Assembly: GCA_023228285.1 (NCBI GenBank)
Contig: JALOBM010000006.1
Span: forward strand, 1 to 62,769
Direction: 5' to 3'
DNA: 62,769 nucleotides
From: Candidatus Cloacimonadota bacterium
GTDB taxonomy: Bacteria; Cloacimonadota; Cloacimonadia; Cloacimonadales; Cloacimonadaceae
The notes beneath the pieces are model-generated. The model did no database searches. It was not told the origin of the DNA and saw only the letters and a program-made list of their open reading frames with translations. The translations under genes and the position numbers were made by a program. Below are positions 1 through 62,769 of this stretch, in pieces (the stretch's first letter is position 1; every line of letters starts with the position of its first letter).

Positions 1-68
1 GCACTGCGAGCGTCCTTCGATTTCAGTCGCTGCACGCCATATCCTTGCTCTGACTTAATCTTGTCCAT
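1..68 (-). CDS. 5' end of an unidentified gene (runs off the left edge)
   Basis: An ATG at 66-68 on the minus strand is preceded by an AAGGAG ribosome site and opens a frame with no stop to the window edge. It encodes about 22 residues, lysine- and arginine-rich, beginning MDKIKSEQGYG. That is too short to assign a family. The gene is divergent from nothing nearby: it reads the same way as the TPR lipoprotein upstream of it, from which it is separated by a hairpin terminator and about 160 bases of leader. The start is convincing; the product is unknown. Confidence 0.55.
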   Translation of the reverse strand, partial: MDKIKSEQGYGVQRLKSKDARS

Positions 69-228
69 AAGAGTCTCCTTATTTCTGATAGCTTACTCCT
101 ATGGTCATATGATACAAACTTAAAATAGCTATGCACAGTAAAGTGTGGGTAGTTTCACAGTGTCTTCTCCCCCACCGTTTAAAATATGGGGATTCTATTA
201 TAGTCACCTTGAATTAGGGTGAAAAGCA

Positions 229-260
229 AAATAGAAGCTGCCCAAAAGCAGCTTCTATTT
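229..260 (-). terminator. Intrinsic terminator after the TPR lipoprotein gene
   Basis: A perfect 13-bp inverted repeat (229-241 with 248-260, 6-base loop) has T-rich sequence on both sides, so it could work in either direction. On the minus strand it follows the TPR gene by about 18 bases and is followed by TTTTGCTTTT-type sequence. It separates that gene from the partial gene at the left edge. Confidence 0.75.
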
Positions 261-278
261 TTTTATTGTGAGTATCTA

Positions 279-1937
279 TTAGTACCCTGTGGTTTGTGCT
301 ACCAGATTGTTTAGTGAATTCAAGCGATTTTGAATATCCGTGATGCTCTCGGGTTCATTGGCCAGAGTTCTTGCGGTGTTCAGATAATCTACTGCTCTGC
401 GGAAATGTGCATTGGCAGTTGATTTTGCTGCATCACGTTGTTTGGAGAGAGTAGTAGCCTGGCGTCCCACAGCATCAGCCGCACGCTTTTCCAGGTCAAC
501 AAAGCGGTTGTATTCTGCTGTTCCCTTGGCCTGACTTACAGTAGCAAGGATCACGTAGGGTTGATACAAGCTGGGATCCCGCTGAATAGTCTCCATCGCG
601 TTTGTCTCTGCTTCTGCGTTTTTGCTTTGTGCAAGGTAAATGCTAGCCAGATTCAGATACGCCATTGCATTGTTAGGTTGAATTCTGATCAATTGATTCA
701 TGGTCTCCAACGCTTTGGTATTCATCTCGTTCTTGACAGCTGGATCGGTTGTATCTGTGGCTTGGTTACGATACAGACTTACAACATTCAAATAGGCTTG
801 CACATTGTTGGGATTTGCTCTGATCAGGCTTTCATATCTTGCTATAGCTTCGTTCATGCGTCCGCTGCGCTGATAAGCTGCAGCCAGACGTCTGGAAATA
901 AGATCGTTTTCGGGGAAGCTGTCATAGGCACTCTCCAGGTAAGGTATGGCATCTGCATATCTTGATTGATCAAAGAGCAGGAATGCTAAACGTGTTTTAA
1001 CCTGAGCATTGCTTTCATCCAGGGCCAGGGCTTTTTCTAAAGCGGTTTCAGCTTTTGCTATTTCACCGCCTTCAGCATACAAGTTTCCGATGACGAGATA
1101 CAACTCAGCATCATCATTCATATCCGCGATCTTTTCCATTATCGCGATGCGCTTCAGGTTCTCACCCGTCTTTTCATACATCTCATTCATAATCACGAGA
1201 GTCTGATAGTGTTCGGGATTGAGCTCCAATACTTTATTGAAGCTTTCTTCTGCCAGAGTGTATCTGTTGGTTTTATAATATGTGGCTCCTAAGTAGTAAT
1301 GGGCATCAGCATTATCGGGATCCAAACCGATAGTGGTTTTCAATTGAGTTTCAGCCTCAGCGTAGTTGCCACCAGCATAATAGTTTGCAGCAACGTTATA
1401 GATTTTTTCAACTTCGTTTGAGATGAATTGATCCAGTTGTGTCATCAAGGATTCGTTCATCTGTTTCCAGCGTTCTTCTTTTACATTCGGTACGTTAAAA
1501 GTAACTTGCTTCAGTTCGTTTGTACGATCACTGTATAAACGCAAGGAAACAGAAAAGATGTCTGACCTCAATGAAGAGATATTTCCGAGGATAAGAACGT
1601 TTGCTGCAATAGCTTCGGCAACTTCAGCCAATTCTTCAAGATCCATATCGTCCACATCCGGGATACCGAAGACGGCAAATTCATCGGCAACATATTCCAT
1701 ATCCATCAGTTCATATTGGGGATAAGCGGAAAACACGTATTCTAAATCCCGAACGGTAAGAATTTTACGAATGTTTCTGCTTCTTGCATCCATGGTTTTT
1801 AACGGTAGCACTGCTACTTTCGTTACATAACCGGTATAGTTTTCAACATTTTGAGTAGGTTGAGGCATGCCAGTATTCACCGAACAAGCTGAAATCAGCA
1901 TGAAGGCAACCATGGCAATCAGCAACAATCTGTTCAT
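279..1937 (-). CDS. TPR-repeat lipoprotein
   Basis: A predicted 552-residue lipoprotein. The start is set at 1937 because a GGAGG ribosome site lies just upstream and the protein then opens with a lipoprotein signal (LISAC, acylated Cys about residue 18). After a roughly 150-residue N-terminal domain, which resembles the periplasmic domains that sense or assemble surface components, come many tetratricopeptide repeats (A/Y-x-LG-x-x-Y type), about residues 180-480. They should act as a protein-binding scaffold in the periplasm or on the inner face of the outer membrane. No catalytic motif is visible. It is transcribed alone or as the tail of the birA operon. The exact partner is unknown. Confidence 0.8.
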   Translation of the reverse strand: MNRLLLIAMVAFMLISACSVNTGMPQPTQNVENYTGYVTKVAVLPLKTMDARSRNIRKILTVRDLEYVFSAYPQYELMDMEYVADEFAVFGIPDVDDMDLEELAEVAEAIAANVLILGNISSLRSDIFSVSLRLYSDRTNELKQVTFNVPNVKEERWKQMNESLMTQLDQFISNEVEKIYNVAANYYAGGNYAEAETQLKTTIGLDPDNADAHYYLGATYYKTNRYTLAEESFNKVLELNPEHYQTLVIMNEMYEKTGENLKRIAIMEKIADMNDDAELYLVIGNLYAEGGEIAKAETALEKALALDESNAQVKTRLAFLLFDQSRYADAIPYLESAYDSFPENDLISRRLAAAYQRSGRMNEAIARYESLIRANPNNVQAYLNVVSLYRNQATDTTDPAVKNEMNTKALETMNQLIRIQPNNAMAYLNLASIYLAQSKNAEAETNAMETIQRDPSLYQPYVILATVSQAKGTAEYNRFVDLEKRAADAVGRQATTLSKQRDAAKSTANAHFRRAVDYLNTARTLANEPESITDIQNRLNSLNNLVAQTTGY

Positions 1938-1977
1938 TAGATCCTCCAGGGTATGAATATTCATTTATCGACTTTCA

Positions 1978-2006
1978 CAAAGATTTGGGATTGCACTATC
2001 TGTCAA
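1978..2006 (-). promoter_or_regulatory. Candidate promoter for the TPR lipoprotein
   Basis: TTGACA at 2001-2006 and TTTG at 1978-1981 on the minus strand, with the spacing seen at several other starts in this window. The TTGACA overlaps the birA stop codon. It lies about 69 bases from the chosen ATG. This is pattern-based only. Confidence 0.4.
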
Positions 2007-2722
2007 GAAAAAGCTTTGATGCTTAGAATGGAACCTGTATGGATGTTTACGATTTCTCCCATATCTTTTCGGACGATCAAGGCTCCTTTCAGGTCAATTC
2101 CCAGTATTTGAGCTTCAAATGAAGTGCCCCCCGAATCAATTACTGCATCATGGTCTTTGCCAAAGAGATGCTCGTTACAATACGTAATGTATGTGATTTC
2201 ATGAGCAAGAAGGCGTTCGCTCTTCTCTACTGCATTGATCAGATTGTAACAAAGCTCTACGTTCGATATCTCATCACCTAAAATGCTTTTCAGACTGATA
2301 GCACCAAATTTCCCTAACTCTGAGTCAATTTCGTTGTTTGTATTCAATCCCACCCCGATCGTATAACGTCCGGGATGGCTTTTACAGAGTAGACCGCCCA
2401 GTTTCTTTCCGTCGTAGATAAGATCATTTGTCCATTTAATCTGCAACTTGTCAGACAGAGGCGAAAACAGGCGACATAGCTCCTTGTGCACACAGTATCC
2501 GGCAAACAGTGCAAAAGAAGATACTACTCCACTAGACATCAGGTCAAAAGTGAACCACAATCCTCCGGGCGGAGATAGCCATATATGATTGTCTCTGCCT
2601 ACTCCATCGTCTTGTGAGCCGGTGCGAACGGAAATCAGACCATTATGGTACTCCCGTAGTCTCTTATACTCCAGCATCGTGCTGTCCAGCACATCATAGT
2701 AAAAAAAGCTTCTCTCTTTCAT
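2003..2722 (-). CDS. birA: Biotin--protein ligase (catalytic domain only)
   Basis: A 239-residue BirA-type enzyme that should activate biotin with ATP and attach it to biotin carboxyl carrier proteins in the cytoplasm. Visible family features are GRDNHIWLSPPGGLWF (the GRG..W.SPPGG biotin/adenylate loop), KWTNDL..KKLGGLL, and IGVGLNTN. The N-terminal helix-turn-helix of bifunctional BirA repressors is missing, so this is a class I ligase with no sign of DNA binding. The first glycine-rich motif is GVGRDN rather than GRGRxG, a mild divergence. Its start overlaps the queA stop by 4 bases, so translation is probably coupled. Confidence 0.88.
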   Translation of the reverse strand: MKERSFFYYDVLDSTMLEYKRLREYHNGLISVRTGSQDDGVGRDNHIWLSPPGGLWFTFDLMSSGVVSSFALFAGYCVHKELCRLFSPLSDKLQIKWTNDLIYDGKKLGGLLCKSHPGRYTIGVGLNTNNEIDSELGKFGAISLKSILGDEISNVELCYNLINAVEKSERLLAHEITYITYCNEHLFGKDHDAVIDSGGTSFEAQILGIDLKGALIVRKDMGEIVNIHTGSILSIKAFS

Positions 2723-3762
2723 CGCTCTATATACATGGCATCGCCATAACTAAAGAATCTGTAGCGCTCAGCAATTGCTACCTGATATGCTTTGCGGATA
2801 AAACTGTATCCGGCAAAAGCAGAAACCATCATCAATAGAGTGGATTCTGGTAAATGGAAGTTCGTAATCAGTGCATCCGGGACTTTAAATTCGTATCCGG
2901 GAAAGATGAAGATGTCTGTCCAACGATTGCCGCTTTGTAGCTTTCCAGCTTCCCAGAAGCTTTCCAAAGCTCGAACGGAGGTGGTGCCCACTGCAATAAT
3001 TCTGCGCCCTTCTGCTTTAGCTTCATTTATCGTCTCAGCAGTATCGGCTGAGATTTGAACACATTCGCTGTGCATCTTGTGCTCGGTTATGATGTCGGTT
3101 TTAACTGGCCGAAAGGTGCCAATCCCAACATGAAGAGTAAGCTCAGCGAACTGTATTCCCTTGCTTTTGCACTTCTCAATTAATTCATGGCTAAAATGCA
3201 ATCCTGCTGTTGGAGCAGCCACAGATCCTTGTAGCTGCGCATATACGGTCTGATATCGCGTTCTATCGCTTTGCTCATCGGGACGATCAATGTATGGAGG
3301 CAAGGGAATGTGTCCTATGCGTTCTATCTCTTGCCAAAACTCCCCGCTGTATTCAAGCTTTATGTCGTGTACTCCATCGATGTTTTCAGGATATACCCAA
3401 CCTCTCATATTGCCTGAGAAGGTAATGTATTGCTCTTGTTTTATTCGTTTGGCTGGGTATAGAAGGCACTTCCATTTATCCGTCTCGGAAGAAGGATTTA
3501 GCAATAGTACTTCGATCTTTGTTCCATTGTCTTTATGCCCGAATATCCTTGCCGGAAACACCTTGCTGTTGTTCAGTACCAAAAGATCGCCTGGACGCAG
3601 TAAATCGGGCAAATCAGTAAATGTTCTGTGACTGATACCCTCATCTGTAGCATACAAATGCATCAAACGGGAGTGATCTCTTTTATCGGCGGGATACTGA
3701 GCGATCAACTCCATGGGGAGATCATAATGGTACGCTTGCTTATAATGCAAATCCGTGGTCAT
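2719..3762 (-). CDS. queA: S-adenosylmethionine:tRNA ribosyltransferase-isomerase
   Basis: A 347-residue QueA, the normal family length. It transfers and rearranges the ribosyl part of SAM onto preQ1-modified tRNA to make epoxyqueuosine, in the cytoplasm. Typical QueA sequence is seen throughout: YDLPMELIAQYP near the start, LLVLNNSKVFPARI, VAAPTAGLHFS, LHVGIGTFRPV and ITNFHLPESTL. The gene is embedded in the long coupled operon, overlapping birA and the DUF3108-like gene by 4 bases at each end. No other queuosine gene is in the window. Confidence 0.95.
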   Translation of the reverse strand: MTTDLHYKQAYHYDLPMELIAQYPADKRDHSRLMHLYATDEGISHRTFTDLPDLLRPGDLLVLNNSKVFPARIFGHKDNGTKIEVLLLNPSSETDKWKCLLYPAKRIKQEQYITFSGNMRGWVYPENIDGVHDIKLEYSGEFWQEIERIGHIPLPPYIDRPDEQSDRTRYQTVYAQLQGSVAAPTAGLHFSHELIEKCKSKGIQFAELTLHVGIGTFRPVKTDIITEHKMHSECVQISADTAETINEAKAEGRRIIAVGTTSVRALESFWEAGKLQSGNRWTDIFIFPGYEFKVPDALITNFHLPESTLLMMVSAFAGYSFIRKAYQVAIAERYRFFSYGDAMYIER

Positions 3763-4511
3763 TTCAACTTCAGGGGTACCTTTTGTGCGCTATCCAAGGT
3801 TGCTGAAAAAGAACCGAAAGTAATCTTGCTTTCCAGCTTCACAGGGATTTTGTACTCATCATTAGTGACCCAAATAAAGATGTCTCCTGTCTGCTTGAAC
3901 ACTGCTTCTCCTTTCAGTTTTGGTTCAATAACCAGACATTCCACTTCACCAAATATACTCTTCACTTTCTCTTTGCGATGGACAACTACCTCAGTAGGCA
4001 TAATGCGGCCGTCGGCAGTGATATTTACCATCAATCTTTGTCCAACCTTTAGGGGTTGATGACGTACCCAATAAAATGCACTCAGAATATCCTGTGAATC
4101 CATGGGTAAATCCATCTCAGTGTTGTCGAAGCGGCTGTTCTTGAAGTGCCACCTTTGATACGTTGTGCGTCCACGGGCGTGATTGTATATATGTACTCTG
4201 TGCTGGCGGTATTTCCCTTCTTGAAGATTCTTGGCGAATTTGTAGGGCAAAAGGGATTCTTTATCCCACCAGGACTCAACCCTGTCCCTTACTTTGAAGA
4301 TCTTGTCGAAGAAGCTATGCGTTTTTGCGTTTGTAGAAAGGTACCACACTGGGTTACCCTGATACACGGATGTCTTGGCTTCCAAAGTAGCCTGACCCGC
4401 ATTAATGATCCCGTAATTTATGTTGAAGGTAAGCTTCTCTCCATCCATAAACACATTCGCACCTAGATTCACAGCTATCAACAATGCCAGTATTACAATA
4501 TATCGTTTCAT
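3759..4511 (-). CDS. DUF3108-family exported protein
   Basis: A 250-residue protein with a cleavable-looking signal peptide (MKRYIVILALLIAVNLGANV). The mature part matches the DUF3108 pattern: GEKLTFNINYGIINAGQATLE near the start, a central stretch with RDRVESWWD, the DILSAFYWVRHQPLKVGQ region, and a C-terminal IWVTNDEYKIPVKLESK. Members are periplasmic or envelope beta-rich proteins of uncertain role. It is coupled by 4-base overlaps to queA and the SDR gene. No enzyme motif is seen. Confidence 0.8.
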   Translation of the reverse strand: MKRYIVILALLIAVNLGANVFMDGEKLTFNINYGIINAGQATLEAKTSVYQGNPVWYLSTNAKTHSFFDKIFKVRDRVESWWDKESLLPYKFAKNLQEGKYRQHRVHIYNHARGRTTYQRWHFKNSRFDNTEMDLPMDSQDILSAFYWVRHQPLKVGQRLMVNITADGRIMPTEVVVHRKEKVKSIFGEVECLVIEPKLKGEAVFKQTGDIFIWVTNDEYKIPVKLESKITFGSFSATLDSAQKVPLKLK

Positions 4512-5227
4512 TTACTACCTCCATTCATGATGATTTCCTCTCCACAAAGATTGGAAATCAAAGGGGATATGAGCATGTCTGCAACAGCTTTGATCTCTTG
4601 CTTTGTCACCAGTTTACCGGATGCTGTCCGCTCCAGATGCTTTTTAAAATATTCTTTCCTGAATTCCAGATAATCGGAGTTATAATCCTCTTCCATATTC
4701 GTTTCTACCGGTCCCGGAGCAAGGCAATTTATTAGAATGTTTCTACCAGCGTTCTCCAATGCGGCGCTTTTTGCCATATTGGCTATAGCAGCTTTGGCTG
4801 CAGCATAGGCAGAGCCATTCGCTAATCCGGTTCGGGTAACATCAGAAGTAAATAACACAATCCTACCGAAAGCTCTCGAGCGCATATCCGGCAGTATGGT
4901 TTTCAAAAGATTATACACTGGATACACGTTATCTTCCAGAACCCTGCGGAAAATCTGAGGATTTATGTCGCACATAGCTTGATGATCCTCACTACGAATC
5001 GCGGCACAATGAATGAGACAGTCTATGGATTTCAAGTGATTCAATAGCTTCTGCTCAAGAGCATCCAGATCCCTGAGATCTACCTGAATCTTGGGAGAGA
5101 TAAGGTCATTAATGCGATCTGTGCGCTGGTGGTAAAGTAAGATTAGCTTATGTCCTTCCGCTTCATAAGCACGGGCAAGAAAGCTGCCTATCTGAGAATT
5201 TGCTCCACTGATGAGAATTGTATTCAT
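4508..5227 (-). CDS. Short-chain dehydrogenase/reductase (FabG-like)
   Basis: A 239-residue classical SDR. The nucleotide-binding glycine motif is ISGANSQIG near the N terminus. The catalytic residues are visible as the Asn in EDNVYPVYN, the Ser in LFTSDV, and YAAAK (Tyr-x3-Lys). The NCLAPGPVETNM stretch is the usual cofactor loop. It should reduce or oxidise a carbonyl/hydroxyl with NAD(P)H. It is coupled to coaBC by a 4-base overlap, but the substrate cannot be read from sequence. A fatty-acid or cofactor-related ketoreductase is possible. Confidence 0.85.
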   Translation of the reverse strand: MNTILISGANSQIGSFLARAYEAEGHKLILLYHQRTDRINDLISPKIQVDLRDLDALEQKLLNHLKSIDCLIHCAAIRSEDHQAMCDINPQIFRRVLEDNVYPVYNLLKTILPDMRSRAFGRIVLFTSDVTRTGLANGSAYAAAKAAIANMAKSAALENAGRNILINCLAPGPVETNMEEDYNSDYLEFRKEYFKKHLERTASGKLVTKQEIKAVADMLISPLISNLCGEEIIMNGGSK

Positions 5228-6393
5228 AAGCTTATTACGCGATCGATTATTAGGTGAGCAAGATCAAATTTGTCGCCTTGAGCAGAGCACAAATTGTGTT
5301 TTCGGTCTATCATGAGTATATCGCTAGTAGCAGAACCGGCATGCTTCAGATGATTGGCTACCACCAGATCCAAGTTTTTCTTTTCCAGCTTTTTCTTTGC
5401 ATTCTCTTCCAGGTTTTGAGTTTCTGCAGCAAATCCGATCAGAAGTTGATTATCCCGTTTCAAACTCCCCAGATCGGACAATATGTCTTTTGTCCTAACC
5501 AAGTTCAGTTGAAGATCAGAAGCTTTCTTAATCTTGTTTTCACGATATTCTGCTGGTTTGTAGTCTGATACTGCGGCACACTTGAATATCCAGTCACATT
5601 TGGGGGCTTCGAGCATTACTCTATTGTGCATTTCGTCCACCGATAGCGTGTGAAATGCATCACTAATGTAGTAGGGCTTGCTTTCACTGATCGAAGCATA
5701 TACCAATATTACCTCTGCCCCCCTCAAATATAGCGCACGTGCCAAAGACAAGCCCATTCTCCCGCTGGAACGATTGCTGATCATACGCATGGGATCTATG
5801 GATTCAACTGTAGCGCCTACAGTAACCAAGGCTTTTACACTACAAAGGTCTTCTCCATACTCCAGATAGGTGCGAATCGCATACACTATCTCTTCATTGG
5901 GAGGATACTTCCCTTTTCCTGTGTAGGCGCAAGCCAACATACCAAATGCAGGATCCAATATATGGTGTCCGCGTAGTTTTAGCGCTTGTAAGTTCTCTCC
6001 TGTAACCTGGTTTTCATACATATTCACATTCATTGCTGGTACCCATAATACCTGTTTGCGATGGGCCAACAGTATTGAGTTGAGTAGATTATCCGCAAGA
6101 CCATGAGCAGCTTTTGCGATTGTGTTTGCAGATGCTGGGGCTACCACTACCAAATCTGCCCAATCCGCAAGGGTGATATGCGGTATAGGATCACTTCCAT
6201 CCCACAACGAAGTATATACGTCGTTATGCGTGATGGCAGAGAAATTTATGGGCGCAACGAATTTACATGCAGATTCAGTGAGCACTGTGCGTATCTCAAA
6301 GCCCATCTTTTGCAATCTACTGGCTAGGTCAATAGCCTTGTAAGCAGCGATTCCGCCGCTCACGCATAGCAGGATTTTGGCATTCTTCATCAT
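5224..6393 (-). CDS. coaBC: Bifunctional phosphopantothenoylcysteine decarboxylase / synthetase
   Basis: A 389-residue CoaBC (Dfp) fusion acting in coenzyme A synthesis. It first joins cysteine to 4'-phosphopantothenate (CoaB, C-terminal half), then decarboxylates the product using FMN (CoaC, N-terminal half). The CoaC part shows LLCVSGGIAAYKAIDLASRL, PAMNVNMYEN and MLACAYTGKGKYP. The CoaB part begins about residue 185 with VTVGATVESIDPMRMISNRSSG and contains KIKK and IGFAAET. The ATG overlaps the upstream stop (ATGA). coaE, the last step of the pathway, is elsewhere in the window at 35058. Confidence 0.95.
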   Translation of the reverse strand: MMKNAKILLCVSGGIAAYKAIDLASRLQKMGFEIRTVLTESACKFVAPINFSAITHNDVYTSLWDGSDPIPHITLADWADLVVVAPASANTIAKAAHGLADNLLNSILLAHRKQVLWVPAMNVNMYENQVTGENLQALKLRGHHILDPAFGMLACAYTGKGKYPPNEEIVYAIRTYLEYGEDLCSVKALVTVGATVESIDPMRMISNRSSGRMGLSLARALYLRGAEVILVYASISESKPYYISDAFHTLSVDEMHNRVMLEAPKCDWIFKCAAVSDYKPAEYRENKIKKASDLQLNLVRTKDILSDLGSLKRDNQLLIGFAAETQNLEENAKKKLEKKNLDLVVANHLKHAGSATSDILMIDRKHNLCSAQGDKFDLAHLIIDRVISL

Positions 6394-7040
6394 AACTTTA
6401 CCGAGAGCTTCAAAAGGGGGACATTGTGCAGGATATCTATGCTAAATTGAGCATCTCGCTTCTGTTTGCTGTGTCTTAAAGCATCTATACCGCTCCACAA
6501 GTGGTTCAAAATGGTAACTCCTAATGCCAGTTGAGCATAAGATTCGAAGTCCAGGGCATCATTACGCATACCGTTGAAAGAAGACTTATGCTGTTCACTA
6601 TCCCAATTCCAGTAATTATCCTCGCCATAAGCGTGATCATCTATGTACTGCTGCTGGCTGATGGGATCACCGGGATACAGACTCAAGGCTTCCTCCCTGA
6701 CAGATGCATTATATCCCATGGCGTCGAATCCACTGCTATTATATTTACCCAAATTTTTGTAAAAGCTGCTATCGTAATGCCCTGGGTTGATATGGGCAAA
6801 CTTCAGTGCATAGGTATAGGATTCATCCCTCAAGAGTTTTGCTTCACTGTTACAATAGAGTTGAGTCCCAATAAAAACGGCTTCAGTAGCCATTTGTGCA
6901 TATCCGATATTTCTGCCGTTCTTGACTTGAGATAAGCCTGGAATTGCTAATGAGAGCAAAAAGTCCTTATTCTGTGCCCACAATCCACTCAAGGAAACAA
7001 GGCAAAGAGAAAACACCAATAGTCTTTTATGAGCACACAT
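6390..7040 (-). CDS. Secreted DUF5683-like protein, paralogue 1 of 3
   Basis: A 216-residue exported protein with a signal peptide ending near LSGLWAQ. After it comes a hydrophobic PGLSQ motif (AIPGLSQVKNGRNIGYAQM), like the PG.GQ..... segment of DUF5683-type proteins. Its C-terminal half shares a pattern with the next two genes: YGEDNYWNWDSEQH, then MRNDALDF, then a hydrophobic helix with NHLWSGIDALRHSK. The three genes look like tandem duplicates that have diverged. The function is unknown; two predicted hydrophobic segments suggest membrane attachment. It is coupled to the next gene (TAATG) and to coaBC (ATGA). Confidence 0.65.
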   Translation of the reverse strand: MCAHKRLLVFSLCLVSLSGLWAQNKDFLLSLAIPGLSQVKNGRNIGYAQMATEAVFIGTQLYCNSEAKLLRDESYTYALKFAHINPGHYDSSFYKNLGKYNSSGFDAMGYNASVREEALSLYPGDPISQQQYIDDHAYGEDNYWNWDSEQHKSSFNGMRNDALDFESYAQLALGVTILNHLWSGIDALRHSKQKRDAQFSIDILHNVPLLKLSVKL

Positions 7041-7678
7041 TAGAACCTCAATTCACAATTGAGCATCATGCCATCCAATCCGGAAGGCTGGGCGTATAGA
7101 TGCATATTTCGATTCAAGATAGCTGTATCGACTACGCTAATAGCACGGTTTAGGAGCAACAATCCTATGGAAAGAGTGTGATTCATCTTTGTTTTTTGGT
7201 GTTTCTTACGCATATCCCTGTACTTTTCCCAATGAGCATCGGATTGCCATGTCCATTGTTCATCTTCGCCAAAGCTCTCGCTTTGCATATATTCTGCATA
7301 TCCAGCTGGATCATAGTTCGAGATCAAGTAGTAGTTGCGCGCTATCATTTCCAAGTAATTATTATATTCCTCGCTGCTTTCGTACTCCTGAATGGACTGA
7401 TAATGACCGTTTGGCATATCCAGAGGTACTCCGGCATATTCGTGAGCATATTGCTTATACTGATCCCTCTGCAAGTCGATATCGTAATCCGTCTTAAAGT
7501 AGGAGTATGCAGAGAGGATATCGGCTGCGATCATCACTATACCCCGGTTGGTCTTCCCCATTGCCAGCTCACCACTTCCGGGAAGAATTACGCTCATACC
7601 AATATATGCCAAGTGCGACTGAGCTGCCAAAGCTCCGCATAGCATCAGGATAGTGACCAGCAAAATGATATGTTTCAT
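7040..7678 (-). CDS. Secreted DUF5683-like protein, paralogue 2 of 3
   Basis: A 212-residue paralogue of its neighbours. The signal peptide ends near CGALAAQS. It is followed by VILPGSGELAMGKTNRGIVM (the PG.G motif), a charged central region, FGEDEQWTWQSDAHW, MRKKHQK, and a hydrophobic stretch with LNRAISVVDTAILNR. It starts by sharing one base with the upstream stop codon (TGATG) and ends by sharing one with the downstream start. The order of motifs is the same in all three paralogues, which supports common descent. The function is not known. Confidence 0.65.
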   Translation of the reverse strand: MKHIILLVTILMLCGALAAQSHLAYIGMSVILPGSGELAMGKTNRGIVMIAADILSAYSYFKTDYDIDLQRDQYKQYAHEYAGVPLDMPNGHYQSIQEYESSEEYNNYLEMIARNYYLISNYDPAGYAEYMQSESFGEDEQWTWQSDAHWEKYRDMRKKHQKTKMNHTLSIGLLLLNRAISVVDTAILNRNMHLYAQPSGLDGMMLNCELRF

Positions 7679-8634
7679 CAGAACGTCCAGTTTAGGTTTA
7701 TCATGGGAGTAATATGCTGGTTTCTAATCCCGGTATAATACTTCATGCGAAATCCGCTGTCGGTGATGGCGTTGCGGTTGTAACTCTTTGTGACCCGGAT
7801 AGCGTCCAAGCCTGCTACGATGTGGTTCAAGGCCAGACCAAAGGTAAAGATCTGAGCTTTGCCAAATTCACTTTTGGCATCGTTTCGCATATCTATATAG
7901 GTCTTGCGCATGGGGCTGGAGCGGTGATCTGCTTTATCCACTTGCTCGTCGGTGGAAAATCCATGGTCAGGATCATTGTATAGAGGGTAGTTACCTGTCC
8001 ATATCCAACCCGAATCATTAGCTTCTCCACCTTCAGGATACCAATTCGGATACATAAATTCACCTTGCTCATTTGCAGCAAAAGTATAATACCAATCCGC
8101 CCAGCCAAATACGTAGTGAGAATACTTGCCGATGTCCTCATAGAAATGCTGGGAATTGTTGTCGTCCAAGCGGAAGAATAAATCCTCGTATATATCAGCA
8201 GTGTTAAAATTGATCAGGTGGCTTTCCACTGATGCTTGTCGCTCCCTGTCATAACGAGTCGTCGTAATTTCTGTTCCATTGTGAAGAGTATATGTGATCT
8301 CCTCTCCATTTGCATATCGCTCATAATCTTTTGTCTTGTCGTTGCCACTGTTCTCAAAATAGAGATAACCAGCTATCATCCCAATCTCTACAACCGGAAA
8401 TATGTATGTGGTTATAGCGCTGCGATCCGCATAAAACTGTCCCGCACCTGGAACCAGCATAGACATCACCATGGCCAGGCGAGCATCTTTTTTATCGTAA
8501 TTTACCTTGATGAAATCAGCTTCCAGCTTTTCTTCTTCAGGTTCTGTTTCATCCCACAACCAATCTTCAGCACTTTGAGCAAAAAGGCTTACCGCGAGAG
8601 TAAGTATGAATAGACAGAGGATAGTATTGCGCAT
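7678..8634 (-). CDS. Secreted DUF5683-like protein, paralogue 3 of 3 (longest)
   Basis: A 318-residue protein with a signal peptide (cut near SLFAQSAEDW). Motifs in the family order are SMLVPGAGQFYADRSA, a long acidic and tyrosine-rich middle (about residues 90-240), DSGWIWTGNYP, MRNDAKSEFG, and a C-terminal hydrophobic helix with LNHIVAGLDAIRVTK. It ends MINLNWTF, an aromatic terminus as in outer-membrane strands. It lies 11 bases after the M6 protease gene, so all belong to one transcript. I infer an envelope role, perhaps tied to type IX-like export, but no activity is visible. Confidence 0.65.
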   Translation of the reverse strand: MRNTILCLFILTLAVSLFAQSAEDWLWDETEPEEEKLEADFIKVNYDKKDARLAMVMSMLVPGAGQFYADRSAITTYIFPVVEIGMIAGYLYFENSGNDKTKDYERYANGEEITYTLHNGTEITTTRYDRERQASVESHLINFNTADIYEDLFFRLDDNNSQHFYEDIGKYSHYVFGWADWYYTFAANEQGEFMYPNWYPEGGEANDSGWIWTGNYPLYNDPDHGFSTDEQVDKADHRSSPMRKTYIDMRNDAKSEFGKAQIFTFGLALNHIVAGLDAIRVTKSYNRNAITDSGFRMKYYTGIRNQHITPMINLNWTF

Positions 8635-8645
8635 TTGCTTCCTCC

Positions 8646-11600
8646 TTATTTTTCAACGGCGAATTTGAAGGTTTTATCCTTGACGCCGCTTTTTACGTGA
8701 ACTACATACACACCAGAACTTAAGTCTTTGGAATCCAGTTCCAGATCAAATCTTTCATCGTTTTTGTGGGTCGAATACACCATGCTTCCGCTAATATCGT
8801 AGATATGCAGTTTTGTATCCGCAGAAGCATTCTCCACTCTCAATCTATAAATGCCGCTCTTCACGGGATTGGGAAACACATAAGCATGTAGAGGAGCATT
8901 ATCCGGTGCTGCTGTTCCTGTAATGCTACCATACACTACTCCGGAACCGGAATTCAAGTATCCATTCCAAAGAATCGGATTGGTATCGGAAGCTATACTA
9001 TGGATATAGTTTCTGCTGTTTTGGCCATCTACAACTGAATAATACCATAGCAATCTATGATTGTCCTCATCATAATACATGAAGTCTGACCATGCAGAGG
9101 ATTCATTCATGGCGTTATGTGGCATTAGCAATGAATACTGATAACGCGGTTCTGCTTCTTCATTAACGGCGATATAGCCCTGCTGAGCCACAGGGAATAG
9201 TAGCAAAGTCTCATCTCCTAAGCGCAGTGCTTTCGCATCTGCCTTGGCCTCTATATGTATTTTATCGAGATAACGAGGGAAACCTGCATGCAGATAACCG
9301 TTTTGAGATAGCATATAAGCATTATTGCCCAGTCCGAAGAAAATTCTCAGCTCTGTGTCCTCAAGTGCGATCAGTGCCGGTTGAGAAGGCAAATAGGAGC
9401 CGGTATTGCTGAAGATGCGAACAATGATACCCTCATCTTGTTTATCATTGTACGCAGCATAACGGTAGATGTTTCCATTATTTGCTGTAACAAAGATAAT
9501 CGCTTCTTCTGCATCCATACAGATTACCGGCTCATAATCACCAATTTCTTCCGGAATCATAATAGTTCTTTCTATTTCCAGACTTTCTTTCGATAATTGC
9601 ATAAGCCGGGACTTCTGTGTTGCCAGGATGCAATCCGAATAAGCAGTCAAGTTTTTGATGCCTTCCATGGGGACAAAACATTCTATAGCGCCATCTTTTA
9701 TTTTGTATAGGATATCCGAATCGTATACATACACAGCGTCTTCATAAACCAAAGGCCGGGATACACTATCCGGAAATGTGATTGTAGTGGTATTGCACAC
9801 ACCTGTGCTGATATCGATCAGATACAATAGATTGCCTGAAACTCCAACTAAGTCCATGTATTGATCATTGTTGAAGTTCATGTTTATCAGTGGATAATCG
9901 AAGAAACCAGCATTGGTAGGTTCATTCTCAAGCATGGGCGACCAATCCCCGTATTCATCAGAATAAAGGTTGATGTAGTTATAACCGCTAAACGGGAGCA
10001 GAGTGTTGCCAAACGATGTATTGATCACTTGCCCTGCAAAGGAAGAACCATTAACATTGAGGTTCACGGATTCTTCGAACATCCCTGCTTTTAAAACAAA
10101 GTTCATTATTGGAGCCGGATCGCTGATCTCGTCCAGATAAAACATAGTGCCCAAACCTTTCTCATCCAACATTGCCGGTTTGCTTTGCGAACTCAGGCGC
10201 GGACGCCACTCTTCCGGACTCCACTGCATAAACTGGCCAATATTGTTCAGAAAAGGTTTGTGAGCATGGAAATACTCGTAGGCTGTGCCTGTCCAATATT
10301 GAGAGTAATACTCGCCCAGATCTCTGATACCGTCTGCTTCCAATACCATCACACCGGGACGTGAAAAACTTGTGTTCACATAGTTCGTATCGAAGTTAGA
10401 TGCAAAAGACCCATCCTCATATACTGTTCCTTCCTGATACAATACCTTTTCGTTCACACGCCAGGCCAGAATGCCGCCGCCATGTACATTGTCCTGAGCA
10501 TCTATAAAGGAAGGCAAAAGATAATCATACTCGTAGGTAGGACTATTGTTATTGTCATCATAAGCTGTGGGATACAGAATCACTCTTTTCCTGGTTGGAT
10601 CTGCTTGATACTCCAAAGTGCCATACACAGCTGTCCCACCATCTCCGTCGGGATCAAGATTGCGGTTTTCGATCAAGTAGTATTCATCCGGATTGATCTG
10701 AAACCGGATAATACTGGGACCCATATCCCCACTTTGTTTCAAGCTGCTGGCAGCCAGATCCAATCTGGAAAAAAGCTTCAGATCAGTTACTTCTTTGAAC
10801 AAACCCCTGTTCTCAAAATCCTCTTCAAACAGCAATAGGCGGCTAAATGCTCCGGGAAGTACTGGCATAGCCCCTTCCAGATAGACAAAATCGCCATTAT
10901 TTAACTGATCCACTAGAACACCAGAGCCACCGCTGTCCATGATGTCAAATGCACCAACCATGGGACTGAAGTTTCTTACATTATACAGATCCACCAAGCC
11001 CAGAGAATGGCCAAACTCATGGAACAATACCGAATTCAAAGCTCCATAACCGCTGTGGATCACTTGCCCGTCTATCTCTTCCGTTTGGAAATCCTGAGAG
11101 ATCGTGGCTGGAACGTTACAAGCGTGGAATATCTCGTGGTTTCCGTCATCTACCTCTACTTGTTTGCCATCTCCCACTTTTATGAAGAATGATGGGATAT
11201 CCAGAGGGCTATCACCAGCTATATCATGCTGCCAATCCGAACCTGCGTGAATTATCATATAGTGTGCATATGCAGCAAAATCGATCTCAGGATCATCCCT
11301 GTCTGCAGTTTCAAAGGCTTCCTTAAAATACTCTTCCATCTTCTCCACAAACTCGCTTGATTCTGCATCGGGAGGATTGTAGTAGCCCATGTTCTGCGAT
11401 AGCGTATAAGCTGGTTTGTCCTTTGGCCACACATCATATTCCAATTCGTAGCTTCCTGCGGATGCAGCCAAATAGTAGTAGCGCATTGCTTCCAGATTGG
11501 CCTCGAAATACTGGCGGTCATGAGGTGGAGCACCAACAGAATATATGTAATCTGGATCCGCTTCCAACATGAATTTCCCATTCCCTGTACTTCTAGTATC

Positions 11601-11843
11601 GGAATCCTCTTGAAAATCCACCAGGATTACCAGCAACTTCTGATATTCTCCCCCGGATTTACGTGAGACTATATCGTTTTTTGTCTGCAAAAGCTTTTCA
11701 GTAAAAGGGTGTCTTTTTTGCCGCACAGAATGGGCAGCTGGTTTCAAAACCATCTTATGCGCAAAGATTGGAGCTGCAAAGCATATAAGGATCAGAATCG
11801 ATAAACTGCGATACGGCATTGGGGACAAATTTGATTTTTTCAT
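8646..11843 (-). CDS. M6-family secreted metalloprotease with type IX-like sorting domain
   Basis: A predicted 1065-residue exported zinc protease. The start is set at 11843, where an AAAAGGA ribosome site precedes a signal peptide (ILILICFAAPIFA). The zinc site HEFGHSLGLVDLY is about residue 273, the HExxHxxGxxD type of the immune-inhibitor-A (M6) family. A GGGILAWRVNE stretch about residue 460 is also typical. A beta-rich region of about 400 residues follows. The last ~80 residues (VFPNPVKSG..YDISG..DLSSGVYVVHVKSG..) form a Por-type sorting domain. It probably crosses the outer membrane by a type IX-like route with the PorV-like protein encoded just upstream. Confidence 0.88.
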   Translation of the reverse strand: MKKSNLSPMPYRSLSILILICFAAPIFAHKMVLKPAAHSVRQKRHPFTEKLLQTKNDIVSRKSGGEYQKLLVILVDFQEDSDTRSTGNGKFMLEADPDYIYSVGAPPHDRQYFEANLEAMRYYYLAASAGSYELEYDVWPKDKPAYTLSQNMGYYNPPDAESSEFVEKMEEYFKEAFETADRDDPEIDFAAYAHYMIIHAGSDWQHDIAGDSPLDIPSFFIKVGDGKQVEVDDGNHEIFHACNVPATISQDFQTEEIDGQVIHSGYGALNSVLFHEFGHSLGLVDLYNVRNFSPMVGAFDIMDSGGSGVLVDQLNNGDFVYLEGAMPVLPGAFSRLLLFEEDFENRGLFKEVTDLKLFSRLDLAASSLKQSGDMGPSIIRFQINPDEYYLIENRNLDPDGDGGTAVYGTLEYQADPTRKRVILYPTAYDDNNNSPTYEYDYLLPSFIDAQDNVHGGGILAWRVNEKVLYQEGTVYEDGSFASNFDTNYVNTSFSRPGVMVLEADGIRDLGEYYSQYWTGTAYEYFHAHKPFLNNIGQFMQWSPEEWRPRLSSQSKPAMLDEKGLGTMFYLDEISDPAPIMNFVLKAGMFEESVNLNVNGSSFAGQVINTSFGNTLLPFSGYNYINLYSDEYGDWSPMLENEPTNAGFFDYPLINMNFNNDQYMDLVGVSGNLLYLIDISTGVCNTTTITFPDSVSRPLVYEDAVYVYDSDILYKIKDGAIECFVPMEGIKNLTAYSDCILATQKSRLMQLSKESLEIERTIMIPEEIGDYEPVICMDAEEAIIFVTANNGNIYRYAAYNDKQDEGIIVRIFSNTGSYLPSQPALIALEDTELRIFFGLGNNAYMLSQNGYLHAGFPRYLDKIHIEAKADAKALRLGDETLLLFPVAQQGYIAVNEEAEPRYQYSLLMPHNAMNESSAWSDFMYYDEDNHRLLWYYSVVDGQNSRNYIHSIASDTNPILWNGYLNSGSGVVYGSITGTAAPDNAPLHAYVFPNPVKSGIYRLRVENASADTKLHIYDISGSMVYSTHKNDERFDLELDSKDLSSGVYVVHVKSGVKDKTFKFAVEK

Positions 11844-11881
11844 TTTTCCTTTTACCATAAGTTTATGTACAAGATAAGAGT

Positions 11882-11913
11882 AGAAGCAGACCATATATAT
11901 ATAATCTGCTTCT
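11882..11913 (-). terminator. Hairpin between the PorV-like and M6 genes
   Basis: A 9-bp perfect stem (11882-11890 with 11905-11913) encloses an AT-rich loop and is followed on the minus strand by a weak T-rich stretch. It lies just after the PorV-like gene and upstream of the M6 start. It may be a partial terminator or a stabiliser that lowers expression of the downstream operon. Confidence 0.5.
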
Positions 11914-11929
11914 GAATCTCGTGAAAGAG

Positions 11930-12955
11930 TTAGTATTCAACTCCCAGGGAAAAGACTTTATTGAAGTCTACCAATTCTCCACCGGGAACCATTGAAAAAT
12001 CTGCATTCAACTTGTAGCGATTATCAAAGGAGTATTGAAGACCTACACCAAAGCTGGGACCAGTGATCTTTCCCGCTCCATCGTTGAAGTATCCGCCACG
12101 TAGAGAGATTAGATCCAGATACACATATTCTGCACCTGCTCCATAGATAGTCTCATCCATATACTCCCATCCGCTTATAAAGCGCTCAATCAATGGATCG
12201 GAATTTGCCAGGATCTTGCTTGCTTCACCGGAAACAGTAAGCTTTCCCATAGGATTATCCAGAACTTTGTATGCTGCGCCTAATCGCATGGTAAGGGGTT
12301 GAGGATCAGCTTGGTCGCGGTCCACGAAAGTTACGTCGGGACCAAAGTTTTGAATAACCAGAGCAAGGTCCAGACCTTTCACATTAGCAAGGTCTTTGTA
12401 TTTTGCACCCACGTCGAAACCAAAGCTAAAAGCCTTGCCTTCTGTTTCAGTATGACCCGTTCCCGGCGCCAGATAGCTATAGATCAGCTTGAAATTGGCT
12501 CCCACGCCCAGTTTTGCAGGGATTGCTTCATATGCATAACCGACTGCTCCGGCAATATCCAATGTGTGGAAGGTACCTTCGAAGTTGCCGTCAATACTCG
12601 TCTGTTCCTGAGTTCCGGCATCCAGTAGCACTATGTGTGCATTGATATTTCCAATGCTCTCGAAATATTGGTTCCAGCCCAAGTACTCATAATAGATATC
12701 GTTTATTCCGGAACCTTGAAGCCACGGAACATGGTTCAAAGCAATTTGTCCCTTTCGGTTGAAAGCGGTGGCACCCGGATTCCACCACATGGCGAATGCA
12801 TCATCAGCAACAGCAGAATAGGCTCGGCCCATGCCATTGGCACGACCGCCGGGTTCGAAGGATAAGAAGAGCAATGCTGCTTGAGAAACAGCTGCCAAAG
12901 GTGCAGCAGCCAGCAACAGCAAGCAAAGGGTCAGAGTGATATGTCTGGTAGACAT
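11930..12955 (-). CDS. PorV/PorQ-family outer-membrane protein
   Basis: A 341-residue exported protein of the PorV/PorQ type. It starts with a signal peptide (LTLCLLLLAAAPLAAV), then a family-typical start FLSFEPGGRANGMGRAYSAV and ADDAFAMWWNPGAT, then about 14 alternating beta strands, ending FSLGVEY with a terminal aromatic. A strong GGAGG precedes the ATG. PorV in Bacteroidota carries sorting-domain cargo from the type IX translocon to the attachment machinery. The adjacent M6 protease and the two C25 proteases in this window carry such domains, so a similar job is likely. No translocon gene (SprA, PorK/L/M/N) is in the window. Confidence 0.85.
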   Translation of the reverse strand: MSTRHITLTLCLLLLAAAPLAAVSQAALLFLSFEPGGRANGMGRAYSAVADDAFAMWWNPGATAFNRKGQIALNHVPWLQGSGINDIYYEYLGWNQYFESIGNINAHIVLLDAGTQEQTSIDGNFEGTFHTLDIAGAVGYAYEAIPAKLGVGANFKLIYSYLAPGTGHTETEGKAFSFGFDVGAKYKDLANVKGLDLALVIQNFGPDVTFVDRDQADPQPLTMRLGAAYKVLDNPMGKLTVSGEASKILANSDPLIERFISGWEYMDETIYGAGAEYVYLDLISLRGGYFNDGAGKITGPSFGVGLQYSFDNRYKLNADFSMVPGGELVDFNKVFSLGVEY

Positions 12956-13140
12956 CTATACCTCCATATGTTTCAGGCTAAATTTAAGTTTCAACAGGGC
13001 ACTGAATATCCCTGTGTATCTAAAGGCAAACATCGTATACAAAGCTGTCGGTATATAAAATAGTGTTGTAATACAAATTGCCATTAAAATCATAGAATAC
13101 TGCCGGATAGCAAAATTGCCGTTACGCTCCTTGCAAATTA

Positions 13141-13228
13141 TGGTGCCGAAGGCCGGAATCGAACCGGCATGGGCAAAAAGCCCGGTGGATTTTGAGTCCA
13201 CTGCGTCTACCAATTTCACCACTTCGGC
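13141..13228 (-). tRNA. tRNA-Leu (anticodon CAA)
   Basis: An 88-base type II tRNA, with CCA encoded. The acceptor stem is 13222-13228 paired with 13145-13151. The anticodon loop CTCAAAA gives CAA (reads UUG), the long variable arm folds as GGGC..GCCC, and the T arm contains GGTTCGATTCC. All features fit leucine tRNA. Its own promoter lies just upstream. Confidence 0.97.
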
Positions 13229-13240
13229 ACGCGTATGTTT

Positions 13241-13269
13241 CAAAACTTCCAAATCCCGTTCTTTGTCAA
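13241..13269 (-). promoter_or_regulatory. Candidate promoter for tRNA-Leu
   Basis: TTGACA at 13264-13269 and TTTTG at 13241-13245 (minus strand), ending 13 bases before the tRNA 5' end. The distance fits a start a few bases upstream of the mature tRNA, so this is one of the better-anchored promoter guesses here. There is no canonical TATAAT; the downstream element is TTTG, as in Bacteroidota-type promoters. Confidence 0.55.
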
Positions 13270-13280
13270 GGGAAAAATGC

Positions 13281-14558
13281 TCATCTAGACTCTTCAGCTA
13301 TCAGTTCAGCGAATTTCTGGGCAGCGCCGTCCAGCGCTTCACGAGGACTATTTTGATTGCGCATTGCTTTTTCCAGATAGCCCTTTAGCTCTGGTCTGGC
13401 TTTGAACCAAGCCGCTGTTTGCGGTTCATATACTGCTGTTTCCAGCTGTTCGTAGATGCCTTTGTACTGAGGATTCTTTTGCAGGAAGTTCACAATTATT
13501 TCACTTTTCATTGCGCTTCTGCGAACTGGCATATAACTGGTTGCTACACTCCACCTGGCAGTTTGCTCGGTGTCTGTAAACCATTTGATAAACTCCCATG
13601 CTGCTCGTTCCCGCTTTCTGTCTCCAGATTTGAAGATCACGATATTGGCTCCGGACACTGCACTTTGAGTAGTAACATCGGTGGGAAGCGAAGCATAACC
13701 AATATTGAAGTTTATCGGTTGTTGACGCATATGTGTGATAGACACGCTTGATCCCTCATACATAGCCACCACACCTGCCAGAAAGTCGTTTTGCCCTTCA
13801 TACTCACGCACCAGATACACGCTCTTATCTTTGAACATCATATCTGTAATAAAGGTTAGAGCTTTAATACCTTGTGCACTATTCAGAGTGGGATTTCCCT
13901 CTTCGTCAATCAAGGCTCCACCGGCTTGATACAAGAGATTGATAAATTGCCATTCATTTACGTTGAAGTTTGTGCCATATTTATCGATGTCTCCATCATT
14001 ATCAATGTCCCTGGTAAGCAACAGGGCATATTTTCTGAATTCATCCCAGGTTTTGGGAAAATAATCCGGATCCAGACCGGCTCTATAAAACTCGTCTTTA
14101 TTATAAAAATAGGCTCTTACACTTTTATTGAAAGGGAAAGAATACAGGGTATCGTTAAATGTATTGGAGTCTCTAAATACTGGATACACGTCGTTGAGGT
14201 CGTCCTCATCAAAATCGTCATCTTCGGCAATCAATTCATCCAAAGATGCCAAAACACCGGATTCGATATATTTTGAGGCCCAGCTTTCGAACACCTGAGC
14301 TATATCAGGTTGTTTCTTTGCCTGAATAGATGCCATCAATTTCTGGGATAATGCCGTATAGCTGCTGATGGGATTCGCCACCACTTCGATATCCTCGTGT
14401 TCACGGTTAAATTCCATAATCATTTCGTTTAGAGTATCACCCAATGGACCGCTAAGACCGTGCCAAAAAGTTACCCTTGTTTTACCGGATGTAAGCGTTT
14501 TTCCACAAGCGCCCAAAAGTAGGCTGATTAAGATCACTAAGATCAGTAATCGACGCAT
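13281..14558 (-). CDS. Extracellular solute-binding lipoprotein (sugar ABC type)
   Basis: A 425-residue family 1 binding protein, start at 14558 after a TTGGGAG ribosome site. A lipoprotein signal (LISLLLGAC, Cys about residue 18) opens the protein. The pattern TRVTFWHGLSGPLGDTLNEMI, then AKKQPDIAQVFESW, NKSVRAYFYNKDEF, PKTWDEFRKYA and AWEFIKWFTD is that of UgpB/MalE-like proteins for sugars or glycerol phosphates. No permease or ATPase gene adjoins it, so the rest of the transporter must lie elsewhere. The C terminus is acidic. The ligand cannot be told from sequence. Confidence 0.88.
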   Translation of the reverse strand: MRRLLILVILISLLLGACGKTLTSGKTRVTFWHGLSGPLGDTLNEMIMEFNREHEDIEVVANPISSYTALSQKLMASIQAKKQPDIAQVFESWASKYIESGVLASLDELIAEDDDFDEDDLNDVYPVFRDSNTFNDTLYSFPFNKSVRAYFYNKDEFYRAGLDPDYFPKTWDEFRKYALLLTRDIDNDGDIDKYGTNFNVNEWQFINLLYQAGGALIDEEGNPTLNSAQGIKALTFITDMMFKDKSVYLVREYEGQNDFLAGVVAMYEGSSVSITHMRQQPINFNIGYASLPTDVTTQSAVSGANIVIFKSGDRKRERAAWEFIKWFTDTEQTARWSVATSYMPVRRSAMKSEIIVNFLQKNPQYKGIYEQLETAVYEPQTAAWFKARPELKGYLEKAMRNQNSPREALDGAAQKFAELIAEESR

Positions 14559-14621
14559 ATAGTCTCCCAATAATTGTAGTGCAGATATGACTTTCACACA
14601 GCACTTTACAGTGTAAGAGCA

Positions 14622-14649
14622 ATTATTACAGCTCTTCAAAAGCAGTCAA
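14622..14649 (-). promoter_or_regulatory. Candidate promoter of the solute-binding gene
   Basis: TTGACT at 14644-14649 and AATAAT at 14622-14627 with a 16-base spacer on the minus strand. The -10 region is immediately followed by TG, giving ATTG where other sites here have TTTG. It leaves a leader of about 60 bases to the chosen ATG. Confidence 0.4.
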
Positions 14650-14720
14650 TCTTTTTTATGAACTGGGCAAAATGACCTTGCAACCAATGATAACATAATT
14701 GTATGGAGAGCATTTTTCTA

Positions 14721-15038
14721 TCATCCGATTGTAGAGGCTATGGGTATCAGAAAGACCTTTACCATTCCCATCTTGAGTAGATCCAGACCGGACTCTGTAA
14801 GCTCTGCCAAAGCAAAATCCACCTCATCCTTCTCGGCTATGCCCAGGATCACACTGCCATATCCTTGTCTGATATCCGGAGAATCTTTGAATGAGGCAAA
14901 TAATGGAATGTCGTAAAGCATTTTTTGCCCCAGAGTCTCTCCGGAAAGTACGATGGTGTCCTCAATTCCTGCTTCCGATAATGCCAATATCATGTCGTCC
15001 AGATATTTGTCGTTATAGAGATGTAAGATCATGTACAT
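14721..15038 (-). CDS. PII-like small signalling protein
   Basis: A 105-residue protein with the alternating beta-alpha-beta pattern of the PII/GlnB fold: MYMILHLYNDKYLDDMILAL, then SEAGIEDTIVLSGETLG, a loop, GSVILGIAEKDEVDFAL and GMVKVFLIPI. The T-loop region (about residues 35-60) is not like classic GlnB, and no uridylylated Tyr motif is evident, so it is probably a PII-like relative and not a nitrogen regulator in the strict sense. It follows the antiporter gene by 14 bases and is likely transcribed with it, which suggests that it senses a ligand and tunes the antiporter. Moderately sure of the fold, unsure of the ligand. Confidence 0.6.
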   Translation of the reverse strand: MYMILHLYNDKYLDDMILALSEAGIEDTIVLSGETLGQKMLYDIPLFASFKDSPDIRQGYGSVILGIAEKDEVDFALAELTESGLDLLKMGMVKVFLIPIASTIG

Positions 15039-15052
15039 AAAGTTCTCCTGTG

Positions 15053-16252
15053 TTAATCCTTCACCCTTAATTCTCCAGCTTTGTTCAAGCCATACTTCAC
15101 CAATACCGGACCTAAAAGCATGATCAAAAACGTGGACGCTGTCATCACGCTAATCACTTGGGTGGCTTCAGCCTTCAATCCCAAATTATTCAGAATACCG
15201 GCTGCTCCTAAGCTGAGACCTATGGCTACTCCTGCTTGCGATAGCAGAGTATAGCCCAGATACTTGCGGATTTTGCTTTCGCTTTTCGCCAGCTTCGCTC
15301 CCCAGAAAGCACCGGCAAACTTTCCGATGCTGCGAAACACAATGTATGCCACAATCAGCAATGCATAGGAAGCAATGATCTTAAAATCAAGACGTGATCC
15401 CAGCAACACAAAGAACATTAGGTATACCGGAGGTGACCACTGGGTAAGTGAATGAGCAAATTTCTGGGTGATAATGCCATTTTGATTTGTCATTACTATT
15501 GCAGCGCTCATAGTTAATAAAATCGGCGAAAGACCCAAATATTCCGCAAGAGAACACATGATAAACAGCGAGCCCAGAGAGTAGATGAGAAACAGCGACT
15601 GTTCGTGAATGTATCTACCCAAAAGTACCAATAAGTATCCTGTTGCCGCCCCGAGACCTATCTCAACTACGATATCGAAGGATGCACCCAGAAGAGCATG
15701 TGATATGCTTAGATTCTTCGCTCCCAAAAGTATTCCCGCCAAGGGAATTCCCAATGAATATATCACCAAAGCATATATATCGTCCAGACCCATCACGGCA
15801 AAAAGAGTGGAAGTAAGCTCTCCCCTGGCATGATACTGCCTGATTACGTCGATAGTTCCTGCAGGAGCAGTAGCGCTGGCCAATGCTCCATAGATGATGC
15901 CCATGGGAATGCTCTTCAAGACTATTGCGGTAGCGATAGCTGTAACCACAAAGGCTAGGCTAGCCTCCATCAGAACAATAATGATTATCTTCTTCCCCAT
16001 TCTCCGTAGTTCTTTAAAGCGCAATTCAGTACCGATATTAAAGCCTATTAAAGCCAGTGTGATGAGGTTAATGAAACCCATAGCATCGATCTGAGCAGAA
16101 CTCACGTAGGCGATAATTGCCGGACCAAAGATGGCTCCAGTGATGATGTAGCCTATTATGATGGGAACTTTAATATAATTCGCAGCTCTTCCGGTAAGTA
16201 AGGAGAACAGCATGCAAATGCCCATAAATGAAAGAATATGGACATCTTGCAT
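15053..16252 (-). CDS. Cation:proton antiporter (CPA2/Kef-type membrane domain)
   Basis: A 399-residue membrane protein with about 12 predicted helices. Typical family segments are YIKVPIIIGYIITGAIFGP, LITLALIGFNIGTEL, ATAPAGTIDVI (where CPA2 members place the ion-binding Asp region) and SQAGVAIGLSLG. There is no C-terminal TrkA-N domain, so cytoplasmic control would have to come from partners. It probably exchanges K+ or Na+ for H+. It is translationally coupled to the EIIA-like gene (TAATG, one shared base) and followed by the PII-like gene, a likely regulatory triad. Confidence 0.85.
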   Translation of the reverse strand: MQDVHILSFMGICMLFSLLTGRAANYIKVPIIIGYIITGAIFGPAIIAYVSSAQIDAMGFINLITLALIGFNIGTELRFKELRRMGKKIIIIVLMEASLAFVVTAIATAIVLKSIPMGIIYGALASATAPAGTIDVIRQYHARGELTSTLFAVMGLDDIYALVIYSLGIPLAGILLGAKNLSISHALLGASFDIVVEIGLGAATGYLLVLLGRYIHEQSLFLIYSLGSLFIMCSLAEYLGLSPILLTMSAAIVMTNQNGIITQKFAHSLTQWSPPVYLMFFVLLGSRLDFKIIASYALLIVAYIVFRSIGKFAGAFWGAKLAKSESKIRKYLGYTLLSQAGVAIGLSLGAAGILNNLGLKAEATQVISVMTASTFLIMLLGPVLVKYGLNKAGELRVKD

Positions 16253-16713
16253 TACTTGCTTTCCACCATTATCCTGTACAATTCATCCGCATCGTTGCTT
16301 TGTTTCAATCTTTCCAGCAGTTGCTCGTTTCTCATGCGTAACATCAATCTTGATAGAAGTTTGATGTATTCCTTATCTTGATGCTCGTTTGCCACGATCA
16401 TAAAGACAAGATATACTGGTTTTTGATCTACCGAATCGAAATCCATGCCCTCTTCTATCTTAGCAAAAGCAATCACAAAATCCTCCACGCCTGCGCATCG
16501 TGCATGAGGGATGGCAACGTGATTTCCGATGCCAGTACTCATCACTTTTTCTCTGGCAAAGATGGCTTTTCTTACTTCCACAGGATCATTTACCAAGGGA
16601 TCCTGGACTACCAGATCTACAAGCATTTCCAGAACATCTTGCTTTTTCCCGGTCTGAATACATAAAACACGTTTGCGACTGAGAAATGAACATATCTCAA
16701 GGCTCTCTTCCAT
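16252..16713 (-). CDS. PTS EIIA(Ntr/fructose)-like regulatory domain protein
   Basis: A 153-residue single-domain EIIA. The phosphorylatable His is in HVAIPHARC (about residue 80). The family's DFDSVDQKPVYLVFMIVANEH core and LLSRLMLRMRN segment follow. No EIIB or EIIC gene is present, so it is likely a regulator and not a sugar importer. It is the first gene of a three-gene unit with an antiporter and a PII-like protein, reminiscent of EIIA(Ntr) control of potassium transport. The GAGGAGA ribosome site is good. Confidence 0.85.
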   Translation of the reverse strand: MEESLEICSFLSRKRVLCIQTGKKQDVLEMLVDLVVQDPLVNDPVEVRKAIFAREKVMSTGIGNHVAIPHARCAGVEDFVIAFAKIEEGMDFDSVDQKPVYLVFMIVANEHQDKEYIKLLSRLMLRMRNEQLLERLKQSNDADELYRIMVESK

Positions 16714-16744
16714 TTTCTCCTCATCAATTATTGAATTTGCTTAC

Positions 16745-16772
16745 CAAAGTATATCATTGCTGGATTTGTCAA
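16745..16772 (-). promoter_or_regulatory. Candidate promoter of the EIIA/antiporter operon
   Basis: TTGACA at 16767-16772 and TATACTTTG ending at 16745 on the minus strand. It lies 59 bases from the EIIA start. The downstream part resembles the TAnnTTTG element with one extra base. Confidence 0.45.
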
Positions 16773-16875
16773 GACAGAATCCGGAGGTATTATCTTCACG
16801 ATATAGTTTAAGCACATTAAATTGAATGTTTCCGGCTAAAAGATTGTCTGTATAATTGCACTAGCCCTATTGAAT

Positions 16876-16950
16876 ATCCCGACATGAACCAGATATAGTC
16901 CCGTAATAAAGCAGTGATCACTCGATGATAACCCGATTATATCCCGATGG
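16876..16950 (-). repeat. Repeat R2, copy C (diverged)
   Basis: On the minus strand it carries the core GATATnATCGGGTnATCATCGAG also seen at 34609-34631 and 50179-50201, followed by ACTGCTT and, farther on, CTGGTTnA. It is the most diverged of three copies. It has no coding potential. Confidence 0.6.
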
Positions 16951-17026
16951 ATACTCGCCAGTATATTGGGGATAATAAATGTAAAAGTGATGGAGAGATA
17001 TGCTTTGGATGAAGGGAAAGAATATA

Positions 17027-19186
17027 TTATTTTCGCGAGAAATGGAAAATGTCACCATCGTAGCCGATTGAGAACATTGTATTCAATACATTTCTTTTGT
17101 TTAAAGCTACAAAAAAGCGCATCGGAAGGCGATATGGACGTATTCCAAGCCCGGCATAATAACAGGATTGATCGCTAAACACATCGGCTACAAACTCTCC
17201 ATCGCTATAGCTCAAGCCCTGCAATCCTGCCTTCAGGAACACATCTTTCCAAGGCTCAGACACAAAACCCAGTTGCATTATCCGAAAATGAGGAGCACTG
17301 ATCTCGTAACGTGAATAACCCTTGAATTCATCTATTCCTCCGAGGGTAAAGAAGTCAAAGCGCTGAGAAGCTTGAGAATCGAAATAGGTACCGACACTCA
17401 AACCGACATCCGCGGACAGGTTGTGGGTAATAGGGATGTATGCTTCTGCCTTTCCTCGAAAACTACTATACAGATAATCCGAAAGTTCTTCTTCGCGGGC
17501 AAAGTTGAACTTGCCTTTCATCATTACTCCTTGCATGGGGAACAAATAATCATCCAGGCTTTCATAGTACGCTTTGACTCCAAATCCTGCTACAGAATAA
17601 TATCTGGATGGCATATCCGTTTCGGATATCCCCCGATACAAGCTGGTATTGCTGTAGTACAGGAATCCTTCTCCGATGATATTGTGAATGCTAAAGATGC
17701 CCAAACCAGCCGTAGCGCCCCATTCCAGGGATTTTGAGCTGTTTACCTGATAATGATCTTCATTATAGGCATACAGGGTTTTTTCGTTGATATAGGAAAA
17801 CAGCCGATAGTATATCCCCCATAGATCCCCGAAGTTCTTTACATAGTCAATATTGAGTTCGTTTTTCCCGCCTAAAACTGCTTGTGCTAAAAGCCTGCTA
17901 TTCTTCAACAGTTTGTTATTAATATTCAGTACCACACCTGCAGTCAGTTTTTCTTCATTGTTATATGCTGTGTTCAAGGTCAAAGACTTGGCTTGTTTCT
18001 CATTTACAATTATCCTCAGGATGTAGCCGCCCTTATCGTCCGGGATCAATTCTGGATACAGGACATTAAAGTACTGGGAATTTAAAGCTCTACGAGCTGC
18101 TGTTGATATCTCCTCAGCGTTGTATCTTCCAGGGATTTTGATTCCCAGATACTCTCGAATTTTTGCCAGGCTGATACGCTCATTACCGCTTCCTTCCAGC
18201 TTGTTAACTTGGAAAATTGGCTCTTCATGCTGATTATAGCGTGGAATGGACCTGGGTTCAATGTTATTACTCTGAATGAACAAGCGAATCTGATCGATAT
18301 TCTTGCGAGCATAGTCCTCACCAATCGCAATGATTTGATCTACATGTTTGAAATCCTGGGAAGAGTAAGGACTAAGCTCCGGTTCCAGCAGCAAATCGCA
18401 TTGATCCAGATTCTTTTGCAGATTTCTACTGATGCCAATATTGATGGTCTGATCCAGGATATCGATGATGCTTTCCAGGTTCTCTTCTTCCCGCAAGGAG
18501 GAATTAACCTTGATAGCTAACACGAGACCAGCACCCATTTGCTTCACCTCGGCTATGGGCAGGTTCTGAGATATTCCGCCATCTATGTACAAGCTTTCTC
18601 CTACTTTGAACGGCAGGATCAAACTTGGTACGGATAAACTGGCGCGTACTGCCTGCCATAAGGAACCGTTTACAAACTCTTTACCTGTGCCTTTTTGTAG
18701 ATCTGTGGCAATACAACTGAAAGGGATATCAAGCTTATTGAAGTCTCTGATCCCGGATGCAGGAGCATATAGTTCAAACAGTTCCAGGTTCAAATTGTTT
18801 GCTTTATACAAACTTGTAGGCAGTTTTGGATTCCATTTCTCGTCCAGCTCCAGTATGGTGTTTCCATAGGGCGCCCAGCGTTTTTGCCCAACATAAAGGT
18901 CTCGCCGGGGAACATTGTCTTGCAACAAACGATACCAATCGATATTGATAGCTAGACTTTCGATTTGGCTGGCATTATAACCCATTGCATAAAAAGCACC
19001 AATTACTGCCCCGATGCTGGTTCCGGAGATGTAATCCGGTTTCAGACCCTCTTCTTCCAAAACCTTCAAAACTCCGATGTGAGCAAAGCCACGGGCTCCA
19101 CCACCAGAAAGGGCATAACCGATCCCGGTGGCGAAGACCGTGTTGCAGAAAGTGCAAATTATGAAGATTAGTAGCTTTCGCTTCAT
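17027..19186 (-). CDS. Patatin-like phospholipase fused to an outer-membrane barrel (PlpD-like, type Vd)
   Basis: A 719-residue exported protein. After the signal peptide (ICTFCNTVFA) comes a patatin domain, about residues 20-300. It has the oxyanion motif GGGARG, the nucleophile in GTSIG (Gly-x-Ser-x-Gly) and the catalytic Asp in DGG (YIDGGISQ). A POTRA-like region follows (about 320-400), then a BamA-type 16-strand barrel to the C-terminal FSRK. This order and length match the PlpD family, where the lipase is carried out by its own barrel (type Vd). It should cleave phospholipids at the surface or on release. The start has no strong ribosome site and follows the LiaF-like stop by 11 bases. 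Confidence 0.85.
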   Translation of the reverse strand: MKRKLLIFIICTFCNTVFATGIGYALSGGGARGFAHIGVLKVLEEEGLKPDYISGTSIGAVIGAFYAMGYNASQIESLAINIDWYRLLQDNVPRRDLYVGQKRWAPYGNTILELDEKWNPKLPTSLYKANNLNLELFELYAPASGIRDFNKLDIPFSCIATDLQKGTGKEFVNGSLWQAVRASLSVPSLILPFKVGESLYIDGGISQNLPIAEVKQMGAGLVLAIKVNSSLREEENLESIIDILDQTINIGISRNLQKNLDQCDLLLEPELSPYSSQDFKHVDQIIAIGEDYARKNIDQIRLFIQSNNIEPRSIPRYNQHEEPIFQVNKLEGSGNERISLAKIREYLGIKIPGRYNAEEISTAARRALNSQYFNVLYPELIPDDKGGYILRIIVNEKQAKSLTLNTAYNNEEKLTAGVVLNINNKLLKNSRLLAQAVLGGKNELNIDYVKNFGDLWGIYYRLFSYINEKTLYAYNEDHYQVNSSKSLEWGATAGLGIFSIHNIIGEGFLYYSNTSLYRGISETDMPSRYYSVAGFGVKAYYESLDDYLFPMQGVMMKGKFNFAREEELSDYLYSSFRGKAEAYIPITHNLSADVGLSVGTYFDSQASQRFDFFTLGGIDEFKGYSRYEISAPHFRIMQLGFVSEPWKDVFLKAGLQGLSYSDGEFVADVFSDQSCYYAGLGIRPYRLPMRFFVALNKRNVLNTMFSIGYDGDIFHFSRK

Positions 19187-19197
19187 GTCATAAGTAG

Positions 19198-19773
19198 CTA
19201 TAATCCGCTTTGAGTATTCTCGGTAGCGACATCCTCCACAACCGGATCAGTTTGAGTATTCTCTACATCTTCGAATACATATACCAGTTGTCCAAATATT
19301 GCATTGGACTCAATATGGATCGGAGTTGCTTTCTCATTTCCTCTTCGGTATCTACCTCCACCAAATCCATAATGACTTTTCTCCGGCATCACCGTGGATC
19401 CAAACACGCTGGTAGGCTCAATATCATAATTGAGATGCGCCGGTAGTATTACAGTGGCAGAGCCAAAAACAACCGTGATTTCCAATGGCGGAGTGTTCTC
19501 TGTGATGTCTCGCAGATCGATGGTTCCAGAAGAGAAAATAATGTTGTATTCTCCACTGCGATTGCTATGATAATAGCTTCCCTTGGTAGGACCAGGCTTA
19601 TGATATGTCTTACTGGATGTACCAATAAGTAGTTTCAAGCCAAACATGATAATTATTACAGCTATAAAGATCTTTGCCAGTGGCATATTGATATTGAAGG
19701 TCTTCAAGATCAATGAGGCTCCCCACAGTATCAGGAGAATCCCCCAAAAGATGTTTCCAAAGAAGAAATTCAT
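19198..19773 (-). CDS. LiaF-like membrane protein
   Basis: About 191 residues, with the start placed at 19773 because a GGAGGAGG site is then 8 bases upstream. Two hydrophobic segments at the N terminus (GNIFWGILLILWGASLIL and AKIFIAVIIIMFGLKLLI) form the LiaI/LiaF transmembrane region. A beta-rich soluble domain then repeats the pattern TVVFGSATVILP, SVFGSTVMP and NAIFGQLVYVF, typical of LiaF C-termini. In Firmicutes this family responds to cell-envelope stress; the role here is unknown. It lies between purL and the patatin gene, in operon-like spacing. Confidence 0.75.
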   Translation of the reverse strand: MNFFFGNIFWGILLILWGASLILKTFNINMPLAKIFIAVIIIMFGLKLLIGTSSKTYHKPGPTKGSYYHSNRSGEYNIIFSSGTIDLRDITENTPPLEITVVFGSATVILPAHLNYDIEPTSVFGSTVMPEKSHYGFGGGRYRRGNEKATPIHIESNAIFGQLVYVFEDVENTQTDPVVEDVATENTQSGL

Positions 19774-19797
19774 TCTCATTTCCTCCTCCACTTTTCT

Positions 19798-22002
19798 CTA
19801 GATTTTTAACCCATTTTCGTATGCTTCTCTCATCGATAAAACACACATTTTAATATCATCGTTTATGATAAACGCTTCGCTGGATGTTACTTCGCCCAAG
19901 CTCATACAGTGAATTCCATGCTTTTGGGATATACGATGTAGATCGTGTTCATATTTATCATCCAAAGATACGATAATGTTCGCTCCAGATTCTCCAAAGT
20001 ATGCGGTAATAGGAGATTGGGACAAAGTAAATGAAGCTTTTATGCCAAAAGATTTTTCGGGATGAAAGCAGCTTTCTGCTAGGGCTATGGCCAATCCGCC
20101 GTCACTAAGGTCATGAGCGCTGTGGAGCATCTCAAGATCAATGAGTTCCAAAACACATTCCTGAAGGCGTTTCTCCTCATTGAGATCAATCGGTGCGATC
20201 CTTCCGCAAACCTTGTTATGCACTACTTTCAGATATTCACTTCCCGCCAGTCTCTTTTCTACATTACCCAAGAGGAATATCTTGTCTCCGGCTTGCTTAA
20301 AATGTTGGGTTATAGCTTTTTTGAAATCTTTCATCAAACCCAGCATGCCAATCACAGGCGTAGGATAAATGGCAGCATTGGGATTTTCGTTGTAAAAGCT
20401 CACATTCCCGCCGGTAACAGGTGTATCGAAGGCCACGCAGGCATCTTTCATACCACGAATACATTCACTGAAGCTATAATACACTTCTGGTTTGTAGGGA
20501 TTCCCGAAATTCAAACAGTTCGTAATAGCAATAGGTTTCGCTCCACTGCAAGCTACATTTCTGGCCGATTCTGCGACCGCTGCCTTGGTGCCTTCATAAG
20601 GATTCAAATAGCAATATCTTCCATTACAATCCGTAGCAGCGGCGATGGCTTTGTCAGTATCCCTGATGCGGATAACCGCAGCATCGCTTCCCGGTTCCAC
20701 ACTGGTTCCGATTCCCACCATGTGATCATATTGCCTGAAGATATTGTGTTTGGAAGCTATATTGGGACTGCTCAGCAAATCCATCAACACCTGGGTTGGC
20801 GATATGGGGCATTCCAGATTCTCAGTATCTTGATTTTGAACATCATCCAGATATTCCGGACGTTTCGTTTCGCGTTTGTAAACCGGAGCTTTCCCACCCA
20901 ATATAAGGTATTCAGCAGGAATTTCCGCTTCGATCATGTCCCCAGATTTAACGCGCAGAATCTTGTCCTCGGTAATGCTTCCGATCTGAACTGCATCAAG
21001 ATCCCACTTGCCAAATATCTCCAATACCCGGTCAATGTTCTGAGGTTCCACAATCACCAGCATGCGTTCCTGGGATTCAGAAAGCATTATCTCGTATGTG
21101 CTCATGCCGCTCTCCCGCTGAGGAACTTTGTTTACATCGATCTCAATTCCTACTCCGCCTTTACCGGACATTTCGCTGCTGGAACAAGTGAGTCCAGCAG
21201 CGCCCATGTCTTGAATACCTACCACCAGTCCTGCTTTGATAATCTCCAAAGTGGCTTCAAGAAGTAGTTTTTCATAGAAAGGATCGCCCACCTGTACCGC
21301 AGTTCTCTTTTCTTCTGATTCTTCGGATAGCTCTATGGAGGCAAACGTGGCGCCGTGAATGCCGTCTCTGCCGGTTTTTGCCCCTACTATTATCACAGCA
21401 TTTCCGGGTCCAGTAGCGGCAGATTTGGCCAGATCTTTGTGTTCTAATAGCCCTATTGCCATGGCATTCACCAAGGGATTTCCTTCGTAAGATTCTTCAA
21501 AATAGACCTCTCCGCCAACCGTTGGAACTCCAAAGCAATTACCATAATCAGCTATCCCGTGCACTACTTCTACAAGCAGATGTTTCACATTGGGATTGTC
21601 GGGATTGCCAAAACGCAGGGAGTTTAAAGCCGCAATGGGTCTGGCGCCCATGGTGAAAATGTCTCTCAGGATGCCGCCTACTCCTGTGGCAGCACCATGA
21701 TAAGGCTCCAAAGCCGAAGGATGGTTGTGGCTCTCGATTTTGAAGCTAATGGCGAGACCGTCTCCAATATCTACTACTCCGGCATTTTCCTCACCGGCTT
21801 TGGCAAGCATCATGCTGCCTTCTTTGGGTAAGGTTTTAAGCTGTAATATGGAGTTCTTGTAGCTGGCATGTTCACTCCACATCACGCTGAAGATGCCCAA
21901 TTCTACGATGTTTGGTTCTCTGCCCAGAATCTCTTTTATATAAAGGTATTCTTCCGGGGATATGCCGTGCTCGGCGATTATCTGATCGGTAATCTGGATC
22001 AT
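19798..22002 (-). CDS. purL: Phosphoribosylformylglycinamidine synthase, large subunit (PurL)
   Basis: A 734-residue small-type PurL, as in bacteria with separate PurQ and PurS. It converts FGAR to FGAM with ATP and ammonia from PurQ, in purine synthesis. Diagnostic sequences are [14 protein letters not shown] at the start, [40 protein letters not shown] and [17 protein letters not shown]. It overlaps the upstream Sua5-phosphatase fusion by 4 bases. No purQ or purS is in the window. Confidence 0.97.
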
Positions 22003-23114
22003 TGTTTATCCTTGTTTAGTATAATATCATTGTTTTTGATACGTTGCACTAGTATCTTCAGACGTTCCTCAATAGTCTGGTAGGTTTTGCGGTAGAAATC
22101 GATCTCACTGCCATAAGGATCAGTGATATCTCCTTCGAAACCGGTTATCTCATTTAACGTAAGAACTTTATGTGCGGCTTCGGGATGTGCTTGACGAATG
22201 AGATCCCGTTGCCGTTCTTCCATGGTCAGGATTATCCAGGAAGCAGCCACCATCTGAGGGCTGATCATTTTTGATACATGCTCTTGAGCTTCCAGAATAC
22301 CCTGCTCTATAAGTAACTGCATTGAAGACATCGAAATCATGTGCCCGCCCTCCAAGAGCCCACAACTGTCCGTAGTCAAACGCATCCCATGTTCTTTTAT
22401 CATGCGGGCAAAGAGCTTTTCCGCTATGGGGCTTCTACAGATATTGGCGGTACACACAAACATAACCAGGGGCATACTGAATGAATTCTTAACCTCGTAG
22501 AAAGGCACCGAACCCTCGCGAAGGCATTTTATATCCTCTTTCCCGATTTCATTACTTCCGATGTATTCAACCAAAGTGGACTCAGCAGGATTATCCTGAA
22601 TGGCCTTGGGGTGTGGAATTAGAGCAAAATCGAACCAGGAACCGAATACTGTCTCCAATCGCTGTAAATCGTTTTCTGCCGGGAGATTGGATAAGTTCAC
22701 ACTCGTAGATACCATCGGTTCACCGAGTAAGTCGATAAAATACCGTAATAAAGGGGCTGTAGGAACTCTGAAAGCTACTTTATTATCCACAGCGATATGA
22801 TCGAAACGTGAATCCTTCATTTCAAAAGAGATACTGAGGTTACCGGGATAATATTGCTGCATTAAAGAAAATAAGCGTTTGGGAACTGGGATATTCTGAT
22901 GTGAAAACCAGGATATATCTGGGATCAGGGCGATCATACCAGCTTTACTGCGTTGCTTCAAGCGGTTAATCCGCTCAATGGTGGAATGTGCAGATAAGCG
23001 AGCTCCAATTCCCCACATGCTGCCAGTGTAATGCAAGATGCTTGATTCCGGAAGAGGATCCTTTATCAATAGCTTTTGTAGCTTTTTTCCCGAGGGATTT
23101 TTGACTTTATACAT
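21999..23114 (-). CDS. Fusion of Sua5/YrdC-like domain and low-molecular-weight protein tyrosine phosphatase
   Basis: A 371-residue two-domain protein. Residues 1-205 resemble YrdC/Sua5, which makes threonylcarbamoyl-AMP for tRNA t6[14 protein letters not shown] (the PTxTxYGLG box), [15 protein letters not shown] (KxRxxxxPL-type), STSVNLS and PAESTLVEY. Residues 215-360 are a low-molecular-weight phosphatase: CTANICRS (P-loop, Cys221, Arg227) and DPYG (general acid about 332). The residue before the second Cys of the P-loop is Ile, the choice of tyrosine-type enzymes; the arginine phosphatase YwlE has Thr there. In Bacillus the separate genes ywlC and ywlE are close neighbours, so fusion is plausible. 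Confidence 0.85.
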
Positions 23115-23173
23115 CTGCTTATCCTTTCTACTGGCAGTAAAATATCAGTTTTGGCACAGAGGATGTTTACCTG

Positions 23174-24271
23174 TTATTGAAAGTATGGGATCGGATTTAC
23201 CGCCACACCTTTCTTGCGTAGTTCAAAATGTAATGAGGCTTGGCTGGCAGAACCTGTCATCCCACTGCGGGCGATGGTTTGGCCACGTTTCACTTTAGCG
23301 TCTTTTTGCACTAAAAGATCGCTGTTGTATGCGTATAGGCTGAAATAGCCGTTCAGATGATCGATGATAATGAGCTTCCCCTGTCCGCCGTATCTGCCCG
23401 AGAAGACTACATCCCCGTCATCGACAGCTACGACATTGGTACCCTCTGGCACAGCTATGTCGATTCCATTGCTTACGATGCTGGTATTGTAGTTTCTGGT
23501 TTCTTCACCAAAGCTACGGATGATCTTGCCTCTCACTGGCCAGGCGATCTTGATCTGGGTAAATTCGTAACTGGGGGATTTATTGCCGCTGTCTTGCATC
23601 AGTTGAGCTATCAAGCTTTCAAGGGCAGCAGCATCTCGTTTCAGATTGGCGATTTTATTTTGTAAATCCTGTTCTTCCTTACTCAATTTTTTTATTTGTG
23701 TGTTCAAGTTGCTGATACTCTTGTTCAGCTTGCGGCTCTTCTGGCTCTCATTAAGCAGGTTCCGGTTTATTCTGGCTACTTCGCTGCTGTGGAGATCCTG
23801 AGCTTGAAGTAATGACACTTTATATCCATTCAGAATATCTAATTCCCGCTTTTGATGCAATATCAGGCTTTGCAAATAGCGGTGATCCCGATGGGAGATC
23901 ATGCGGGGAGAATAGCTGCGATCAACCCTCATCAGTATATTCAGTTCAGAGTTTTGGGCGTTCTGTAGTGTACCCAGTCGATCATTGGCATTGGCAATGC
24001 GTAACTCCAATTGAGACAGAGAATCCCTTACTACTCTTTCTGCACTCTTGTATCTGTTGATGTTTTGATCTGCAAGCTTTTTTAACGAAGAATTACGCTG
24101 TATTTCACTGCTGGTCTGCTTTCTCTTGTCAGCAGTCTGCTGTGCTTTGGCTTGTGTGCTTTCAAGCTGAGACTGCAAGCGTTGCAATTCACGCACCTTG
24201 TCATCCAAGTCATCCGCAAACAGCAAAGCTATACTAAGCATAAGTAATATAGATATCAGCTTATTAGGCAT
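23174..24271 (-). CDS. EnvC-like coiled-coil/LytM amidase activator
   Basis: About 365 residues, starting at 24271 after a GGGAGAAG site. A signal peptide (LLMLSIALLFA) is followed by a long coiled coil (about 20-230, rich in Leu/Gln/Lys heptads) and a C-terminal LytM/M23-type domain (about 250-365). The LytM domain is degenerate in the way EnvC is: the first metal-binding His is Asn (SNGIDIA), and the HxH motif reads SLHFEL. So it should bind and activate cell-wall amidases, not cut peptidoglycan itself. The segment YFSLYAYNSDLLVQ is very like EnvC. Its role would be cell separation. Confidence 0.85.
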   Translation of the reverse strand: MPNKLISILLMLSIALLFADDLDDKVRELQRLQSQLESTQAKAQQTADKRKQTSSEIQRNSSLKKLADQNINRYKSAERVVRDSLSQLELRIANANDRLGTLQNAQNSELNILMRVDRSYSPRMISHRDHRYLQSLILHQKRELDILNGYKVSLLQAQDLHSSEVARINRNLLNESQKSRKLNKSISNLNTQIKKLSKEEQDLQNKIANLKRDAAALESLIAQLMQDSGNKSPSYEFTQIKIAWPVRGKIIRSFGEETRNYNTSIVSNGIDIAVPEGTNVVAVDDGDVVFSGRYGGQGKLIIIDHLNGYFSLYAYNSDLLVQKDAKVKRGQTIARSGMTGSASQASLHFELRKKGVAVNPIPYFQ

Positions 24272-24299
24272 GTTCTTCTCCCGCACGTACTATTGAAAT

Positions 24300-24329
24300 C
24301 AAATGTTTGGACACTGTAGTCTGTGTCAA
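24300..24329 (-). promoter_or_regulatory. Candidate promoter of the EnvC-like gene
   Basis: TTGACA at 24324-24329 and TTTG at 24300-24303 on the minus strand, 58 bases from the ATG. There is no TATAAT-like sequence; the downstream element AACATTTG fits the pattern shared with other promoters in this window. Confidence 0.45.
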
Positions 24330-24369
24330 TACAAATCTTGGCTTCCACAAAGAGTTTGATGTGATGCTG

Positions 24370-25938
24370 TTATAGATTATTCAATACTATAACGCCGTCT
24401 ATCATGGTAAAAAGAGATCGTGCTTCCAACCAGTATTCATCCGGAAGCTTTCGATAGTCTTCCAGCACAATGAGGTCTGCCAGATATCCAGAAGCAATCT
24501 TTCCTTTTATCGTGTCAGACTTTGAAGCAGCTGCAGCACCAATGGTATAGCCATCAATGGCTTGTTCCACACTTAGGCATTCTTTTGTGTTCAGAGCCTC
24601 TCTTTGGGGATCATTCAGATGCTTGCGTTTTATCGCACAGTAGATACCCATAAATGGATTGATAGTCTCAATCGGGCTGTCAGATCCGAAAGCGTATGGT
24701 ATCCCAGCATTCAACATACTGCGGAATGCATAGGCTTCCTCTTTGATATGCTCCCAACTCTTGTGGATCATTGGGATATCGTTGGCGATGTGAACCGGCT
24801 GTAAACTGGCAAAAAGACCGGATTTCTTCAAGCTCGGAATATCACTCAAGCGAATAGATTGAACATGTTCTATGCGCTGGAATAAGTTCCGATACGAAGG
24901 ATTCATCCCTAAGTGTAATGCTGCATCAATAATCTGACGCACACACCTATCTCCAATGGCATGAATAGTGCACGCCAAGCCTGCTTTGGCTGCTTTTTCC
25001 ATCTGTCGGAAGAGATCGCTGTCTTCATAGCGTAGGATACCTCGGTTGGTCTTGTCATTGGGATATGGATCAAACATAGCTGCCGTGCGAGAACCCAGAG
25101 AGCCATCACCAAACAGTTTCAACCCGCCTATCTTGAAGAACTCATCTCCATCATAGCTTTTCTGTTCCTGCTCTATCACCATATCCAACTCACCGGATTG
25201 GAAATGCCAGCAAGTTCTGAAGAGAGCACCTTGAGCTAGAGCCTGCTGAAGCAACCTGGCACTCGCATGGCATTCCATGGAATGAAAACCAACCAGTCCG
25301 CACTCGTAGATACTTTGAATTGTATTGATAATGCTGTCCACCACAATCTGATCCGGTGGCGCTGTGATGAATGCATCAATCATCTCAGTAGCGGATTCAA
25401 ACAATACTCCACTCAGAGAGCCGTCTGACCTTCGTTCAAACTTGCCCCCGGGTGGATCGGGAGTATTCGCATCCCATCCAGCTATCTTCAATGCCCTGCT
25501 ATTAAGCAATTTGGCATGATAATCCTTACTGAACAAAGCAACAGGAACATCTGGAAACACTCTGTCCAATAAGTCCCGATTCAGCGCAATGGGATCACTT
25601 AAGATATTGCGATCCCAACCACCACCAAGAATCCATTCTGCGTTCCAACTGAGTGTATCACGGTAACGTCTCAGTTCGCTATCAATATCATCAATGCTCT
25701 TACAGCTCAATAGATTGACCAATAATCTAGATTTGGCATATTCCACAAAATGGGTGTGAGCATCTGTAAAAGCAGGTAACAGACATCTGCCATGCAAGTG
25801 AATCTCGATACTTTCTGTTCGAGCCAGATTCCTGCATTCAGAGAGCTTGCCAACATGTACGATCCTGTTCTCTACGATCAATACAGCTTCAATATTGGGC
25901 TGTCCGTATATGTATCCCCCATAAATGATGTATGTCAC
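24370..25938 (-). CDS. Amidohydrolase family 3 (YtcJ-like)
   Basis: About 522 residues. The start is GTG at 25938, which overlaps the upstream stop as GTGA; the longer upstream frame reads inside the aminotransferase gene. Metal-binding motifs are DAHTHFVEY (His-x-His) near residue 65, HAIGDR about 330, and GSDSPIE about 440. These define the metal-dependent hydrolases that cleave amide or similar bonds. The substrate is not given by the sequence. It is the last gene after dapD and an aminotransferase, so a role in lysine/diaminopimelate metabolism is possible but unproven. A second family member is at 40828. Confidence 0.8.
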   Translation of the reverse strand: MTYIIYGGYIYGQPNIEAVLIVENRIVHVGKLSECRNLARTESIEIHLHGRCLLPAFTDAHTHFVEYAKSRLLVNLLSCKSIDDIDSELRRYRDTLSWNAEWILGGGWDRNILSDPIALNRDLLDRVFPDVPVALFSKDYHAKLLNSRALKIAGWDANTPDPPGGKFERRSDGSLSGVLFESATEMIDAFITAPPDQIVVDSIINTIQSIYECGLVGFHSMECHASARLLQQALAQGALFRTCWHFQSGELDMVIEQEQKSYDGDEFFKIGGLKLFGDGSLGSRTAAMFDPYPNDKTNRGILRYEDSDLFRQMEKAAKAGLACTIHAIGDRCVRQIIDAALHLGMNPSYRNLFQRIEHVQSIRLSDIPSLKKSGLFASLQPVHIANDIPMIHKSWEHIKEEAYAFRSMLNAGIPYAFGSDSPIETINPFMGIYCAIKRKHLNDPQREALNTKECLSVEQAIDGYTIGAAAASKSDTIKGKIASGYLADLIVLEDYRKLPDEYWLEARSLFTMIDGVIVLNNL

Positions 25939-27020
25939 AATAGTATCCTTATTGCTCTTTCCAGAGTTTCTTTTTCTACAGCATAGTTCAACCTGATCCA
26001 ATCCTTGGTCACAAAACCATACGCCTTGCCCGGAGAACTCAGCAGCCCTTTTTGCAACCAAGTCTCTACCTGTTTATCAGCCTCATCACAATGGATAAGG
26101 ATGTAAGGCGTTGCAGTGGGGATATGCATCCTTTTATGGGATAGTGCATTTTTTACCAGAGCATGATTCTGGTTCATTCTGTCTCTTACGGATAAAGATA
26201 TATGAGGGCAATCAAGAGCATATAGTGCCAGATATTGCGATAACCAGGCAGGACATGTAGAGATATATTGTTTCAGCTTGATAGCGCTCGTGATAAATGG
26301 CTTGGATGCGAATAACCATCCTATTCTCCATCCGCTCATCAAGTGGGATTTTGACACACCGCCAATGCGGATTAGTCGGTCAAACATGGAGTAATCGATC
26401 TTATCAGGCTGCTGTATATATATTTCACGATAGATTTCGTCCAAAATAAGAGTAATACCCAGATTGTTCAGAGTCTCATTTAATTGCTGCGCATCTCCCC
26501 TATTTAAGCAGTATCCGCTGGGATTGGATGGGCTGCTCATTAAAATGGCTTTTACTCCCTGAAGCTTCTTTTCCCACAAATCCCAATCAATCGAGCAAAG
26601 GTCTTGTTCAAAAGGCAGGCGGATGACTTCCGCACCTGCTAGTTTTGCCAGAACCGGATAAGCAGGATAATCAGGATCTGGAATGGCTATTCTATCTCCT
26701 GGATTCACAAGGGAATGGATAGTAGTGTATAAGGCTTCTTCAGCACCATTACAAACACAGATGTTTTCTACCGATGCAGAGTAGTCCTGAGCTATCCTTT
26801 CCCGTAAAACATCCACTCCAGCATTGGGGCTATATCTCGGTTGCCCATTTTGCATCAATTCTATGGCTTTATCTGCCAAAACTTGGGGGAACTTGAAACC
26901 AAGCTCTCCCAAAGCGAGATTGATGGTATTTTGGGGGGCTCTTGCCATCAACTTTCGTAATAGCGAAAGCTCTATGGAAGCCAAACGCTCAGCTTCAGTC
27001 CAACGAATGTCTAAGTTCAC
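25935..27020 (-). CDS. Class I/II PLP-dependent aminotransferase (DapC-like by context)
   Basis: 361 residues, the usual length. Features are YSPNAGVDVLRERIA (N-terminal segment), PDPDYPAYPVLAKLAG, SPSNPSG, LDEIYREI (PLP-contacting Asp) and GGVSKSHLMSGWRIGW with the Schiff-base Lys. It follows dapD with a 26-base overlap, so it may be the succinyl-diaminopimelate aminotransferase of the succinylase route. An alternative is a general aspartate or aromatic aminotransferase. The start could be a few codons later. Confidence 0.75.
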   Translation of the reverse strand: MNLDIRWTEAERLASIELSLLRKLMARAPQNTINLALGELGFKFPQVLADKAIELMQNGQPRYSPNAGVDVLRERIAQDYSASVENICVCNGAEEALYTTIHSLVNPGDRIAIPDPDYPAYPVLAKLAGAEVIRLPFEQDLCSIDWDLWEKKLQGVKAILMSSPSNPSGYCLNRGDAQQLNETLNNLGITLILDEIYREIYIQQPDKIDYSMFDRLIRIGGVSKSHLMSGWRIGWLFASKPFITSAIKLKQYISTCPAWLSQYLALYALDCPHISLSVRDRMNQNHALVKNALSHKRMHIPTATPYILIHCDEADKQVETWLQKGLLSSPGKAYGFVTKDWIRLNYAVEKETLERAIRILL

Positions 27021-27825
27021 GTTCCAATACTACCGCTGCGTCTGTTTTTTTATCCCGGTATTTTATAATGATAGGGCAATAAATATGGAAGGAGGGATTA
27101 CTCTTCAAAGCTCTTGAACCAGGAACCAATACCGCATTGGGGGGAATGCTAAAGCTGCCGGATTCATCGCGTTGCAGAAAACTACCATTTATACTGTCAA
27201 ATATAGGAGTGGAGGAGTTTATTACTGTTCCCGATGCAATCACGGCTCTTTTTCCTACGATTATTCCTTCGTAGATGCCGCTGTTTCCACCTATAAAAGC
27301 ATCGTCTTCCACAATCACAGGTCTGGTTCCGATAGGTTCGAGAACTCCACCGATCATTGCTCCGGCAGAAAGATGCACTCTTTTTCCGATCTGAGCGCAT
27401 GAACCTACCAGAGCGTGAGAGTCGATCATGGTACCGCTATCTACCCATGCACCGATATTGATATAACTGGGAGGCATAATGGTTACTCCGGGTGCGATGT
27501 ATGCTCCGATGCGTACCGAGCTACCACCAGGGACAATGCGAACCTTATCGGCTAGACTAAAGAGTTTTTCCGGCATTGTATCCTTCTCAAAGAAGCTTTT
27601 CCCATTGTACGCGGTTATCTCCGTAAGCTGACCCATACGAAAGCCCAGAAGGATACCCATCTTCACCCATGCATTCACAATCCAGCCCTTTTCACTCTTT
27701 TCGCAGGAGCGAATCTCCCCGCTATTCAAAGCGCTCACAAAGCTGAGGAACAATTCTCGATCAGCTGGGGTGTAACTTCTACTGGAATTATTGTATAACG
27801 CTACGATTTGCTCTTTAATGTTCAT
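26995..27825 (-). CDS. dapD: Tetrahydrodipicolinate N-succinyltransferase
   Basis: A 276-residue DapD. It moves a succinyl group from succinyl-CoA to tetrahydrodipicolinate in lysine and diaminopimelate synthesis. Signatures are SGEIRSCEKSEKGWIVNAWV, VPGGSSVRIGAYIAPGV, YINIGAWVDSGTMIDSHA and HLSAGAMIGGVLEP; the left-handed hexapeptide repeats cover about residues 100-220. Its start overlaps the MalY-like stop by 4 bases (ATGA). It shows that this organism uses the succinylase branch. Confidence 0.95.
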   Translation of the reverse strand: MNIKEQIVALYNNSSRSYTPADRELFLSFVSALNSGEIRSCEKSEKGWIVNAWVKMGILLGFRMGQLTEITAYNGKSFFEKDTMPEKLFSLADKVRIVPGGSSVRIGAYIAPGVTIMPPSYINIGAWVDSGTMIDSHALVGSCAQIGKRVHLSAGAMIGGVLEPIGTRPVIVEDDAFIGGNSGIYEGIIVGKRAVIASGTVINSSTPIFDSINGSFLQRDESGSFSIPPNAVLVPGSRALKSNPSFHIYCPIIIKYRDKKTDAAVVLERELRHSLD

Positions 27826-28982
27826 AAGATTTCACTCACAGCTTTTTTCATTCTATCAAGTGCTTGGATGAGAATCTGCTTTGGTACGGCAAAGTTGAGC
27901 CGCATATAGCCGCTCCCCTCCTCTCCAAAAGCGATCCCCGGATTTAGCGCCAAGCGAGCTCTGTTCACAAAGAAATCCTGCAATTTGTAATCGTCTAAAC
28001 CCAACTGTCGACAATCCAGCCAAGCCAAATATGTGCCTTCGCAATCCGCCATTGGGATTTGTGGTAGCTCTTTAGTAAAGTAGGTCTTCAGCAGATCACG
28101 ATTTGCTGTTAAGTACTGCAACAATTCATCCAGCCAGTACTCTGCTTTTGTGTATGCAGCTGTAAAGGCTGCGATGCCAAAGCTGTTTCCCATAAAAGTG
28201 TGTAATGATTTGTTCATATCTGTCAGTGCCTTAGCAATGTCTCCTTTCTGGGCAAACATCACAGCAGTAGCCATACCTGCCAGATTGAAGCTCTTTGCCG
28301 GCGAAATACCAGTAATCACATTTTCTGCCCCCAAAGAAGCTATGGAAATGTGTTGGCAACCTGAGTAAACAATGTCAGCGTGTATCTCGTCACTGAAGAT
28401 TAACACATCATGTTTTGTGCAGATGTCGTGCATCCTCTTCAATTCATGATGGCTAAACACTTTTCCGACAGGATTGTGGGGATTGCATAGAATGAACATT
28501 CTAGCCTGGTGGCATTTGGCTTCAAAATCCTCCCAATCCACCTCATAATGATTATCTACTTTTTTGAGAGGATTAGTTAGCAGAGTTCTTGAGTGTTCCA
28601 CCACTGTGCTGTGAAACGGAGGATACACAGGGGTTTGAATAAGTATCTTATCCTGGGATCGGGTTAATGCCAATATCGCAATCGCAAGTGCCGTCATTAA
28701 ACTTGGTACGGATATAGCTTGCTGATCTGTGGGATCCCAGTGAAAGTGCTTCAATATCCAGTTTTGGATGGATTGATGAAAAATCTCTTTGGGGAAGTTG
28801 TAGCCAAAGATGGGATGTTCCAACCTCTCCTGAAGAGCTTTTTGGATCTCATCCGCTACGGTAAAATCCATATCTGCTACCCACAAAGCAATGAGATCAT
28901 CTCGACCATACATTGTTTTGAGCGCGTCATACTTGTAGCATCCACTTCCTTTGCGGTCAATTATCTTGTCGAATCTCATCAT
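27822..28982 (-). CDS. MalY/PatB-type cystathionine beta-lyase
   Basis: A 386-residue PLP enzyme. The MalY/PatB family marks are GRDDLIALWVADMDF near the start, HPIFGYNFP, LCNPHNPVGKVFS, FSDEIHADIVYSG and GISPAKSFNLAGM with the PLP Lys. Members cleave cystathionine or cysteine, giving homocysteine, or pyruvate with sulfide and ammonia. It overlaps dapD by 4 bases and the PH-like gene by 26. In this operon it could serve methionine synthesis or cysteine breakdown. Confidence 0.88.
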   Translation of the reverse strand: MMRFDKIIDRKGSGCYKYDALKTMYGRDDLIALWVADMDFTVADEIQKALQERLEHPIFGYNFPKEIFHQSIQNWILKHFHWDPTDQQAISVPSLMTALAIAILALTRSQDKILIQTPVYPPFHSTVVEHSRTLLTNPLKKVDNHYEVDWEDFEAKCHQARMFILCNPHNPVGKVFSHHELKRMHDICTKHDVLIFSDEIHADIVYSGCQHISIASLGAENVITGISPAKSFNLAGMATAVMFAQKGDIAKALTDMNKSLHTFMGNSFGIAAFTAAYTKAEYWLDELLQYLTANRDLLKTYFTKELPQIPMADCEGTYLAWLDCRQLGLDDYKLQDFFVNRARLALNPGIAFGEEGSGYMRLNFAVPKQILIQALDRMKKAVSEIL

Positions 28983-29496
28983 TCACACTCGCTTTCAAGT
29001 ATTCCACTATAGACTTCATCTGATCAGGAACCTCCGCTTTTGGTGCCATATCCGCTATATTCAGGATAATCTCCAATGTATGAGGAAATGAAGCCTGAGT
29101 TGTGTATTTCTGCTGCTTACCGTGCAAATCCATGTATCTGACACCAAAATAGAAAGTAATCTTCTTATGCAACTCCAACCCCAGGATGTTGTCATAGGGT
29201 ATTTCCAGTGGCTTTCTGGCGATGAATCCCAAACGTAAGTGATCTTTGTGGAAGGTCACGCTGTCCAAAGAACTAATCTTCTTAAGTACGGAATCCAATC
29301 CAACAAAAGTAATGGCTAATGGTAACATTTTAAAGAAGATAGGAGTACTGTTATTGACAAAGCGTATCATGAAGTATATGCTATATACCATAATTGAGAA
29401 GGACATAAGGATCATGAACCAGCGAATAACAGGTTTATAACGATAGCAGACGGGAAGCCTGTCTCTTACATATTCCAGCTTCAATTGCTTCGACAT
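28957..29496 (-). CDS. Membrane protein with PH-like domain
   Basis: 179 residues. Two hydrophobic segments (about residues 24-45 and 50-68) are followed by a soluble region with FHKDHLRLGFIARKPLEIPYDNILGLELHKK, in the pattern of bacterial pleckstrin-homology (bPH) domains. No signal peptide or enzyme motif is seen. It overlaps the PHP and MalY-like genes by 16 and 26 bases. The role is unknown; it is probably a small inner-membrane protein. Confidence 0.55.
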   Translation of the reverse strand: MSKQLKLEYVRDRLPVCYRYKPVIRWFMILMSFSIMVYSIYFMIRFVNNSTPIFFKMLPLAITFVGLDSVLKKISSLDSVTFHKDHLRLGFIARKPLEIPYDNILGLELHKKITFYFGVRYMDLHGKQQKYTTQASFPHTLEIILNIADMAPKAEVPDQMKSIVEYLKASVNDEIRQDN

Positions 29497-30338
29497 TGGT
29501 ATTCCTTGTATAGCTTGCGTACGCTTTCCAGAATGATTTCCGAGGCCGGAACCATGTCTGAAAGGGCTATTTCAGTTCCTTCACCGTGGAAGTCACTTCC
29601 AGCAGTCATGAATAATCCATTCCTTTGCGCGATGTCGATATAGTTCTCAACTTGGAATTGATAATGATCCGGATGCCAGACCTCCAGCCCGTCGATTCCA
29701 AAGGCTATGAATTCGGATATATAGGCTTGATCCACCAGTTTCCCGGGATGCGCAATGACGGCAAAACCTCCTGCCTGATGTATCACCTTGATCACATTGG
29801 ACACGCTAAGTTCTGGCTTTGGGACAAATGCAGGTTTGAAATTTCCGATATACTTATCGAAAGCCTCATTCTTGGTTTGCACGTATCCTTTCTGGATCAA
29901 AACCTGAGCGATGTGCGGACGCACGATCAACTCCCGGGCTCCTGCCATCGATGTCACTTCCTCGATTGTGATGTTCATACCCAATTCTGCTAGCAATGAT
30001 ATCATCTTGATGGCTCTGCTCCTTCGCCCTTCAAGATACATTGCGCTTAGTTCTTTGAGTCCCTGATTATCAAAATCGCATCCGTATGCCAGGATGTGAA
30101 CGTCGTGTCCCTGATGCATGGAGCTGATCTCCATGCCAGGTAGAATGCGAAGGGGCGCTACCGAGACTGGAAGCCTGGTATATGCGTCTGCAGTATCGTG
30201 ATCGGTGATGGAAATCAGATCAAGACCAATTCTTTTTGAGTGTCTGATGATCTGTTCCACCGTGAATGCTCCATCAGAAGCACGCGTATGCAGGTGCAGG
30301 TTGATGTGCCTGATGTCATTTATTTCTTTTATTATCAT
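29481..30338 (-). CDS. PHP-domain phosphoesterase
   Basis: 285 residues. Metal-binding motifs of the PHP superfamily are INLHLHTRASDGAF (His-x-His), SITDHDTADA, ILPGMEIS, VIAHPGK and TAGSDFHGEG. This layout matches the small PHP proteins such as the YciV/RNase AM group, which remove 3'- or 5'-nucleotides from RNA or small nucleotides. It is the first gene of a six-gene coupled minus-strand operon ending at 24370. It is divergent from the methyltransferase at 30411, with only 72 bases between them. Confidence 0.85.
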   Translation of the reverse strand: MIIKEINDIRHINLHLHTRASDGAFTVEQIIRHSKRIGLDLISITDHDTADAYTRLPVSVAPLRILPGMEISSMHQGHDVHILAYGCDFDNQGLKELSAMYLEGRRSRAIKMISLLAELGMNITIEEVTSMAGARELIVRPHIAQVLIQKGYVQTKNEAFDKYIGNFKPAFVPKPELSVSNVIKVIHQAGGFAVIAHPGKLVDQAYISEFIAFGIDGLEVWHPDHYQFQVENYIDIAQRNGLFMTAGSDFHGEGTEIALSDMVPASEIILESVRKLYKEYQCRSN

Positions 30339-30352
30339 AAGCCATTTTATCT

Positions 30353-30387
30353 ATTGACGAAAATGCATAGTCGTCAAAATCGTCAAT
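30353..30387. promoter_or_regulatory. Palindromic divergent promoter region
   Basis: ATTGACGA at 30353-30360 and its exact reverse complement TCGTCAAT at 30380-30387, with a further TCGTCAA at 30371-30377. The outer arms also provide TTGACG -35-like boxes reading out in both directions, toward 30411 and 30338. It could be overlapping divergent promoters, an operator, or both. Confidence 0.45.
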
Positions 30388-30410
30388 GAAATTCTTTACA
30401 GGAGCCTGCA

Positions 30411-31181
30411 ATGCAATATGACCCCATCAAGGACAAGCTTGCCACCTACGTGTCCATATTCCCTGTTTTGCGAAAGCTCTTTTATCATATCCTGGATCAA
30501 TTGCTTTTACGTCAACGATATGTGAAGCGGGAGATCAAACGTTACTTCAGGGATGGCTTTTCTTTCTATGATGCTGGTGCAGGCTTTTGCCAATATAGCG
30601 ATTTCGTACTAAAAGCATATCCGAAAGCTGAGGTTTTTGCTTGCGATATCAAAAGTGACTACATAGAAAGTTATGCTGCCATTGCCAGCGATCATTTCAG
30701 CTTCGATTGTGCAGATTTGCAGTGCTTCGTACCCCCAAAACACTACAATCTTGCTATAGCCATAGATATTCTGGAACACATAGAAGACGACATCTCGGTT
30801 CTGCAAAACCTGCATAGTGCACTTTTTAGCGACGGTATCCTCATTATATCCACTCCGAGCGACATGGATGAAGCTGCAGCCTTTGCTGCAGAGCATGTTC
30901 GCCCCGGATACCGCAAAGCAGATCTGGAGCAAAAGCTGATAGACACCGGCTTTGAGATCGTCTCTTCACGCTTCAGTTATGGTTTTTGGGGCGCAATATC
31001 CTGGAATCTGATGATTAAGACTCCCCTGTCGCTTTATGCCCGGCATAAACTGCTCTGTTTATTATGGCCATTGTATTATGCAGTTATTTTCCTGCCAGCT
31101 CAGCTTTTTATGCTGCTTGATATGCTGCAGGACAATCCCAGAGGAACCGGAATAATACTGGTGGCGCGCAAAAAGAATTGA
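30411..31181 (+). CDS. SAM-dependent class I methyltransferase
   Basis: 256 residues. The SAM-binding motif I is FYDAGAGFCQYSDF (about 45-60), with later acidic positions VFACDIKSD and NLAIAIDILEHIEDD (motif II region). The C-terminal third is hydrophobic (about 205-245), hinting at membrane contact. The family includes methyltransferases of quinones and other small molecules; the substrate is unknown. It starts after CAGGAG. It heads a plus-strand group ending in tRNA-Thr. Confidence 0.75.
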   Translation: MQYDPIKDKLATYVSIFPVLRKLFYHILDQLLLRQRYVKREIKRYFRDGFSFYDAGAGFCQYSDFVLKAYPKAEVFACDIKSDYIESYAAIASDHFSFDCADLQCFVPPKHYNLAIAIDILEHIEDDISVLQNLHSALFSDGILIISTPSDMDEAAAFAAEHVRPGYRKADLEQKLIDTGFEIVSSRFSYGFWGAISWNLMIKTPLSLYARHKLLCLLWPLYYAVIFLPAQLFMLLDMLQDNPRGTGIILVARKKN

Positions 31182-31234
31182 CAGAAATGCACTCTCCCGA
31201 CTACTTGAAATAACTTCAATCCTCTGGAGGAAAG

Positions 31235-31831
31235 ATGAATCTCAAACGATCTGCGAACAGAAAATACAAGAAAGAGATAATCTTGGAGAAAGCGATCGAA
31301 GTATTCGCAATGAAAGGTTCGCAACAAACCACTATCTCCGATATCGCTAAAGCAGCGAAGATCGCACAGGGCACTATCTATGTCTATTTCCCCTGCAAAG
31401 AAGCCCTGCTGAATGAGTGCATGCAAGAGATCATCGCCCCTGTATTGCAATCTATTATTGATTCCACAAAGGACATTCCGGACACCATGGACCGCCTCTA
31501 TGAATTCTTCATTCTCCATATTCGCTTGGTTGAAGCAAAGCCTTTTATCGCCAGGTTTCTCACGATGGAAGCACGCCAAAATGAAGATTTCTATGTCTCA
31601 TTTCCAGATTACAATCCCCTGAAGCGGTATGTGGACTATGTGGAGACCATCACAAAGCTGGCCATCAACGAAAAACGTATCCGATCCATAGACCCCAAAG
31701 CCTTTGCTATCCTTCTGGTTGGGGCTATGGACTTTTCAATGAGTGTGTGGTTGATGCAAAAGGAAAAAATGGACATAGAGAAAGTGGCGCAGAGCATACG
31801 CGACATCCTGAAATATGGTATCAATGAATAA
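31235..31831 (+). CDS. TetR-family transcriptional regulator
   Basis: 198 residues with an N-terminal helix-turn-helix (about 20-60): IILEKAIEVFAMKGSQQTTISDIAKAAKIAQGTIYVYF, shown here only as landmarks IEVFAMKG, TISDIAKAAKIAQG and TIYVYF. The rest is the helical ligand/dimer domain. A strong GGAGG precedes ATG. It overlaps the following barrel gene by 17 bases, so it probably controls this small plus-strand group or itself. Confidence 0.88.
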   Translation: MNLKRSANRKYKKEIILEKAIEVFAMKGSQQTTISDIAKAAKIAQGTIYVYFPCKEALLNECMQEIIAPVLQSIIDSTKDIPDTMDRLYEFFILHIRLVEAKPFIARFLTMEARQNEDFYVSFPDYNPLKRYVDYVETITKLAINEKRIRSIDPKAFAILLVGAMDFSMSVWLMQKEKMDIEKVAQSIRDILKYGINE

Positions 31832-32867
31832 AGCATGCTTTGCTTTTCTGTTCATTTTTATACTCGTTAGCTCCCTTCAGGCTGTCGTATCCCTTCCTTT
31901 TTATGCCAGATGGCAATCACTAAATAACATGTACTATGATGCGACACAGAATGGTAAGGAACTTAGCTGGGACGAGTTGTACCGTGCTGAGATTGGCGTC
32001 AAAGAACTTCGCTACGATCGGATGTGCCTGGATATGGAGCTCAACACCGAACATTTTTTTGACCAAAGCCACATCAAACTAAAGAACATCATTTTCAGCG
32101 CGGAGATCAATCCTCGCTGGACGGTAAAAGCAGGCAGCAGAGAGTTTGGATACGGTACAGCTTTTGGGATGGATAATTTGCCTCCCTTGATATATGGATA
32201 TGATACCTACAATTTTCAAATGATGCGTATGAATTCTCTTGGAATCCACCATCATTGCGGCTCATCATCCATTCTCAGCCTCGATCTGGGCGGCAATACT
32301 CACAATCAAGCCAGTGGATTGTTTGCTTACCACTACCGTAAACCAAGCATGAATCTCGTGGTTTCGGAGGAAATCCGTAGTATGGACAACCATTGGCGTA
32401 CTCCCGTGTCTATCTCTGCCATTTCTGCTCAAGCAAAGAATACTGCTCTGGAGATTAATTCCACTTGCGCGCTCTCAATTCTACCGGGATGGGATTCTAC
32501 CAAAGCTCATCATGAGCTCTATTTACAAGCGGAAGCCAAGCACAGTATCAAGGAAGAAAGCTCTCTCCATCTGGGAGCAGCATACACAATGCGGGAATAT
32601 GCACCTTATGAAAACTCCCGCTATCAAATCCGTCTGGAACACTCAATCACCGACAAGATTGATGTGCTTCCCATCTGCCAACTGAATGTAATGGACAATG
32701 AAGAACTGTGGCAATACCGGCTTCTAGGCAATTACGAAGTTCTACCCCAATCAATAATTGGTCTCTATTATGAATACAGCTATTTCTCAGATACGAAAGG
32801 TCGCCATAGCATCGGTCTGGCCCTGTCTTTTGGCCTTGATCTTTCTGATGCTGCCAGCGGGATGTAG
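31815..32867 (+). CDS. Outer-membrane beta-barrel protein, family not identified
   Basis: 350 residues with a signal peptide (FAFLFIFILVSSLQAV). The mature part is made of alternating hydrophobic/polar strands with many aromatic residues, and ends IGLALSFGLDL, as for a barrel. I do not recognise a family. The start could be 31824 (second ATG). It overlaps tetR by 17 bases and the deacetylase gene by 98 bases, so its last codons are read in two frames. Confidence 0.5.
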   Translation: MVSMNKACFAFLFIFILVSSLQAVVSLPFYARWQSLNNMYYDATQNGKELSWDELYRAEIGVKELRYDRMCLDMELNTEHFFDQSHIKLKNIIFSAEINPRWTVKAGSREFGYGTAFGMDNLPPLIYGYDTYNFQMMRMNSLGIHHHCGSSSILSLDLGGNTHNQASGLFAYHYRKPSMNLVVSEEIRSMDNHWRTPVSISAISAQAKNTALEINSTCALSILPGWDSTKAHHELYLQAEAKHSIKEESSLHLGAAYTMREYAPYENSRYQIRLEHSITDKIDVLPICQLNVMDNEELWQYRLLGNYEVLPQSIIGLYYEYSYFSDTKGRHSIGLALSFGLDLSDAASGM

Positions 32868-33549
32868 ATTAGTATCTCCTTCATCCATCGAAACTCCCAT
32901 TGTGGTACTCACTTTCGACGACCAGCATTTATCCGTATATGAAAAAGCATTCCCACTCATGCGTGAATTTGGTTATCGGGGTACCAATTTTGTAAATAGC
33001 GCTTCAATTGGTAATCAGGGTCTGATGAACTGGGAACAGATCAGAGAAATGGAACTGGATCACCATTGGGAAACCGGCGGACATACTTTGCATCATGAAC
33101 AATTGAACCAATTGGACTTGGATGAAGCAGAGCAGAACCTGAATCAAGATTATCAAAATCTCCGCCTTCATGGCTTGAGACCCAGGTCTTTTGCGCTACC
33201 TCGCGGACAATGTCCCGAACAGGTCTATCCCATCATCCTGGATCTATATCAAAACATCCGCGGCAGCAGTGACTTTGCCATGCACTCCCCCATCGACCGT
33301 AAAGCTTTGGGATATTTGGCTTTTCAAAGCGGTTGGACGGAGGAACCTGTAAAACATAGAATCCTGCGCGGCATCATGAACAATGAATCAATCATCATCA
33401 TCGGTTTTCATCGCTTTGACGCTGATACCAACGACTACCAGGACTCCTGCTCTTCACCGGTATTTCGAAACATTCTAAGCTTTCTGCAAGCACAGAACCT
33501 CAAAGTATTGCCCCTTCATGAAGCGGTAGAGGCAACATTGCGGAACTAA
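32770..33549 (+). CDS. Polysaccharide deacetylase-like lipoprotein
   Basis: About 259 residues. The family motif VVLTFDDQHLSVYEKAF (Thr-Phe-Asp-Asp) and the His motif HTLHHEQL (HTxxH) define the NodB/CE4 catalytic and metal sites. An N-terminal hydrophobic stretch ending LMLPAGC suggests a lipoprotein, Cys about 32. The ATG at 32770 is inferred from this signal, since no clear ribosome site exists. It would remove acetyl groups from peptidoglycan or another polysaccharide. The first third of its signal region lies inside the upstream barrel gene. Confidence 0.75.
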   Translation: MNTAISQIRKVAIASVWPCLLALIFLMLPAGCRLVSPSSIETPIVVLTFDDQHLSVYEKAFPLMREFGYRGTNFVNSASIGNQGLMNWEQIREMELDHHWETGGHTLHHEQLNQLDLDEAEQNLNQDYQNLRLHGLRPRSFALPRGQCPEQVYPIILDLYQNIRGSSDFAMHSPIDRKALGYLAFQSGWTEEPVKHRILRGIMNNESIIIIGFHRFDADTNDYQDSCSSPVFRNILSFLQAQNLKVLPLHEAVEATLRN

Positions 33550-33663
33550 GCCAAAGATTCTCAACTCCCTTGTAATCATCCCATCTAGACCACTTTTCAC
33601 TTGACGAAAATGACCTCTTCAAATCCATAGTATCATTAAATTCACATCCATAAAGGAGAGTCG

Positions 33664-34331
33664 ATGAAACGTATAGCCTTTTGCCTGATCCTGCTCTGTA
33701 TGTTTTTTGCCCTGTTTGCCGAAGAACCGATATATGGATCTCCCATCCGGTTCAGCCTGCTGGAAGGGCTCGATTACGATCTCAACCTTACCTTGGGTGC
33801 AAATGTAGGCCGCCTTTATGCCAATGTGAAATACAGTGTAAACAAACAAGATCTTCCCCAAACGGACTACTACAGCTTTTTCCTCAATAAAGAAGCACTA
33901 TTGGAACACCTCCATATAAACGGAATGAATACTCAGTACTTTCTATGCTCAAATCTGCATCCCAAGCACTTCGTGCCCGAGTTGAAAAGGGATGATCTCA
34001 TCCTTGCTGACAGTGATGTCTCATGCTATGCAATCGCAGCCGAAAGCTTGGAAAACTTGCCAGACACCTTAGAAATCTATCTTGAATACAGATTACCCCT
34101 GCCGGATTACTCAGTACTCGAAGACGGTAGAAAGGCAATCATGCTGGGAGACATCCCCTTCTTCTATCCCCGTAATCTGAATGCCAGTTCCGAAGTGAAT
34201 ATTCATGCTTTGAGTTCCATCTATCATAGCATGGATCGGATCATAAAAGAAGAAGACAGTGGTGGACTCAGAAGAATTGATACATTCTTCGTGGATATCC
34301 CCGATATCAAAATAAACCTCAATATATATAT

Positions 34332-34341
<10 letters not shown>
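33664..34341 (+). CDS. Exported protein of unknown function; stop lies inside tRNA-Thr
   Basis: 225 residues with a signal peptide (LILLCMFFALFAEE) and a beta-rich mature part. I recognise no family. A GGAGAG site precedes the ATG and a TTGACG box lies near 33601. The stop codon (34339-34341) falls within the first ten bases of the tRNA at 34332, so the last codons are read through the tRNA acceptor stem. RNase P cleavage would remove the stop from this message. Confidence 0.6.
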
Positions 34342-34408
<67 letters not shown>

Positions 34409-34474
34409 GGGTTTACAGCCATTTGCCACAAATCTCACGGACGGTCTCACGGACAAAAAAAGTAAACAAATATT

Positions 34475-34491
34475 CCCGGTTATGCCCCGGG
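34475..34491 (+). terminator. Weak terminator-like hairpin after tRNA-Thr
   Basis: A CCCGG/CCGGG stem with a 7-base loop, followed by CATTTTGA. It is about 70 bases after the tRNA. The T run is short, so confidence is low. Confidence 0.35.
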
Positions 34492-34600
34492 CATTTTGAT
34501 CAACGCAGATGTATTATTTGAAGACAATATCTACGTCCTCGAACTCATTATACTTTTGAAGTTAGCTGAACCAATTGTTTTCCCTTGGCTTCATCCATAC

Positions 34601-34674
34601 ATGAAGCAGATATCATCGGGTCATCATCGAGTACTGACTGCTTGATAACACCTTGATTTCTGGTTGAACACTAC
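34601..34674 (+). repeat. Repeat R2, copy A
   Basis: About 74 bp, carrying GATATCATCGGGTCATCATC and then TTGATAAC, TTGATTTC and AACACT in the same order as the copy at 50171. It has no coding potential. Confidence 0.7.
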
Positions 34675-34844
34675 TTGAGCCTGGCAGAAGAGTCTCTCAG
34701 GAGAATCGCATAAGGTTTTTTATGCCACATGACTGCAGAGGAAGTGCTCTGATATGGAGTTCCCTTTGATAATTTGTACATAATGCAATTGTAAAGAAAT
34801 ATATAGCTTACCTGATTGGAAGCCTATAAACCCAAATAATGCAC

Positions 34845-35001
34845 GGAGTTCAAGACACCTATGCTATCTATCTTATGTTAATATAAGCTAAGGGGTGGCT
34901 TGGACTTCGGGCAATGCATAGAATCCACCCCAGTTATTGAAGTCCATGTGACCATATAACATATAGATATACAATAAGATACATGAGATCAAATGAACTC
35001 C
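34845..35001 (-). repeat. Repeat R1, copy A
   Basis: 157 bp, bounded by 8-bp terminal inverted repeats GGAGTTCA (34845-34852) and TGAACTCC (34994-35001). Read on the minus strand, it aligns along its whole length with the copies at 49953 and 50373. Inner inverted repeats, GGACTTC..GAAGTCC and GGGGTGG..CCACCCC, suggest a folded element. It has no open frame. Confidence 0.85.
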
Positions 35002-35057
35002 ATCGCATCATCCGAGATAAATGCAGCAATAAATTTATATGGAAAAATGGATAGGAG

Positions 35058-35636
35058 TTACTTATTGAGGTCTTCGATCTGTTCAATCAGCATGACGGCA
35101 GCGTTTTTCAGCTTCTCGAGATCTTCATCGTTTTCAATAACCATATCCACCATAGTTGCCTTCTGATAATCCGGCATTTGCTGTTCCAACCGCTTGATTT
35201 GATTCTCCCAACTATCGGGATTTCTTTGCTTTATGCGCTCGATGACCAGTTCCAAGGGACTTCTGACGAGTACGATGAAGTCAAATCGATCTTCCAGACT
35301 GGCTTCAAAGAGGAGCGGGATTTCAAAGAATCGGGCTTTTGCGGAAGGTTCCGAGAGTAATCTGTCCACTTCAGCTACTACCAAGGGGTGTAGAATGCTA
35401 TTCAGATACGCCAGTTCTTGTGGTTGATTGAATACAATCTCGGCGATGCGTAAACGGTCGGGATTCTGACCCGAAAACACAGCATCTCCCCAGCGCTTTC
35501 TGAGAAAAGGAGACAATTCTGGCAACATCCGGTTAGCGATGAGATCTGCGTAATATACCTTGTATCCCAAAGCTTCCAAACAGGCACAAAAGCTGCTCTT
35601 GCCACTGCCGATATTGCCCGTGATACCGATGTTCAT
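35058..35636 (-). CDS. coaE: Dephospho-CoA kinase
   Basis: About 192 residues from 35636 (an upstream ATG at 35654 would overlap cdaA). CoaE adds the 3'-phosphate to dephospho-CoA in the final step of coenzyme A synthesis. The P-loop GITGNIGSGKS, the YYADLIANRML acidic motif, and FFEIPLLFEA are typical. It sits at the 3' end of the exbB-exbD-tonB-folP-cdaA-coaE operon. The earlier CoaBC step is at 5224. Confidence 0.93.
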   Translation of the reverse strand: MNIGITGNIGSGKSSFCACLEALGYKVYYADLIANRMLPELSPFLRKRWGDAVFSGQNPDRLRIAEIVFNQPQELAYLNSILHPLVVAEVDRLLSEPSAKARFFEIPLLFEASLEDRFDFIVLVRSPLELVIERIKQRNPDSWENQIKRLEQQMPDYQKATMVDMVIENDEDLEKLKNAAVMLIEQIEDLNK

Positions 35637-35640
35637 TATT

Positions 35641-36387
35641 CTATTTTCCGGCATCGCTGATGATCTGCATCAATTCTTCAAAGGCAATGTTCTGAGTGAT
35701 TTGTCCGCCACGAGCAACTGAGACCTGCCCAGTTTGTTCCGATACAATGACGGCTATGGCGTCGGAAATCTCCGTGATCCCGATTCCCGCCAGATGGCGT
35801 GTGCCAAACTTACGGGAGTACTCGGAGTTTTTGGAGAGTGGTAATACTACTTTAGCTGCCATAATCCGGTTTCCCCTGATGATGATGGCTCCGTCGTGAA
35901 GAACAGTTTTGGTATTGAAAATGGTAAGTATCAGCCGCATGGAGATCAGTGAGTCGATCTGTTCACCAGCCTGGATATATTCATTCAGTTTGCGTTTGTT
36001 TTCCAGGACTATGAGAGCGCCAGTCTTTCGAAAGCTCATAGATGAAACCGCATCGATCAAAGGCGTATAGAGTGAGGACTTTTCTCCTCGAGTAAAGACG
36101 GACTTCAGTTCCTTGGCAAGATTTAGATTGGAAATGATGGTGCGTAGTTCAGGTTGAAAGAGGATTACTATAGCCATAATCCAATAGGTACGTATGCCGC
36201 TTAGCAAACCTGAAAGCACCTTCAATTCGAATAAGCTTGCTATAAAGTAGAGTACCAACAGGAAGAGCAAACCCCACAGTACCTGATAGCCACCGGACTT
36301 GCGTATGATGAGTAGCGATTGGTAGATTAAAAAGGCTATAATGAATATATCTACAATATCTTTGAAGCGTGGAATGAGAAATTCCAT
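35641..36387 (-). CDS. cdaA: Diadenylate cyclase (CdaA/YbbP type)
   Basis: 248 residues. Three hydrophobic segments at the N terminus (about 10-75) anchor it in the inner membrane. The DAC domain follows with DGA at 165-167 and GTRHLAGIG at 195-203. The usual second motif is RHR; here it is RHL at 197-199, a difference worth noting. It should make cyclic di-AMP from two ATP, which controls potassium and turgor. It shares one base with the folP stop. No cdaR/glmM is next to it. Confidence 0.92.
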   Translation of the reverse strand: MEFLIPRFKDIVDIFIIAFLIYQSLLIIRKSGGYQVLWGLLFLLVLYFIASLFELKVLSGLLSGIRTYWIMAIVILFQPELRTIISNLNLAKELKSVFTRGEKSSLYTPLIDAVSSMSFRKTGALIVLENKRKLNEYIQAGEQIDSLISMRLILTIFNTKTVLHDGAIIIRGNRIMAAKVVLPLSKNSEYSRKFGTRHLAGIGITEISDAIAVIVSEQTGQVSVARGGQITQNIAFEELMQIISDAGK

Positions 36388-37223
36388 TATGTTTCTCCCA
36401 TAACTGCAACTGCGGCAAGCACTTTGAGGAATTGTGCATGTTCATATACGTCGTGGACTCGGATGATCTGCGCTTTGCTGAGGCAAGCAAGCATTGTGGT
36501 TGTGAGTGTTCCACCGATGCGTCGATGAACTTCGGATCGAGTTATCTCATCGATAAAGCGTTTTCGCGAAGTGCCCAAGAGTAAGGGTATATTCAGATCA
36601 TTGAAGCTGTCCAGAGATGATAACAGCTTCAGATTATGCTCCAAATTCTTTCCAAATCCGATGCCCGGATCCAGGATCAGACGCTGGGGATAGATTCCCA
36701 TCATTATAGCATATTCACTGCGTTCTTTCAGAAAGTCGTGAACCTCTTTCACTACATCTTGATACTCAGGTTTATCTTGCATGTTTTCTGGCCTGCCCTG
36801 CATATGCATGAGAACCAAACGCGTATCTTTGGCTTCTGCTAATACCTGCACCATATCAGGATCATTACGTAAAGCGGAGACATCGTTGATGATGTCCGCA
36901 CCCAATGCTATGGCTTTGCGTGCCACAGAAGCTTTTTGCGTATCGATGGATATCTGTATATGGGGAAAGCTTTGCTTCAACTTGGTCAATACAGGTTCAA
37001 TCCTCCCCCATTCGAGTTCGGCAGAGACTTCCTTTGAACCTGGTCGTGTGGATTCAGCACCAATATCCAAAATTGTCGCTCCGGCAAAGATCAACTCTTG
37101 CGCGTAGCTTATTGCGGAGTCTGTGCTAAGGTATCTTCCACCATCTGAAAATGAATCTTCGGTAAGGTTGAGTATTCCCATGATACTGGGGATGCTAATA
37201 GATTTAAAGATATCTTTCAACAT
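36387..37223 (-). CDS. folP: Dihydropteroate synthase
   Basis: About 278 residues from 37223. It joins p-aminobenzoate to dihydropterin pyrophosphate in folate synthesis. MGILNLTEDSFSDGGRYLS, DIGAESTRPGS, INDVSALRNDPDM and ILDPGIGFGK are diagnostic. A GTG-initiated upstream extension would overlap the TonB-like gene, so the ATG after its stop is preferred. folP next to cdaA is a common arrangement in the FCB group. Confidence 0.95.
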   Translation of the reverse strand: MLKDIFKSISIPSIMGILNLTEDSFSDGGRYLSTDSAISYAQELIFAGATILDIGAESTRPGSKEVSAELEWGRIEPVLTKLKQSFPHIQISIDTQKASVARKAIALGADIINDVSALRNDPDMVQVLAEAKDTRLVLMHMQGRPENMQDKPEYQDVVKEVHDFLKERSEYAIMMGIYPQRLILDPGIGFGKNLEHNLKLLSSLDSFNDLNIPLLLGTSRKRFIDEITRSEVHRRIGGTLTTTMLACLSKAQIIRVHDVYEHAQFLKVLAAVAVMGET

Positions 37224-37228
37224 AGCAG

Positions 37229-37876
37229 CTACTTCAAGCGGAAATTGCACCGGATTTGATAGAGCTTACGGGGATTGTATGCACCAGTGAAGCCAAAACG
37301 CCAGCTTCGCATGGCTTCATACAAAGAGTACCAATGTTCCGCCTTGCGATAAGAAATGACTTTGATGCTGTTCATATCCACAGTTCCATCCCGGTTAATG
37401 CTAAATTCCACCACCACACTATCGTCCATCAATGGCGTGATAGAGGGGATTGTTTCCCTGATAAAAAAGACATCTGCCCCACCTTCAATCAGACTTGATG
37501 AATAGGCCAGGGATTCGCCATTACCAACCCGGCCGTCGTCCTTAAGAGCTGAGATGTTATCACGGCTGATTGTACTGGGATCTATGATTACATTTTGCTG
37601 TTCTGTGTTTTCCCAATGCGGATTCTCAATAAGAGGAGTAGTGGGCTCGACCTCCTCAGAAGCTGTTGGATCGGATGGTTTTGTGCTATCCTCGCCGAAT
37701 TCTGCTTGGGGAAATGCTTTGCCTACCACACCAGGTTCCATCTCGGTGATCCACTCAAACTGATGCCATCTTTGCCGAGTATCAATGTTGATATACAGGA
37801 AGCCAAGTAATAGCAATAGAAGCAGATGAATGAATCCGGAGATAAGATATGGACTATAAGCTTTGCTGGATTTCAC
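37229..37876 (-). CDS. TonB-like energy transducer
   Basis: 215 residues with an N-terminal membrane anchor (ISGFIHLLLLLLLGFLYI), a proline/glutamate/threonine-rich spacer (about 50-130), and a C-terminal TonB-type domain with VVVEFSINRDGTVDMNSIKV and YSLYEAMRSWRF. It would transmit energy from ExbB/ExbD to outer-membrane receptors. It is coupled to exbD by a 4-base overlap. Confidence 0.82.
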   Translation of the reverse strand: MKSSKAYSPYLISGFIHLLLLLLLGFLYINIDTRQRWHQFEWITEMEPGVVGKAFPQAEFGEDSTKPSDPTASEEVEPTTPLIENPHWENTEQQNVIIDPSTISRDNISALKDDGRVGNGESLAYSSSLIEGGADVFFIRETIPSITPLMDDSVVVEFSINRDGTVDMNSIKVISYRKAEHWYSLYEAMRSWRFGFTGAYNPRKLYQIRCNFRLK

Positions 37877-38274
37877 TGACCTTCCACCTCTGTGGCTACA
37901 AAGATTTTCTCGAATCCGGAGCTACGTATGGTATCCATCAGATTGATCAACTTTTGCAAAGGTAGATTTTCCTCTGCTGAGAGCCTTACAACCTGATCTG
38001 GGCTTTGATAGTCCTTTCTGAGGCGTTCATCTAACTGCTCGAAGGAGATGGCTTCATTGTTATAATAGACCCTGTCATCGGAAAAATAGGTTATGGATAT
38101 GTTTTGCAGACTGTGCCGGCTCGCTGTTTTGGAGCCTGGCAGCTTTACCGGTAATCCGTTTTGGCTACTAAAATTTGAGGCAATCAAGAGAAAGATAATC
38201 AGGAGGAAGACAACGTCGGTCATCGATATCAGAACGGTGGAGCTAATCTTTTTCTTGGAGAGCTCTAATTTCAC
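37873..38274 (-). CDS. exbD: ExbD/TolR-family biopolymer transport protein
   Basis: 133 residues. One N-terminal membrane helix with the conserved acidic residue (SMTDVVFLLIIFLLIAS; Asp in the membrane) is followed by a periplasmic domain with VVRLSAEENLPLQKLI. It partners with ExbB in the proton-driven motor. It overlaps both neighbours by 4 bases. The exact class, ExbD or TolR, is not certain, but the adjacent TonB-like protein favours ExbD. Confidence 0.88.
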   Translation of the reverse strand: MKLELSKKKISSTVLISMTDVVFLLIIFLLIASNFSSQNGLPVKLPGSKTASRHSLQNISITYFSDDRVYYNNEAISFEQLDERLRKDYQSPDQVVRLSAEENLPLQKLINLMDTIRSSGFEKIFVATEVEGQ

Positions 38275-38885
38275 GATTGCTTCCTCATACGGATAGTGTA
38301 TTCTACTCCACTTTCCTGCATCGTCTTTACGATGTTTTCCAGGTTTTGAACTATGTCATTGTAGAATATGATCGCGACAATGCCAACAATCAAACCGCCA
38401 ATAGTGGTCAAAAGTGCTTCCCAGATACCACCGGCAAGTAAACTGATATCCACTCCCCCGCTGCTGTGAATCTGGATGCTCATGAAGACGCGAACCATGC
38501 CGATAACCGTACCCAGAAAACCTATAAGAGGGGCTATCGCTGCAAAGGTGCTAAGCCATCCCATACCTTTTTCCAGTTTATGCAGCTCACTCTGAGCAGC
38601 GGTCTCCATGCTCTGGGTTATCAATTCACTATCATCAGTTTTGGCATTGATAAGCTTATCCAGCATTACTGCCATGGGGCTATCGGAATCAACTTCGGAG
38701 AGGGCCTTCCTGAGCGAAGAGGGATCATTATATGGTTCCAGGTGCTTCAATAGCTTTTTATTGCTCTTCAGCACTCTGAAGATCTGGCGATACTTCTCGA
38801 TTACGATGGCGATCACTGCAATTGACAAGAGAAGTAGCACATACATCAAGATGCCACCGCGAAGCATAAGAGAAAGAACAGTCAT
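38271..38885 (-). CDS. exbB: ExbB/TolQ/MotA-family proton channel protein
   Basis: 204 residues. Three hydrophobic segments are at about 8-28, 110-130 and 155-178. The region GWLSTFAAIAPLIGFLGTVIGM (landmarks GWLSTFAAIAPL and GTVIGM) and the GGIWEALLTTIGGLIVGI stretch are classic. With ExbD it forms the energy-harvesting motor that drives TonB. It is the first gene of the six-gene operon. Confidence 0.92.
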   Translation of the reverse strand: MTVLSLMLRGGILMYVLLLLSIAVIAIVIEKYRQIFRVLKSNKKLLKHLEPYNDPSSLRKALSEVDSDSPMAVMLDKLINAKTDDSELITQSMETAAQSELHKLEKGMGWLSTFAAIAPLIGFLGTVIGMVRVFMSIQIHSSGGVDISLLAGGIWEALLTTIGGLIVGIVAIIFYNDIVQNLENIVKTMQESGVEYTIRMRKQS

Positions 38886-38914
38886 AATACCTCATAGTTC
38901 ATTCTAATAAAGAT

Positions 38915-38984
38915 GCCCTTCTTCGTGCTACTCAATTGTGCAGGTTTTTAGTCCCACAAAATAAGCATCAGCTAAAAGAAGGGC
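38915..38984 (-). other. Long-loop inverted repeat between serC and exbB
   Basis: A perfect 9-bp stem GCCCTTCTT (38915-38923) with AAGAAGGGC (38976-38984), with about 52 bases between. It lies after the serC stop on the minus strand and upstream of exbB. It could be a terminator for serC, or a leader structure for exbB. The loop contains TTGAG and TTTATT promoter-like parts for exbB. Confidence 0.4.
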
Positions 38985-39010
38985 TCCCGCTATTGTTTTC
39001 TATATCTTTT

Positions 39011-40096
39011 TTATCCGTGGTTCTTCATGAAGTCTTTCATGAACTCTGCCAGAACGTAAGTTGCGTTCAGAGGGAGTGAATTGTAGGTGCTGGCACGGCA
39101 GCCGCCTACGTCGCGATGTCCTTTCAGACCGATCATTCCGGCTTTCTTGGCTTCGCTTACAAAGAGAGCTTCAAGTTCCTCGGTACCCAGATTGAAGGTA
39201 ATATTCATCAATGAACGGTCTTCTTTCACTGCAGCCCCTTTGTAGAAGCCGTTGGAAGCATCGATCACATCATAGATGTATTTAGCTTTAGCTTGATTGT
39301 TCTGGGCAACCTTGGTGAGTCCGCCCATATCTTCAATCCATTTCAGCACCAGACCAATCATGTAGATAGTGAAGCAGGGAGGAGTATTGTACATGGAACC
39401 TTTGCTGGCGTGGACATTGTAGTCCAACATGGAGGGCAGGTCTTTCTGGGCAGTGACAAGGTAGTCTTTTTTAATGATCACAACCACGCATCCGGCGGGA
39501 CCAACGTTCTTCTGAGCACCGGCATAGATCATGGAATACTTTTTCACATCGATGGGTTTGCTCATGAAGTTCGAGCTCATATCGGCAATCAAAGGAACAC
39601 CGGAGACAACATCCGGATCATGATGCCATTCGGTACCATAGATGGTGTTGTTTGTAGTGATATGCAAGTAAGCTGGATTTTCCGATAGTTCATAGCTTTT
39701 GGGAATATAGCTAAATTTCTTGTCTTCCGAACTGGCTGCCACATGATGAGCTTTGCCTATCTTTTTTGCTTCAGAGATGGCCTTCTTGCTCCATACACCG
39801 GTATTGATGTAGTTTCCTACCTTACCTTCCGGAATGAAGTTCATCGGCACCATCAAGAACTGCATGCTGGCGCCGCCTTGCAGGAAAAGGACATCATAAT
39901 CATCACCAAGACCGTAAATGCGTTTTACGGCTGCGTGAGTTTCGTCGATAATAGCTTGGAATTCTTTGCTGCGATGGCTCATCTCCATCACGGAAAGGCC
40001 CATGCCTTTATAATTGAATAGGTCTGCCTGAGCTTCACGAAGAACTTCTTCGGGGAGCACTGCGGGTCCCGCGTTGAAATTGTGTACGCGTTCCAT
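39011..40096 (-). CDS. serC: Phosphoserine aminotransferase
   Basis: 361 residues from 40096, where AGGAGG precedes the ATG. It converts phosphohydroxypyruvate and glutamate to phosphoserine, the second step of serine synthesis, also used in pyridoxal phosphate synthesis. VHNFNAGPAVLPEEVL, VMEMSHRSKEF, FLQGGASMQF and YAGAQKNVGPAGC (PLP Lys) are diagnostic, as is GGCRASTYNSLPL near the C terminus. It appears monocistronic. Confidence 0.96.
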   Translation of the reverse strand: MERVHNFNAGPAVLPEEVLREAQADLFNYKGMGLSVMEMSHRSKEFQAIIDETHAAVKRIYGLGDDYDVLFLQGGASMQFLMVPMNFIPEGKVGNYINTGVWSKKAISEAKKIGKAHHVAASSEDKKFSYIPKSYELSENPAYLHITTNNTIYGTEWHHDPDVVSGVPLIADMSSNFMSKPIDVKKYSMIYAGAQKNVGPAGCVVVIIKKDYLVTAQKDLPSMLDYNVHASKGSMYNTPPCFTIYMIGLVLKWIEDMGGLTKVAQNNQAKAKYIYDVIDASNGFYKGAAVKEDRSLMNITFNLGTEELEALFVSEAKKAGMIGLKGHRDVGGCRASTYNSLPLNATYVLAEFMKDFMKNHG

Positions 40097-40237
40097 TTGG
40101 ATCCTCCTGGATGTATTTTTTGTACTTTGGTGCAAGGATTTCAGATGCTATTCTTTCAGGCAAGCTATTTTTTTACTCATGAGAATTTTGTTGACGTATA
40201 ATGGGTCTTGCCAAGTGTGACTCAAAGGAATAATCCA

Positions 40238-40831
40238 ATGATAGATAAGATATTAAAGAATTATAAGGTTATCCTGGCATCTGCCTCTCCTCGACGCAAA
40301 GAAATTTTTGCGCTCTTGGGAATTGAGTGCAAAATACGCATAAGCGACATCGATGAGCCAATCTCGGGAGAAGATCCCGCCCTACAAGCGATGATGCATG
40401 CAAAGAATAAGTGTAGCGCTATTCTAGCCAGTGCCGGTAGTCAGGACTTGGTGGTTGCCGCTGATACTATCGTAGTATTGGAAAACCATATCTTGGGTAA
40501 ACCTGTTGATGCTTTGGAAGCGCGCAGTTACTTAAAATCTCTAAGCGGAAAAGGCCATATGGTGATAACAGGCATCTGCATTGGTAGCCTAGAGTATCAA
40601 AGGTTCGCTTATGAAAGCACTAAAGTATTCTTTGCGCCTTTGAATGACAACGAAATTGAAGACTATATACTTACCCAAGAACCCATGGACAAAGCCGGAG
40701 CTTATGGTATTCAGGGTTTTGGCAGTCAATTTATTACTCGTATCGAAGGCTGTTACTTCAACGTGATGGGCTTCCCAGTACGCAGGTTTTACGAAACCAT
40801 CAGCAATATGAAACTGGAAGGCAAACTGTGA
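40238..40831 (+). CDS. maf: Maf-family nucleoside triphosphate pyrophosphatase
   Basis: 197 residues from 40238. ILASASPRRKEIFALLG near the start is the Maf hallmark, followed by AADTIVV and GAYGIQGFGSQFI. Family members hydrolyse modified or canonical nucleotides such as dTTP, UTP or m7GTP, and are linked to septum arrest. It starts the coupled set maf - amidohydrolase - unknown - gltX. The AAAGGA ribosome site is modest. Confidence 0.92.
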   Translation: MIDKILKNYKVILASASPRRKEIFALLGIECKIRISDIDEPISGEDPALQAMMHAKNKCSAILASAGSQDLVVAADTIVVLENHILGKPVDALEARSYLKSLSGKGHMVITGICIGSLEYQRFAYESTKVFFAPLNDNEIEDYILTQEPMDKAGAYGIQGFGSQFITRIEGCYFNVMGFPVRRFYETISNMKLEGKL

Positions 40832-42318
40832 ACTACTTTTATAATGGTCATTTTTGGATAGGCAATGCATTCGATGAGGATGTGCGGGGAATCCTTTGTG
40901 AAAAAGGGAAGATTAAGGATATCGTGTATCAAGATTGTGATCTTGATAACAACCTCTTTGGCATAGATTTACATGGCGCTTATGTATTTCCGGGATTCAT
41001 AGATACTCATACTCATAGCTTTGAAGGCGGCTTGTATTCCCTGATGATAGACCTTTCTTCAGCTCGAAATCTGGAGGATGTATTTACGATGATCGCCGAG
41101 GGCAGCGTTGACAAGGGTAATTGTGTATTCGCCTGGAACTTCGATGAGAGGAAAATCACTGAAGGCCGCTTCCCAACCAAAGCAGAACTGGATAAAGTAG
41201 TGCCGGACAAGAACCTGGTTTTAAGAAGAATCGACGGACATTGCTGCATAATAAATACCTTTGCCTTCAACAATATTACCCGCACAATCCGGAAAGCCTT
41301 TTGTGAAGACGATATACTGAAAGGTGTAGAGAACGACAAAGCAGTGCATTGGTTTCACAGCAATTTGGATAATGAGCTCATCCTAAGGTCATATCAATCA
41401 GCTTCTCAGATTGCTTTGAAGGGAGGCTTTGGAACCGTTCACACTATGGTAGGTGATGCCGATATGTCCATGGGGCATTACGATCTCTTAGAAAAGCATC
41501 TGTTTGAGCTTGCCGTGGATTATGTCCTGTACCCCCAATCTTTCAATATTGAAGCCGCATTGGATCTGGGCGCAACCAGAATCGGGGGATGTATCCTTGC
41601 CGACGGCTCAATTGGCAGCCTCACTGCAGCATTCTTCCAGCCTTATCAAGGACGGCCAGTTTTTGGTACTCTGTACCAAAGCGATCAGTTTTGGTACGAC
41701 TTCATCAGTAAAGCTCATAATCACAATCTTCAAGTGGGAGTTCATTGCATCGGAGATCGCGCTATCAGCCAGATAAATAACGTGTATCTCAAACTGGCGC
41801 AAGAGGATTACAGGGATCTGCGGCATCAATTGATCCACTGTGAAGTAACGGACAACGATTTACTGAGCCAAATCCAGGATTCTACAGCGATTCCAGTAAT
41901 GCAGCCTGCGTTTGATATGCTTTGGGGTGGAGACAAGGGATTCTATGCACAAATGTTGGGTCCGGAACGTTCCCGAAGCATGAATCGGTTTAAGAGTATG
42001 ATGAACCTCGGCATCTCAATCACCGGCTCTTCGGATTGGTATATCACGGAGTTGGACATCCGAAAGTCTCTTTATGCCGCCATGAATCACCACAATCCCC
42101 ATGAGCGGCTGAGCCTTGCCGAAGCAGTGCAAATCTACTCCAGCAATGCAGCTCGCTTGTCTCATGATGAACATCGTTGGGGAGAGATAAAAAAAGGCAT
42201 GGATGCGGATTTTACCATGTTAAATTATATACCTTCAGCGAAAGAACCAGATTTGGCACAAAAAGTAGTAATGGTGGTCAAAAAAGAACAAGTTCTATAT
42301 GAAAATATGTCAGATTGA
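40828..42318 (+). CDS. Amidohydrolase family 3 (second YtcJ-like)
   Basis: 496 residues with a GTG start that overlaps the maf stop (GTGA). Metal motifs are DTHTHSFEGG (about 60), HCIGDRA (about 310) and GSSDWYI (about 400). It is similar in plan to the protein at 24370, but shorter at the N terminus. Both have GTG starts in an overlap with the upstream gene. The substrate is unknown. It overlaps the next gene by 20 bases. Confidence 0.8.
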   Translation: MNYFYNGHFWIGNAFDEDVRGILCEKGKIKDIVYQDCDLDNNLFGIDLHGAYVFPGFIDTHTHSFEGGLYSLMIDLSSARNLEDVFTMIAEGSVDKGNCVFAWNFDERKITEGRFPTKAELDKVVPDKNLVLRRIDGHCCIINTFAFNNITRTIRKAFCEDDILKGVENDKAVHWFHSNLDNELILRSYQSASQIALKGGFGTVHTMVGDADMSMGHYDLLEKHLFELAVDYVLYPQSFNIEAALDLGATRIGGCILADGSIGSLTAAFFQPYQGRPVFGTLYQSDQFWYDFISKAHNHNLQVGVHCIGDRAISQINNVYLKLAQEDYRDLRHQLIHCEVTDNDLLSQIQDSTAIPVMQPAFDMLWGGDKGFYAQMLGPERSRSMNRFKSMMNLGISITGSSDWYITELDIRKSLYAAMNHHNPHERLSLAEAVQIYSSNAARLSHDEHRWGEIKKGMDADFTMLNYIPSAKEPDLAQKVVMVVKKEQVLYENMSD

Positions 42319-42862
42319 TCAGTCAGAAATCGAAAGCATGGTATCTGAAGAGCTTCGTCTGCATCCGTTTCTGGAACCTGTTGATCTGTATAAACTGCTT
42401 TATCAGGCCCTATACGGCCCTTTTCATATAGTGCGGGATTTCAAACAACTCTGTCTGGGGATAAGCGCAGAAATCTGGCGGATCACAGAACCATATCTTC
42501 CTCACTATCAGGATATTGGCCCTGGTTATACCAGGATCAGCCTGAGTTCTATCAAGCATGATGGTAGCGTTGATAGACTCAATGAAAGAATTGAAAGCTT
42601 GAGTAATTGGATTCTTGCTTCTTGTATGCTATGCGAAGATGTGAGACAAGACTTCCGTGAACGCTGGCGGAACAACAGACACCTTTTGAGTAATGCGCTG
42701 CCTGCAAGTCCTGAAGCCTGGCAATTGGCCGATTCCTTGGCAGAGAGAGGTGAACTGCCCTCTCATTCCAAGCTGTTCCATCAACATTACGAACCCCATT
42801 ACCGTTTAGTTGATATGAGTTTGAAGCAATATCGAGAAGATTTTTTGGAGCTAAATACATGA
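42299..42862 (+). CDS. Uncharacterised cytoplasmic protein
   Basis: 187 residues, with no signal peptide or membrane segment. It is helical and rich in Leu, Glu, Tyr and His, with HYEPHYRLV near the end. I recognise no family. It overlaps the amidohydrolase by 20 bases and gltX by 4 (ATGA). Such tight coupling suggests a conserved functional link with gltX. Confidence 0.7.
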   Translation: MKICQIDQSEIESMVSEELRLHPFLEPVDLYKLLYQALYGPFHIVRDFKQLCLGISAEIWRITEPYLPHYQDIGPGYTRISLSSIKHDGSVDRLNERIESLSNWILASCMLCEDVRQDFRERWRNNRHLLSNALPASPEAWQLADSLAERGELPSHSKLFHQHYEPHYRLVDMSLKQYREDFLELNT

Positions 42863-44283
42863 AAACCATTCGAGTTCGTTTTGCCCCCAGCCCAACTGGC
42901 TATCTGCATATTGGCGGATTGAGAACCGCACTGTACGACTACCTTTTTGCCCGCAAGACTGGAGGTAAATGCATCCTCCGCATTGAAGATACGGACCAAA
43001 GCCGCGAAGTAAGCGGAGCAGCAGAAATGCTAATCAACACACTCCATGAACTGGGCATCGATTTTGATGAAAGCCCGGTACAAGGCGGCGAGTTCGGCCC
43101 CTACATACAATCAGAAAGATTGGAACTGTATCGCAAACATGCTGATGAACTGGTAAGAAGCAATCATGCTTACCATTGCTTTTGTAGTCCTGATACATTG
43201 CAGAAGATGAGGGAGGATCAGCAGGCTCGAGGAGAATTTGTGAAGTATGACCGCAGATGCCTGGAGCTCAGTAAGGAAGAAGTACAGGCCAAACTCTCAG
43301 CCGGAGAATCCAGCGTGATACGCTTAAAAATGCCTGACAACCGTAGATTTGGTTTTGATGACGTAATTCGTGGTCATGTGGAAATGGATGCCTCGCAAAG
43401 CGATGATCAAGTGTTGATCAAATCAGACGGATTTCCAACCTATCATTTGGCAGCAACAGTGGACGATCACTATATGCAAATCTCGCATGTCATTCGTGGT
43501 GAAGAGTGGCTATCCTCCACTCCAAAGCATATCTGGCTGTATGAATGTCTAGGATGGGATGCACCTCAATGGGTACATCTGCCCCTGATCCTGAACACGG
43601 ATAGAAGCAAATTGAGCAAGCGTATGAACGATGTATCCGTTGATAGCTATCTACAGAAAGGCTACTTGAAAGAAGCATTATTAAACTTTGTAGCTCTCTT
43701 GGGGTGGCATTCTGTTGACGATCGTGAGCTATACACATTGGATGAACTATGTGAAGCTTTTGACTTGGAGAGAGTGAATAAAGCAGGAGCCATCTTTGAC
43801 CTATCCAAGCTGGATTGGATGAATGGCCAATATCTGCGCAGTCTGCCTTTGGAGACAGTTGCCGAACGCGCTCTACCATGGTTCGACGCATTGGATATCA
43901 AAGATATCGATACATACCATAGAATTATCTCAGCTGCGCGGGAAAGATGTACTTTGCTGCCTGAGTTGGCAGAGTATTCCAAGATGTTCCTCTCCCCCAC
44001 ACCCATATGTGAGAAAGACCTTGAGTTTATCCGCTGTGAAAGCTCGCAAAAAGTACTGAGATGGTATGTGGAAGCATTGGTTGCCACTACGGAATCCGAA
44101 GAAGCAATTTCAGAGCTAGCGAATCGCGGGATAGCAGAACTGGGTATCAAAGGAAAGAACTTTTATCTGCCTCTCAGACTGGCATTGATTGGTCAGCAAC
44201 ACGGACCGGACATGTTCACAACAGTATCGATCCTGGGAAAGGATGAAGCTGTTAAAAGACTCAGTGCTTTCCTGCTCGATTGA
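42859..44283 (+). CDS. gltX: Glutamyl-tRNA synthetase
   Basis: 474 residues, a normal length. It charges tRNA-Glu with glutamate. The HIGH-type signature is FAPSPTGYLHIGGLRTALYD (HIGG) and the KMSKS-type is DRSKLSKRMNDVS (KLSKR). IEDTDQSRE and YHLAATVDDHYM are also typical. It cannot be said from sequence whether it also charges tRNA-Gln. It is the last gene of the coupled set. Confidence 0.97.
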   Translation: MKTIRVRFAPSPTGYLHIGGLRTALYDYLFARKTGGKCILRIEDTDQSREVSGAAEMLINTLHELGIDFDESPVQGGEFGPYIQSERLELYRKHADELVRSNHAYHCFCSPDTLQKMREDQQARGEFVKYDRRCLELSKEEVQAKLSAGESSVIRLKMPDNRRFGFDDVIRGHVEMDASQSDDQVLIKSDGFPTYHLAATVDDHYMQISHVIRGEEWLSSTPKHIWLYECLGWDAPQWVHLPLILNTDRSKLSKRMNDVSVDSYLQKGYLKEALLNFVALLGWHSVDDRELYTLDELCEAFDLERVNKAGAIFDLSKLDWMNGQYLRSLPLETVAERALPWFDALDIKDIDTYHRIISAARERCTLLPELAEYSKMFLSPTPICEKDLEFIRCESSQKVLRWYVEALVATTESEEAISELANRGIAELGIKGKNFYLPLRLALIGQQHGPDMFTTVSILGKDEAVKRLSAFLLD

Positions 44284-44337
44284 TCGCCCGTAGTTCCATC
44301 TATTAGAATATCAGTACATTCACTGAACGAACAGCTT

Positions 44338-47300
44338 CTAATGCTTTAGTGGCAAGGTTACAAATACAGTAGTTCCTTCATTCTCCTTGCTTCTGATCCA
44401 GATCTTGCCTTTATGCAGTTCAGCTATACGTTTTGAGGTAGATAGTCCCAATCCCAGCCCGCTGGAACGATACTCCACAGTACCAGATTTGTGAGCATAG
44501 ATTTCATTGAGTTCATAGAACTTGCGGAAAACATTCTTCAATTGATACTCTGGAATGCCGATACCGTTGTCTTGAACATAGATCACCATGCTATCCTTAC
44601 CTTCCAGTTTTTCCTGTTGAAATGCTGCTTTACGCGCTCCAATCACCACTGTGCCAAAATCATTGGTAAATCGAATCGCGTTCAAAACCAGATTATAGAT
44701 CATCAGATGCAGTGCTTCCCAGTTCACCATTATCGGAGGAAGGTCTTTTTCTATCTCCAAGCGGATGAACATCTTCCGTTTCCGTGATAGTATTTCCACT
44801 TCTTGCTGAATCAGTTCCAGGATTTCCGAGATATCAACAGCAGCCATACTAAGACTCTTTTTCAGATTGTAATTGTTCATGGTGTTGATATCTCCGGTGG
44901 TCATGATCAGTTTTTTTACGGAATTCTCGATCTTGTTCAAGATGTCCTTACGTTCATCTTCATCCACGTATAAATTGCGTTTCAGGCGCGACACATAGCT
45001 CTGTAAAGTAGTCAATGGAGTATTGAGTTCGTGCGAGACTATCGCCATAAACTCATCCTTAAGCATCTCAAAGGAGTTTAACTCCGTGCTTTTTTGCAGA
45101 ATGCTTTCGTATAGCATCGCGTTTTTAATGGCAATGGAAATCTGTTCTATAAATAGTGTAATGATCTCTTGTTTAAGATACATACCCCTGCTATTGTCAT
45201 CCATATTATCAAGATATAGGAAGCCAAAGATACTTTCATCAACCGTTATGGGCACACAGAATATGGTGTGAAGCTGAAAATCCTGAACGCTTATCGCAGC
45301 TTTGAATCGGTTGTCCTCCAAAGCATTATAAGTACTGACCATCTCCAGAGTGCTTTGTGAGAGCGAAAGTACAGACTTGCTGACTCCAGCGACGTTGCCC
45401 AGAATCTGTTTTTGCCTGTCAATCTGCACTTTATAGATGTTGTTACCGTCGCTATCCTTTTTGATCAGAAAACCTCTACCGGCATTTGTAAAATCTATGG
45501 CACTGGAGACAATCTCATGTTCCAGATCGCTGATTTCCACAATGCGCATCATTTCATGAGAGATCTTCATCAAATCGTTCATCTTTTGGATGCGCAGAGT
45601 TATTTCCGAGAAATCTTGAATGCGCACTATCAGAGCAGAGAGGTGCTGTTTGATGTTGCGCATAATAGATATTTCCTGCTTGGTAAAAGGCAATTCCCCA
45701 TCATCATTCAATGCAAGATAACCCACTCGTTTCATGCCTGTTTGCAGAGGTATTATCGCCATGTTCTTACCATCAATCACGCTCAACACAAGATTCTCAT
45801 TACGCATAGCTTTATCGATGTCCTGCCCCAATTGCGGATCAACCACGCTGGATTGAGAACTATTGTATTGATGGAAAGTAGTGTAATTCTGAATTCTGTC
45901 ACTATATTCCATCAATCTGAACTGCCAAGGGCTCAAAACTTCATGGATACCTTTTCCAATAAGGAATTTGATGCGATCCACATTGTAAACGTTTGCTATG
46001 TTGAAGAGGAGCTCGTTCCACTTGTGTCTAAGGTCCTTGGCTCGAGACTTCACAGGAATCAGATTGAACTTGCGGAGTTGATTAAGTTTATATAGGTTTA
46101 CTTCCAGGTAGTTGCTTCTATCATCTTCAGGTGTATTCTCAGTAATTTGTTCCAAATAGCCTTGGTATTCTGCGTAACTATGTTCTGCATGATCGTCTTG
46201 TTTCAGTTCCAGTAAAACCTGGATACGTATCTGATACAGCTCAACAAAGAGCTGATAGTATTCATATTCCTGCCATTCAAGGAAATACTTTTTAACCTTC
46301 CGCAAAATCTCTCGTAAGGGAATCTTCTCATTCATCAAGTCCACTCGCAGTTGCAGAATGTCCAATTTGCATAACCAATAGCGATAGTGGTTCTCTTCTG
46401 ATATTAAGTGCGCTTTATCGATCAATTCCTGGGCTTTTTCATAGTCACCCAAACCATAATGACAGGCAGTTTCCAAGATATAAAACACATTTATGGCGTA
46501 AGTATTATTGATCTCGCCAGCATGGCGGATTGCTAGCTTCAATTCCGCCAGAGCTTTCTCATAGTCATGTTCGGACATAGCAATCAAGCTTAGTACATTG
46601 TGATGAAACTCCTCTTCATGCAGATGCTTGAAATCGATTTGAACGTTGCTGCTTAGAAGTTTGCGAAGTTTCTTGGTACTCATCATTTCGCTTAGATAAT
46701 AGAAATATGTCTTCACTAAAGGATTTATCTCACGCAATTTTCCTCGGGTAAGTTCCGGTTGACTTTCAAGAATAAACTCGTAGTAATGACCAAAACCCTT
46801 TATTTTACTTTTTGCCAGTGCCAAGTTTCGCTGGATAGAATCAATATAGGTCACACTACTGATGGATCGGATCAAATCGCGGCAAGAAATCAATAGGGTT
46901 TCAGCTTCTCTAAACTCACCCATTTTGATCTTGGCCTCACCTTGATTCAATAGTGCCAAGGCTTTTATGGTGGTGAGATTCAGCTCATTTGCGTATTTGT
47001 ATGCCAGCTGGGAGTAACTGCTTGATTGCACTGTGATGCCTTGTTTGAGATAGAGATCCGAAAGGTTATTGTAGATAAGTCCCCAGAAACGCCTGATGTT
47101 GTATCGTTTCCAGATGCTGAGAGCCATATTCAGGTGTTCAGTGGCTTCGTCGATGTTCTTCAGATCGCTGTGGAATACCCCCAGATCATTGTGCATGGAA
47201 GCCAGGCGAACCATTACCCGGGAATCGTGCTCCGGAGGTATAGTCTCCAAAAAGTCTTCAAGAGTCTTAATTGCACGGTCATAGTCTTTCTTTTGTCCGT

Positions 47301-49791
47301 AATACACTGCCAGGCGATCAGTAAAGACTATATGCAAATCAAGAGGTAATTTAGATGCCAGCGCAAGATCCAGATACTGCTTAGCTTTTTCCGGCTCAGA
47401 ACGCAGATATACTTGAATGTAACCTATCCAAACCAGAAGTTGTTGCTTACCTGTAATAATAAGGCTTTCTGCTTTTTGGAAGCTCTCTAGTGCGGCTTTA
47501 AGATCTTCACGCATAAAGAGTATAGTGCCGATACTGTGATATTTCTCAAACAACTCGGGTATCTGGTCTGCGTTGTCCAGTAAAAATCCAGCGCGCTCAA
47601 AAAAGCCAGTTAGTTCAGTCTTTTCTTGAAAGATTGCCAGATCATTTATCACATCTTTGGTTTCTACTTCAGTGCGAGGATCGAAATCCAGTTTGAGAAC
47701 ACTTAACATGGCATCGTAAGCCTGAGACTGTTCATAGTCTTCGCTCAAGAGATTTGAGAGCTTCAAATAATACGTGCGGGCAGATTGCAGATCCTGTGCA
47801 ATGAATGCATTTTCGATCAATCCCAAGCAGGTGTCTTTGTCAATGATCTCTTTTCGGGCATAAAACTTCAAAATCCGTTTTGATACCAGCACATGAACCT
47901 TGTGGTCAGATTCCGAGAACATACGGTCTTTTGCTTCTATGAAGCTAAAACTGTAGTACTTGCCTTTCTTGCTGAGTATCTCGTTGTAGGTGGCATCATT
48001 CAGCAGGTTGTAGAGTTCGGTATCCTTCAACTTGAGTATGTAAATAATCAATTCCCGGCTCAAGGGGGTCTGTACGATGCTTAGCTTTTGCAGTAAGGCA
48101 TAATTTTGAGAAGTAAGATGGCTCATTCTGGAATAGATCGAGTGCAGGAGGCGTGAGGGCAGTTGATAATATTTAAGGCTCTCCGGAAAGATGACTTCAT
48201 CTTCCAATACTATGCTTTTCCTCTGCACCAGATCGATAAGAATTTCACGGATGAAGTGGGGATTACCAGAGCTTCTCCGATATAGCTCTTCACATATATT
48301 ATCTGGTGCAGGCACAGGTAGCAGCTTGTCTATGTAGGATTTACTTTCATCAATGTTCAAGAAAGGAAGATTAATCATCACCGTATGATTGATCTGGCTG
48401 ACTTTATTAAAGTCGTTGCAGGATAGCACAATCATCATCTTTTTCTGTATCAGGATCGGAGACATGAAGTTGATGAAATCTATGGTGTGCCGATTCACAT
48501 AATGGAAGTTGCGAATGATGAATATGATGGGCTTATGCTCTGATAGATGAACTAGGAGACTCTTTACGCTTTCAAAATCCAATTTGAGCTCTTCTGCGCT
48601 CTGACTGAGTGCTTTAGCTTCTTGCTCTTCACCAAACAGGTATTGTTTAAATTTTTTCGATATCTGTGCCAGAAATTCATGACCTTCTACCTCTTCATCA
48701 CTGAGAGACTGCACATATTCCTTGATCAGTGCGAAAAAGGCTTCATGTTCAGTGCGAGTGCAGGAGTAATCGAAAAGGAAAAATTCACCGCCCAACAAAT
48801 GATAGCGGAATAGGGATAATATACTGTCTTTCCCGAGACCGTCTCCCCCTATCACGGAGATAATCTTACCATTTGCTTCACAAACGGAAGGGACAAAATC
48901 AAGGATCTGATGAGAATACTTACCCCGCACAATATAACTATTGAAACGTAAAGTGTTTACAATGGACCAAGATGCAGAAAACGGGTATTCATCGTGATGA
49001 ATTCGGTTTATATAACCAATGATCTCCTGACCGCTTTGAAACCTGTTCTCTGGATTACGTTCCAAAAGCCGTAGAATAAAGCGCTCCAGTTCTGGTGGTA
49101 TGCTCTTATTAAGCGAGGAAGGAAAATTGGGAATAAAGTACTGATGCCCACCCGTTATCAGAGCATTCAATTGATCCACACTAAAAGGAAATGAACCAGT
49201 ACAAAGGCGATACAACAACACACCCAGGCTGTAGAAATCACTGCGCTCGGTAGCTTGTTGCCCCATTAGCAATTCTGGAGCAATGTAGGGTAATGTTCCA
49301 GATACATGCTGACTGTCTCGCGAAGGATCTACCTTAGAAAAACCATAATCTATTAGATTGATCACGATATGAGGGCCTTCCATGCGATACAATACATTCT
49401 CCAGTTTGAGGTCTTTGTGCAGAATATTCTGATTGTGCAGGGCATGTAAAGCGTATGAGATCTGGACTACAATGTCATAGATAAAACTGATCCTGGCTTT
49501 GGAGAATCGATAGTTGACTAGGGTCTTGCCTTCAAAATAATCCGATATGAAGTAGATGTGGTCACCCACGTGTCCAAAATCCACAACATGAGATAAATTG
49601 GGATGCTCTATCTTTGTGATGTGATGCATATCTTCCGCACTAAAATAGCGGTAAAGCTCTTCTGATGATAGATATTGAAACAGCTTCAGACTATATAGTT
49701 TGTTTGTGCGGATATCCCGAACTTTATATACATTCGCCCAGCTTCCCGATCCGAGACTCTCCAAAACTTCATAACGATGATCTATGTACAT
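44338..49791 (-). CDS. Giant Ser/Thr kinase - ATPase - TPR - GAF - histidine kinase hybrid
   Basis: 1817 residues from 49791 (GGGAG six bases upstream). Order: Ser/Thr kinase 1-265 (G-loop GSGSWANVY, Lys36, HKD 125-127, DYG 148-150, APE 171-173); AAA-type ATPase from about 300 (Walker A GGDGLGKDS at 315-323); helical repeats of TPR kind about 700-1250; GAF about 1395-1560; histidine kinase with His1587 (SHELNTPL), N box NLVLNA about 1700, DNGIGIP 1741 and GLGLGLS 1778. The ATPase looks weak: Walker A has Asp before Ser, and the Walker B region reads FIIRNFHYVN. No cognate response regulator is next to it. It should be a cytoplasmic sensor joining two phosphorylation systems. The gene is alone. 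Confidence 0.9.
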   Translation of the reverse strand: MYIDHRYEVLESLGSGSWANVYKVRDIRTNKLYSLKLFQYLSSEELYRYFSAEDMHHITKIEHPNLSHVVDFGHVGDHIYFISDYFEGKTLVNYRFSKARISFIYDIVVQISYALHALHNQNILHKDLKLENVLYRMEGPHIVINLIDYGFSKVDPSRDSQHVSGTLPYIAPELLMGQQATERSDFYSLGVLLYRLCTGSFPFSVDQLNALITGGHQYFIPNFPSSLNKSIPPELERFILRLLERNPENRFQSGQEIIGYINRIHHDEYPFSASWSIVNTLRFNSYIVRGKYSHQILDFVPSVCEANGKIISVIGGDGLGKDSILSLFRYHLLGGEFFLFDYSCTRTEHEAFFALIKEYVQSLSDEEVEGHEFLAQISKKFKQYLFGEEQEAKALSQSAEELKLDFESVKSLLVHLSEHKPIIFIIRNFHYVNRHTIDFINFMSPILIQKKMMIVLSCNDFNKVSQINHTVMINLPFLNIDESKSYIDKLLPVPAPDNICEELYRRSSGNPHFIREILIDLVQRKSIVLEDEVIFPESLKYYQLPSRLLHSIYSRMSHLTSQNYALLQKLSIVQTPLSRELIIYILKLKDTELYNLLNDATYNEILSKKGKYYSFSFIEAKDRMFSESDHKVHVLVSKRILKFYARKEIIDKDTCLGLIENAFIAQDLQSARTYYLKLSNLLSEDYEQSQAYDAMLSVLKLDFDPRTEVETKDVINDLAIFQEKTELTGFFERAGFLLDNADQIPELFEKYHSIGTILFMREDLKAALESFQKAESLIITGKQQLLVWIGYIQVYLRSEPEKAKQYLDLALASKLPLDLHIVFTDRLAVYYGQKKDYDRAIKTLEDFLETIPPEHDSRVMVRLASMHNDLGVFHSDLKNIDEATEHLNMALSIWKRYNIRRFWGLIYNNLSDLYLKQGITVQSSSYSQLAYKYANELNLTTIKALALLNQGEAKIKMGEFREAETLLISCRDLIRSISSVTYIDSIQRNLALAKSKIKGFGHYYEFILESQPELTRGKLREINPLVKTYFYYLSEMMSTKKLRKLLSSNVQIDFKHLHEEEFHHNVLSLIAMSEHDYEKALAELKLAIRHAGEINNTYAINVFYILETACHYGLGDYEKAQELIDKAHLISEENHYRYWLCKLDILQLRVDLMNEKIPLREILRKVKKYFLEWQEYEYYQLFVELYQIRIQVLLELKQDDHAEHSYAEYQGYLEQITENTPEDDRSNYLEVNLYKLNQLRKFNLIPVKSRAKDLRHKWNELLFNIANVYNVDRIKFLIGKGIHEVLSPWQFRLMEYSDRIQNYTTFHQYNSSQSSVVDPQLGQDIDKAMRNENLVLSVIDGKNMAIIPLQTGMKRVGYLALNDDGELPFTKQEISIMRNIKQHLSALIVRIQDFSEITLRIQKMNDLMKISHEMMRIVEISDLEHEIVSSAIDFTNAGRGFLIKKDSDGNNIYKVQIDRQKQILGNVAGVSKSVLSLSQSTLEMVSTYNALEDNRFKAAISVQDFQLHTIFCVPITVDESIFGFLYLDNMDDNSRGMYLKQEIITLFIEQISIAIKNAMLYESILQKSTELNSFEMLKDEFMAIVSHELNTPLTTLQSYVSRLKRNLYVDEDERKDILNKIENSVKKLIMTTGDINTMNNYNLKKSLSMAAVDISEILELIQQEVEILSRKRKMFIRLEIEKDLPPIMVNWEALHLMIYNLVLNAIRFTNDFGTVVIGARKAAFQQEKLEGKDSMVIYVQDNGIGIPEYQLKNVFRKFYELNEIYAHKSGTVEYRSSGLGLGLSTSKRIAELHKGKIWIRSKENEGTTVFVTLPLKH

Positions 49792-49952
49792 CAACTGCTC
49801 CCATAGCATGATAAGCCTATTTTTCCACATAAATCATACTGTCAATCAGAATCTTTCCTAGTGACTCTTCAAGGTACGAATGTCGTTCTGCTGCTAGGCT
49901 GCCATACCCAAATTTGGCTGATACTTTTAACAAACGATTAAACTTAGAAAAT

Positions 49953-50108
49953 GGAGTTCATTTGACCTTACGTTTCTTATTGTATACCTATACGTTATGC
50001 GGTCAAATGGACTTCAGTTACAGGGGTATATTCTATGAATTGCCTGAAGTCTAAACCACCCTTTAACTTATTTTAACAGGGATATATAGCATAGGTATCT
50101 TGAACTCC
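49953..50108 (+). repeat. Repeat R1, copy B1
   Basis: 156 bp, ends GGAGTTCA (49953-49960) and TGAACTCC (50101-50108). Inside are two perfect stems: CATTTGACC (49959-49967) with GGTCAAATG (50001-50009), and GACTTCAG (50010-50017) with CTGAAGTC (50044-50051). It matches copies at 34845 (opposite strand) and 50373. Confidence 0.88.
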
Positions 50109-50170
50109 AGCACATTGATACATCTACCAAACGGTTCAAAAGCTTCATTCCTCCTCTGGTTTATCGATAC

Positions 50171-50244
50171 TTGAACCTGATATTATCGGGTGATCATCGA
50201 GGGAACACAGGATGATAACGGCTTGATATCAGCTTCAACACTGC
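50171..50244 (+). repeat. Repeat R2, copy B
   Basis: About 74 bp with GATATTATCGGGTGATCATC and later TGATAAC, TTGATATC and AACACT, in the order of copy A at 34601. It lies between two R1 copies. Confidence 0.7.
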
Positions 50245-50372
50245 ATAGAACAAAGGGAAAGAGGAGAATGATTCAAAAGCTCCCTTGGGTCGCTGTGGCA
50301 ATTCGTGGAATACCACACCAAGCCTGACATGACACTGGATAGTTTTCGAGTTTTAACTCGGATAATGCGATT

Positions 50373-50525
50373 GGATTTCATTTGACCTTATATCTTATAG
50401 TATATCTATAGTTATAAGGTCTAATGTACTTCAATATCTGTGGTGAATTCTCTGCATTACACGAAGTCCAAGCCACCCCTTAGTTTATTTTAACAGAGAT
50501 AGATAGCATAGGTGTCTTGAACTCC
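50373..50525 (+). repeat. Repeat R1, copy B2
   Basis: 153 bp, left end GGATTTCA (one change from the R1 terminus) and right end TGAACTCC (50518-50525). It contains a strong stem GACCTTAT..ATAAGGTC whose bases differ from copy B1. It shares the block CTTCAAT..GAAGTCCAAGCCACCCCTTAG with copy A. Confidence 0.85.
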
Positions 50526-50664
50526 GTGCATTTAAGCTCCCCAATTACTCGCTATAGTTGCACAACAATGCTTATAATCTTCTACCGTTTACGGTTCTAG
50601 AGTGTTTGTAGTGTTCCAAGTTTGGAAAAAGGGGTTACATAACGATAGTTCTATGATGCTCAGA

Positions 50665-51567
50665 TCACTTTTTTCCCTTGAACATATCGTAGCCGTGCTT
50701 CCAGCGTTTGTGTACCCAAAACCAATGATCGGGGTATTTATGGATGTAGTCTTCCGTTATGCGAATTATCTTATTAAGGATGATGGCAATATTCTCTTCA
50801 TTGTCTTCCAGTTCCGGATGGTATATCATTTTGGAAAACTCAAAGATGATTTTGTCTTCAGGACTCCGGATCACAAAACCGGGGACAATGGGAATCTGAT
50901 AACGCAAGCTTAGCTTTGCCACACCTTTCCAGTGTGAAGCGGGATATCCCAAAAAATCCAGAATGATACCTTTGCTACCGGCATTTTGGTCTGCCATAAT
51001 TGCTACAACGCGCTTTTCAGAAAGGTCGGAGATGATTTTGCGCAGACCATGCTTCATATCGATAATATGCATTCCGCTACGTGTTCTGATGGCATTTGTG
51101 TAGGCATCAAAGAGTGTATTCCGTTGTTTCTTTACAATCACGCTTAGAGGAATTCCCTGGAGCGGTAGAATCCTTGCTGCTTCCCAGTTTCCGAAATGAG
51201 CTGCTGCCATCAAGACTCCTTTGCCTAGATTTCGAGCTTCTTGCATATATTCGGAGCCTACGATAATCGACTTTTCGCTTAAGGCACTATCGTCCATAAA
51301 GTACTCTTCTAATATGTTCAAGGCCATTTGACGATAGATTCCTCTGATCAAGCAGTTTATTTTGGCTGTAGACCAAGTGGGATACACATGTCTGATCTGA
51401 GTATCAGCTACATCCCTGCGAATGCGCAGATGATAACCGATGGTCATGAATAGAAACATAATGATCGCTCTGCAAATCCTGTAGGGTAATGCACCAAGCA
51501 GGGCTATCAAAGCTCTAAATGGATAGTACTCCAAGGCGTTCTGAATGGCTTTACTATTGGTCTTCAA
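50665..51567 (-). CDS. Lysophospholipid/lipid A acyltransferase (LpxL/HtrB-type)
   Basis: 300 residues. The family motif HFGNWEAARILP (H-x4-E) is at about residue 124. A hydrophobic N-terminal segment (about 15-45) anchors it. The later motifs MADQNAGSKG and DHWFWVHKRWKHG are also shared by the LpxL/LpxM family, which transfers an acyl chain to lipid A precursors. It implies lipopolysaccharide. It follows trx by 6 bases and is probably co-transcribed with it. Confidence 0.9.
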   Translation of the reverse strand: MKTNSKAIQNALEYYPFRALIALLGALPYRICRAIIMFLFMTIGYHLRIRRDVADTQIRHVYPTWSTAKINCLIRGIYRQMALNILEEYFMDDSALSEKSIIVGSEYMQEARNLGKGVLMAAAHFGNWEAARILPLQGIPLSVIVKKQRNTLFDAYTNAIRTRSGMHIIDMKHGLRKIISDLSEKRVVAIMADQNAGSKGIILDFLGYPASHWKGVAKLSLRYQIPIVPGFVIRSPEDKIIFEFSKMIYHPELEDNEENIAIILNKIIRITEDYIHKYPDHWFWVHKRWKHGYDMFKGKK

Positions 51568-51573
51568 AGTTTA

Positions 51574-51882
51574 TCAGCTCAGCACATTCAGTTTGTTCAT
51601 CAACACATTTTTGGACACAGCACCGATGGAACTGTCCTGCAGTATACCATCTCGAAAAAACAAAAGAGTGGGAATACTCATCACACTATGCTTTCCAGCT
51701 AGTTCGGGATAATCGTCCACATTTACTTTACCGATTGTAATATCTTGATGCTCGGATGCCAATTCTTCCAAAATGGGAGCAATCATATTGCATGGGCCAC
51801 ACCATGGAGCCCAGAAATCAATGATAACCTTTCCTTGTGCAATAACATCAGAAAAGTTCGTATCTGTAACTTCTATTATCAT
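51574..51882 (-). CDS. trxA: Thioredoxin
   Basis: 102 residues, the standard length. The active site WCGPC lies in VIIDFWAPWCGPCNMI (about residue 30) with the cis-Pro loop VMSIPTLLFF. It reduces disulfides in the cytoplasm. The start follows AAGGAG. A thioredoxin reductase gene is not in the window. Confidence 0.95.
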   Translation of the reverse strand: MIIEVTDTNFSDVIAQGKVIIDFWAPWCGPCNMIAPILEELASEHQDITIGKVNVDDYPELAGKHSVMSIPTLLFFRDGILQDSSIGAVSKNVLMNKLNVLS

Positions 51883-52032
51883 GTGATACTCCTTATTGTC
51901 CTTTATAGAGAAGATAAGTGCATCCTGACTCCATGCAAGCTCCTAATGGCAATCGACTAATTGTAACCCAAAACAGGTTTCAACTGATTCATTGTTGAGC
52001 TACGATTATACAGATTGCTTGCTGGAAAAGCA

Positions 52033-52069
52033 AACTCCCCAAACCATAATCGTTTAGGATCGGGGAGTT
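52033..52069 (-). terminator. Terminator hairpin after hydG
   Basis: AACTCCCC (52033-52040) pairs with GGGGAGTT (52062-52069) across a 21-base loop. On the minus strand it is followed by TGCTTTTCC, a short T-rich run. It lies about 50 bases past the hydG stop. Confidence 0.55.
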
Positions 52070-52116
52070 CACGATCTCGTGTGCTCTGGCAAAGCTACAA
52101 GTATGTCCAGGCTTTA

Positions 52117-53526
52117 TTAGAAAAAGAGATCTCTGTTTCCAGCTTTCAACTCGGTCAGTTTCTCAATCACGGATTGCTTCATCTTGGGATCTTCGATCTT
52201 GGCAATCTCCCTGTCAATTAACTCTAATCCGCTCTTGCGGGTACGCTCTGATGAGAAATCGAAGAGGTATTCCGCAAAAGTAAGCAGAGCATTGGGAGTG
52301 CAAAACCTTTTCACAAAACCGGGGATGGCAAATTCCATAAAATGCTCACCCGTTCTACCAGCTCTGTAACAGGAAGTGCAAAACGATGGGATGTAACCAC
52401 CTTTAGCAAGTTCATAGATCACATCGTCCAAAGATCGCGTATCACCCAGTACAAACTGGGATTTCTTGCGAGACTCATCATCCTTGTGTGAATAATCGCC
52501 TACACCGATTGAGCTTCCGGCATCGATTTGCGAGACTCCAAAGCGCAGAACTTCATTGCGAATTTCAATTGATTCGCGAGCCGTAAGAATCATGCCGGTA
52601 TAAGGTACGCTGAGACGAATAACAGCTACCAACAGTTTGAAGTCTTCATCCGATACCCTGAAAGGAGGATGCTGGGTAAAAGCGGTTCCAATGGCAGGTT
52701 CGATGCGCGGGAATGAAATGGTATGAGGACCTACGCCAAAGGTATCTTCCAAATGAATGGTATGATACAATAATGACATTACCTCAAAGCGCCAATCATA
52801 CAAACCCATCAACGCACCAATGCCCAGATCGTCGATCCCTGCCTTCATGGCACGGTCTAAGCCGTCCAAGCGCCACAGAAAGCTGCTCTTTGGACCCTTG
52901 GGATGTAGTTTTTCATAAGTCTTCTGGTGGTATGTCTCCTGGAATATTTGATAGGTTCCGATACCAACAGACTTAACCACCCTGTACCCTTCAATATCCA
53001 TGGGAGCAGCGTTTATGTTTACTCTGCGAATTTCACCCTTCTTGTATTTGGTGTCATATACCGTTTGCACTGTCTCCGCGATGTACTTCGGATCATACAT
53101 CGGATGCTCACCATAGACCATGATAAGACGTTTATGTCCCGTCTCAACCAAAGATTTGGTTTCTTCAACCAATTGTTCGTGACTGAGGGTGCTGCGTTGG
53201 CATTCTTTGTTCGATATACGAAATCCGCAATAAACGCAGTCGTTTACACATTCGTTACCCACGTAAAGAGGTGCAAATAGAACAATACGGTTTCCATATA
53301 TCCGTTCCTTCAGTTCATGTGCCCCTTCCATGATCATCTTTCGCAATTCTGGATCTTTAACGTTGACTAGAGCTGCGGTTTCTGCTGGTTCCAATCTGTT
53401 CTTATCCAGTGACTTTTGGATGATGTCCCTGATTCTGCTTGCGGAAGCGTTTTTTTCACTTTCCAGCAAAGCTTCGATCGTGGCATCTGGGATAAAGGAT
53501 TTGATTCCTTCTGTGCTAATCTTCAT
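52117..53526 (-). CDS. hydG: [FeFe] hydrogenase H-cluster maturation radical SAM enzyme HydG
   Basis: 469 residues from 53526 (AGGAG before the ATG). HydG cleaves tyrosine to make CO and cyanide ligands of the H-cluster. The radical SAM site is CVNDCVYC (Cys93, 97, 100; CX3CX2C), and the second cluster site is CTSC...C (Cys383, 386, 409; CX2CX22C). This second site separates HydG from ThiH, which lacks it in this form. It implies an [FeFe] hydrogenase. hydE, hydF and the hydrogenase are not in the window. It overlaps the regulator gene by 11 bases. Confidence 0.95.
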   Translation of the reverse strand: MKISTEGIKSFIPDATIEALLESEKNASASRIRDIIQKSLDKNRLEPAETAALVNVKDPELRKMIMEGAHELKERIYGNRIVLFAPLYVGNECVNDCVYCGFRISNKECQRSTLSHEQLVEETKSLVETGHKRLIMVYGEHPMYDPKYIAETVQTVYDTKYKKGEIRRVNINAAPMDIEGYRVVKSVGIGTYQIFQETYHQKTYEKLHPKGPKSSFLWRLDGLDRAMKAGIDDLGIGALMGLYDWRFEVMSLLYHTIHLEDTFGVGPHTISFPRIEPAIGTAFTQHPPFRVSDEDFKLLVAVIRLSVPYTGMILTARESIEIRNEVLRFGVSQIDAGSSIGVGDYSHKDDESRKKSQFVLGDTRSLDDVIYELAKGGYIPSFCTSCYRAGRTGEHFMEFAIPGFVKRFCTPNALLTFAEYLFDFSSERTRKSGLELIDREIAKIEDPKMKQSVIEKLTELKAGNRDLFF

Positions 53527-53788
53527 TTTTATCTCCTGGTTCAATTTTCAAAGTCTGTGTTTTCACTCTCACACCGTCCAACATGCCCATCTTTCCAGAA
53601 AATGCTCCCATCTCGGAAGTTTCCATTTCCATGATCAGAAAGATAACAGATGCACCCCAATCCCGCATAGGATAGCCCACCCGCAACAATATATGCGGGG
53701 CATGACTATGCAGCATTTCACTAACAGGTTGAAAGGCCTTTTCGATATCATCTACGATGATGGTTACCACATGTCTTCTTACTGTCAT
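53516..53788 (-). CDS. TM1266-type hydrogenase-system regulator
   Basis: 90 residues from 53788 (GGAAGA before the ATG). The pattern RHVVTIIVDDIEKAFQPV, RVGYPMRDWGASVIFLIM and MGAFSGKMGMLDGVRVKT is that of the small ACT-like proteins annotated as iron-only hydrogenase system regulators. It overlaps hydG by 11 bases, which fits that role. The longer frame to 54064 lacks a start site and is not used. Confidence 0.85.
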   Translation of the reverse strand: MTVRRHVVTIIVDDIEKAFQPVSEMLHSHAPHILLRVGYPMRDWGASVIFLIMEMETSEMGAFSGKMGMLDGVRVKTQTLKIEPGDKNED

Positions 53789-53937
53789 AATTCTTCCAAT
53801 GATAGCGAAAAGAGAATACTTTGATGGCACAATCAGGAGGATTTCATTCCACCCTTGATGCCAGAACGAATCTCTCATCGCAGGTATTTTGTACCATGAT
53901 AAAATGGAGATGAAATCTGGCAAGAGAAAATTATGGG

Positions 53938-53967
53938 TTGACAAATATGACATTTTTATCAATTTTG
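53938..53967 (+). promoter_or_regulatory. Candidate promoter of the C39-like gene
   Basis: TTGACA at 53938-53943 and TTTG at 53964-53967, in a region of clear AT-richness. It lies 80 bases before the ATG at 54018. The downstream element CAATTTTG matches the shared TTTG pattern. Confidence 0.45.
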
Positions 53968-54017
53968 TTTGATTATCGAAATTCATTGATAACAAAAGAT
54001 TTAAAGAGACATAGCCT

Positions 54018-54980
54018 ATGAAGAAATACATGCTAATATACAGCTTAATAATATTGACCAGCATGGCTCATGCTTCCAGCTTCAGTTGGTTTTCACAGTC
54101 TGACGCTCGCTGGGGATCGGACCGTCTGGGGCACGGTACATCAATTGCCAGAAGCGGATGTGTGGTGTCCTGCTTATCCATGCTACTCAATGCTGAAGCA
54201 TCAAACCCTTACATGACACCGGATAAACTGAATGATTGGCTAAGTAAAAACGGTGGTTATTCCGGTAACAATATGCGGTGGCAAATTCCCGGGCTCATCG
54301 ATGGTGATGGTTTGGGAATGGAATTGGAAAATCGTAGTACAAAGTATAACGATTGGGATTTTCTGGCTTCAGAACTTGAGAAGGGTAACAAGGTCATTGT
54401 GAAAGTAGCAGGCAGGCGTTCCCACTGGGTTCTGGTTATAAGGCAAGACGGACCCAAAGACAAAGCATCCTCCTACATCGTTAATGATCCCGGTGTGCAA
54501 ACCTATGAAGAGCGTACTCTCGCTTTTTGGGGAGGCTTCCGTTCTGCGCGAAGCTACAGCGGAAACTGGTTGGATGAACAGGCTTTCAATTTGGGCAGTG
54601 AGATTAATGTGGTTCCCATTGCTCCAGAAGAGGAGTTCCTTTACGATATTTACAATCTTCCCCGTCCAGCTGATGTCTTTGTTTCTTTGCAAAACAATCT
54701 TGATGTAGAGATACAAGGCTATTTCATCCTGGCACTTTTTGATTCGGAAGGAAGCTTCATATTTACGATAGACTACGACTATGGGCACATAGATGCCAAT
54801 GGAGAGATCGACCTGCTCTATGAAATGCTGGATTATAGTCCCTTGGAGAACGAAGCGAATACACTTAAAATAGTATATAGTAAGTACTTCTCAGCCATGC
54901 CTTCCAGTTACGACACACTGAACCTAGAACCCATCGGGGTACGAAATCATACAAAAGTGTACCCTGAATTAACTGAATAA
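54018..54980 (+). CDS. Secreted C39-like cysteine peptidase
   Basis: 320 residues with a signal peptide (LIYSLIILTSMAHAS). The C39-like (papain-fold) domain, about 22-200, has Cys in SGCVVSCLSML, His in GRRSHWVLVI and Asp in VNDPGVQTYEE. The C-terminal 120 residues form a separate beta-rich domain without a sorting motif. Many C39_2 proteins are exported proteases or transpeptidase-like; the target is not known. It starts the plus-strand block of large proteases. Confidence 0.75.
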   Translation: MKKYMLIYSLIILTSMAHASSFSWFSQSDARWGSDRLGHGTSIARSGCVVSCLSMLLNAEASNPYMTPDKLNDWLSKNGGYSGNNMRWQIPGLIDGDGLGMELENRSTKYNDWDFLASELEKGNKVIVKVAGRRSHWVLVIRQDGPKDKASSYIVNDPGVQTYEERTLAFWGGFRSARSYSGNWLDEQAFNLGSEINVVPIAPEEEFLYDIYNLPRPADVFVSLQNNLDVEIQGYFILALFDSEGSFIFTIDYDYGHIDANGEIDLLYEMLDYSPLENEANTLKIVYSKYFSAMPSSYDTLNLEPIGVRNHTKVYPELTE

Positions 54981-55083
54981 TAAAACTCCTCACTTTGTTT
55001 TTTGGGACTGGACTCAATCGCAAACTACTTTAACAAGAAATCAAATGAATTTGAACCCAAAGAATCATATATAAATAAAAGTC

Positions 55084-55098
55084 TGGCACTATTCTTGC
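55084..55098 (+). promoter_or_regulatory. Near-perfect sigma-54 (-24/-12) promoter
   Basis: TGGCAC at 55084-55089, five bases, then TTGC at 55095-55098. The GG and GC dinucleotides are 12 apart, exactly as needed. The consensus is YTGGCACGrNNNTTGCW; this site matches at nearly all conserved positions. It lies about 70 bases before the ATG of the first C25 protease. A hairpin AGCCC-ACT-GGGCT follows in the leader. Confidence 0.65.
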
Positions 55099-55168
55099 GT
55101 ATATTGTTATTGAAGCCCACTGGGCTCCGAGCTCGATAGGAATTTAGTATAAAAATATAGGAGAGATC

Positions 55169-58100
55169 ATGAAGAAGTATCTCATCATGCTCATGTTAGT
55201 TGCATTGTCGGCACTGTTGGCCGCCAATTCAGGAACCATTCAATTGCAACGGGGTGTTACCCAAGCGGAAATCCTTCGCAGCGATAGTTATGGCCTAAAT
55301 GTAAAATTTGCGATAAACGCACTAGATTATCAAGAAGTACAAAGCAAGGAAGGTGTTTTTACTCTGCTTACTGCCAGAGACTTCACTACTACAAATAAAA
55401 TCGGCGAACCTCGCCTGCCCTTGATGCGGAAGATAATTAGCGTACCCTTGGGTGCTGATCCGCAGATCAGGCTTAGCAACACCCAGCGCATGAACTTATC
55501 TTTGGGAGAAAAAGGTGTGCACTATCCCATTATACCTGTTCAGGAAAGTGTGGCCAAATGCGATAATCCCGAAGATCTAACCTTTATTGTGAACCGCGAT
55601 TTTTATAATGGAAACCGCAGCACTTCAATTCCTACAGTTCAACTGGAAGAGCTCGGAATGCTCCGTGGTGAGAGGCTGTTTGCGCTCGATTTTATTCCTG
55701 CAAACTACAATCCCCAATCAAAAAGCTTGGACATAGTTCTCAGCACCGAAGTCGAGATCAGTTTCCAGGGAGCCGATCTGCTTGCCAGCTCCGAACTGAA
55801 AGCCAAGACTGTTTCTCCGGCTTTCAGCAGTACTTTAGCTTCCAGTGTGTGGAATTACCAAGATACGAGAACCAGCGTGATGCGCTACCCCATCGGTTAT
55901 GTGATAATTTCACCTGCAAGCTTTGTGAGTGCCATGCAACCTTTTGTGGATTGGAAAACCAAAGAAGGCTACAATGTAACTGTAGCCACCATCGAGAACA
56001 TCGGCAACAACTACACCAGCATACAGAATTACATGCAAGGGCTGTGGAACAGTGCTACTACTCAGAACCCCGCTCCCAGCTATCTATTGATTGTAGGTGA
56101 TGTGGCTCAGGTAGTTTCCGGCACTTCGACTATCCCAGGGGATTCACATCCTTCAGATTTGGGCTACGTTCGTCTTCAGGGCACAGATTATATGCCAGAA
56201 ATGTATTTTGGCAGATTCTCGGCAACCACTGTGGCTCAGGTAACCAATCAGGTAAATAAAACTCTCACGCACGAAATGTATAGCATGCCAGATGATAGTT
56301 ATCTGGCTGATGCTGTCTTAATAGCCGGAATGGACTCTTGGTATGCCAGTTCTCATGGCAACGGCGCAATCAATTATGCGACCCAGAACTATTTTAATGC
56401 AGCCCACGGCATAGACCCCCACACCTACCTCTATCCCAACTCCGGCAGCAGCCTCACCCAAATCCGCAACGATATTTCTGAAGGTGCAGCATACGTAAAC
56501 TACACTGCTCATGGTGGTGTCACTGATTGGAGCGATCCGAACTTCACAATATCTCACATCAATGCACTTCAAAATGAGAACAAATACGCGTATGTAATCG
56601 GTAACTGCTGCCTCACCAGCAAATTTGATCAAAACGAATGCTTCGCTGAAGCTTGGTTGAGAGCTGTCAATAAAGGTGGAATCATATACATCGGTGGCAC
56701 AAACAGCACTTATTGGGATGAAGACTATTGGTGGGCAGTTGGCGCTAAAGGCAATGCTAACGGTCAAGCTCCCGCTTATAATGCCAACATTTTGGGCTCA
56801 TATGACGCGCTTTTTCACGATCACAATGAAGCCTTTGAAGATTGGGCATACAGTGCCGGAGCAAATACCATGATGGGTAATCTTGCTGTAGTACAAGGAA
56901 ACAGTAGCCTGATAAACTACTACTGGGAGATATATTCCATCATGGGCGATCCCTCTTTGATGCCATACATTGGTATTCCGGCAGTGAACTCAATGCAGAC
57001 ACCAGAGACTCTTTTCCTCGGCTTAGGTAGTCTGGAAATCAATGCCGATCCCTACTCCTGGGTCTCTATTTCCAAAGATGGACAGATCCATGGTGTGGGA
57101 CTTACCGACGCAACGGGCTATTTGAACCTGGAGTTTGATCCCTTTACCGAGCCTGGATATGCGGATATCGTTGCCACCAGATCTCAAAGACGTCCTCTAA
57201 TTTCTACCATAAACGTAATTCCCAATGAAGGGCCTTATGTAACCGTAAGCCCCATCACTATCAACGACGATAATGGCACAGCCGAAGCCGGCGAAGCCAT
57301 AGATATAGACCTCAGCTTCAGCAATGTTGGCATCCTTGCTGCCGAGAACCTGACAGTAAGTATCTCTACTGAAAGCCCTTGGATATACATCCCTCAGAAT
57401 GTTGCCGTGATCGACGATATATCTCCCGATGGCAGCATCACAGTCCCCTCGATCTTCTCTATTATGATTGATCAGGGCACTCCGGATCAACACGAAGCTG
57501 AGCTTACCATCACAGTTAGTGACGGAGATCACGAATGGGTATCCGAACGCAGTATTACTGTGAATGCACCAAATGTGATCATCAGTTCAGTGGCTTACTT
57601 CGATCCCAATAATAACGGCATCTTTGAAGCAGGTGAAAGCATAAATATTACCTTGAATATTACTAATAACGGCCACATGAGTGCCCAAAGTGGCACTCTC
57701 AATCTGATTCTAAACAGCGATCTTGCATCATTGCCTTTATCCAGCTTTGTGATTCCTGGAATAAATGTCGATGGCAATATTCCACTTACCTTCAATCTGA
57801 ACATCTCTGAGGAAGCAGAATTGGGTACGACCATTGCATTGGGTGTAGCGCTCGATATGGGTGTCCAAATGATCAACCAGGGACTGATAATACCGGTTGG
57901 TGCAGTAATGGAAGGCTTTGAAACCGGAGACTTCAGTTCTTTCGCATGGCAAAATAACAGTGCCAACCCCTGGACTGTCGTAAACACCCAGCATAACAGT
58001 GGTACTTATTCAGCAAAGAGCGGAACGATCGGAAACAACACCAACACAGATCTCAGTATAACTGTGGACGTTTTATCTGAAGGAGATATCAGCTTCTATC

Positions 58101-58954
58101 GCAAAGTCTCTTCCGAATCTTCATACGATAAACTGATGTTTTACATTGACGGAGAAGAGAAGGGAAATTGGAGCGGGACAGTGGATTGGTCTCAGGTTAG
58201 CTATGCAGTTGAACCCGGAACCAGAACCTTCAAATGGAGCTATGTAAAAGATGTGAGCATGACTGGTGGTAGCGATTCGGCATGGATTGATGATATCAGA
58301 TTCCCCTCAAGCGGGTCAAGCGAACTGGCGATGGCCTATACTACCACACAATCTATCGACTTTGAAGAAGTATTCCCAAACACCAGCTACAGTGAGGATT
58401 TAATCCTGCGCAATCTGGGTACAGCTGACCTTAGCGGTGTGATCACTCTGCCTGCAGCTTTCACTCTGGTCTATAATGGCCAAAACCTGCCCAATGATTA
58501 CTTCTATATCATCTCCCCCGGCGCAACCCGAACCTTTAATATCGCTCTCGAAACCGGTTCGTCTGTATCAACGATCAACGAAGTACTAGTGGTAACCACA
58601 AACGATCCTGACCTGGCAGAGATTCAGATACCGATTACAGTGGAACCCAGTTCAAACGGAATTCAAGTGAACCCCGTTGTTACTGCGCTGAATGGCAACT
58701 TCCCAAATCCTTTCAACCCGGAAACCACTATCAATTTCTCACTGAAAGAAGCCGGAAATGTAAAACTGAATATATTCAACATCAAGGGACAATTGATTAG
58801 AACCCTTGTGAATGCTCCCATGAATGCTGGCAAACACCAGATGGTGTGGAACGGAAAAGATAACAACGGTACTTCCGTCTCAAGCGGATTGTATTTATAC
58901 AGAATGGAAGCTGGAAGCTATCGTAGTACCAAAAAAATGATGTTGATGAAATAA
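55169..58954 (+). CDS. C25 (gingipain-type) secreted protease with sorting domain, copy 1
   Basis: 1261 residues. Signal peptide (LMLVALSALLAAN), propeptide-like part to about 220, then the C25 catalytic domain with His about 448 (YTAHGGV) and Cys about 480 (GNCCLTS). Beta-sandwich domains follow, including a region with WIDDIRFP (about 1045) and a NPVVTALNGNFPNPFNPETT sorting domain at about 1175-1261, ending in KKMMLMK. This is the FNPxTxIxFSL Por-type signal. It should be exported by a type IX-like system and act outside the cell. Its promoter looks sigma-54 dependent. Confidence 0.9.
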   Translation: MKKYLIMLMLVALSALLAANSGTIQLQRGVTQAEILRSDSYGLNVKFAINALDYQEVQSKEGVFTLLTARDFTTTNKIGEPRLPLMRKIISVPLGADPQIRLSNTQRMNLSLGEKGVHYPIIPVQESVAKCDNPEDLTFIVNRDFYNGNRSTSIPTVQLEELGMLRGERLFALDFIPANYNPQSKSLDIVLSTEVEISFQGADLLASSELKAKTVSPAFSSTLASSVWNYQDTRTSVMRYPIGYVIISPASFVSAMQPFVDWKTKEGYNVTVATIENIGNNYTSIQNYMQGLWNSATTQNPAPSYLLIVGDVAQVVSGTSTIPGDSHPSDLGYVRLQGTDYMPEMYFGRFSATTVAQVTNQVNKTLTHEMYSMPDDSYLADAVLIAGMDSWYASSHGNGAINYATQNYFNAAHGIDPHTYLYPNSGSSLTQIRNDISEGAAYVNYTAHGGVTDWSDPNFTISHINALQNENKYAYVIGNCCLTSKFDQNECFAEAWLRAVNKGGIIYIGGTNSTYWDEDYWWAVGAKGNANGQAPAYNANILGSYDALFHDHNEAFEDWAYSAGANTMMGNLAVVQGNSSLINYYWEIYSIMGDPSLMPYIGIPAVNSMQTPETLFLGLGSLEINADPYSWVSISKDGQIHGVGLTDATGYLNLEFDPFTEPGYADIVATRSQRRPLISTINVIPNEGPYVTVSPITINDDNGTAEAGEAIDIDLSFSNVGILAAENLTVSISTESPWIYIPQNVAVIDDISPDGSITVPSIFSIMIDQGTPDQHEAELTITVSDGDHEWVSERSITVNAPNVIISSVAYFDPNNNGIFEAGESINITLNITNNGHMSAQSGTLNLILNSDLASLPLSSFVIPGINVDGNIPLTFNLNISEEAELGTTIALGVALDMGVQMINQGLIIPVGAVMEGFETGDFSSFAWQNNSANPWTVVNTQHNSGTYSAKSGTIGNNTNTDLSITVDVLSEGDISFYRKVSSESSYDKLMFYIDGEEKGNWSGTVDWSQVSYAVEPGTRTFKWSYVKDVSMTGGSDSAWIDDIRFPSSGSSELAMAYTTTQSIDFEEVFPNTSYSEDLILRNLGTADLSGVITLPAAFTLVYNGQNLPNDYFYIISPGATRTFNIALETGSSVSTINEVLVVTTNDPDLAEIQIPITVEPSSNGIQVNPVVTALNGNFPNPFNPETTINFSLKEAGNVKLNIFNIKGQLIRTLVNAPMNAGKHQMVWNGKDNNGTSVSSGLYLYRMEAGSYRSTKKMMLMK

Positions 58955-58963
58955 ATGGAACAT

Positions 58964-58990
58964 GAGGCACCATCCTCTGGGTGGTGCCTC
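58964..58990 (+). terminator. Hairpin between the two C25 genes
   Basis: GAGGCACCA (58964-58972) pairs with TGGTGCCTC (58982-58990). There is no T run after it, so it may stabilise or partly stop the message between the two genes rather than terminate fully. Confidence 0.5.
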
Positions 58991-59030
58991 TCTGATATAT
59001 GGATAAAATTGAATAGAAATGGAGGATATA

Positions 59031-62000
59031 ATGAAGAGACTCATTATATTGCTAGGCCTGCTACTGAGTTTGCAGATTATACTCAGAGCTGAAGTTATGG
59101 AAATCGCCAATTATGATAACGGTATCCAGCTGCTTCAAAGCAGCTCTTCTGAGATGATTCTGGAAATGAAACTTGGCGCATTCGAGCGTGAAGCGCTTTC
59201 AATAAATGATGATACATGGTACAATCTGAGCGTAAAGAACGGCGGATTGACTCTGGAACAAGGACTTCCTCAAGTACCCATCCTTGCAGGAAGTGTAATT
59301 ATTTCTGCAAATGCGAGAATGGTAATGGAGACAATGGAGACTGAATATCTTGATCTGAAGATGAAGATAGCCCCCTCCAAAGGAAATCTGACTCGCGATA
59401 TCAATCCTGAATCCATTCCCTATACCTTCTCGGAGTTTTACAAAAGCTCCGATTATTACCCAGAAAACCATACAGAACTAAGCGAGCCCTTTATCCTGAG
59501 AGACTACCGCGGTATTAGTGTTCGTTTCAAACCTTTCGTGTACTACCCCGAAACTGGAATCACTCGTGTATATACCAGAATCAAGGTAAAGCTATCTCAG
59601 GATGGTAGTGACCTTACAAACGCTCTTAGCTTCTCCAAACACAGTTATGCTGCCGAATATAGCGAAATCTACCGGAACATGTTCTTGAACTTCGCTGAAG
59701 CTAAGTATCCCTCAATCGACGAAGAAGGCCGAATTCTTGTTATTACAAACTCCATGTTTGACAATGCCATCCTACCCTGGGTGAATTGGAAAAAGCAAAT
59801 GGGTTTCGATGTAAGTGTGGTAGACTACCAGGTTGCAGGGCCAAGCGCATCTCAGATAAAAACATATATCCAGAACCAATATATCTTGAACGACGGATTG
59901 ATGTTCGTTCAGATCATGGGTGACGCCCCTCAGGTACCATCCCTTTCCTATAATGGTGGAGGCAGTGATCCCTCGTTTGCCTTACTCGCTGGTAATGATA
60001 ATTACCCTGAAATCTTTGTGGGACGCTTTTCTGCACAGACTGTGGCAGAAATGGAGACCCAGGTACAAAGAAGCATAGAATATGAGCGCGACCTGCAAAA
60101 CGATGCCACATGGTTGCAAAATGCCATGGGTATAGCCTCTGAAGAAGGTGGCGGATATCAAGGTGATAATGGCGAGAGCGATCAGCAACACATGGAGAAT
60201 ATCCGCACGGATTTGCTAGGATACGGTTACACCTCTGTTGACCAGATGTATGCAAATATGGGCGCAACTGCTTATGCCGTGGGTAACAACATCAATACTG
60301 GGCGTGGTTTCATAAACTACGTGGGACATGGCTCCGATACTTCATGGGTTACCACAGGATTCAATAACAACAATGTAAATGCCCTTACAAACGACAATAT
60401 GTTGCCTTTCATTGCTTCTGTAGCTTGTGTGAACGGCAACTTCGTGAGCCGAACTTGTTTCGCAGAAGCTTGGATGAGAGCTACAAACAACGGTAATCCC
60501 ACCGGTGCTGTAGCAATCTACGCTTCTTCCGTGAACCAGGGTTGGAACCCCCCCATGCGTGCCCAAGATGAAATCACCGATCTTTTGATTGCTGAAGCCA
60601 AACACAGCATCGGTGGTCTGTTCTACAATGGTTCATCAAAGATGATCGAAGTATACGGTAGCGATGGTGCAGATGAGTTTAAAAACTGGCATATATTCGG
60701 TGATGCATCACTGATGGTAAGAACGAAGACTCCCACTGAAGCACTTGCTGAATACAATCCTGTCCTGCTCATCGGAATGCAGAGTCTGGATGTTACTACA
60801 GAACCCTATGCCAGACTCTCATTGAGTGCTGAAGGTACAATCTACGGTATAGCTACAGCAGATGCCAATGGAACCGCTCTTTTGAACCTGGACATATTAC
60901 CGGAACAGCCCATGAATCTCACTCTTACCATTACCGCTTTCAATAAGGTTACTCATATTGGTACGGTTGAGGTATTACCTGCAGACGGACCTTATATAAT
61001 CGTAACCGGAGTAAGCGTTGAAGACGATAATGACAACAACCCTTCCCTGGGCGAGATCGTTACAATTCAGGTGAATATGGAGAATGTAGGAAGTGATCCC
61101 GCGGAAGGTGTCAGTGTGTCTGCAATCACCAGCGATCCTCACCTGACAGTAGTTGGAGATGCGGAGATCATAGACTACATCAACCCGAATACCATCGGCT
61201 CTACATCAACTGGAATCCAGCTCCAAATCAGTGATTCTGTGCCTGATCAATACTCTGCGGCTTTTACTGTGCTGGTTACTCTGCAGGACGGCTCGGAATA
61301 CAACTACGATCATGAGATTGTCATCAATGCTCCCCGTATTGTCTGGGGATCACTTCAAATAAATGACAGCCAAGGAAACAACAATGGTAGAGTGGATCCC
61401 GGAGAAAGCTTCACGATCAGCATTCCTATAAGCAACCTGGGACATGCTGACTGCCCTGAATTATTCAGTTCCATCACGATTGAAGGTGGAGAAACCATTA
61501 TAAGCCCCATCGTGGATACCATCCCGCTTATTAGCGCTGGTAACTCCAGTGAGTTGATTTACAATATTGCACTATCTTCTCAAATCGAACCAGGTTCCAC
61601 CATATCAATAAACATAATAGCATCTTATGCCCAAACTGTGTTAACCAATACTTATGCCGTCATCACCGGTATCCTGATGGAGAACTTTGAGAATGGTATG
61701 AGTAACTTCCCCTGGACTTTTACCGGAGGAAACTGGATCAGCACTGAGAATGGTTATCAAGGCAGTCTTGCAGCTCAAAGCGCTCCCATCAATCACAATC
61801 AAACCACTTCAATGAGCATCACGCTCACCAATCCCTCCGACGGTTTTGTATCCTTCTGGAAGAAAACCTCATCCGAAGCAAACCACGACTATCTGAAATT
61901 CTTCGTAAACGGAATGCTCAAAAACCAATGGAGCGGCATTGATGAAGATTGGGAACAAGTTAGTTACATTGTGCTTGCTGGAACCAACACCTACCGTTGG

Positions 62001-62720
62001 GAATATGTGAAAGACAGTTCTGTCTCTGCCGGAAACGACTGTGTGTTGATCGACGATGTTCTGTTCCCCGCTGAAGATTCTGATACCGGACACCCGATAA
62101 TGGTGATCGATCATACCAGTCTCGATTTTGGGAATATTGAAATCGGTACCGAAGAGGTTCAGAATCTCACTATTAGCAATACTGGAGACGCACTTATGCT
62201 GGGCAGTGTAGTATTGCAGGAGCCATATAGCCTGCTATCCCAGAACTCTTATTTGAACAACATGAATTTCACTGTTCCAGCGGGAGAAAGCCTGATTCTT
62301 AGCATTGCTTTCCGCCCAATTGAAAAGGGTGATTATGATGCTGAGCTTCAAATAGACAGTGATGATCCGGATAATCCTTCAGTTATCGTCACACTATCCG
62401 GCAGTTCTTCAACATCAGACCCAAATGATATGGTGAATCCGGTGATTACAGAACTGAGAGGCAACTATCCAAATCCCTTCAATCCCAACACCAGCATATC
62501 TTTCTCTTTGAAAGACAGAGAATATGTGAGCATAGAAATATACAATGTCCTGGGACAACGTGTTAAGACACTCGTCGCTTCCGTTATGAATCCAGGTTCA
62601 CACACAGTAGCTTGGAACGGAAAGGACAATAACAATCGCAATGTATCAAGTGGCGTGTATTTCTACAAGATGAAAGCCGGAAAATACAGTCACACCAAAA
62701 AGATGATCCTGATGAAATAG
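59031..62720 (+). CDS. C25 (gingipain-type) secreted protease with sorting domain, copy 2
   Basis: 1229 residues from 59031, with a perfect GGAGG. It is a paralogue of the gene just before it: the same plan of signal peptide, propeptide, C25 domain with His about 431 (NYVGHGSDTSW) and Cys about 465 (IASVACVNGNF), beta domains, WIDDV-type lectin-like region and a C-terminal NYPNPFNPNTSISFSL sorting domain ending KKMILMK. Sequence identity looks moderate, so the duplication is old. The spacing of 76 bases suggests co-transcription. Confidence 0.9.
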   Translation: MKRLIILLGLLLSLQIILRAEVMEIANYDNGIQLLQSSSSEMILEMKLGAFEREALSINDDTWYNLSVKNGGLTLEQGLPQVPILAGSVIISANARMVMETMETEYLDLKMKIAPSKGNLTRDINPESIPYTFSEFYKSSDYYPENHTELSEPFILRDYRGISVRFKPFVYYPETGITRVYTRIKVKLSQDGSDLTNALSFSKHSYAAEYSEIYRNMFLNFAEAKYPSIDEEGRILVITNSMFDNAILPWVNWKKQMGFDVSVVDYQVAGPSASQIKTYIQNQYILNDGLMFVQIMGDAPQVPSLSYNGGGSDPSFALLAGNDNYPEIFVGRFSAQTVAEMETQVQRSIEYERDLQNDATWLQNAMGIASEEGGGYQGDNGESDQQHMENIRTDLLGYGYTSVDQMYANMGATAYAVGNNINTGRGFINYVGHGSDTSWVTTGFNNNNVNALTNDNMLPFIASVACVNGNFVSRTCFAEAWMRATNNGNPTGAVAIYASSVNQGWNPPMRAQDEITDLLIAEAKHSIGGLFYNGSSKMIEVYGSDGADEFKNWHIFGDASLMVRTKTPTEALAEYNPVLLIGMQSLDVTTEPYARLSLSAEGTIYGIATADANGTALLNLDILPEQPMNLTLTITAFNKVTHIGTVEVLPADGPYIIVTGVSVEDDNDNNPSLGEIVTIQVNMENVGSDPAEGVSVSAITSDPHLTVVGDAEIIDYINPNTIGSTSTGIQLQISDSVPDQYSAAFTVLVTLQDGSEYNYDHEIVINAPRIVWGSLQINDSQGNNNGRVDPGESFTISIPISNLGHADCPELFSSITIEGGETIISPIVDTIPLISAGNSSELIYNIALSSQIEPGSTISINIIASYAQTVLTNTYAVITGILMENFENGMSNFPWTFTGGNWISTENGYQGSLAAQSAPINHNQTTSMSITLTNPSDGFVSFWKKTSSEANHDYLKFFVNGMLKNQWSGIDEDWEQVSYIVLAGTNTYRWEYVKDSSVSAGNDCVLIDDVLFPAEDSDTGHPIMVIDHTSLDFGNIEIGTEEVQNLTISNTGDALMLGSVVLQEPYSLLSQNSYLNNMNFTVPAGESLILSIAFRPIEKGDYDAELQIDSDDPDNPSVIVTLSGSSSTSDPNDMVNPVITELRGNYPNPFNPNTSISFSLKDREYVSIEIYNVLGQRVKTLVASVMNPGSHTVAWNGKDNNNRNVSSGVYFYKMKAGKYSHTKKMILMK

Positions 62721-62742
62721 TATCAAATGACCATACATCGAA

Positions 62743-62769
62743 AGCCCCTGTCCATAATGGAGAGGGGCT
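62743..62769 (+). terminator. Terminator hairpin after C25 copy 2 (cut by the window end)
   Basis: AGCCCCT (62743-62749) pairs with AGGGGCT (62763-62769). Any T run lies beyond the window. The position just past the stop codon fits a terminator. Confidence 0.6.

Follow-up and report, generated by a model that had tools for sequence, protein, structure and literature searches.

Three copies of a repeat with inverted repeats at its ends and inside it, here called R1, lie within a 62,769-nucleotide stretch of DNA (the window) from the uncultured Candidatus Cloacimonadota bacterium. What kind of element is R1? The original prediction, made from the letters of the window, offered three readings: a non-autonomous mobile element resembling a miniature inverted-repeat transposon (MITE), a unit of the REP/BIME type, or a structured RNA.

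The three copies (A, B1, and B2; Table 1) align from end to end as claimed, with a mean column identity of 86% including short flanks, and inspection of the sequence places the inner inverted repeats at the positions given for them. A covariance model of the family finds all three copies, on both strands in every case and with best E values of 1.4e-29, 3.8e-27, and 4.5e-25, and finds no fourth copy in the window, the next match having an E of only 0.36. The sequences GGAGTTCA and TGAACTCC (GGATTTCA in B2), originally taken as the ends, are present where they were reported but are not the true termini of the element. Among host-genome copies the alignment extends outward to CYCGGATAATGC... and ...GCATTATTYGGG, its left limit being C[CT]CGGATAATGC and its right limit GCATTATT[CT]GGG. 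Since similarity among copies of the same genome runs outward on both sides, copy A is assigned to 34831-35016; at 186 bp, it exceeds the span first given by 15 and 14 bp and is flanked on each side by TTTAT. The outer ends of B1 and B2 are damaged, being either lost or degenerate, and the right end of B1 is replaced by CAGCACATTGATAC..., a flank common to three other host-genome copies. The TTTAA to the left of B2 occurs again at 50531-50535, past the shortened right end of this copy; this may be chance. Genes neighbouring R1 include coaE, cdaA, and those for a kinase-TPR-GAF-histidine kinase, a thioredoxin, and a lipid A acyltransferase.

Table 1. Positions of R1 copies and their parts in the window
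Feature	Coordinates	Strand	Basis
Copy A, complete R1 element, 186 bp, outer inverted repeats CTCGGATGATGCG.../...GTGCATTATTTGGG	34831..35016	-	sequence, copy alignment, flank test
Target-site duplication TTTAT, left of copy A in element orientation	35017..35021	.	sequence, flank test
Target-site duplication TTTAT, right of copy A	34826..34830	.	sequence, flank test
Copy A hairpin unit H1; P2 arms CATTTGATC/GGTCACATG between two TGGASTTCA motif copies	34937..35002	-	sequence, covariance model
Copy A hairpin unit H2, inverted; P4 arms CAAGCCACC/GGTGTCTTG	34845..34908	-	sequence, covariance model
Copy B1; conserved core 49953-50108; left end degenerate	49943..50119	+	sequence, copy alignment, covariance model
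Copy B2; core 50373-50525; left end present; right outer repeat lost after GTGCA	50357..50530	+	sequence, alignment, covariance model
Candidate target duplication TTTAA left of B2	50352..50356	.	read from sequence

R1 had been expected to occur many times in the genome, and this is borne out: a BLAST search at E<=0.001 gives 36 matches, several of which are fragments, in the host draft genome (G000; 2.06 Mb in 90 contigs), and R1 is therefore repeated far beyond chance. The 32 elements in which both ends are present are 177-188 bp long. Copies in the host genome are dispersed, mostly intergenic, and non-coding (20 of 22 near-full copies overlap no ORF of at least 110 aa). A BLAST search with copy A matches five of 59 genomes, the host included, all within the host genus; the covariance model, whose per-genome match counts in the genus include both strands, reaches far subfamilies and finds matches in 9 of the 12 genus genomes. 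With a wider model (E<=1e-5, stricter filters, at most 22 candidates scored per genome), related elements are found in 21 of 124 phylum genomes, all of one family and representing 7 of 50 genera. Those of one genome from another genus (G060; for example, L082, L085, and L086) have R1-type ends and perfect duplications. A pattern for one internal hairpin (P3, see below) gave 18 stretches in the named genome collection, 14 of which are from Cloacimonadota; in the remaining four, the surrounding element is missing by eye. Plasmid and phage records contained no match to R1, and a pattern search of viral contigs gave two stretches (L292 and L293), the arms of L292 being poorly paired (3 of 10).

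Terminal inverted repeats are present in R1, since the outer CYCGGATAATGC/GCATTATTYGGG are seen across copies and pair in the consensus. For an analysis of the flanks, elements were taken from several species in which both outer ends are recognisable (at most 7 mismatches), together with 20-nt flanks; after truncated copies were dropped and near-identical elements merged, 32 distinct elements remained. The left 5 bp are identical to the right 5 bp in 11 of these (shuffled mean 1.8, maximum 8 in 10,000), and the flanks agree at four or more of the five positions in 23 (shuffled 8.3, maximum 16 in 10,000 shuffles). The target consensus is WTNAW (TTTAT, TTTAA, TTAAT, TTGAA, ATAAA). Positions 1, 3, and 5 are informative; positions 2 and 4, at which T and A are nearly fixed, carry no evidence (p 0.07 and 0.25). 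Given these identical flanks at WTNAW targets, R1 is therefore very probably a non-autonomous MITE, and the first of the original readings is supported by the outer inverted repeats, the 5-bp target duplication, and the number of places in the host genome. Sites next to two neighbouring genes were also compared within the genus, using the R2 model at E<=0.01 on up to 1.5 kb of each side, some stretches being cut by contig ends. Beside coaE, which is found in 12 of 12 genus genomes, only the host has a match (0 of the 11 others, whose coaE proteins are only 41-53% identical); beside the lipid A acyltransferase gene, found in 11 genus genomes, again only the host has one (0 of the 10 others). 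The stretches without a match are candidate empty sites and in this respect agree with the MITE reading.

Within its outer repeats, R1 has an ordered interior. The outer repeat is followed by the motif TTGGAGTTCAA, an arm, a loop, a second arm, the motif TTGGACTTCAA, and a spacer, and then by the mirror image of this arrangement. Each half-element is one hairpin unit of ~66 bp, in which two copies of TTGGASTTCAA in direct order surround a 9-bp inverted repeat; the whole R1 contains four copies of this motif in the order + + - -. Solitary hairpin units exist besides the inverted pairs. The loop of the unit is 31-34 nt long in 141 of 149 units, a set that was filtered by pairing and used solely for loop lengths and the G.T/A.C ratio. 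Because its halves stand in inverted order, the whole R1 can fold as a four-way junction: the helices P1 (GGAGTT/AACTCC), P2, P3 (GACTTC/GAAGTC), and P4 abut without linkers, giving a "cloverleaf". The same DNA can alternatively fold as two long hairpins, the form that RNAalifold favours on an alignment of 27 copies. The sequence of the junction is nearly constant; the two side arms vary between subfamilies but remain complementary. A pseudoknot in the consensus of the host copies (GGGGTGG/CCACCCC) was rejected, with 25 cells broken versus 17 changed but paired; by eye, it is not kept in the copy from genome G004.

The extent to which the arms covary depends on which copies are compared. In the MAFFT alignment of 27 copies, 90.6% of the cloverleaf cells are paired versus 25-49% when the pairing is slid, 48 cells are doubly changed versus 19.2 in shuffles, and 10 pairs have any double change versus 7.0 (23 of 500 shuffles give at least 10). 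Across subfamilies, in a family alignment (A4) that is fitted to the model and contains both strands of many elements, double changes occur in 8 of 9 pairs of P2 and 8 of 9 pairs of P4, and the covariation score is 0.371 versus 0.110 when shuffled; in this alignment the count of pairs that show a double change at all (19) is not above that of shuffles (17.6), 108 of 500 of which reach 19. Examples from far subfamilies are the P2 arms CATGAGGCC/GGCCTCATG, CAAAGCGCT/AGCGCTTTG, and CAAGCCGGC/GCCGGCTTG and the P4 arms CAAACCGCC/GGCGGTTTG, CAAAGTGCC/GGCACTTTG, and CAAAGAGCC/GGCTCTTTG. When units were chosen by motif only, with no filter for pairing, 28 dissimilar arm sets, including some chance motif pairs, had on average 3.89 of 7 pairs versus 2.26 when shuffled (maximum 3.11 in 10,000). 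Within the host genome, RNAalifold yields 0 consensus pairs for 23 copies; in the five longest helices, 0.23-0.46 of the changed pairs are kept, inside the range of the other listed helices (0.08-0.65). Thus, the stem covariation that had been suggested as a check is found between subfamilies, in three tests, but not among the copies of the host genome, which show decay without a pairing constraint.

A mechanism that would accommodate both the insertion and the pairing can be proposed. R1 would be moved in trans by a putative transposase that cuts WTNAW targets with a 5-bp stagger. The hairpins may be needed as DNA, either single-stranded or as a cruciform, for the ends to be recognised or brought into synapsis, and TTGGASTTCAA may be the sequence that is bound. 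Across lineages, complementarity of the arms is preserved as their bases change, and old copies decay. A role in transposition for the hairpins as folded DNA has, in our judgement, slightly less than an even chance. The complete version is more tentative and, taken as a whole, doubtful: selection would act on the DNA fold rather than on sequence, with the putative transposase reading hairpin or four-way-junction DNA that has a fixed junction and free complementary arms, and inserting it with a 5-bp duplication. If true, R1 would be a mobile element that unites structure-guided single-strand recognition with staggered double-strand insertion.

Mutation bias is the strongest rival to this functional reading of the arms. 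In this case, template switching during replication or repair would copy one arm onto the other (quasi-palindrome correction), and the fold would have no function. Such a process fits the perfect complementarity seen in 24 of 113 distinct arm pairs, all of them different in sequence. However, the host-genome copies decay uncorrected, and mutation bias alone does not explain a loop length that is nearly fixed; this origin of the complementarity is considered unlikely.

Covarying arms would also be expected if R1 were a structured RNA present in many copies (an ncRNA with a four-way junction or an mRNA-tail element) and spread by transposition. Copy A with its flanks folds better than shuffled sequences (z -3.9), although for copy B1 the value is only z -1.6, and the host copies, as seen above, give no consensus pairs and keep changed pairs no more often in the longest helices than in others. 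RNA selection on one strand should clearly favour G.T over A.C mismatches. In R1 orientation the stems of 55 elements contain 47 G.T and 45 A.C cells, so that G.T is not above A.C (14 further elements have 14 and 7), and this near equality speaks for DNA over a whole-element RNA. In the orientation of the hairpin unit, the base of whose stem has two usual G.T wobbles, G.T does exceed A.C (47 versus 23, p 0.006, the units being related). This excess is compatible with an RNA; since the units of R1 lie on opposite strands, it suits single-stranded unit hairpins better than a transcript of the whole element, and single-strand folding of the unit, as DNA or RNA, may therefore matter. Relative to the upstream ORF, 10 of 22 host copies are on the same strand and 8 on the opposite strand, with 4 assigned to neither; mismatch types and gene orientation thus do not point to one transcribed strand, and the model accepts the reverse strand almost equally well. 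In the R1 copies of the window no Rfam gathering score is reached, and in the whole window, as in 10 loci with family members, only tRNAs reach theirs. At E up to 1, these 10 loci yield three tRNAs plus miRNA and sRNA matches below gathering; a mir-305 match inside one element (L260, E 0.082, below gathering) was taken as chance. What stands of the structured-RNA reading is the covariation between subfamilies; the host-genome copies, the lack of strand asymmetry in the whole element, gene orientation, and Rfam all speak against it, and we regard it as improbable.

R1 might instead be a cassette for site-specific recombination, joining at sequences like TTTAT in the way suggested for Bacillus cereus repeats, rather than a cut-and-paste MITE. 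Consistent with this, the left flank is TTTAT more often than any other 5-mer (5 of 32 elements). However, copies have different flanking 5-mers (TTGAA, TTAAT, ATAAG, ATAAA), and at the positions that vary the left flank of a copy agrees with its right flank, the outcome expected of a staggered cut; we give such a cassette little credence.

If R1 is a MITE, an enzyme should act on its ends. Among the two transposase families searched, DDE_Tnp_1 (PF01609) and Y1_Tnp (PF01797), no autonomous partner sharing the R1 ends was found. At 17 PF01609 loci of the genus there are 7 weak end-like matches (5-6 mismatches), compared with 5 in a reversed control, and this family was rejected as the mobiliser. 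None of 11 loci, most with broken elements, has a matching far end: at L113 the match is just its own left end reversed, and those at L032 and L070 are the left end read backwards. Contig-end sequences beginning TTACTAATCTTTCC were dismissed as a parent of R1 because by eye they resemble the ends of another IS (6 of 19 matches to this type of end motif lie inside R1 copies), as were the AAGACCGTTGCA ends (C53, L112), which are similar to the termini AAAGACCTTTGCA found on a PF01609 IS in genome G005 (L147). The RAYT genes of the Y1_Tnp family were surveyed at 12 genus loci, with ~1.5 kb on each side where the contig allows. Ten have no motif and one has a single motif; at the twelfth, a RAYT-like gene in genome G007, paired R1-like elements lie ~800 bp away, and other palindromic repeats border the gene on both sides. 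Since the RAYT-type genes found at these 12 loci do not carry R1 repeats, RAYT was also rejected as the mobiliser. The REP/BIME reading thus holds for layout, which is BIME-like in that two hairpin units stand in inverted order in the interior and single units also occur, but not for the RAYT genes. Also improbable is that R1 is a REPIN or BIME moved by a RAYT (Y1/HUH) transposase: the paired and solitary units and the G007 gene are in its favour, but the remaining loci, the other repeats beside that gene, and the 5-bp target duplication of R1 argue against it, as HUH single-strand transposition is not known to make a target duplication.

The MITE reading places R1 among several known classes of small repeats. 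MITE interiors are usually regarded as degenerate remnants of a parent IS, and the covarying interior is the surprising part of R1: a DNA architecture capable of forming a cloverleaf is kept in seven genera of one family while the arm sequences turn over. R1 thereby makes folded DNA, as part of a transposition substrate, a directly testable question, and it points to a Cloacimonadota transposase still to be found. The titles and abstract openings retrieved in searches on Cloacimonadota repeats or transposases, on cloverleafs or cruciforms in bacterial MITEs, and on four-way-junction repeats describe no such element.

The following comparisons refer to excerpts of the papers cited. The bcr1 and related repeats of B. 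cereus (PMC6542083) are, like R1, short, dispersed, limited to one bacterial group, and present in tens of copies per genome, and a TTTAT motif is tied to their mobility, as in R1. However, R1 belongs to another phylum, TTTAT is just one of its several WTNAW duplications, and the excerpted account of bcr1 speaks of neither paired inverted hairpin units nor arm covariation. The CerM-associated intergenic repeats (CIR) of Caulobacter (PMC2229807) resemble R1 in having two long inverted repeats that form two arms with a linker; the table of that review, as excerpted, lists no TIR for CIR and an unknown TSD, whereas R1 has outer inverted repeats, a target duplication, covarying arms, and an alternative cloverleaf pairing. 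REP, BIME, and REPIN sequences (PMC3733652; see also PMC3116915) are also palindromic units, single or paired, and extragenic, and REPs too are described as IS targets. The units of R1 are ~66 bp with loops of 31-34 nt, in contrast to 20-40 bp for REP units. R1 further differs from these repeats in its 5-bp target duplication; no RAYT partner was found for it, and no GTAG/CGTC tag was noticed. Typical prokaryotic MITEs (PMC10969869, as excerpted) share with R1 the TIRs, the direct repeats, the AT-rich intergenic sites, and the capacity to form stem-loops. R1 differs from them in that no parent IS was found and, above all, in an interior whose structure is kept by compensatory change across genera.

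Two of the three R1 copies in the window, B1 and B2, are separated by a stretch that looks like a further dispersed repeat. Sequence resembling it is present at three other loci (L033, L106, and L116), and in another Cloacimonadota genome, G003, an R1 copy (L047) is adjoined by something similar. A foreign right flank, CAGCACATTGATAC..CTACCAAACGGTTCAA..GCTTCATTCCTCC, is common to four R1 copies (L006, L007, L025, and L028), as if R1 and this flank had moved or been duplicated jointly.

The host draft genome, G000, also contains a separate multi-copy element with ACTAATCTTTCC ends. At G000 contig ends, 6 of the 19 matches to its end motif fall inside R1 copies, mostly at TTAAC^TTATTTT or close to it, within the loop of P4, one of the side arms of the R1 cloverleaf. 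Since R1 makes up a minor fraction of the genome, this looks like a preference for inserting into R1.

One R1 copy in G009 retains TTGAA on both flanks despite the loss of most of the hairpin of the other side arm, P2, which may have occurred before or after insertion. In G007, an R1 subfamily carries an additional conserved upstream stretch, CTTGACTGAAAACACATTTTCGC..., with small variants, which may represent either an extended end of the element or promoter-like sequence.

Features described here and their locations
Feature	Location	Remarks
Stretch between B1 and B2	window 50109-50351	GAACCTGATATTATCGGGT...GATAACGGCTTGATATCAGC
Copy B1	L007	one of the four with the shared right flank
ACTAATCTTTCC-ended element within R1	L049, L051, L052, L054, L055, L057	G000 contig ends
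R1 copy, most of P2 missing	L100 (G009:C51)	R1 start L100:1501
G007 copies with CTTGACTGAAAACACATTTTCGC...	L170, L178, L194-L196, L198, L199	
Y1_Tnp (RAYT-like) gene	L226 (G007:C23:16580-18400)	

The Y1_Tnp gene of G007 is bordered on either side by palindromic repeats other than R1 (CACCTTTCGTCTTTTAAGG...); together, gene and palindromes apparently constitute a REP-like system unrelated to R1.
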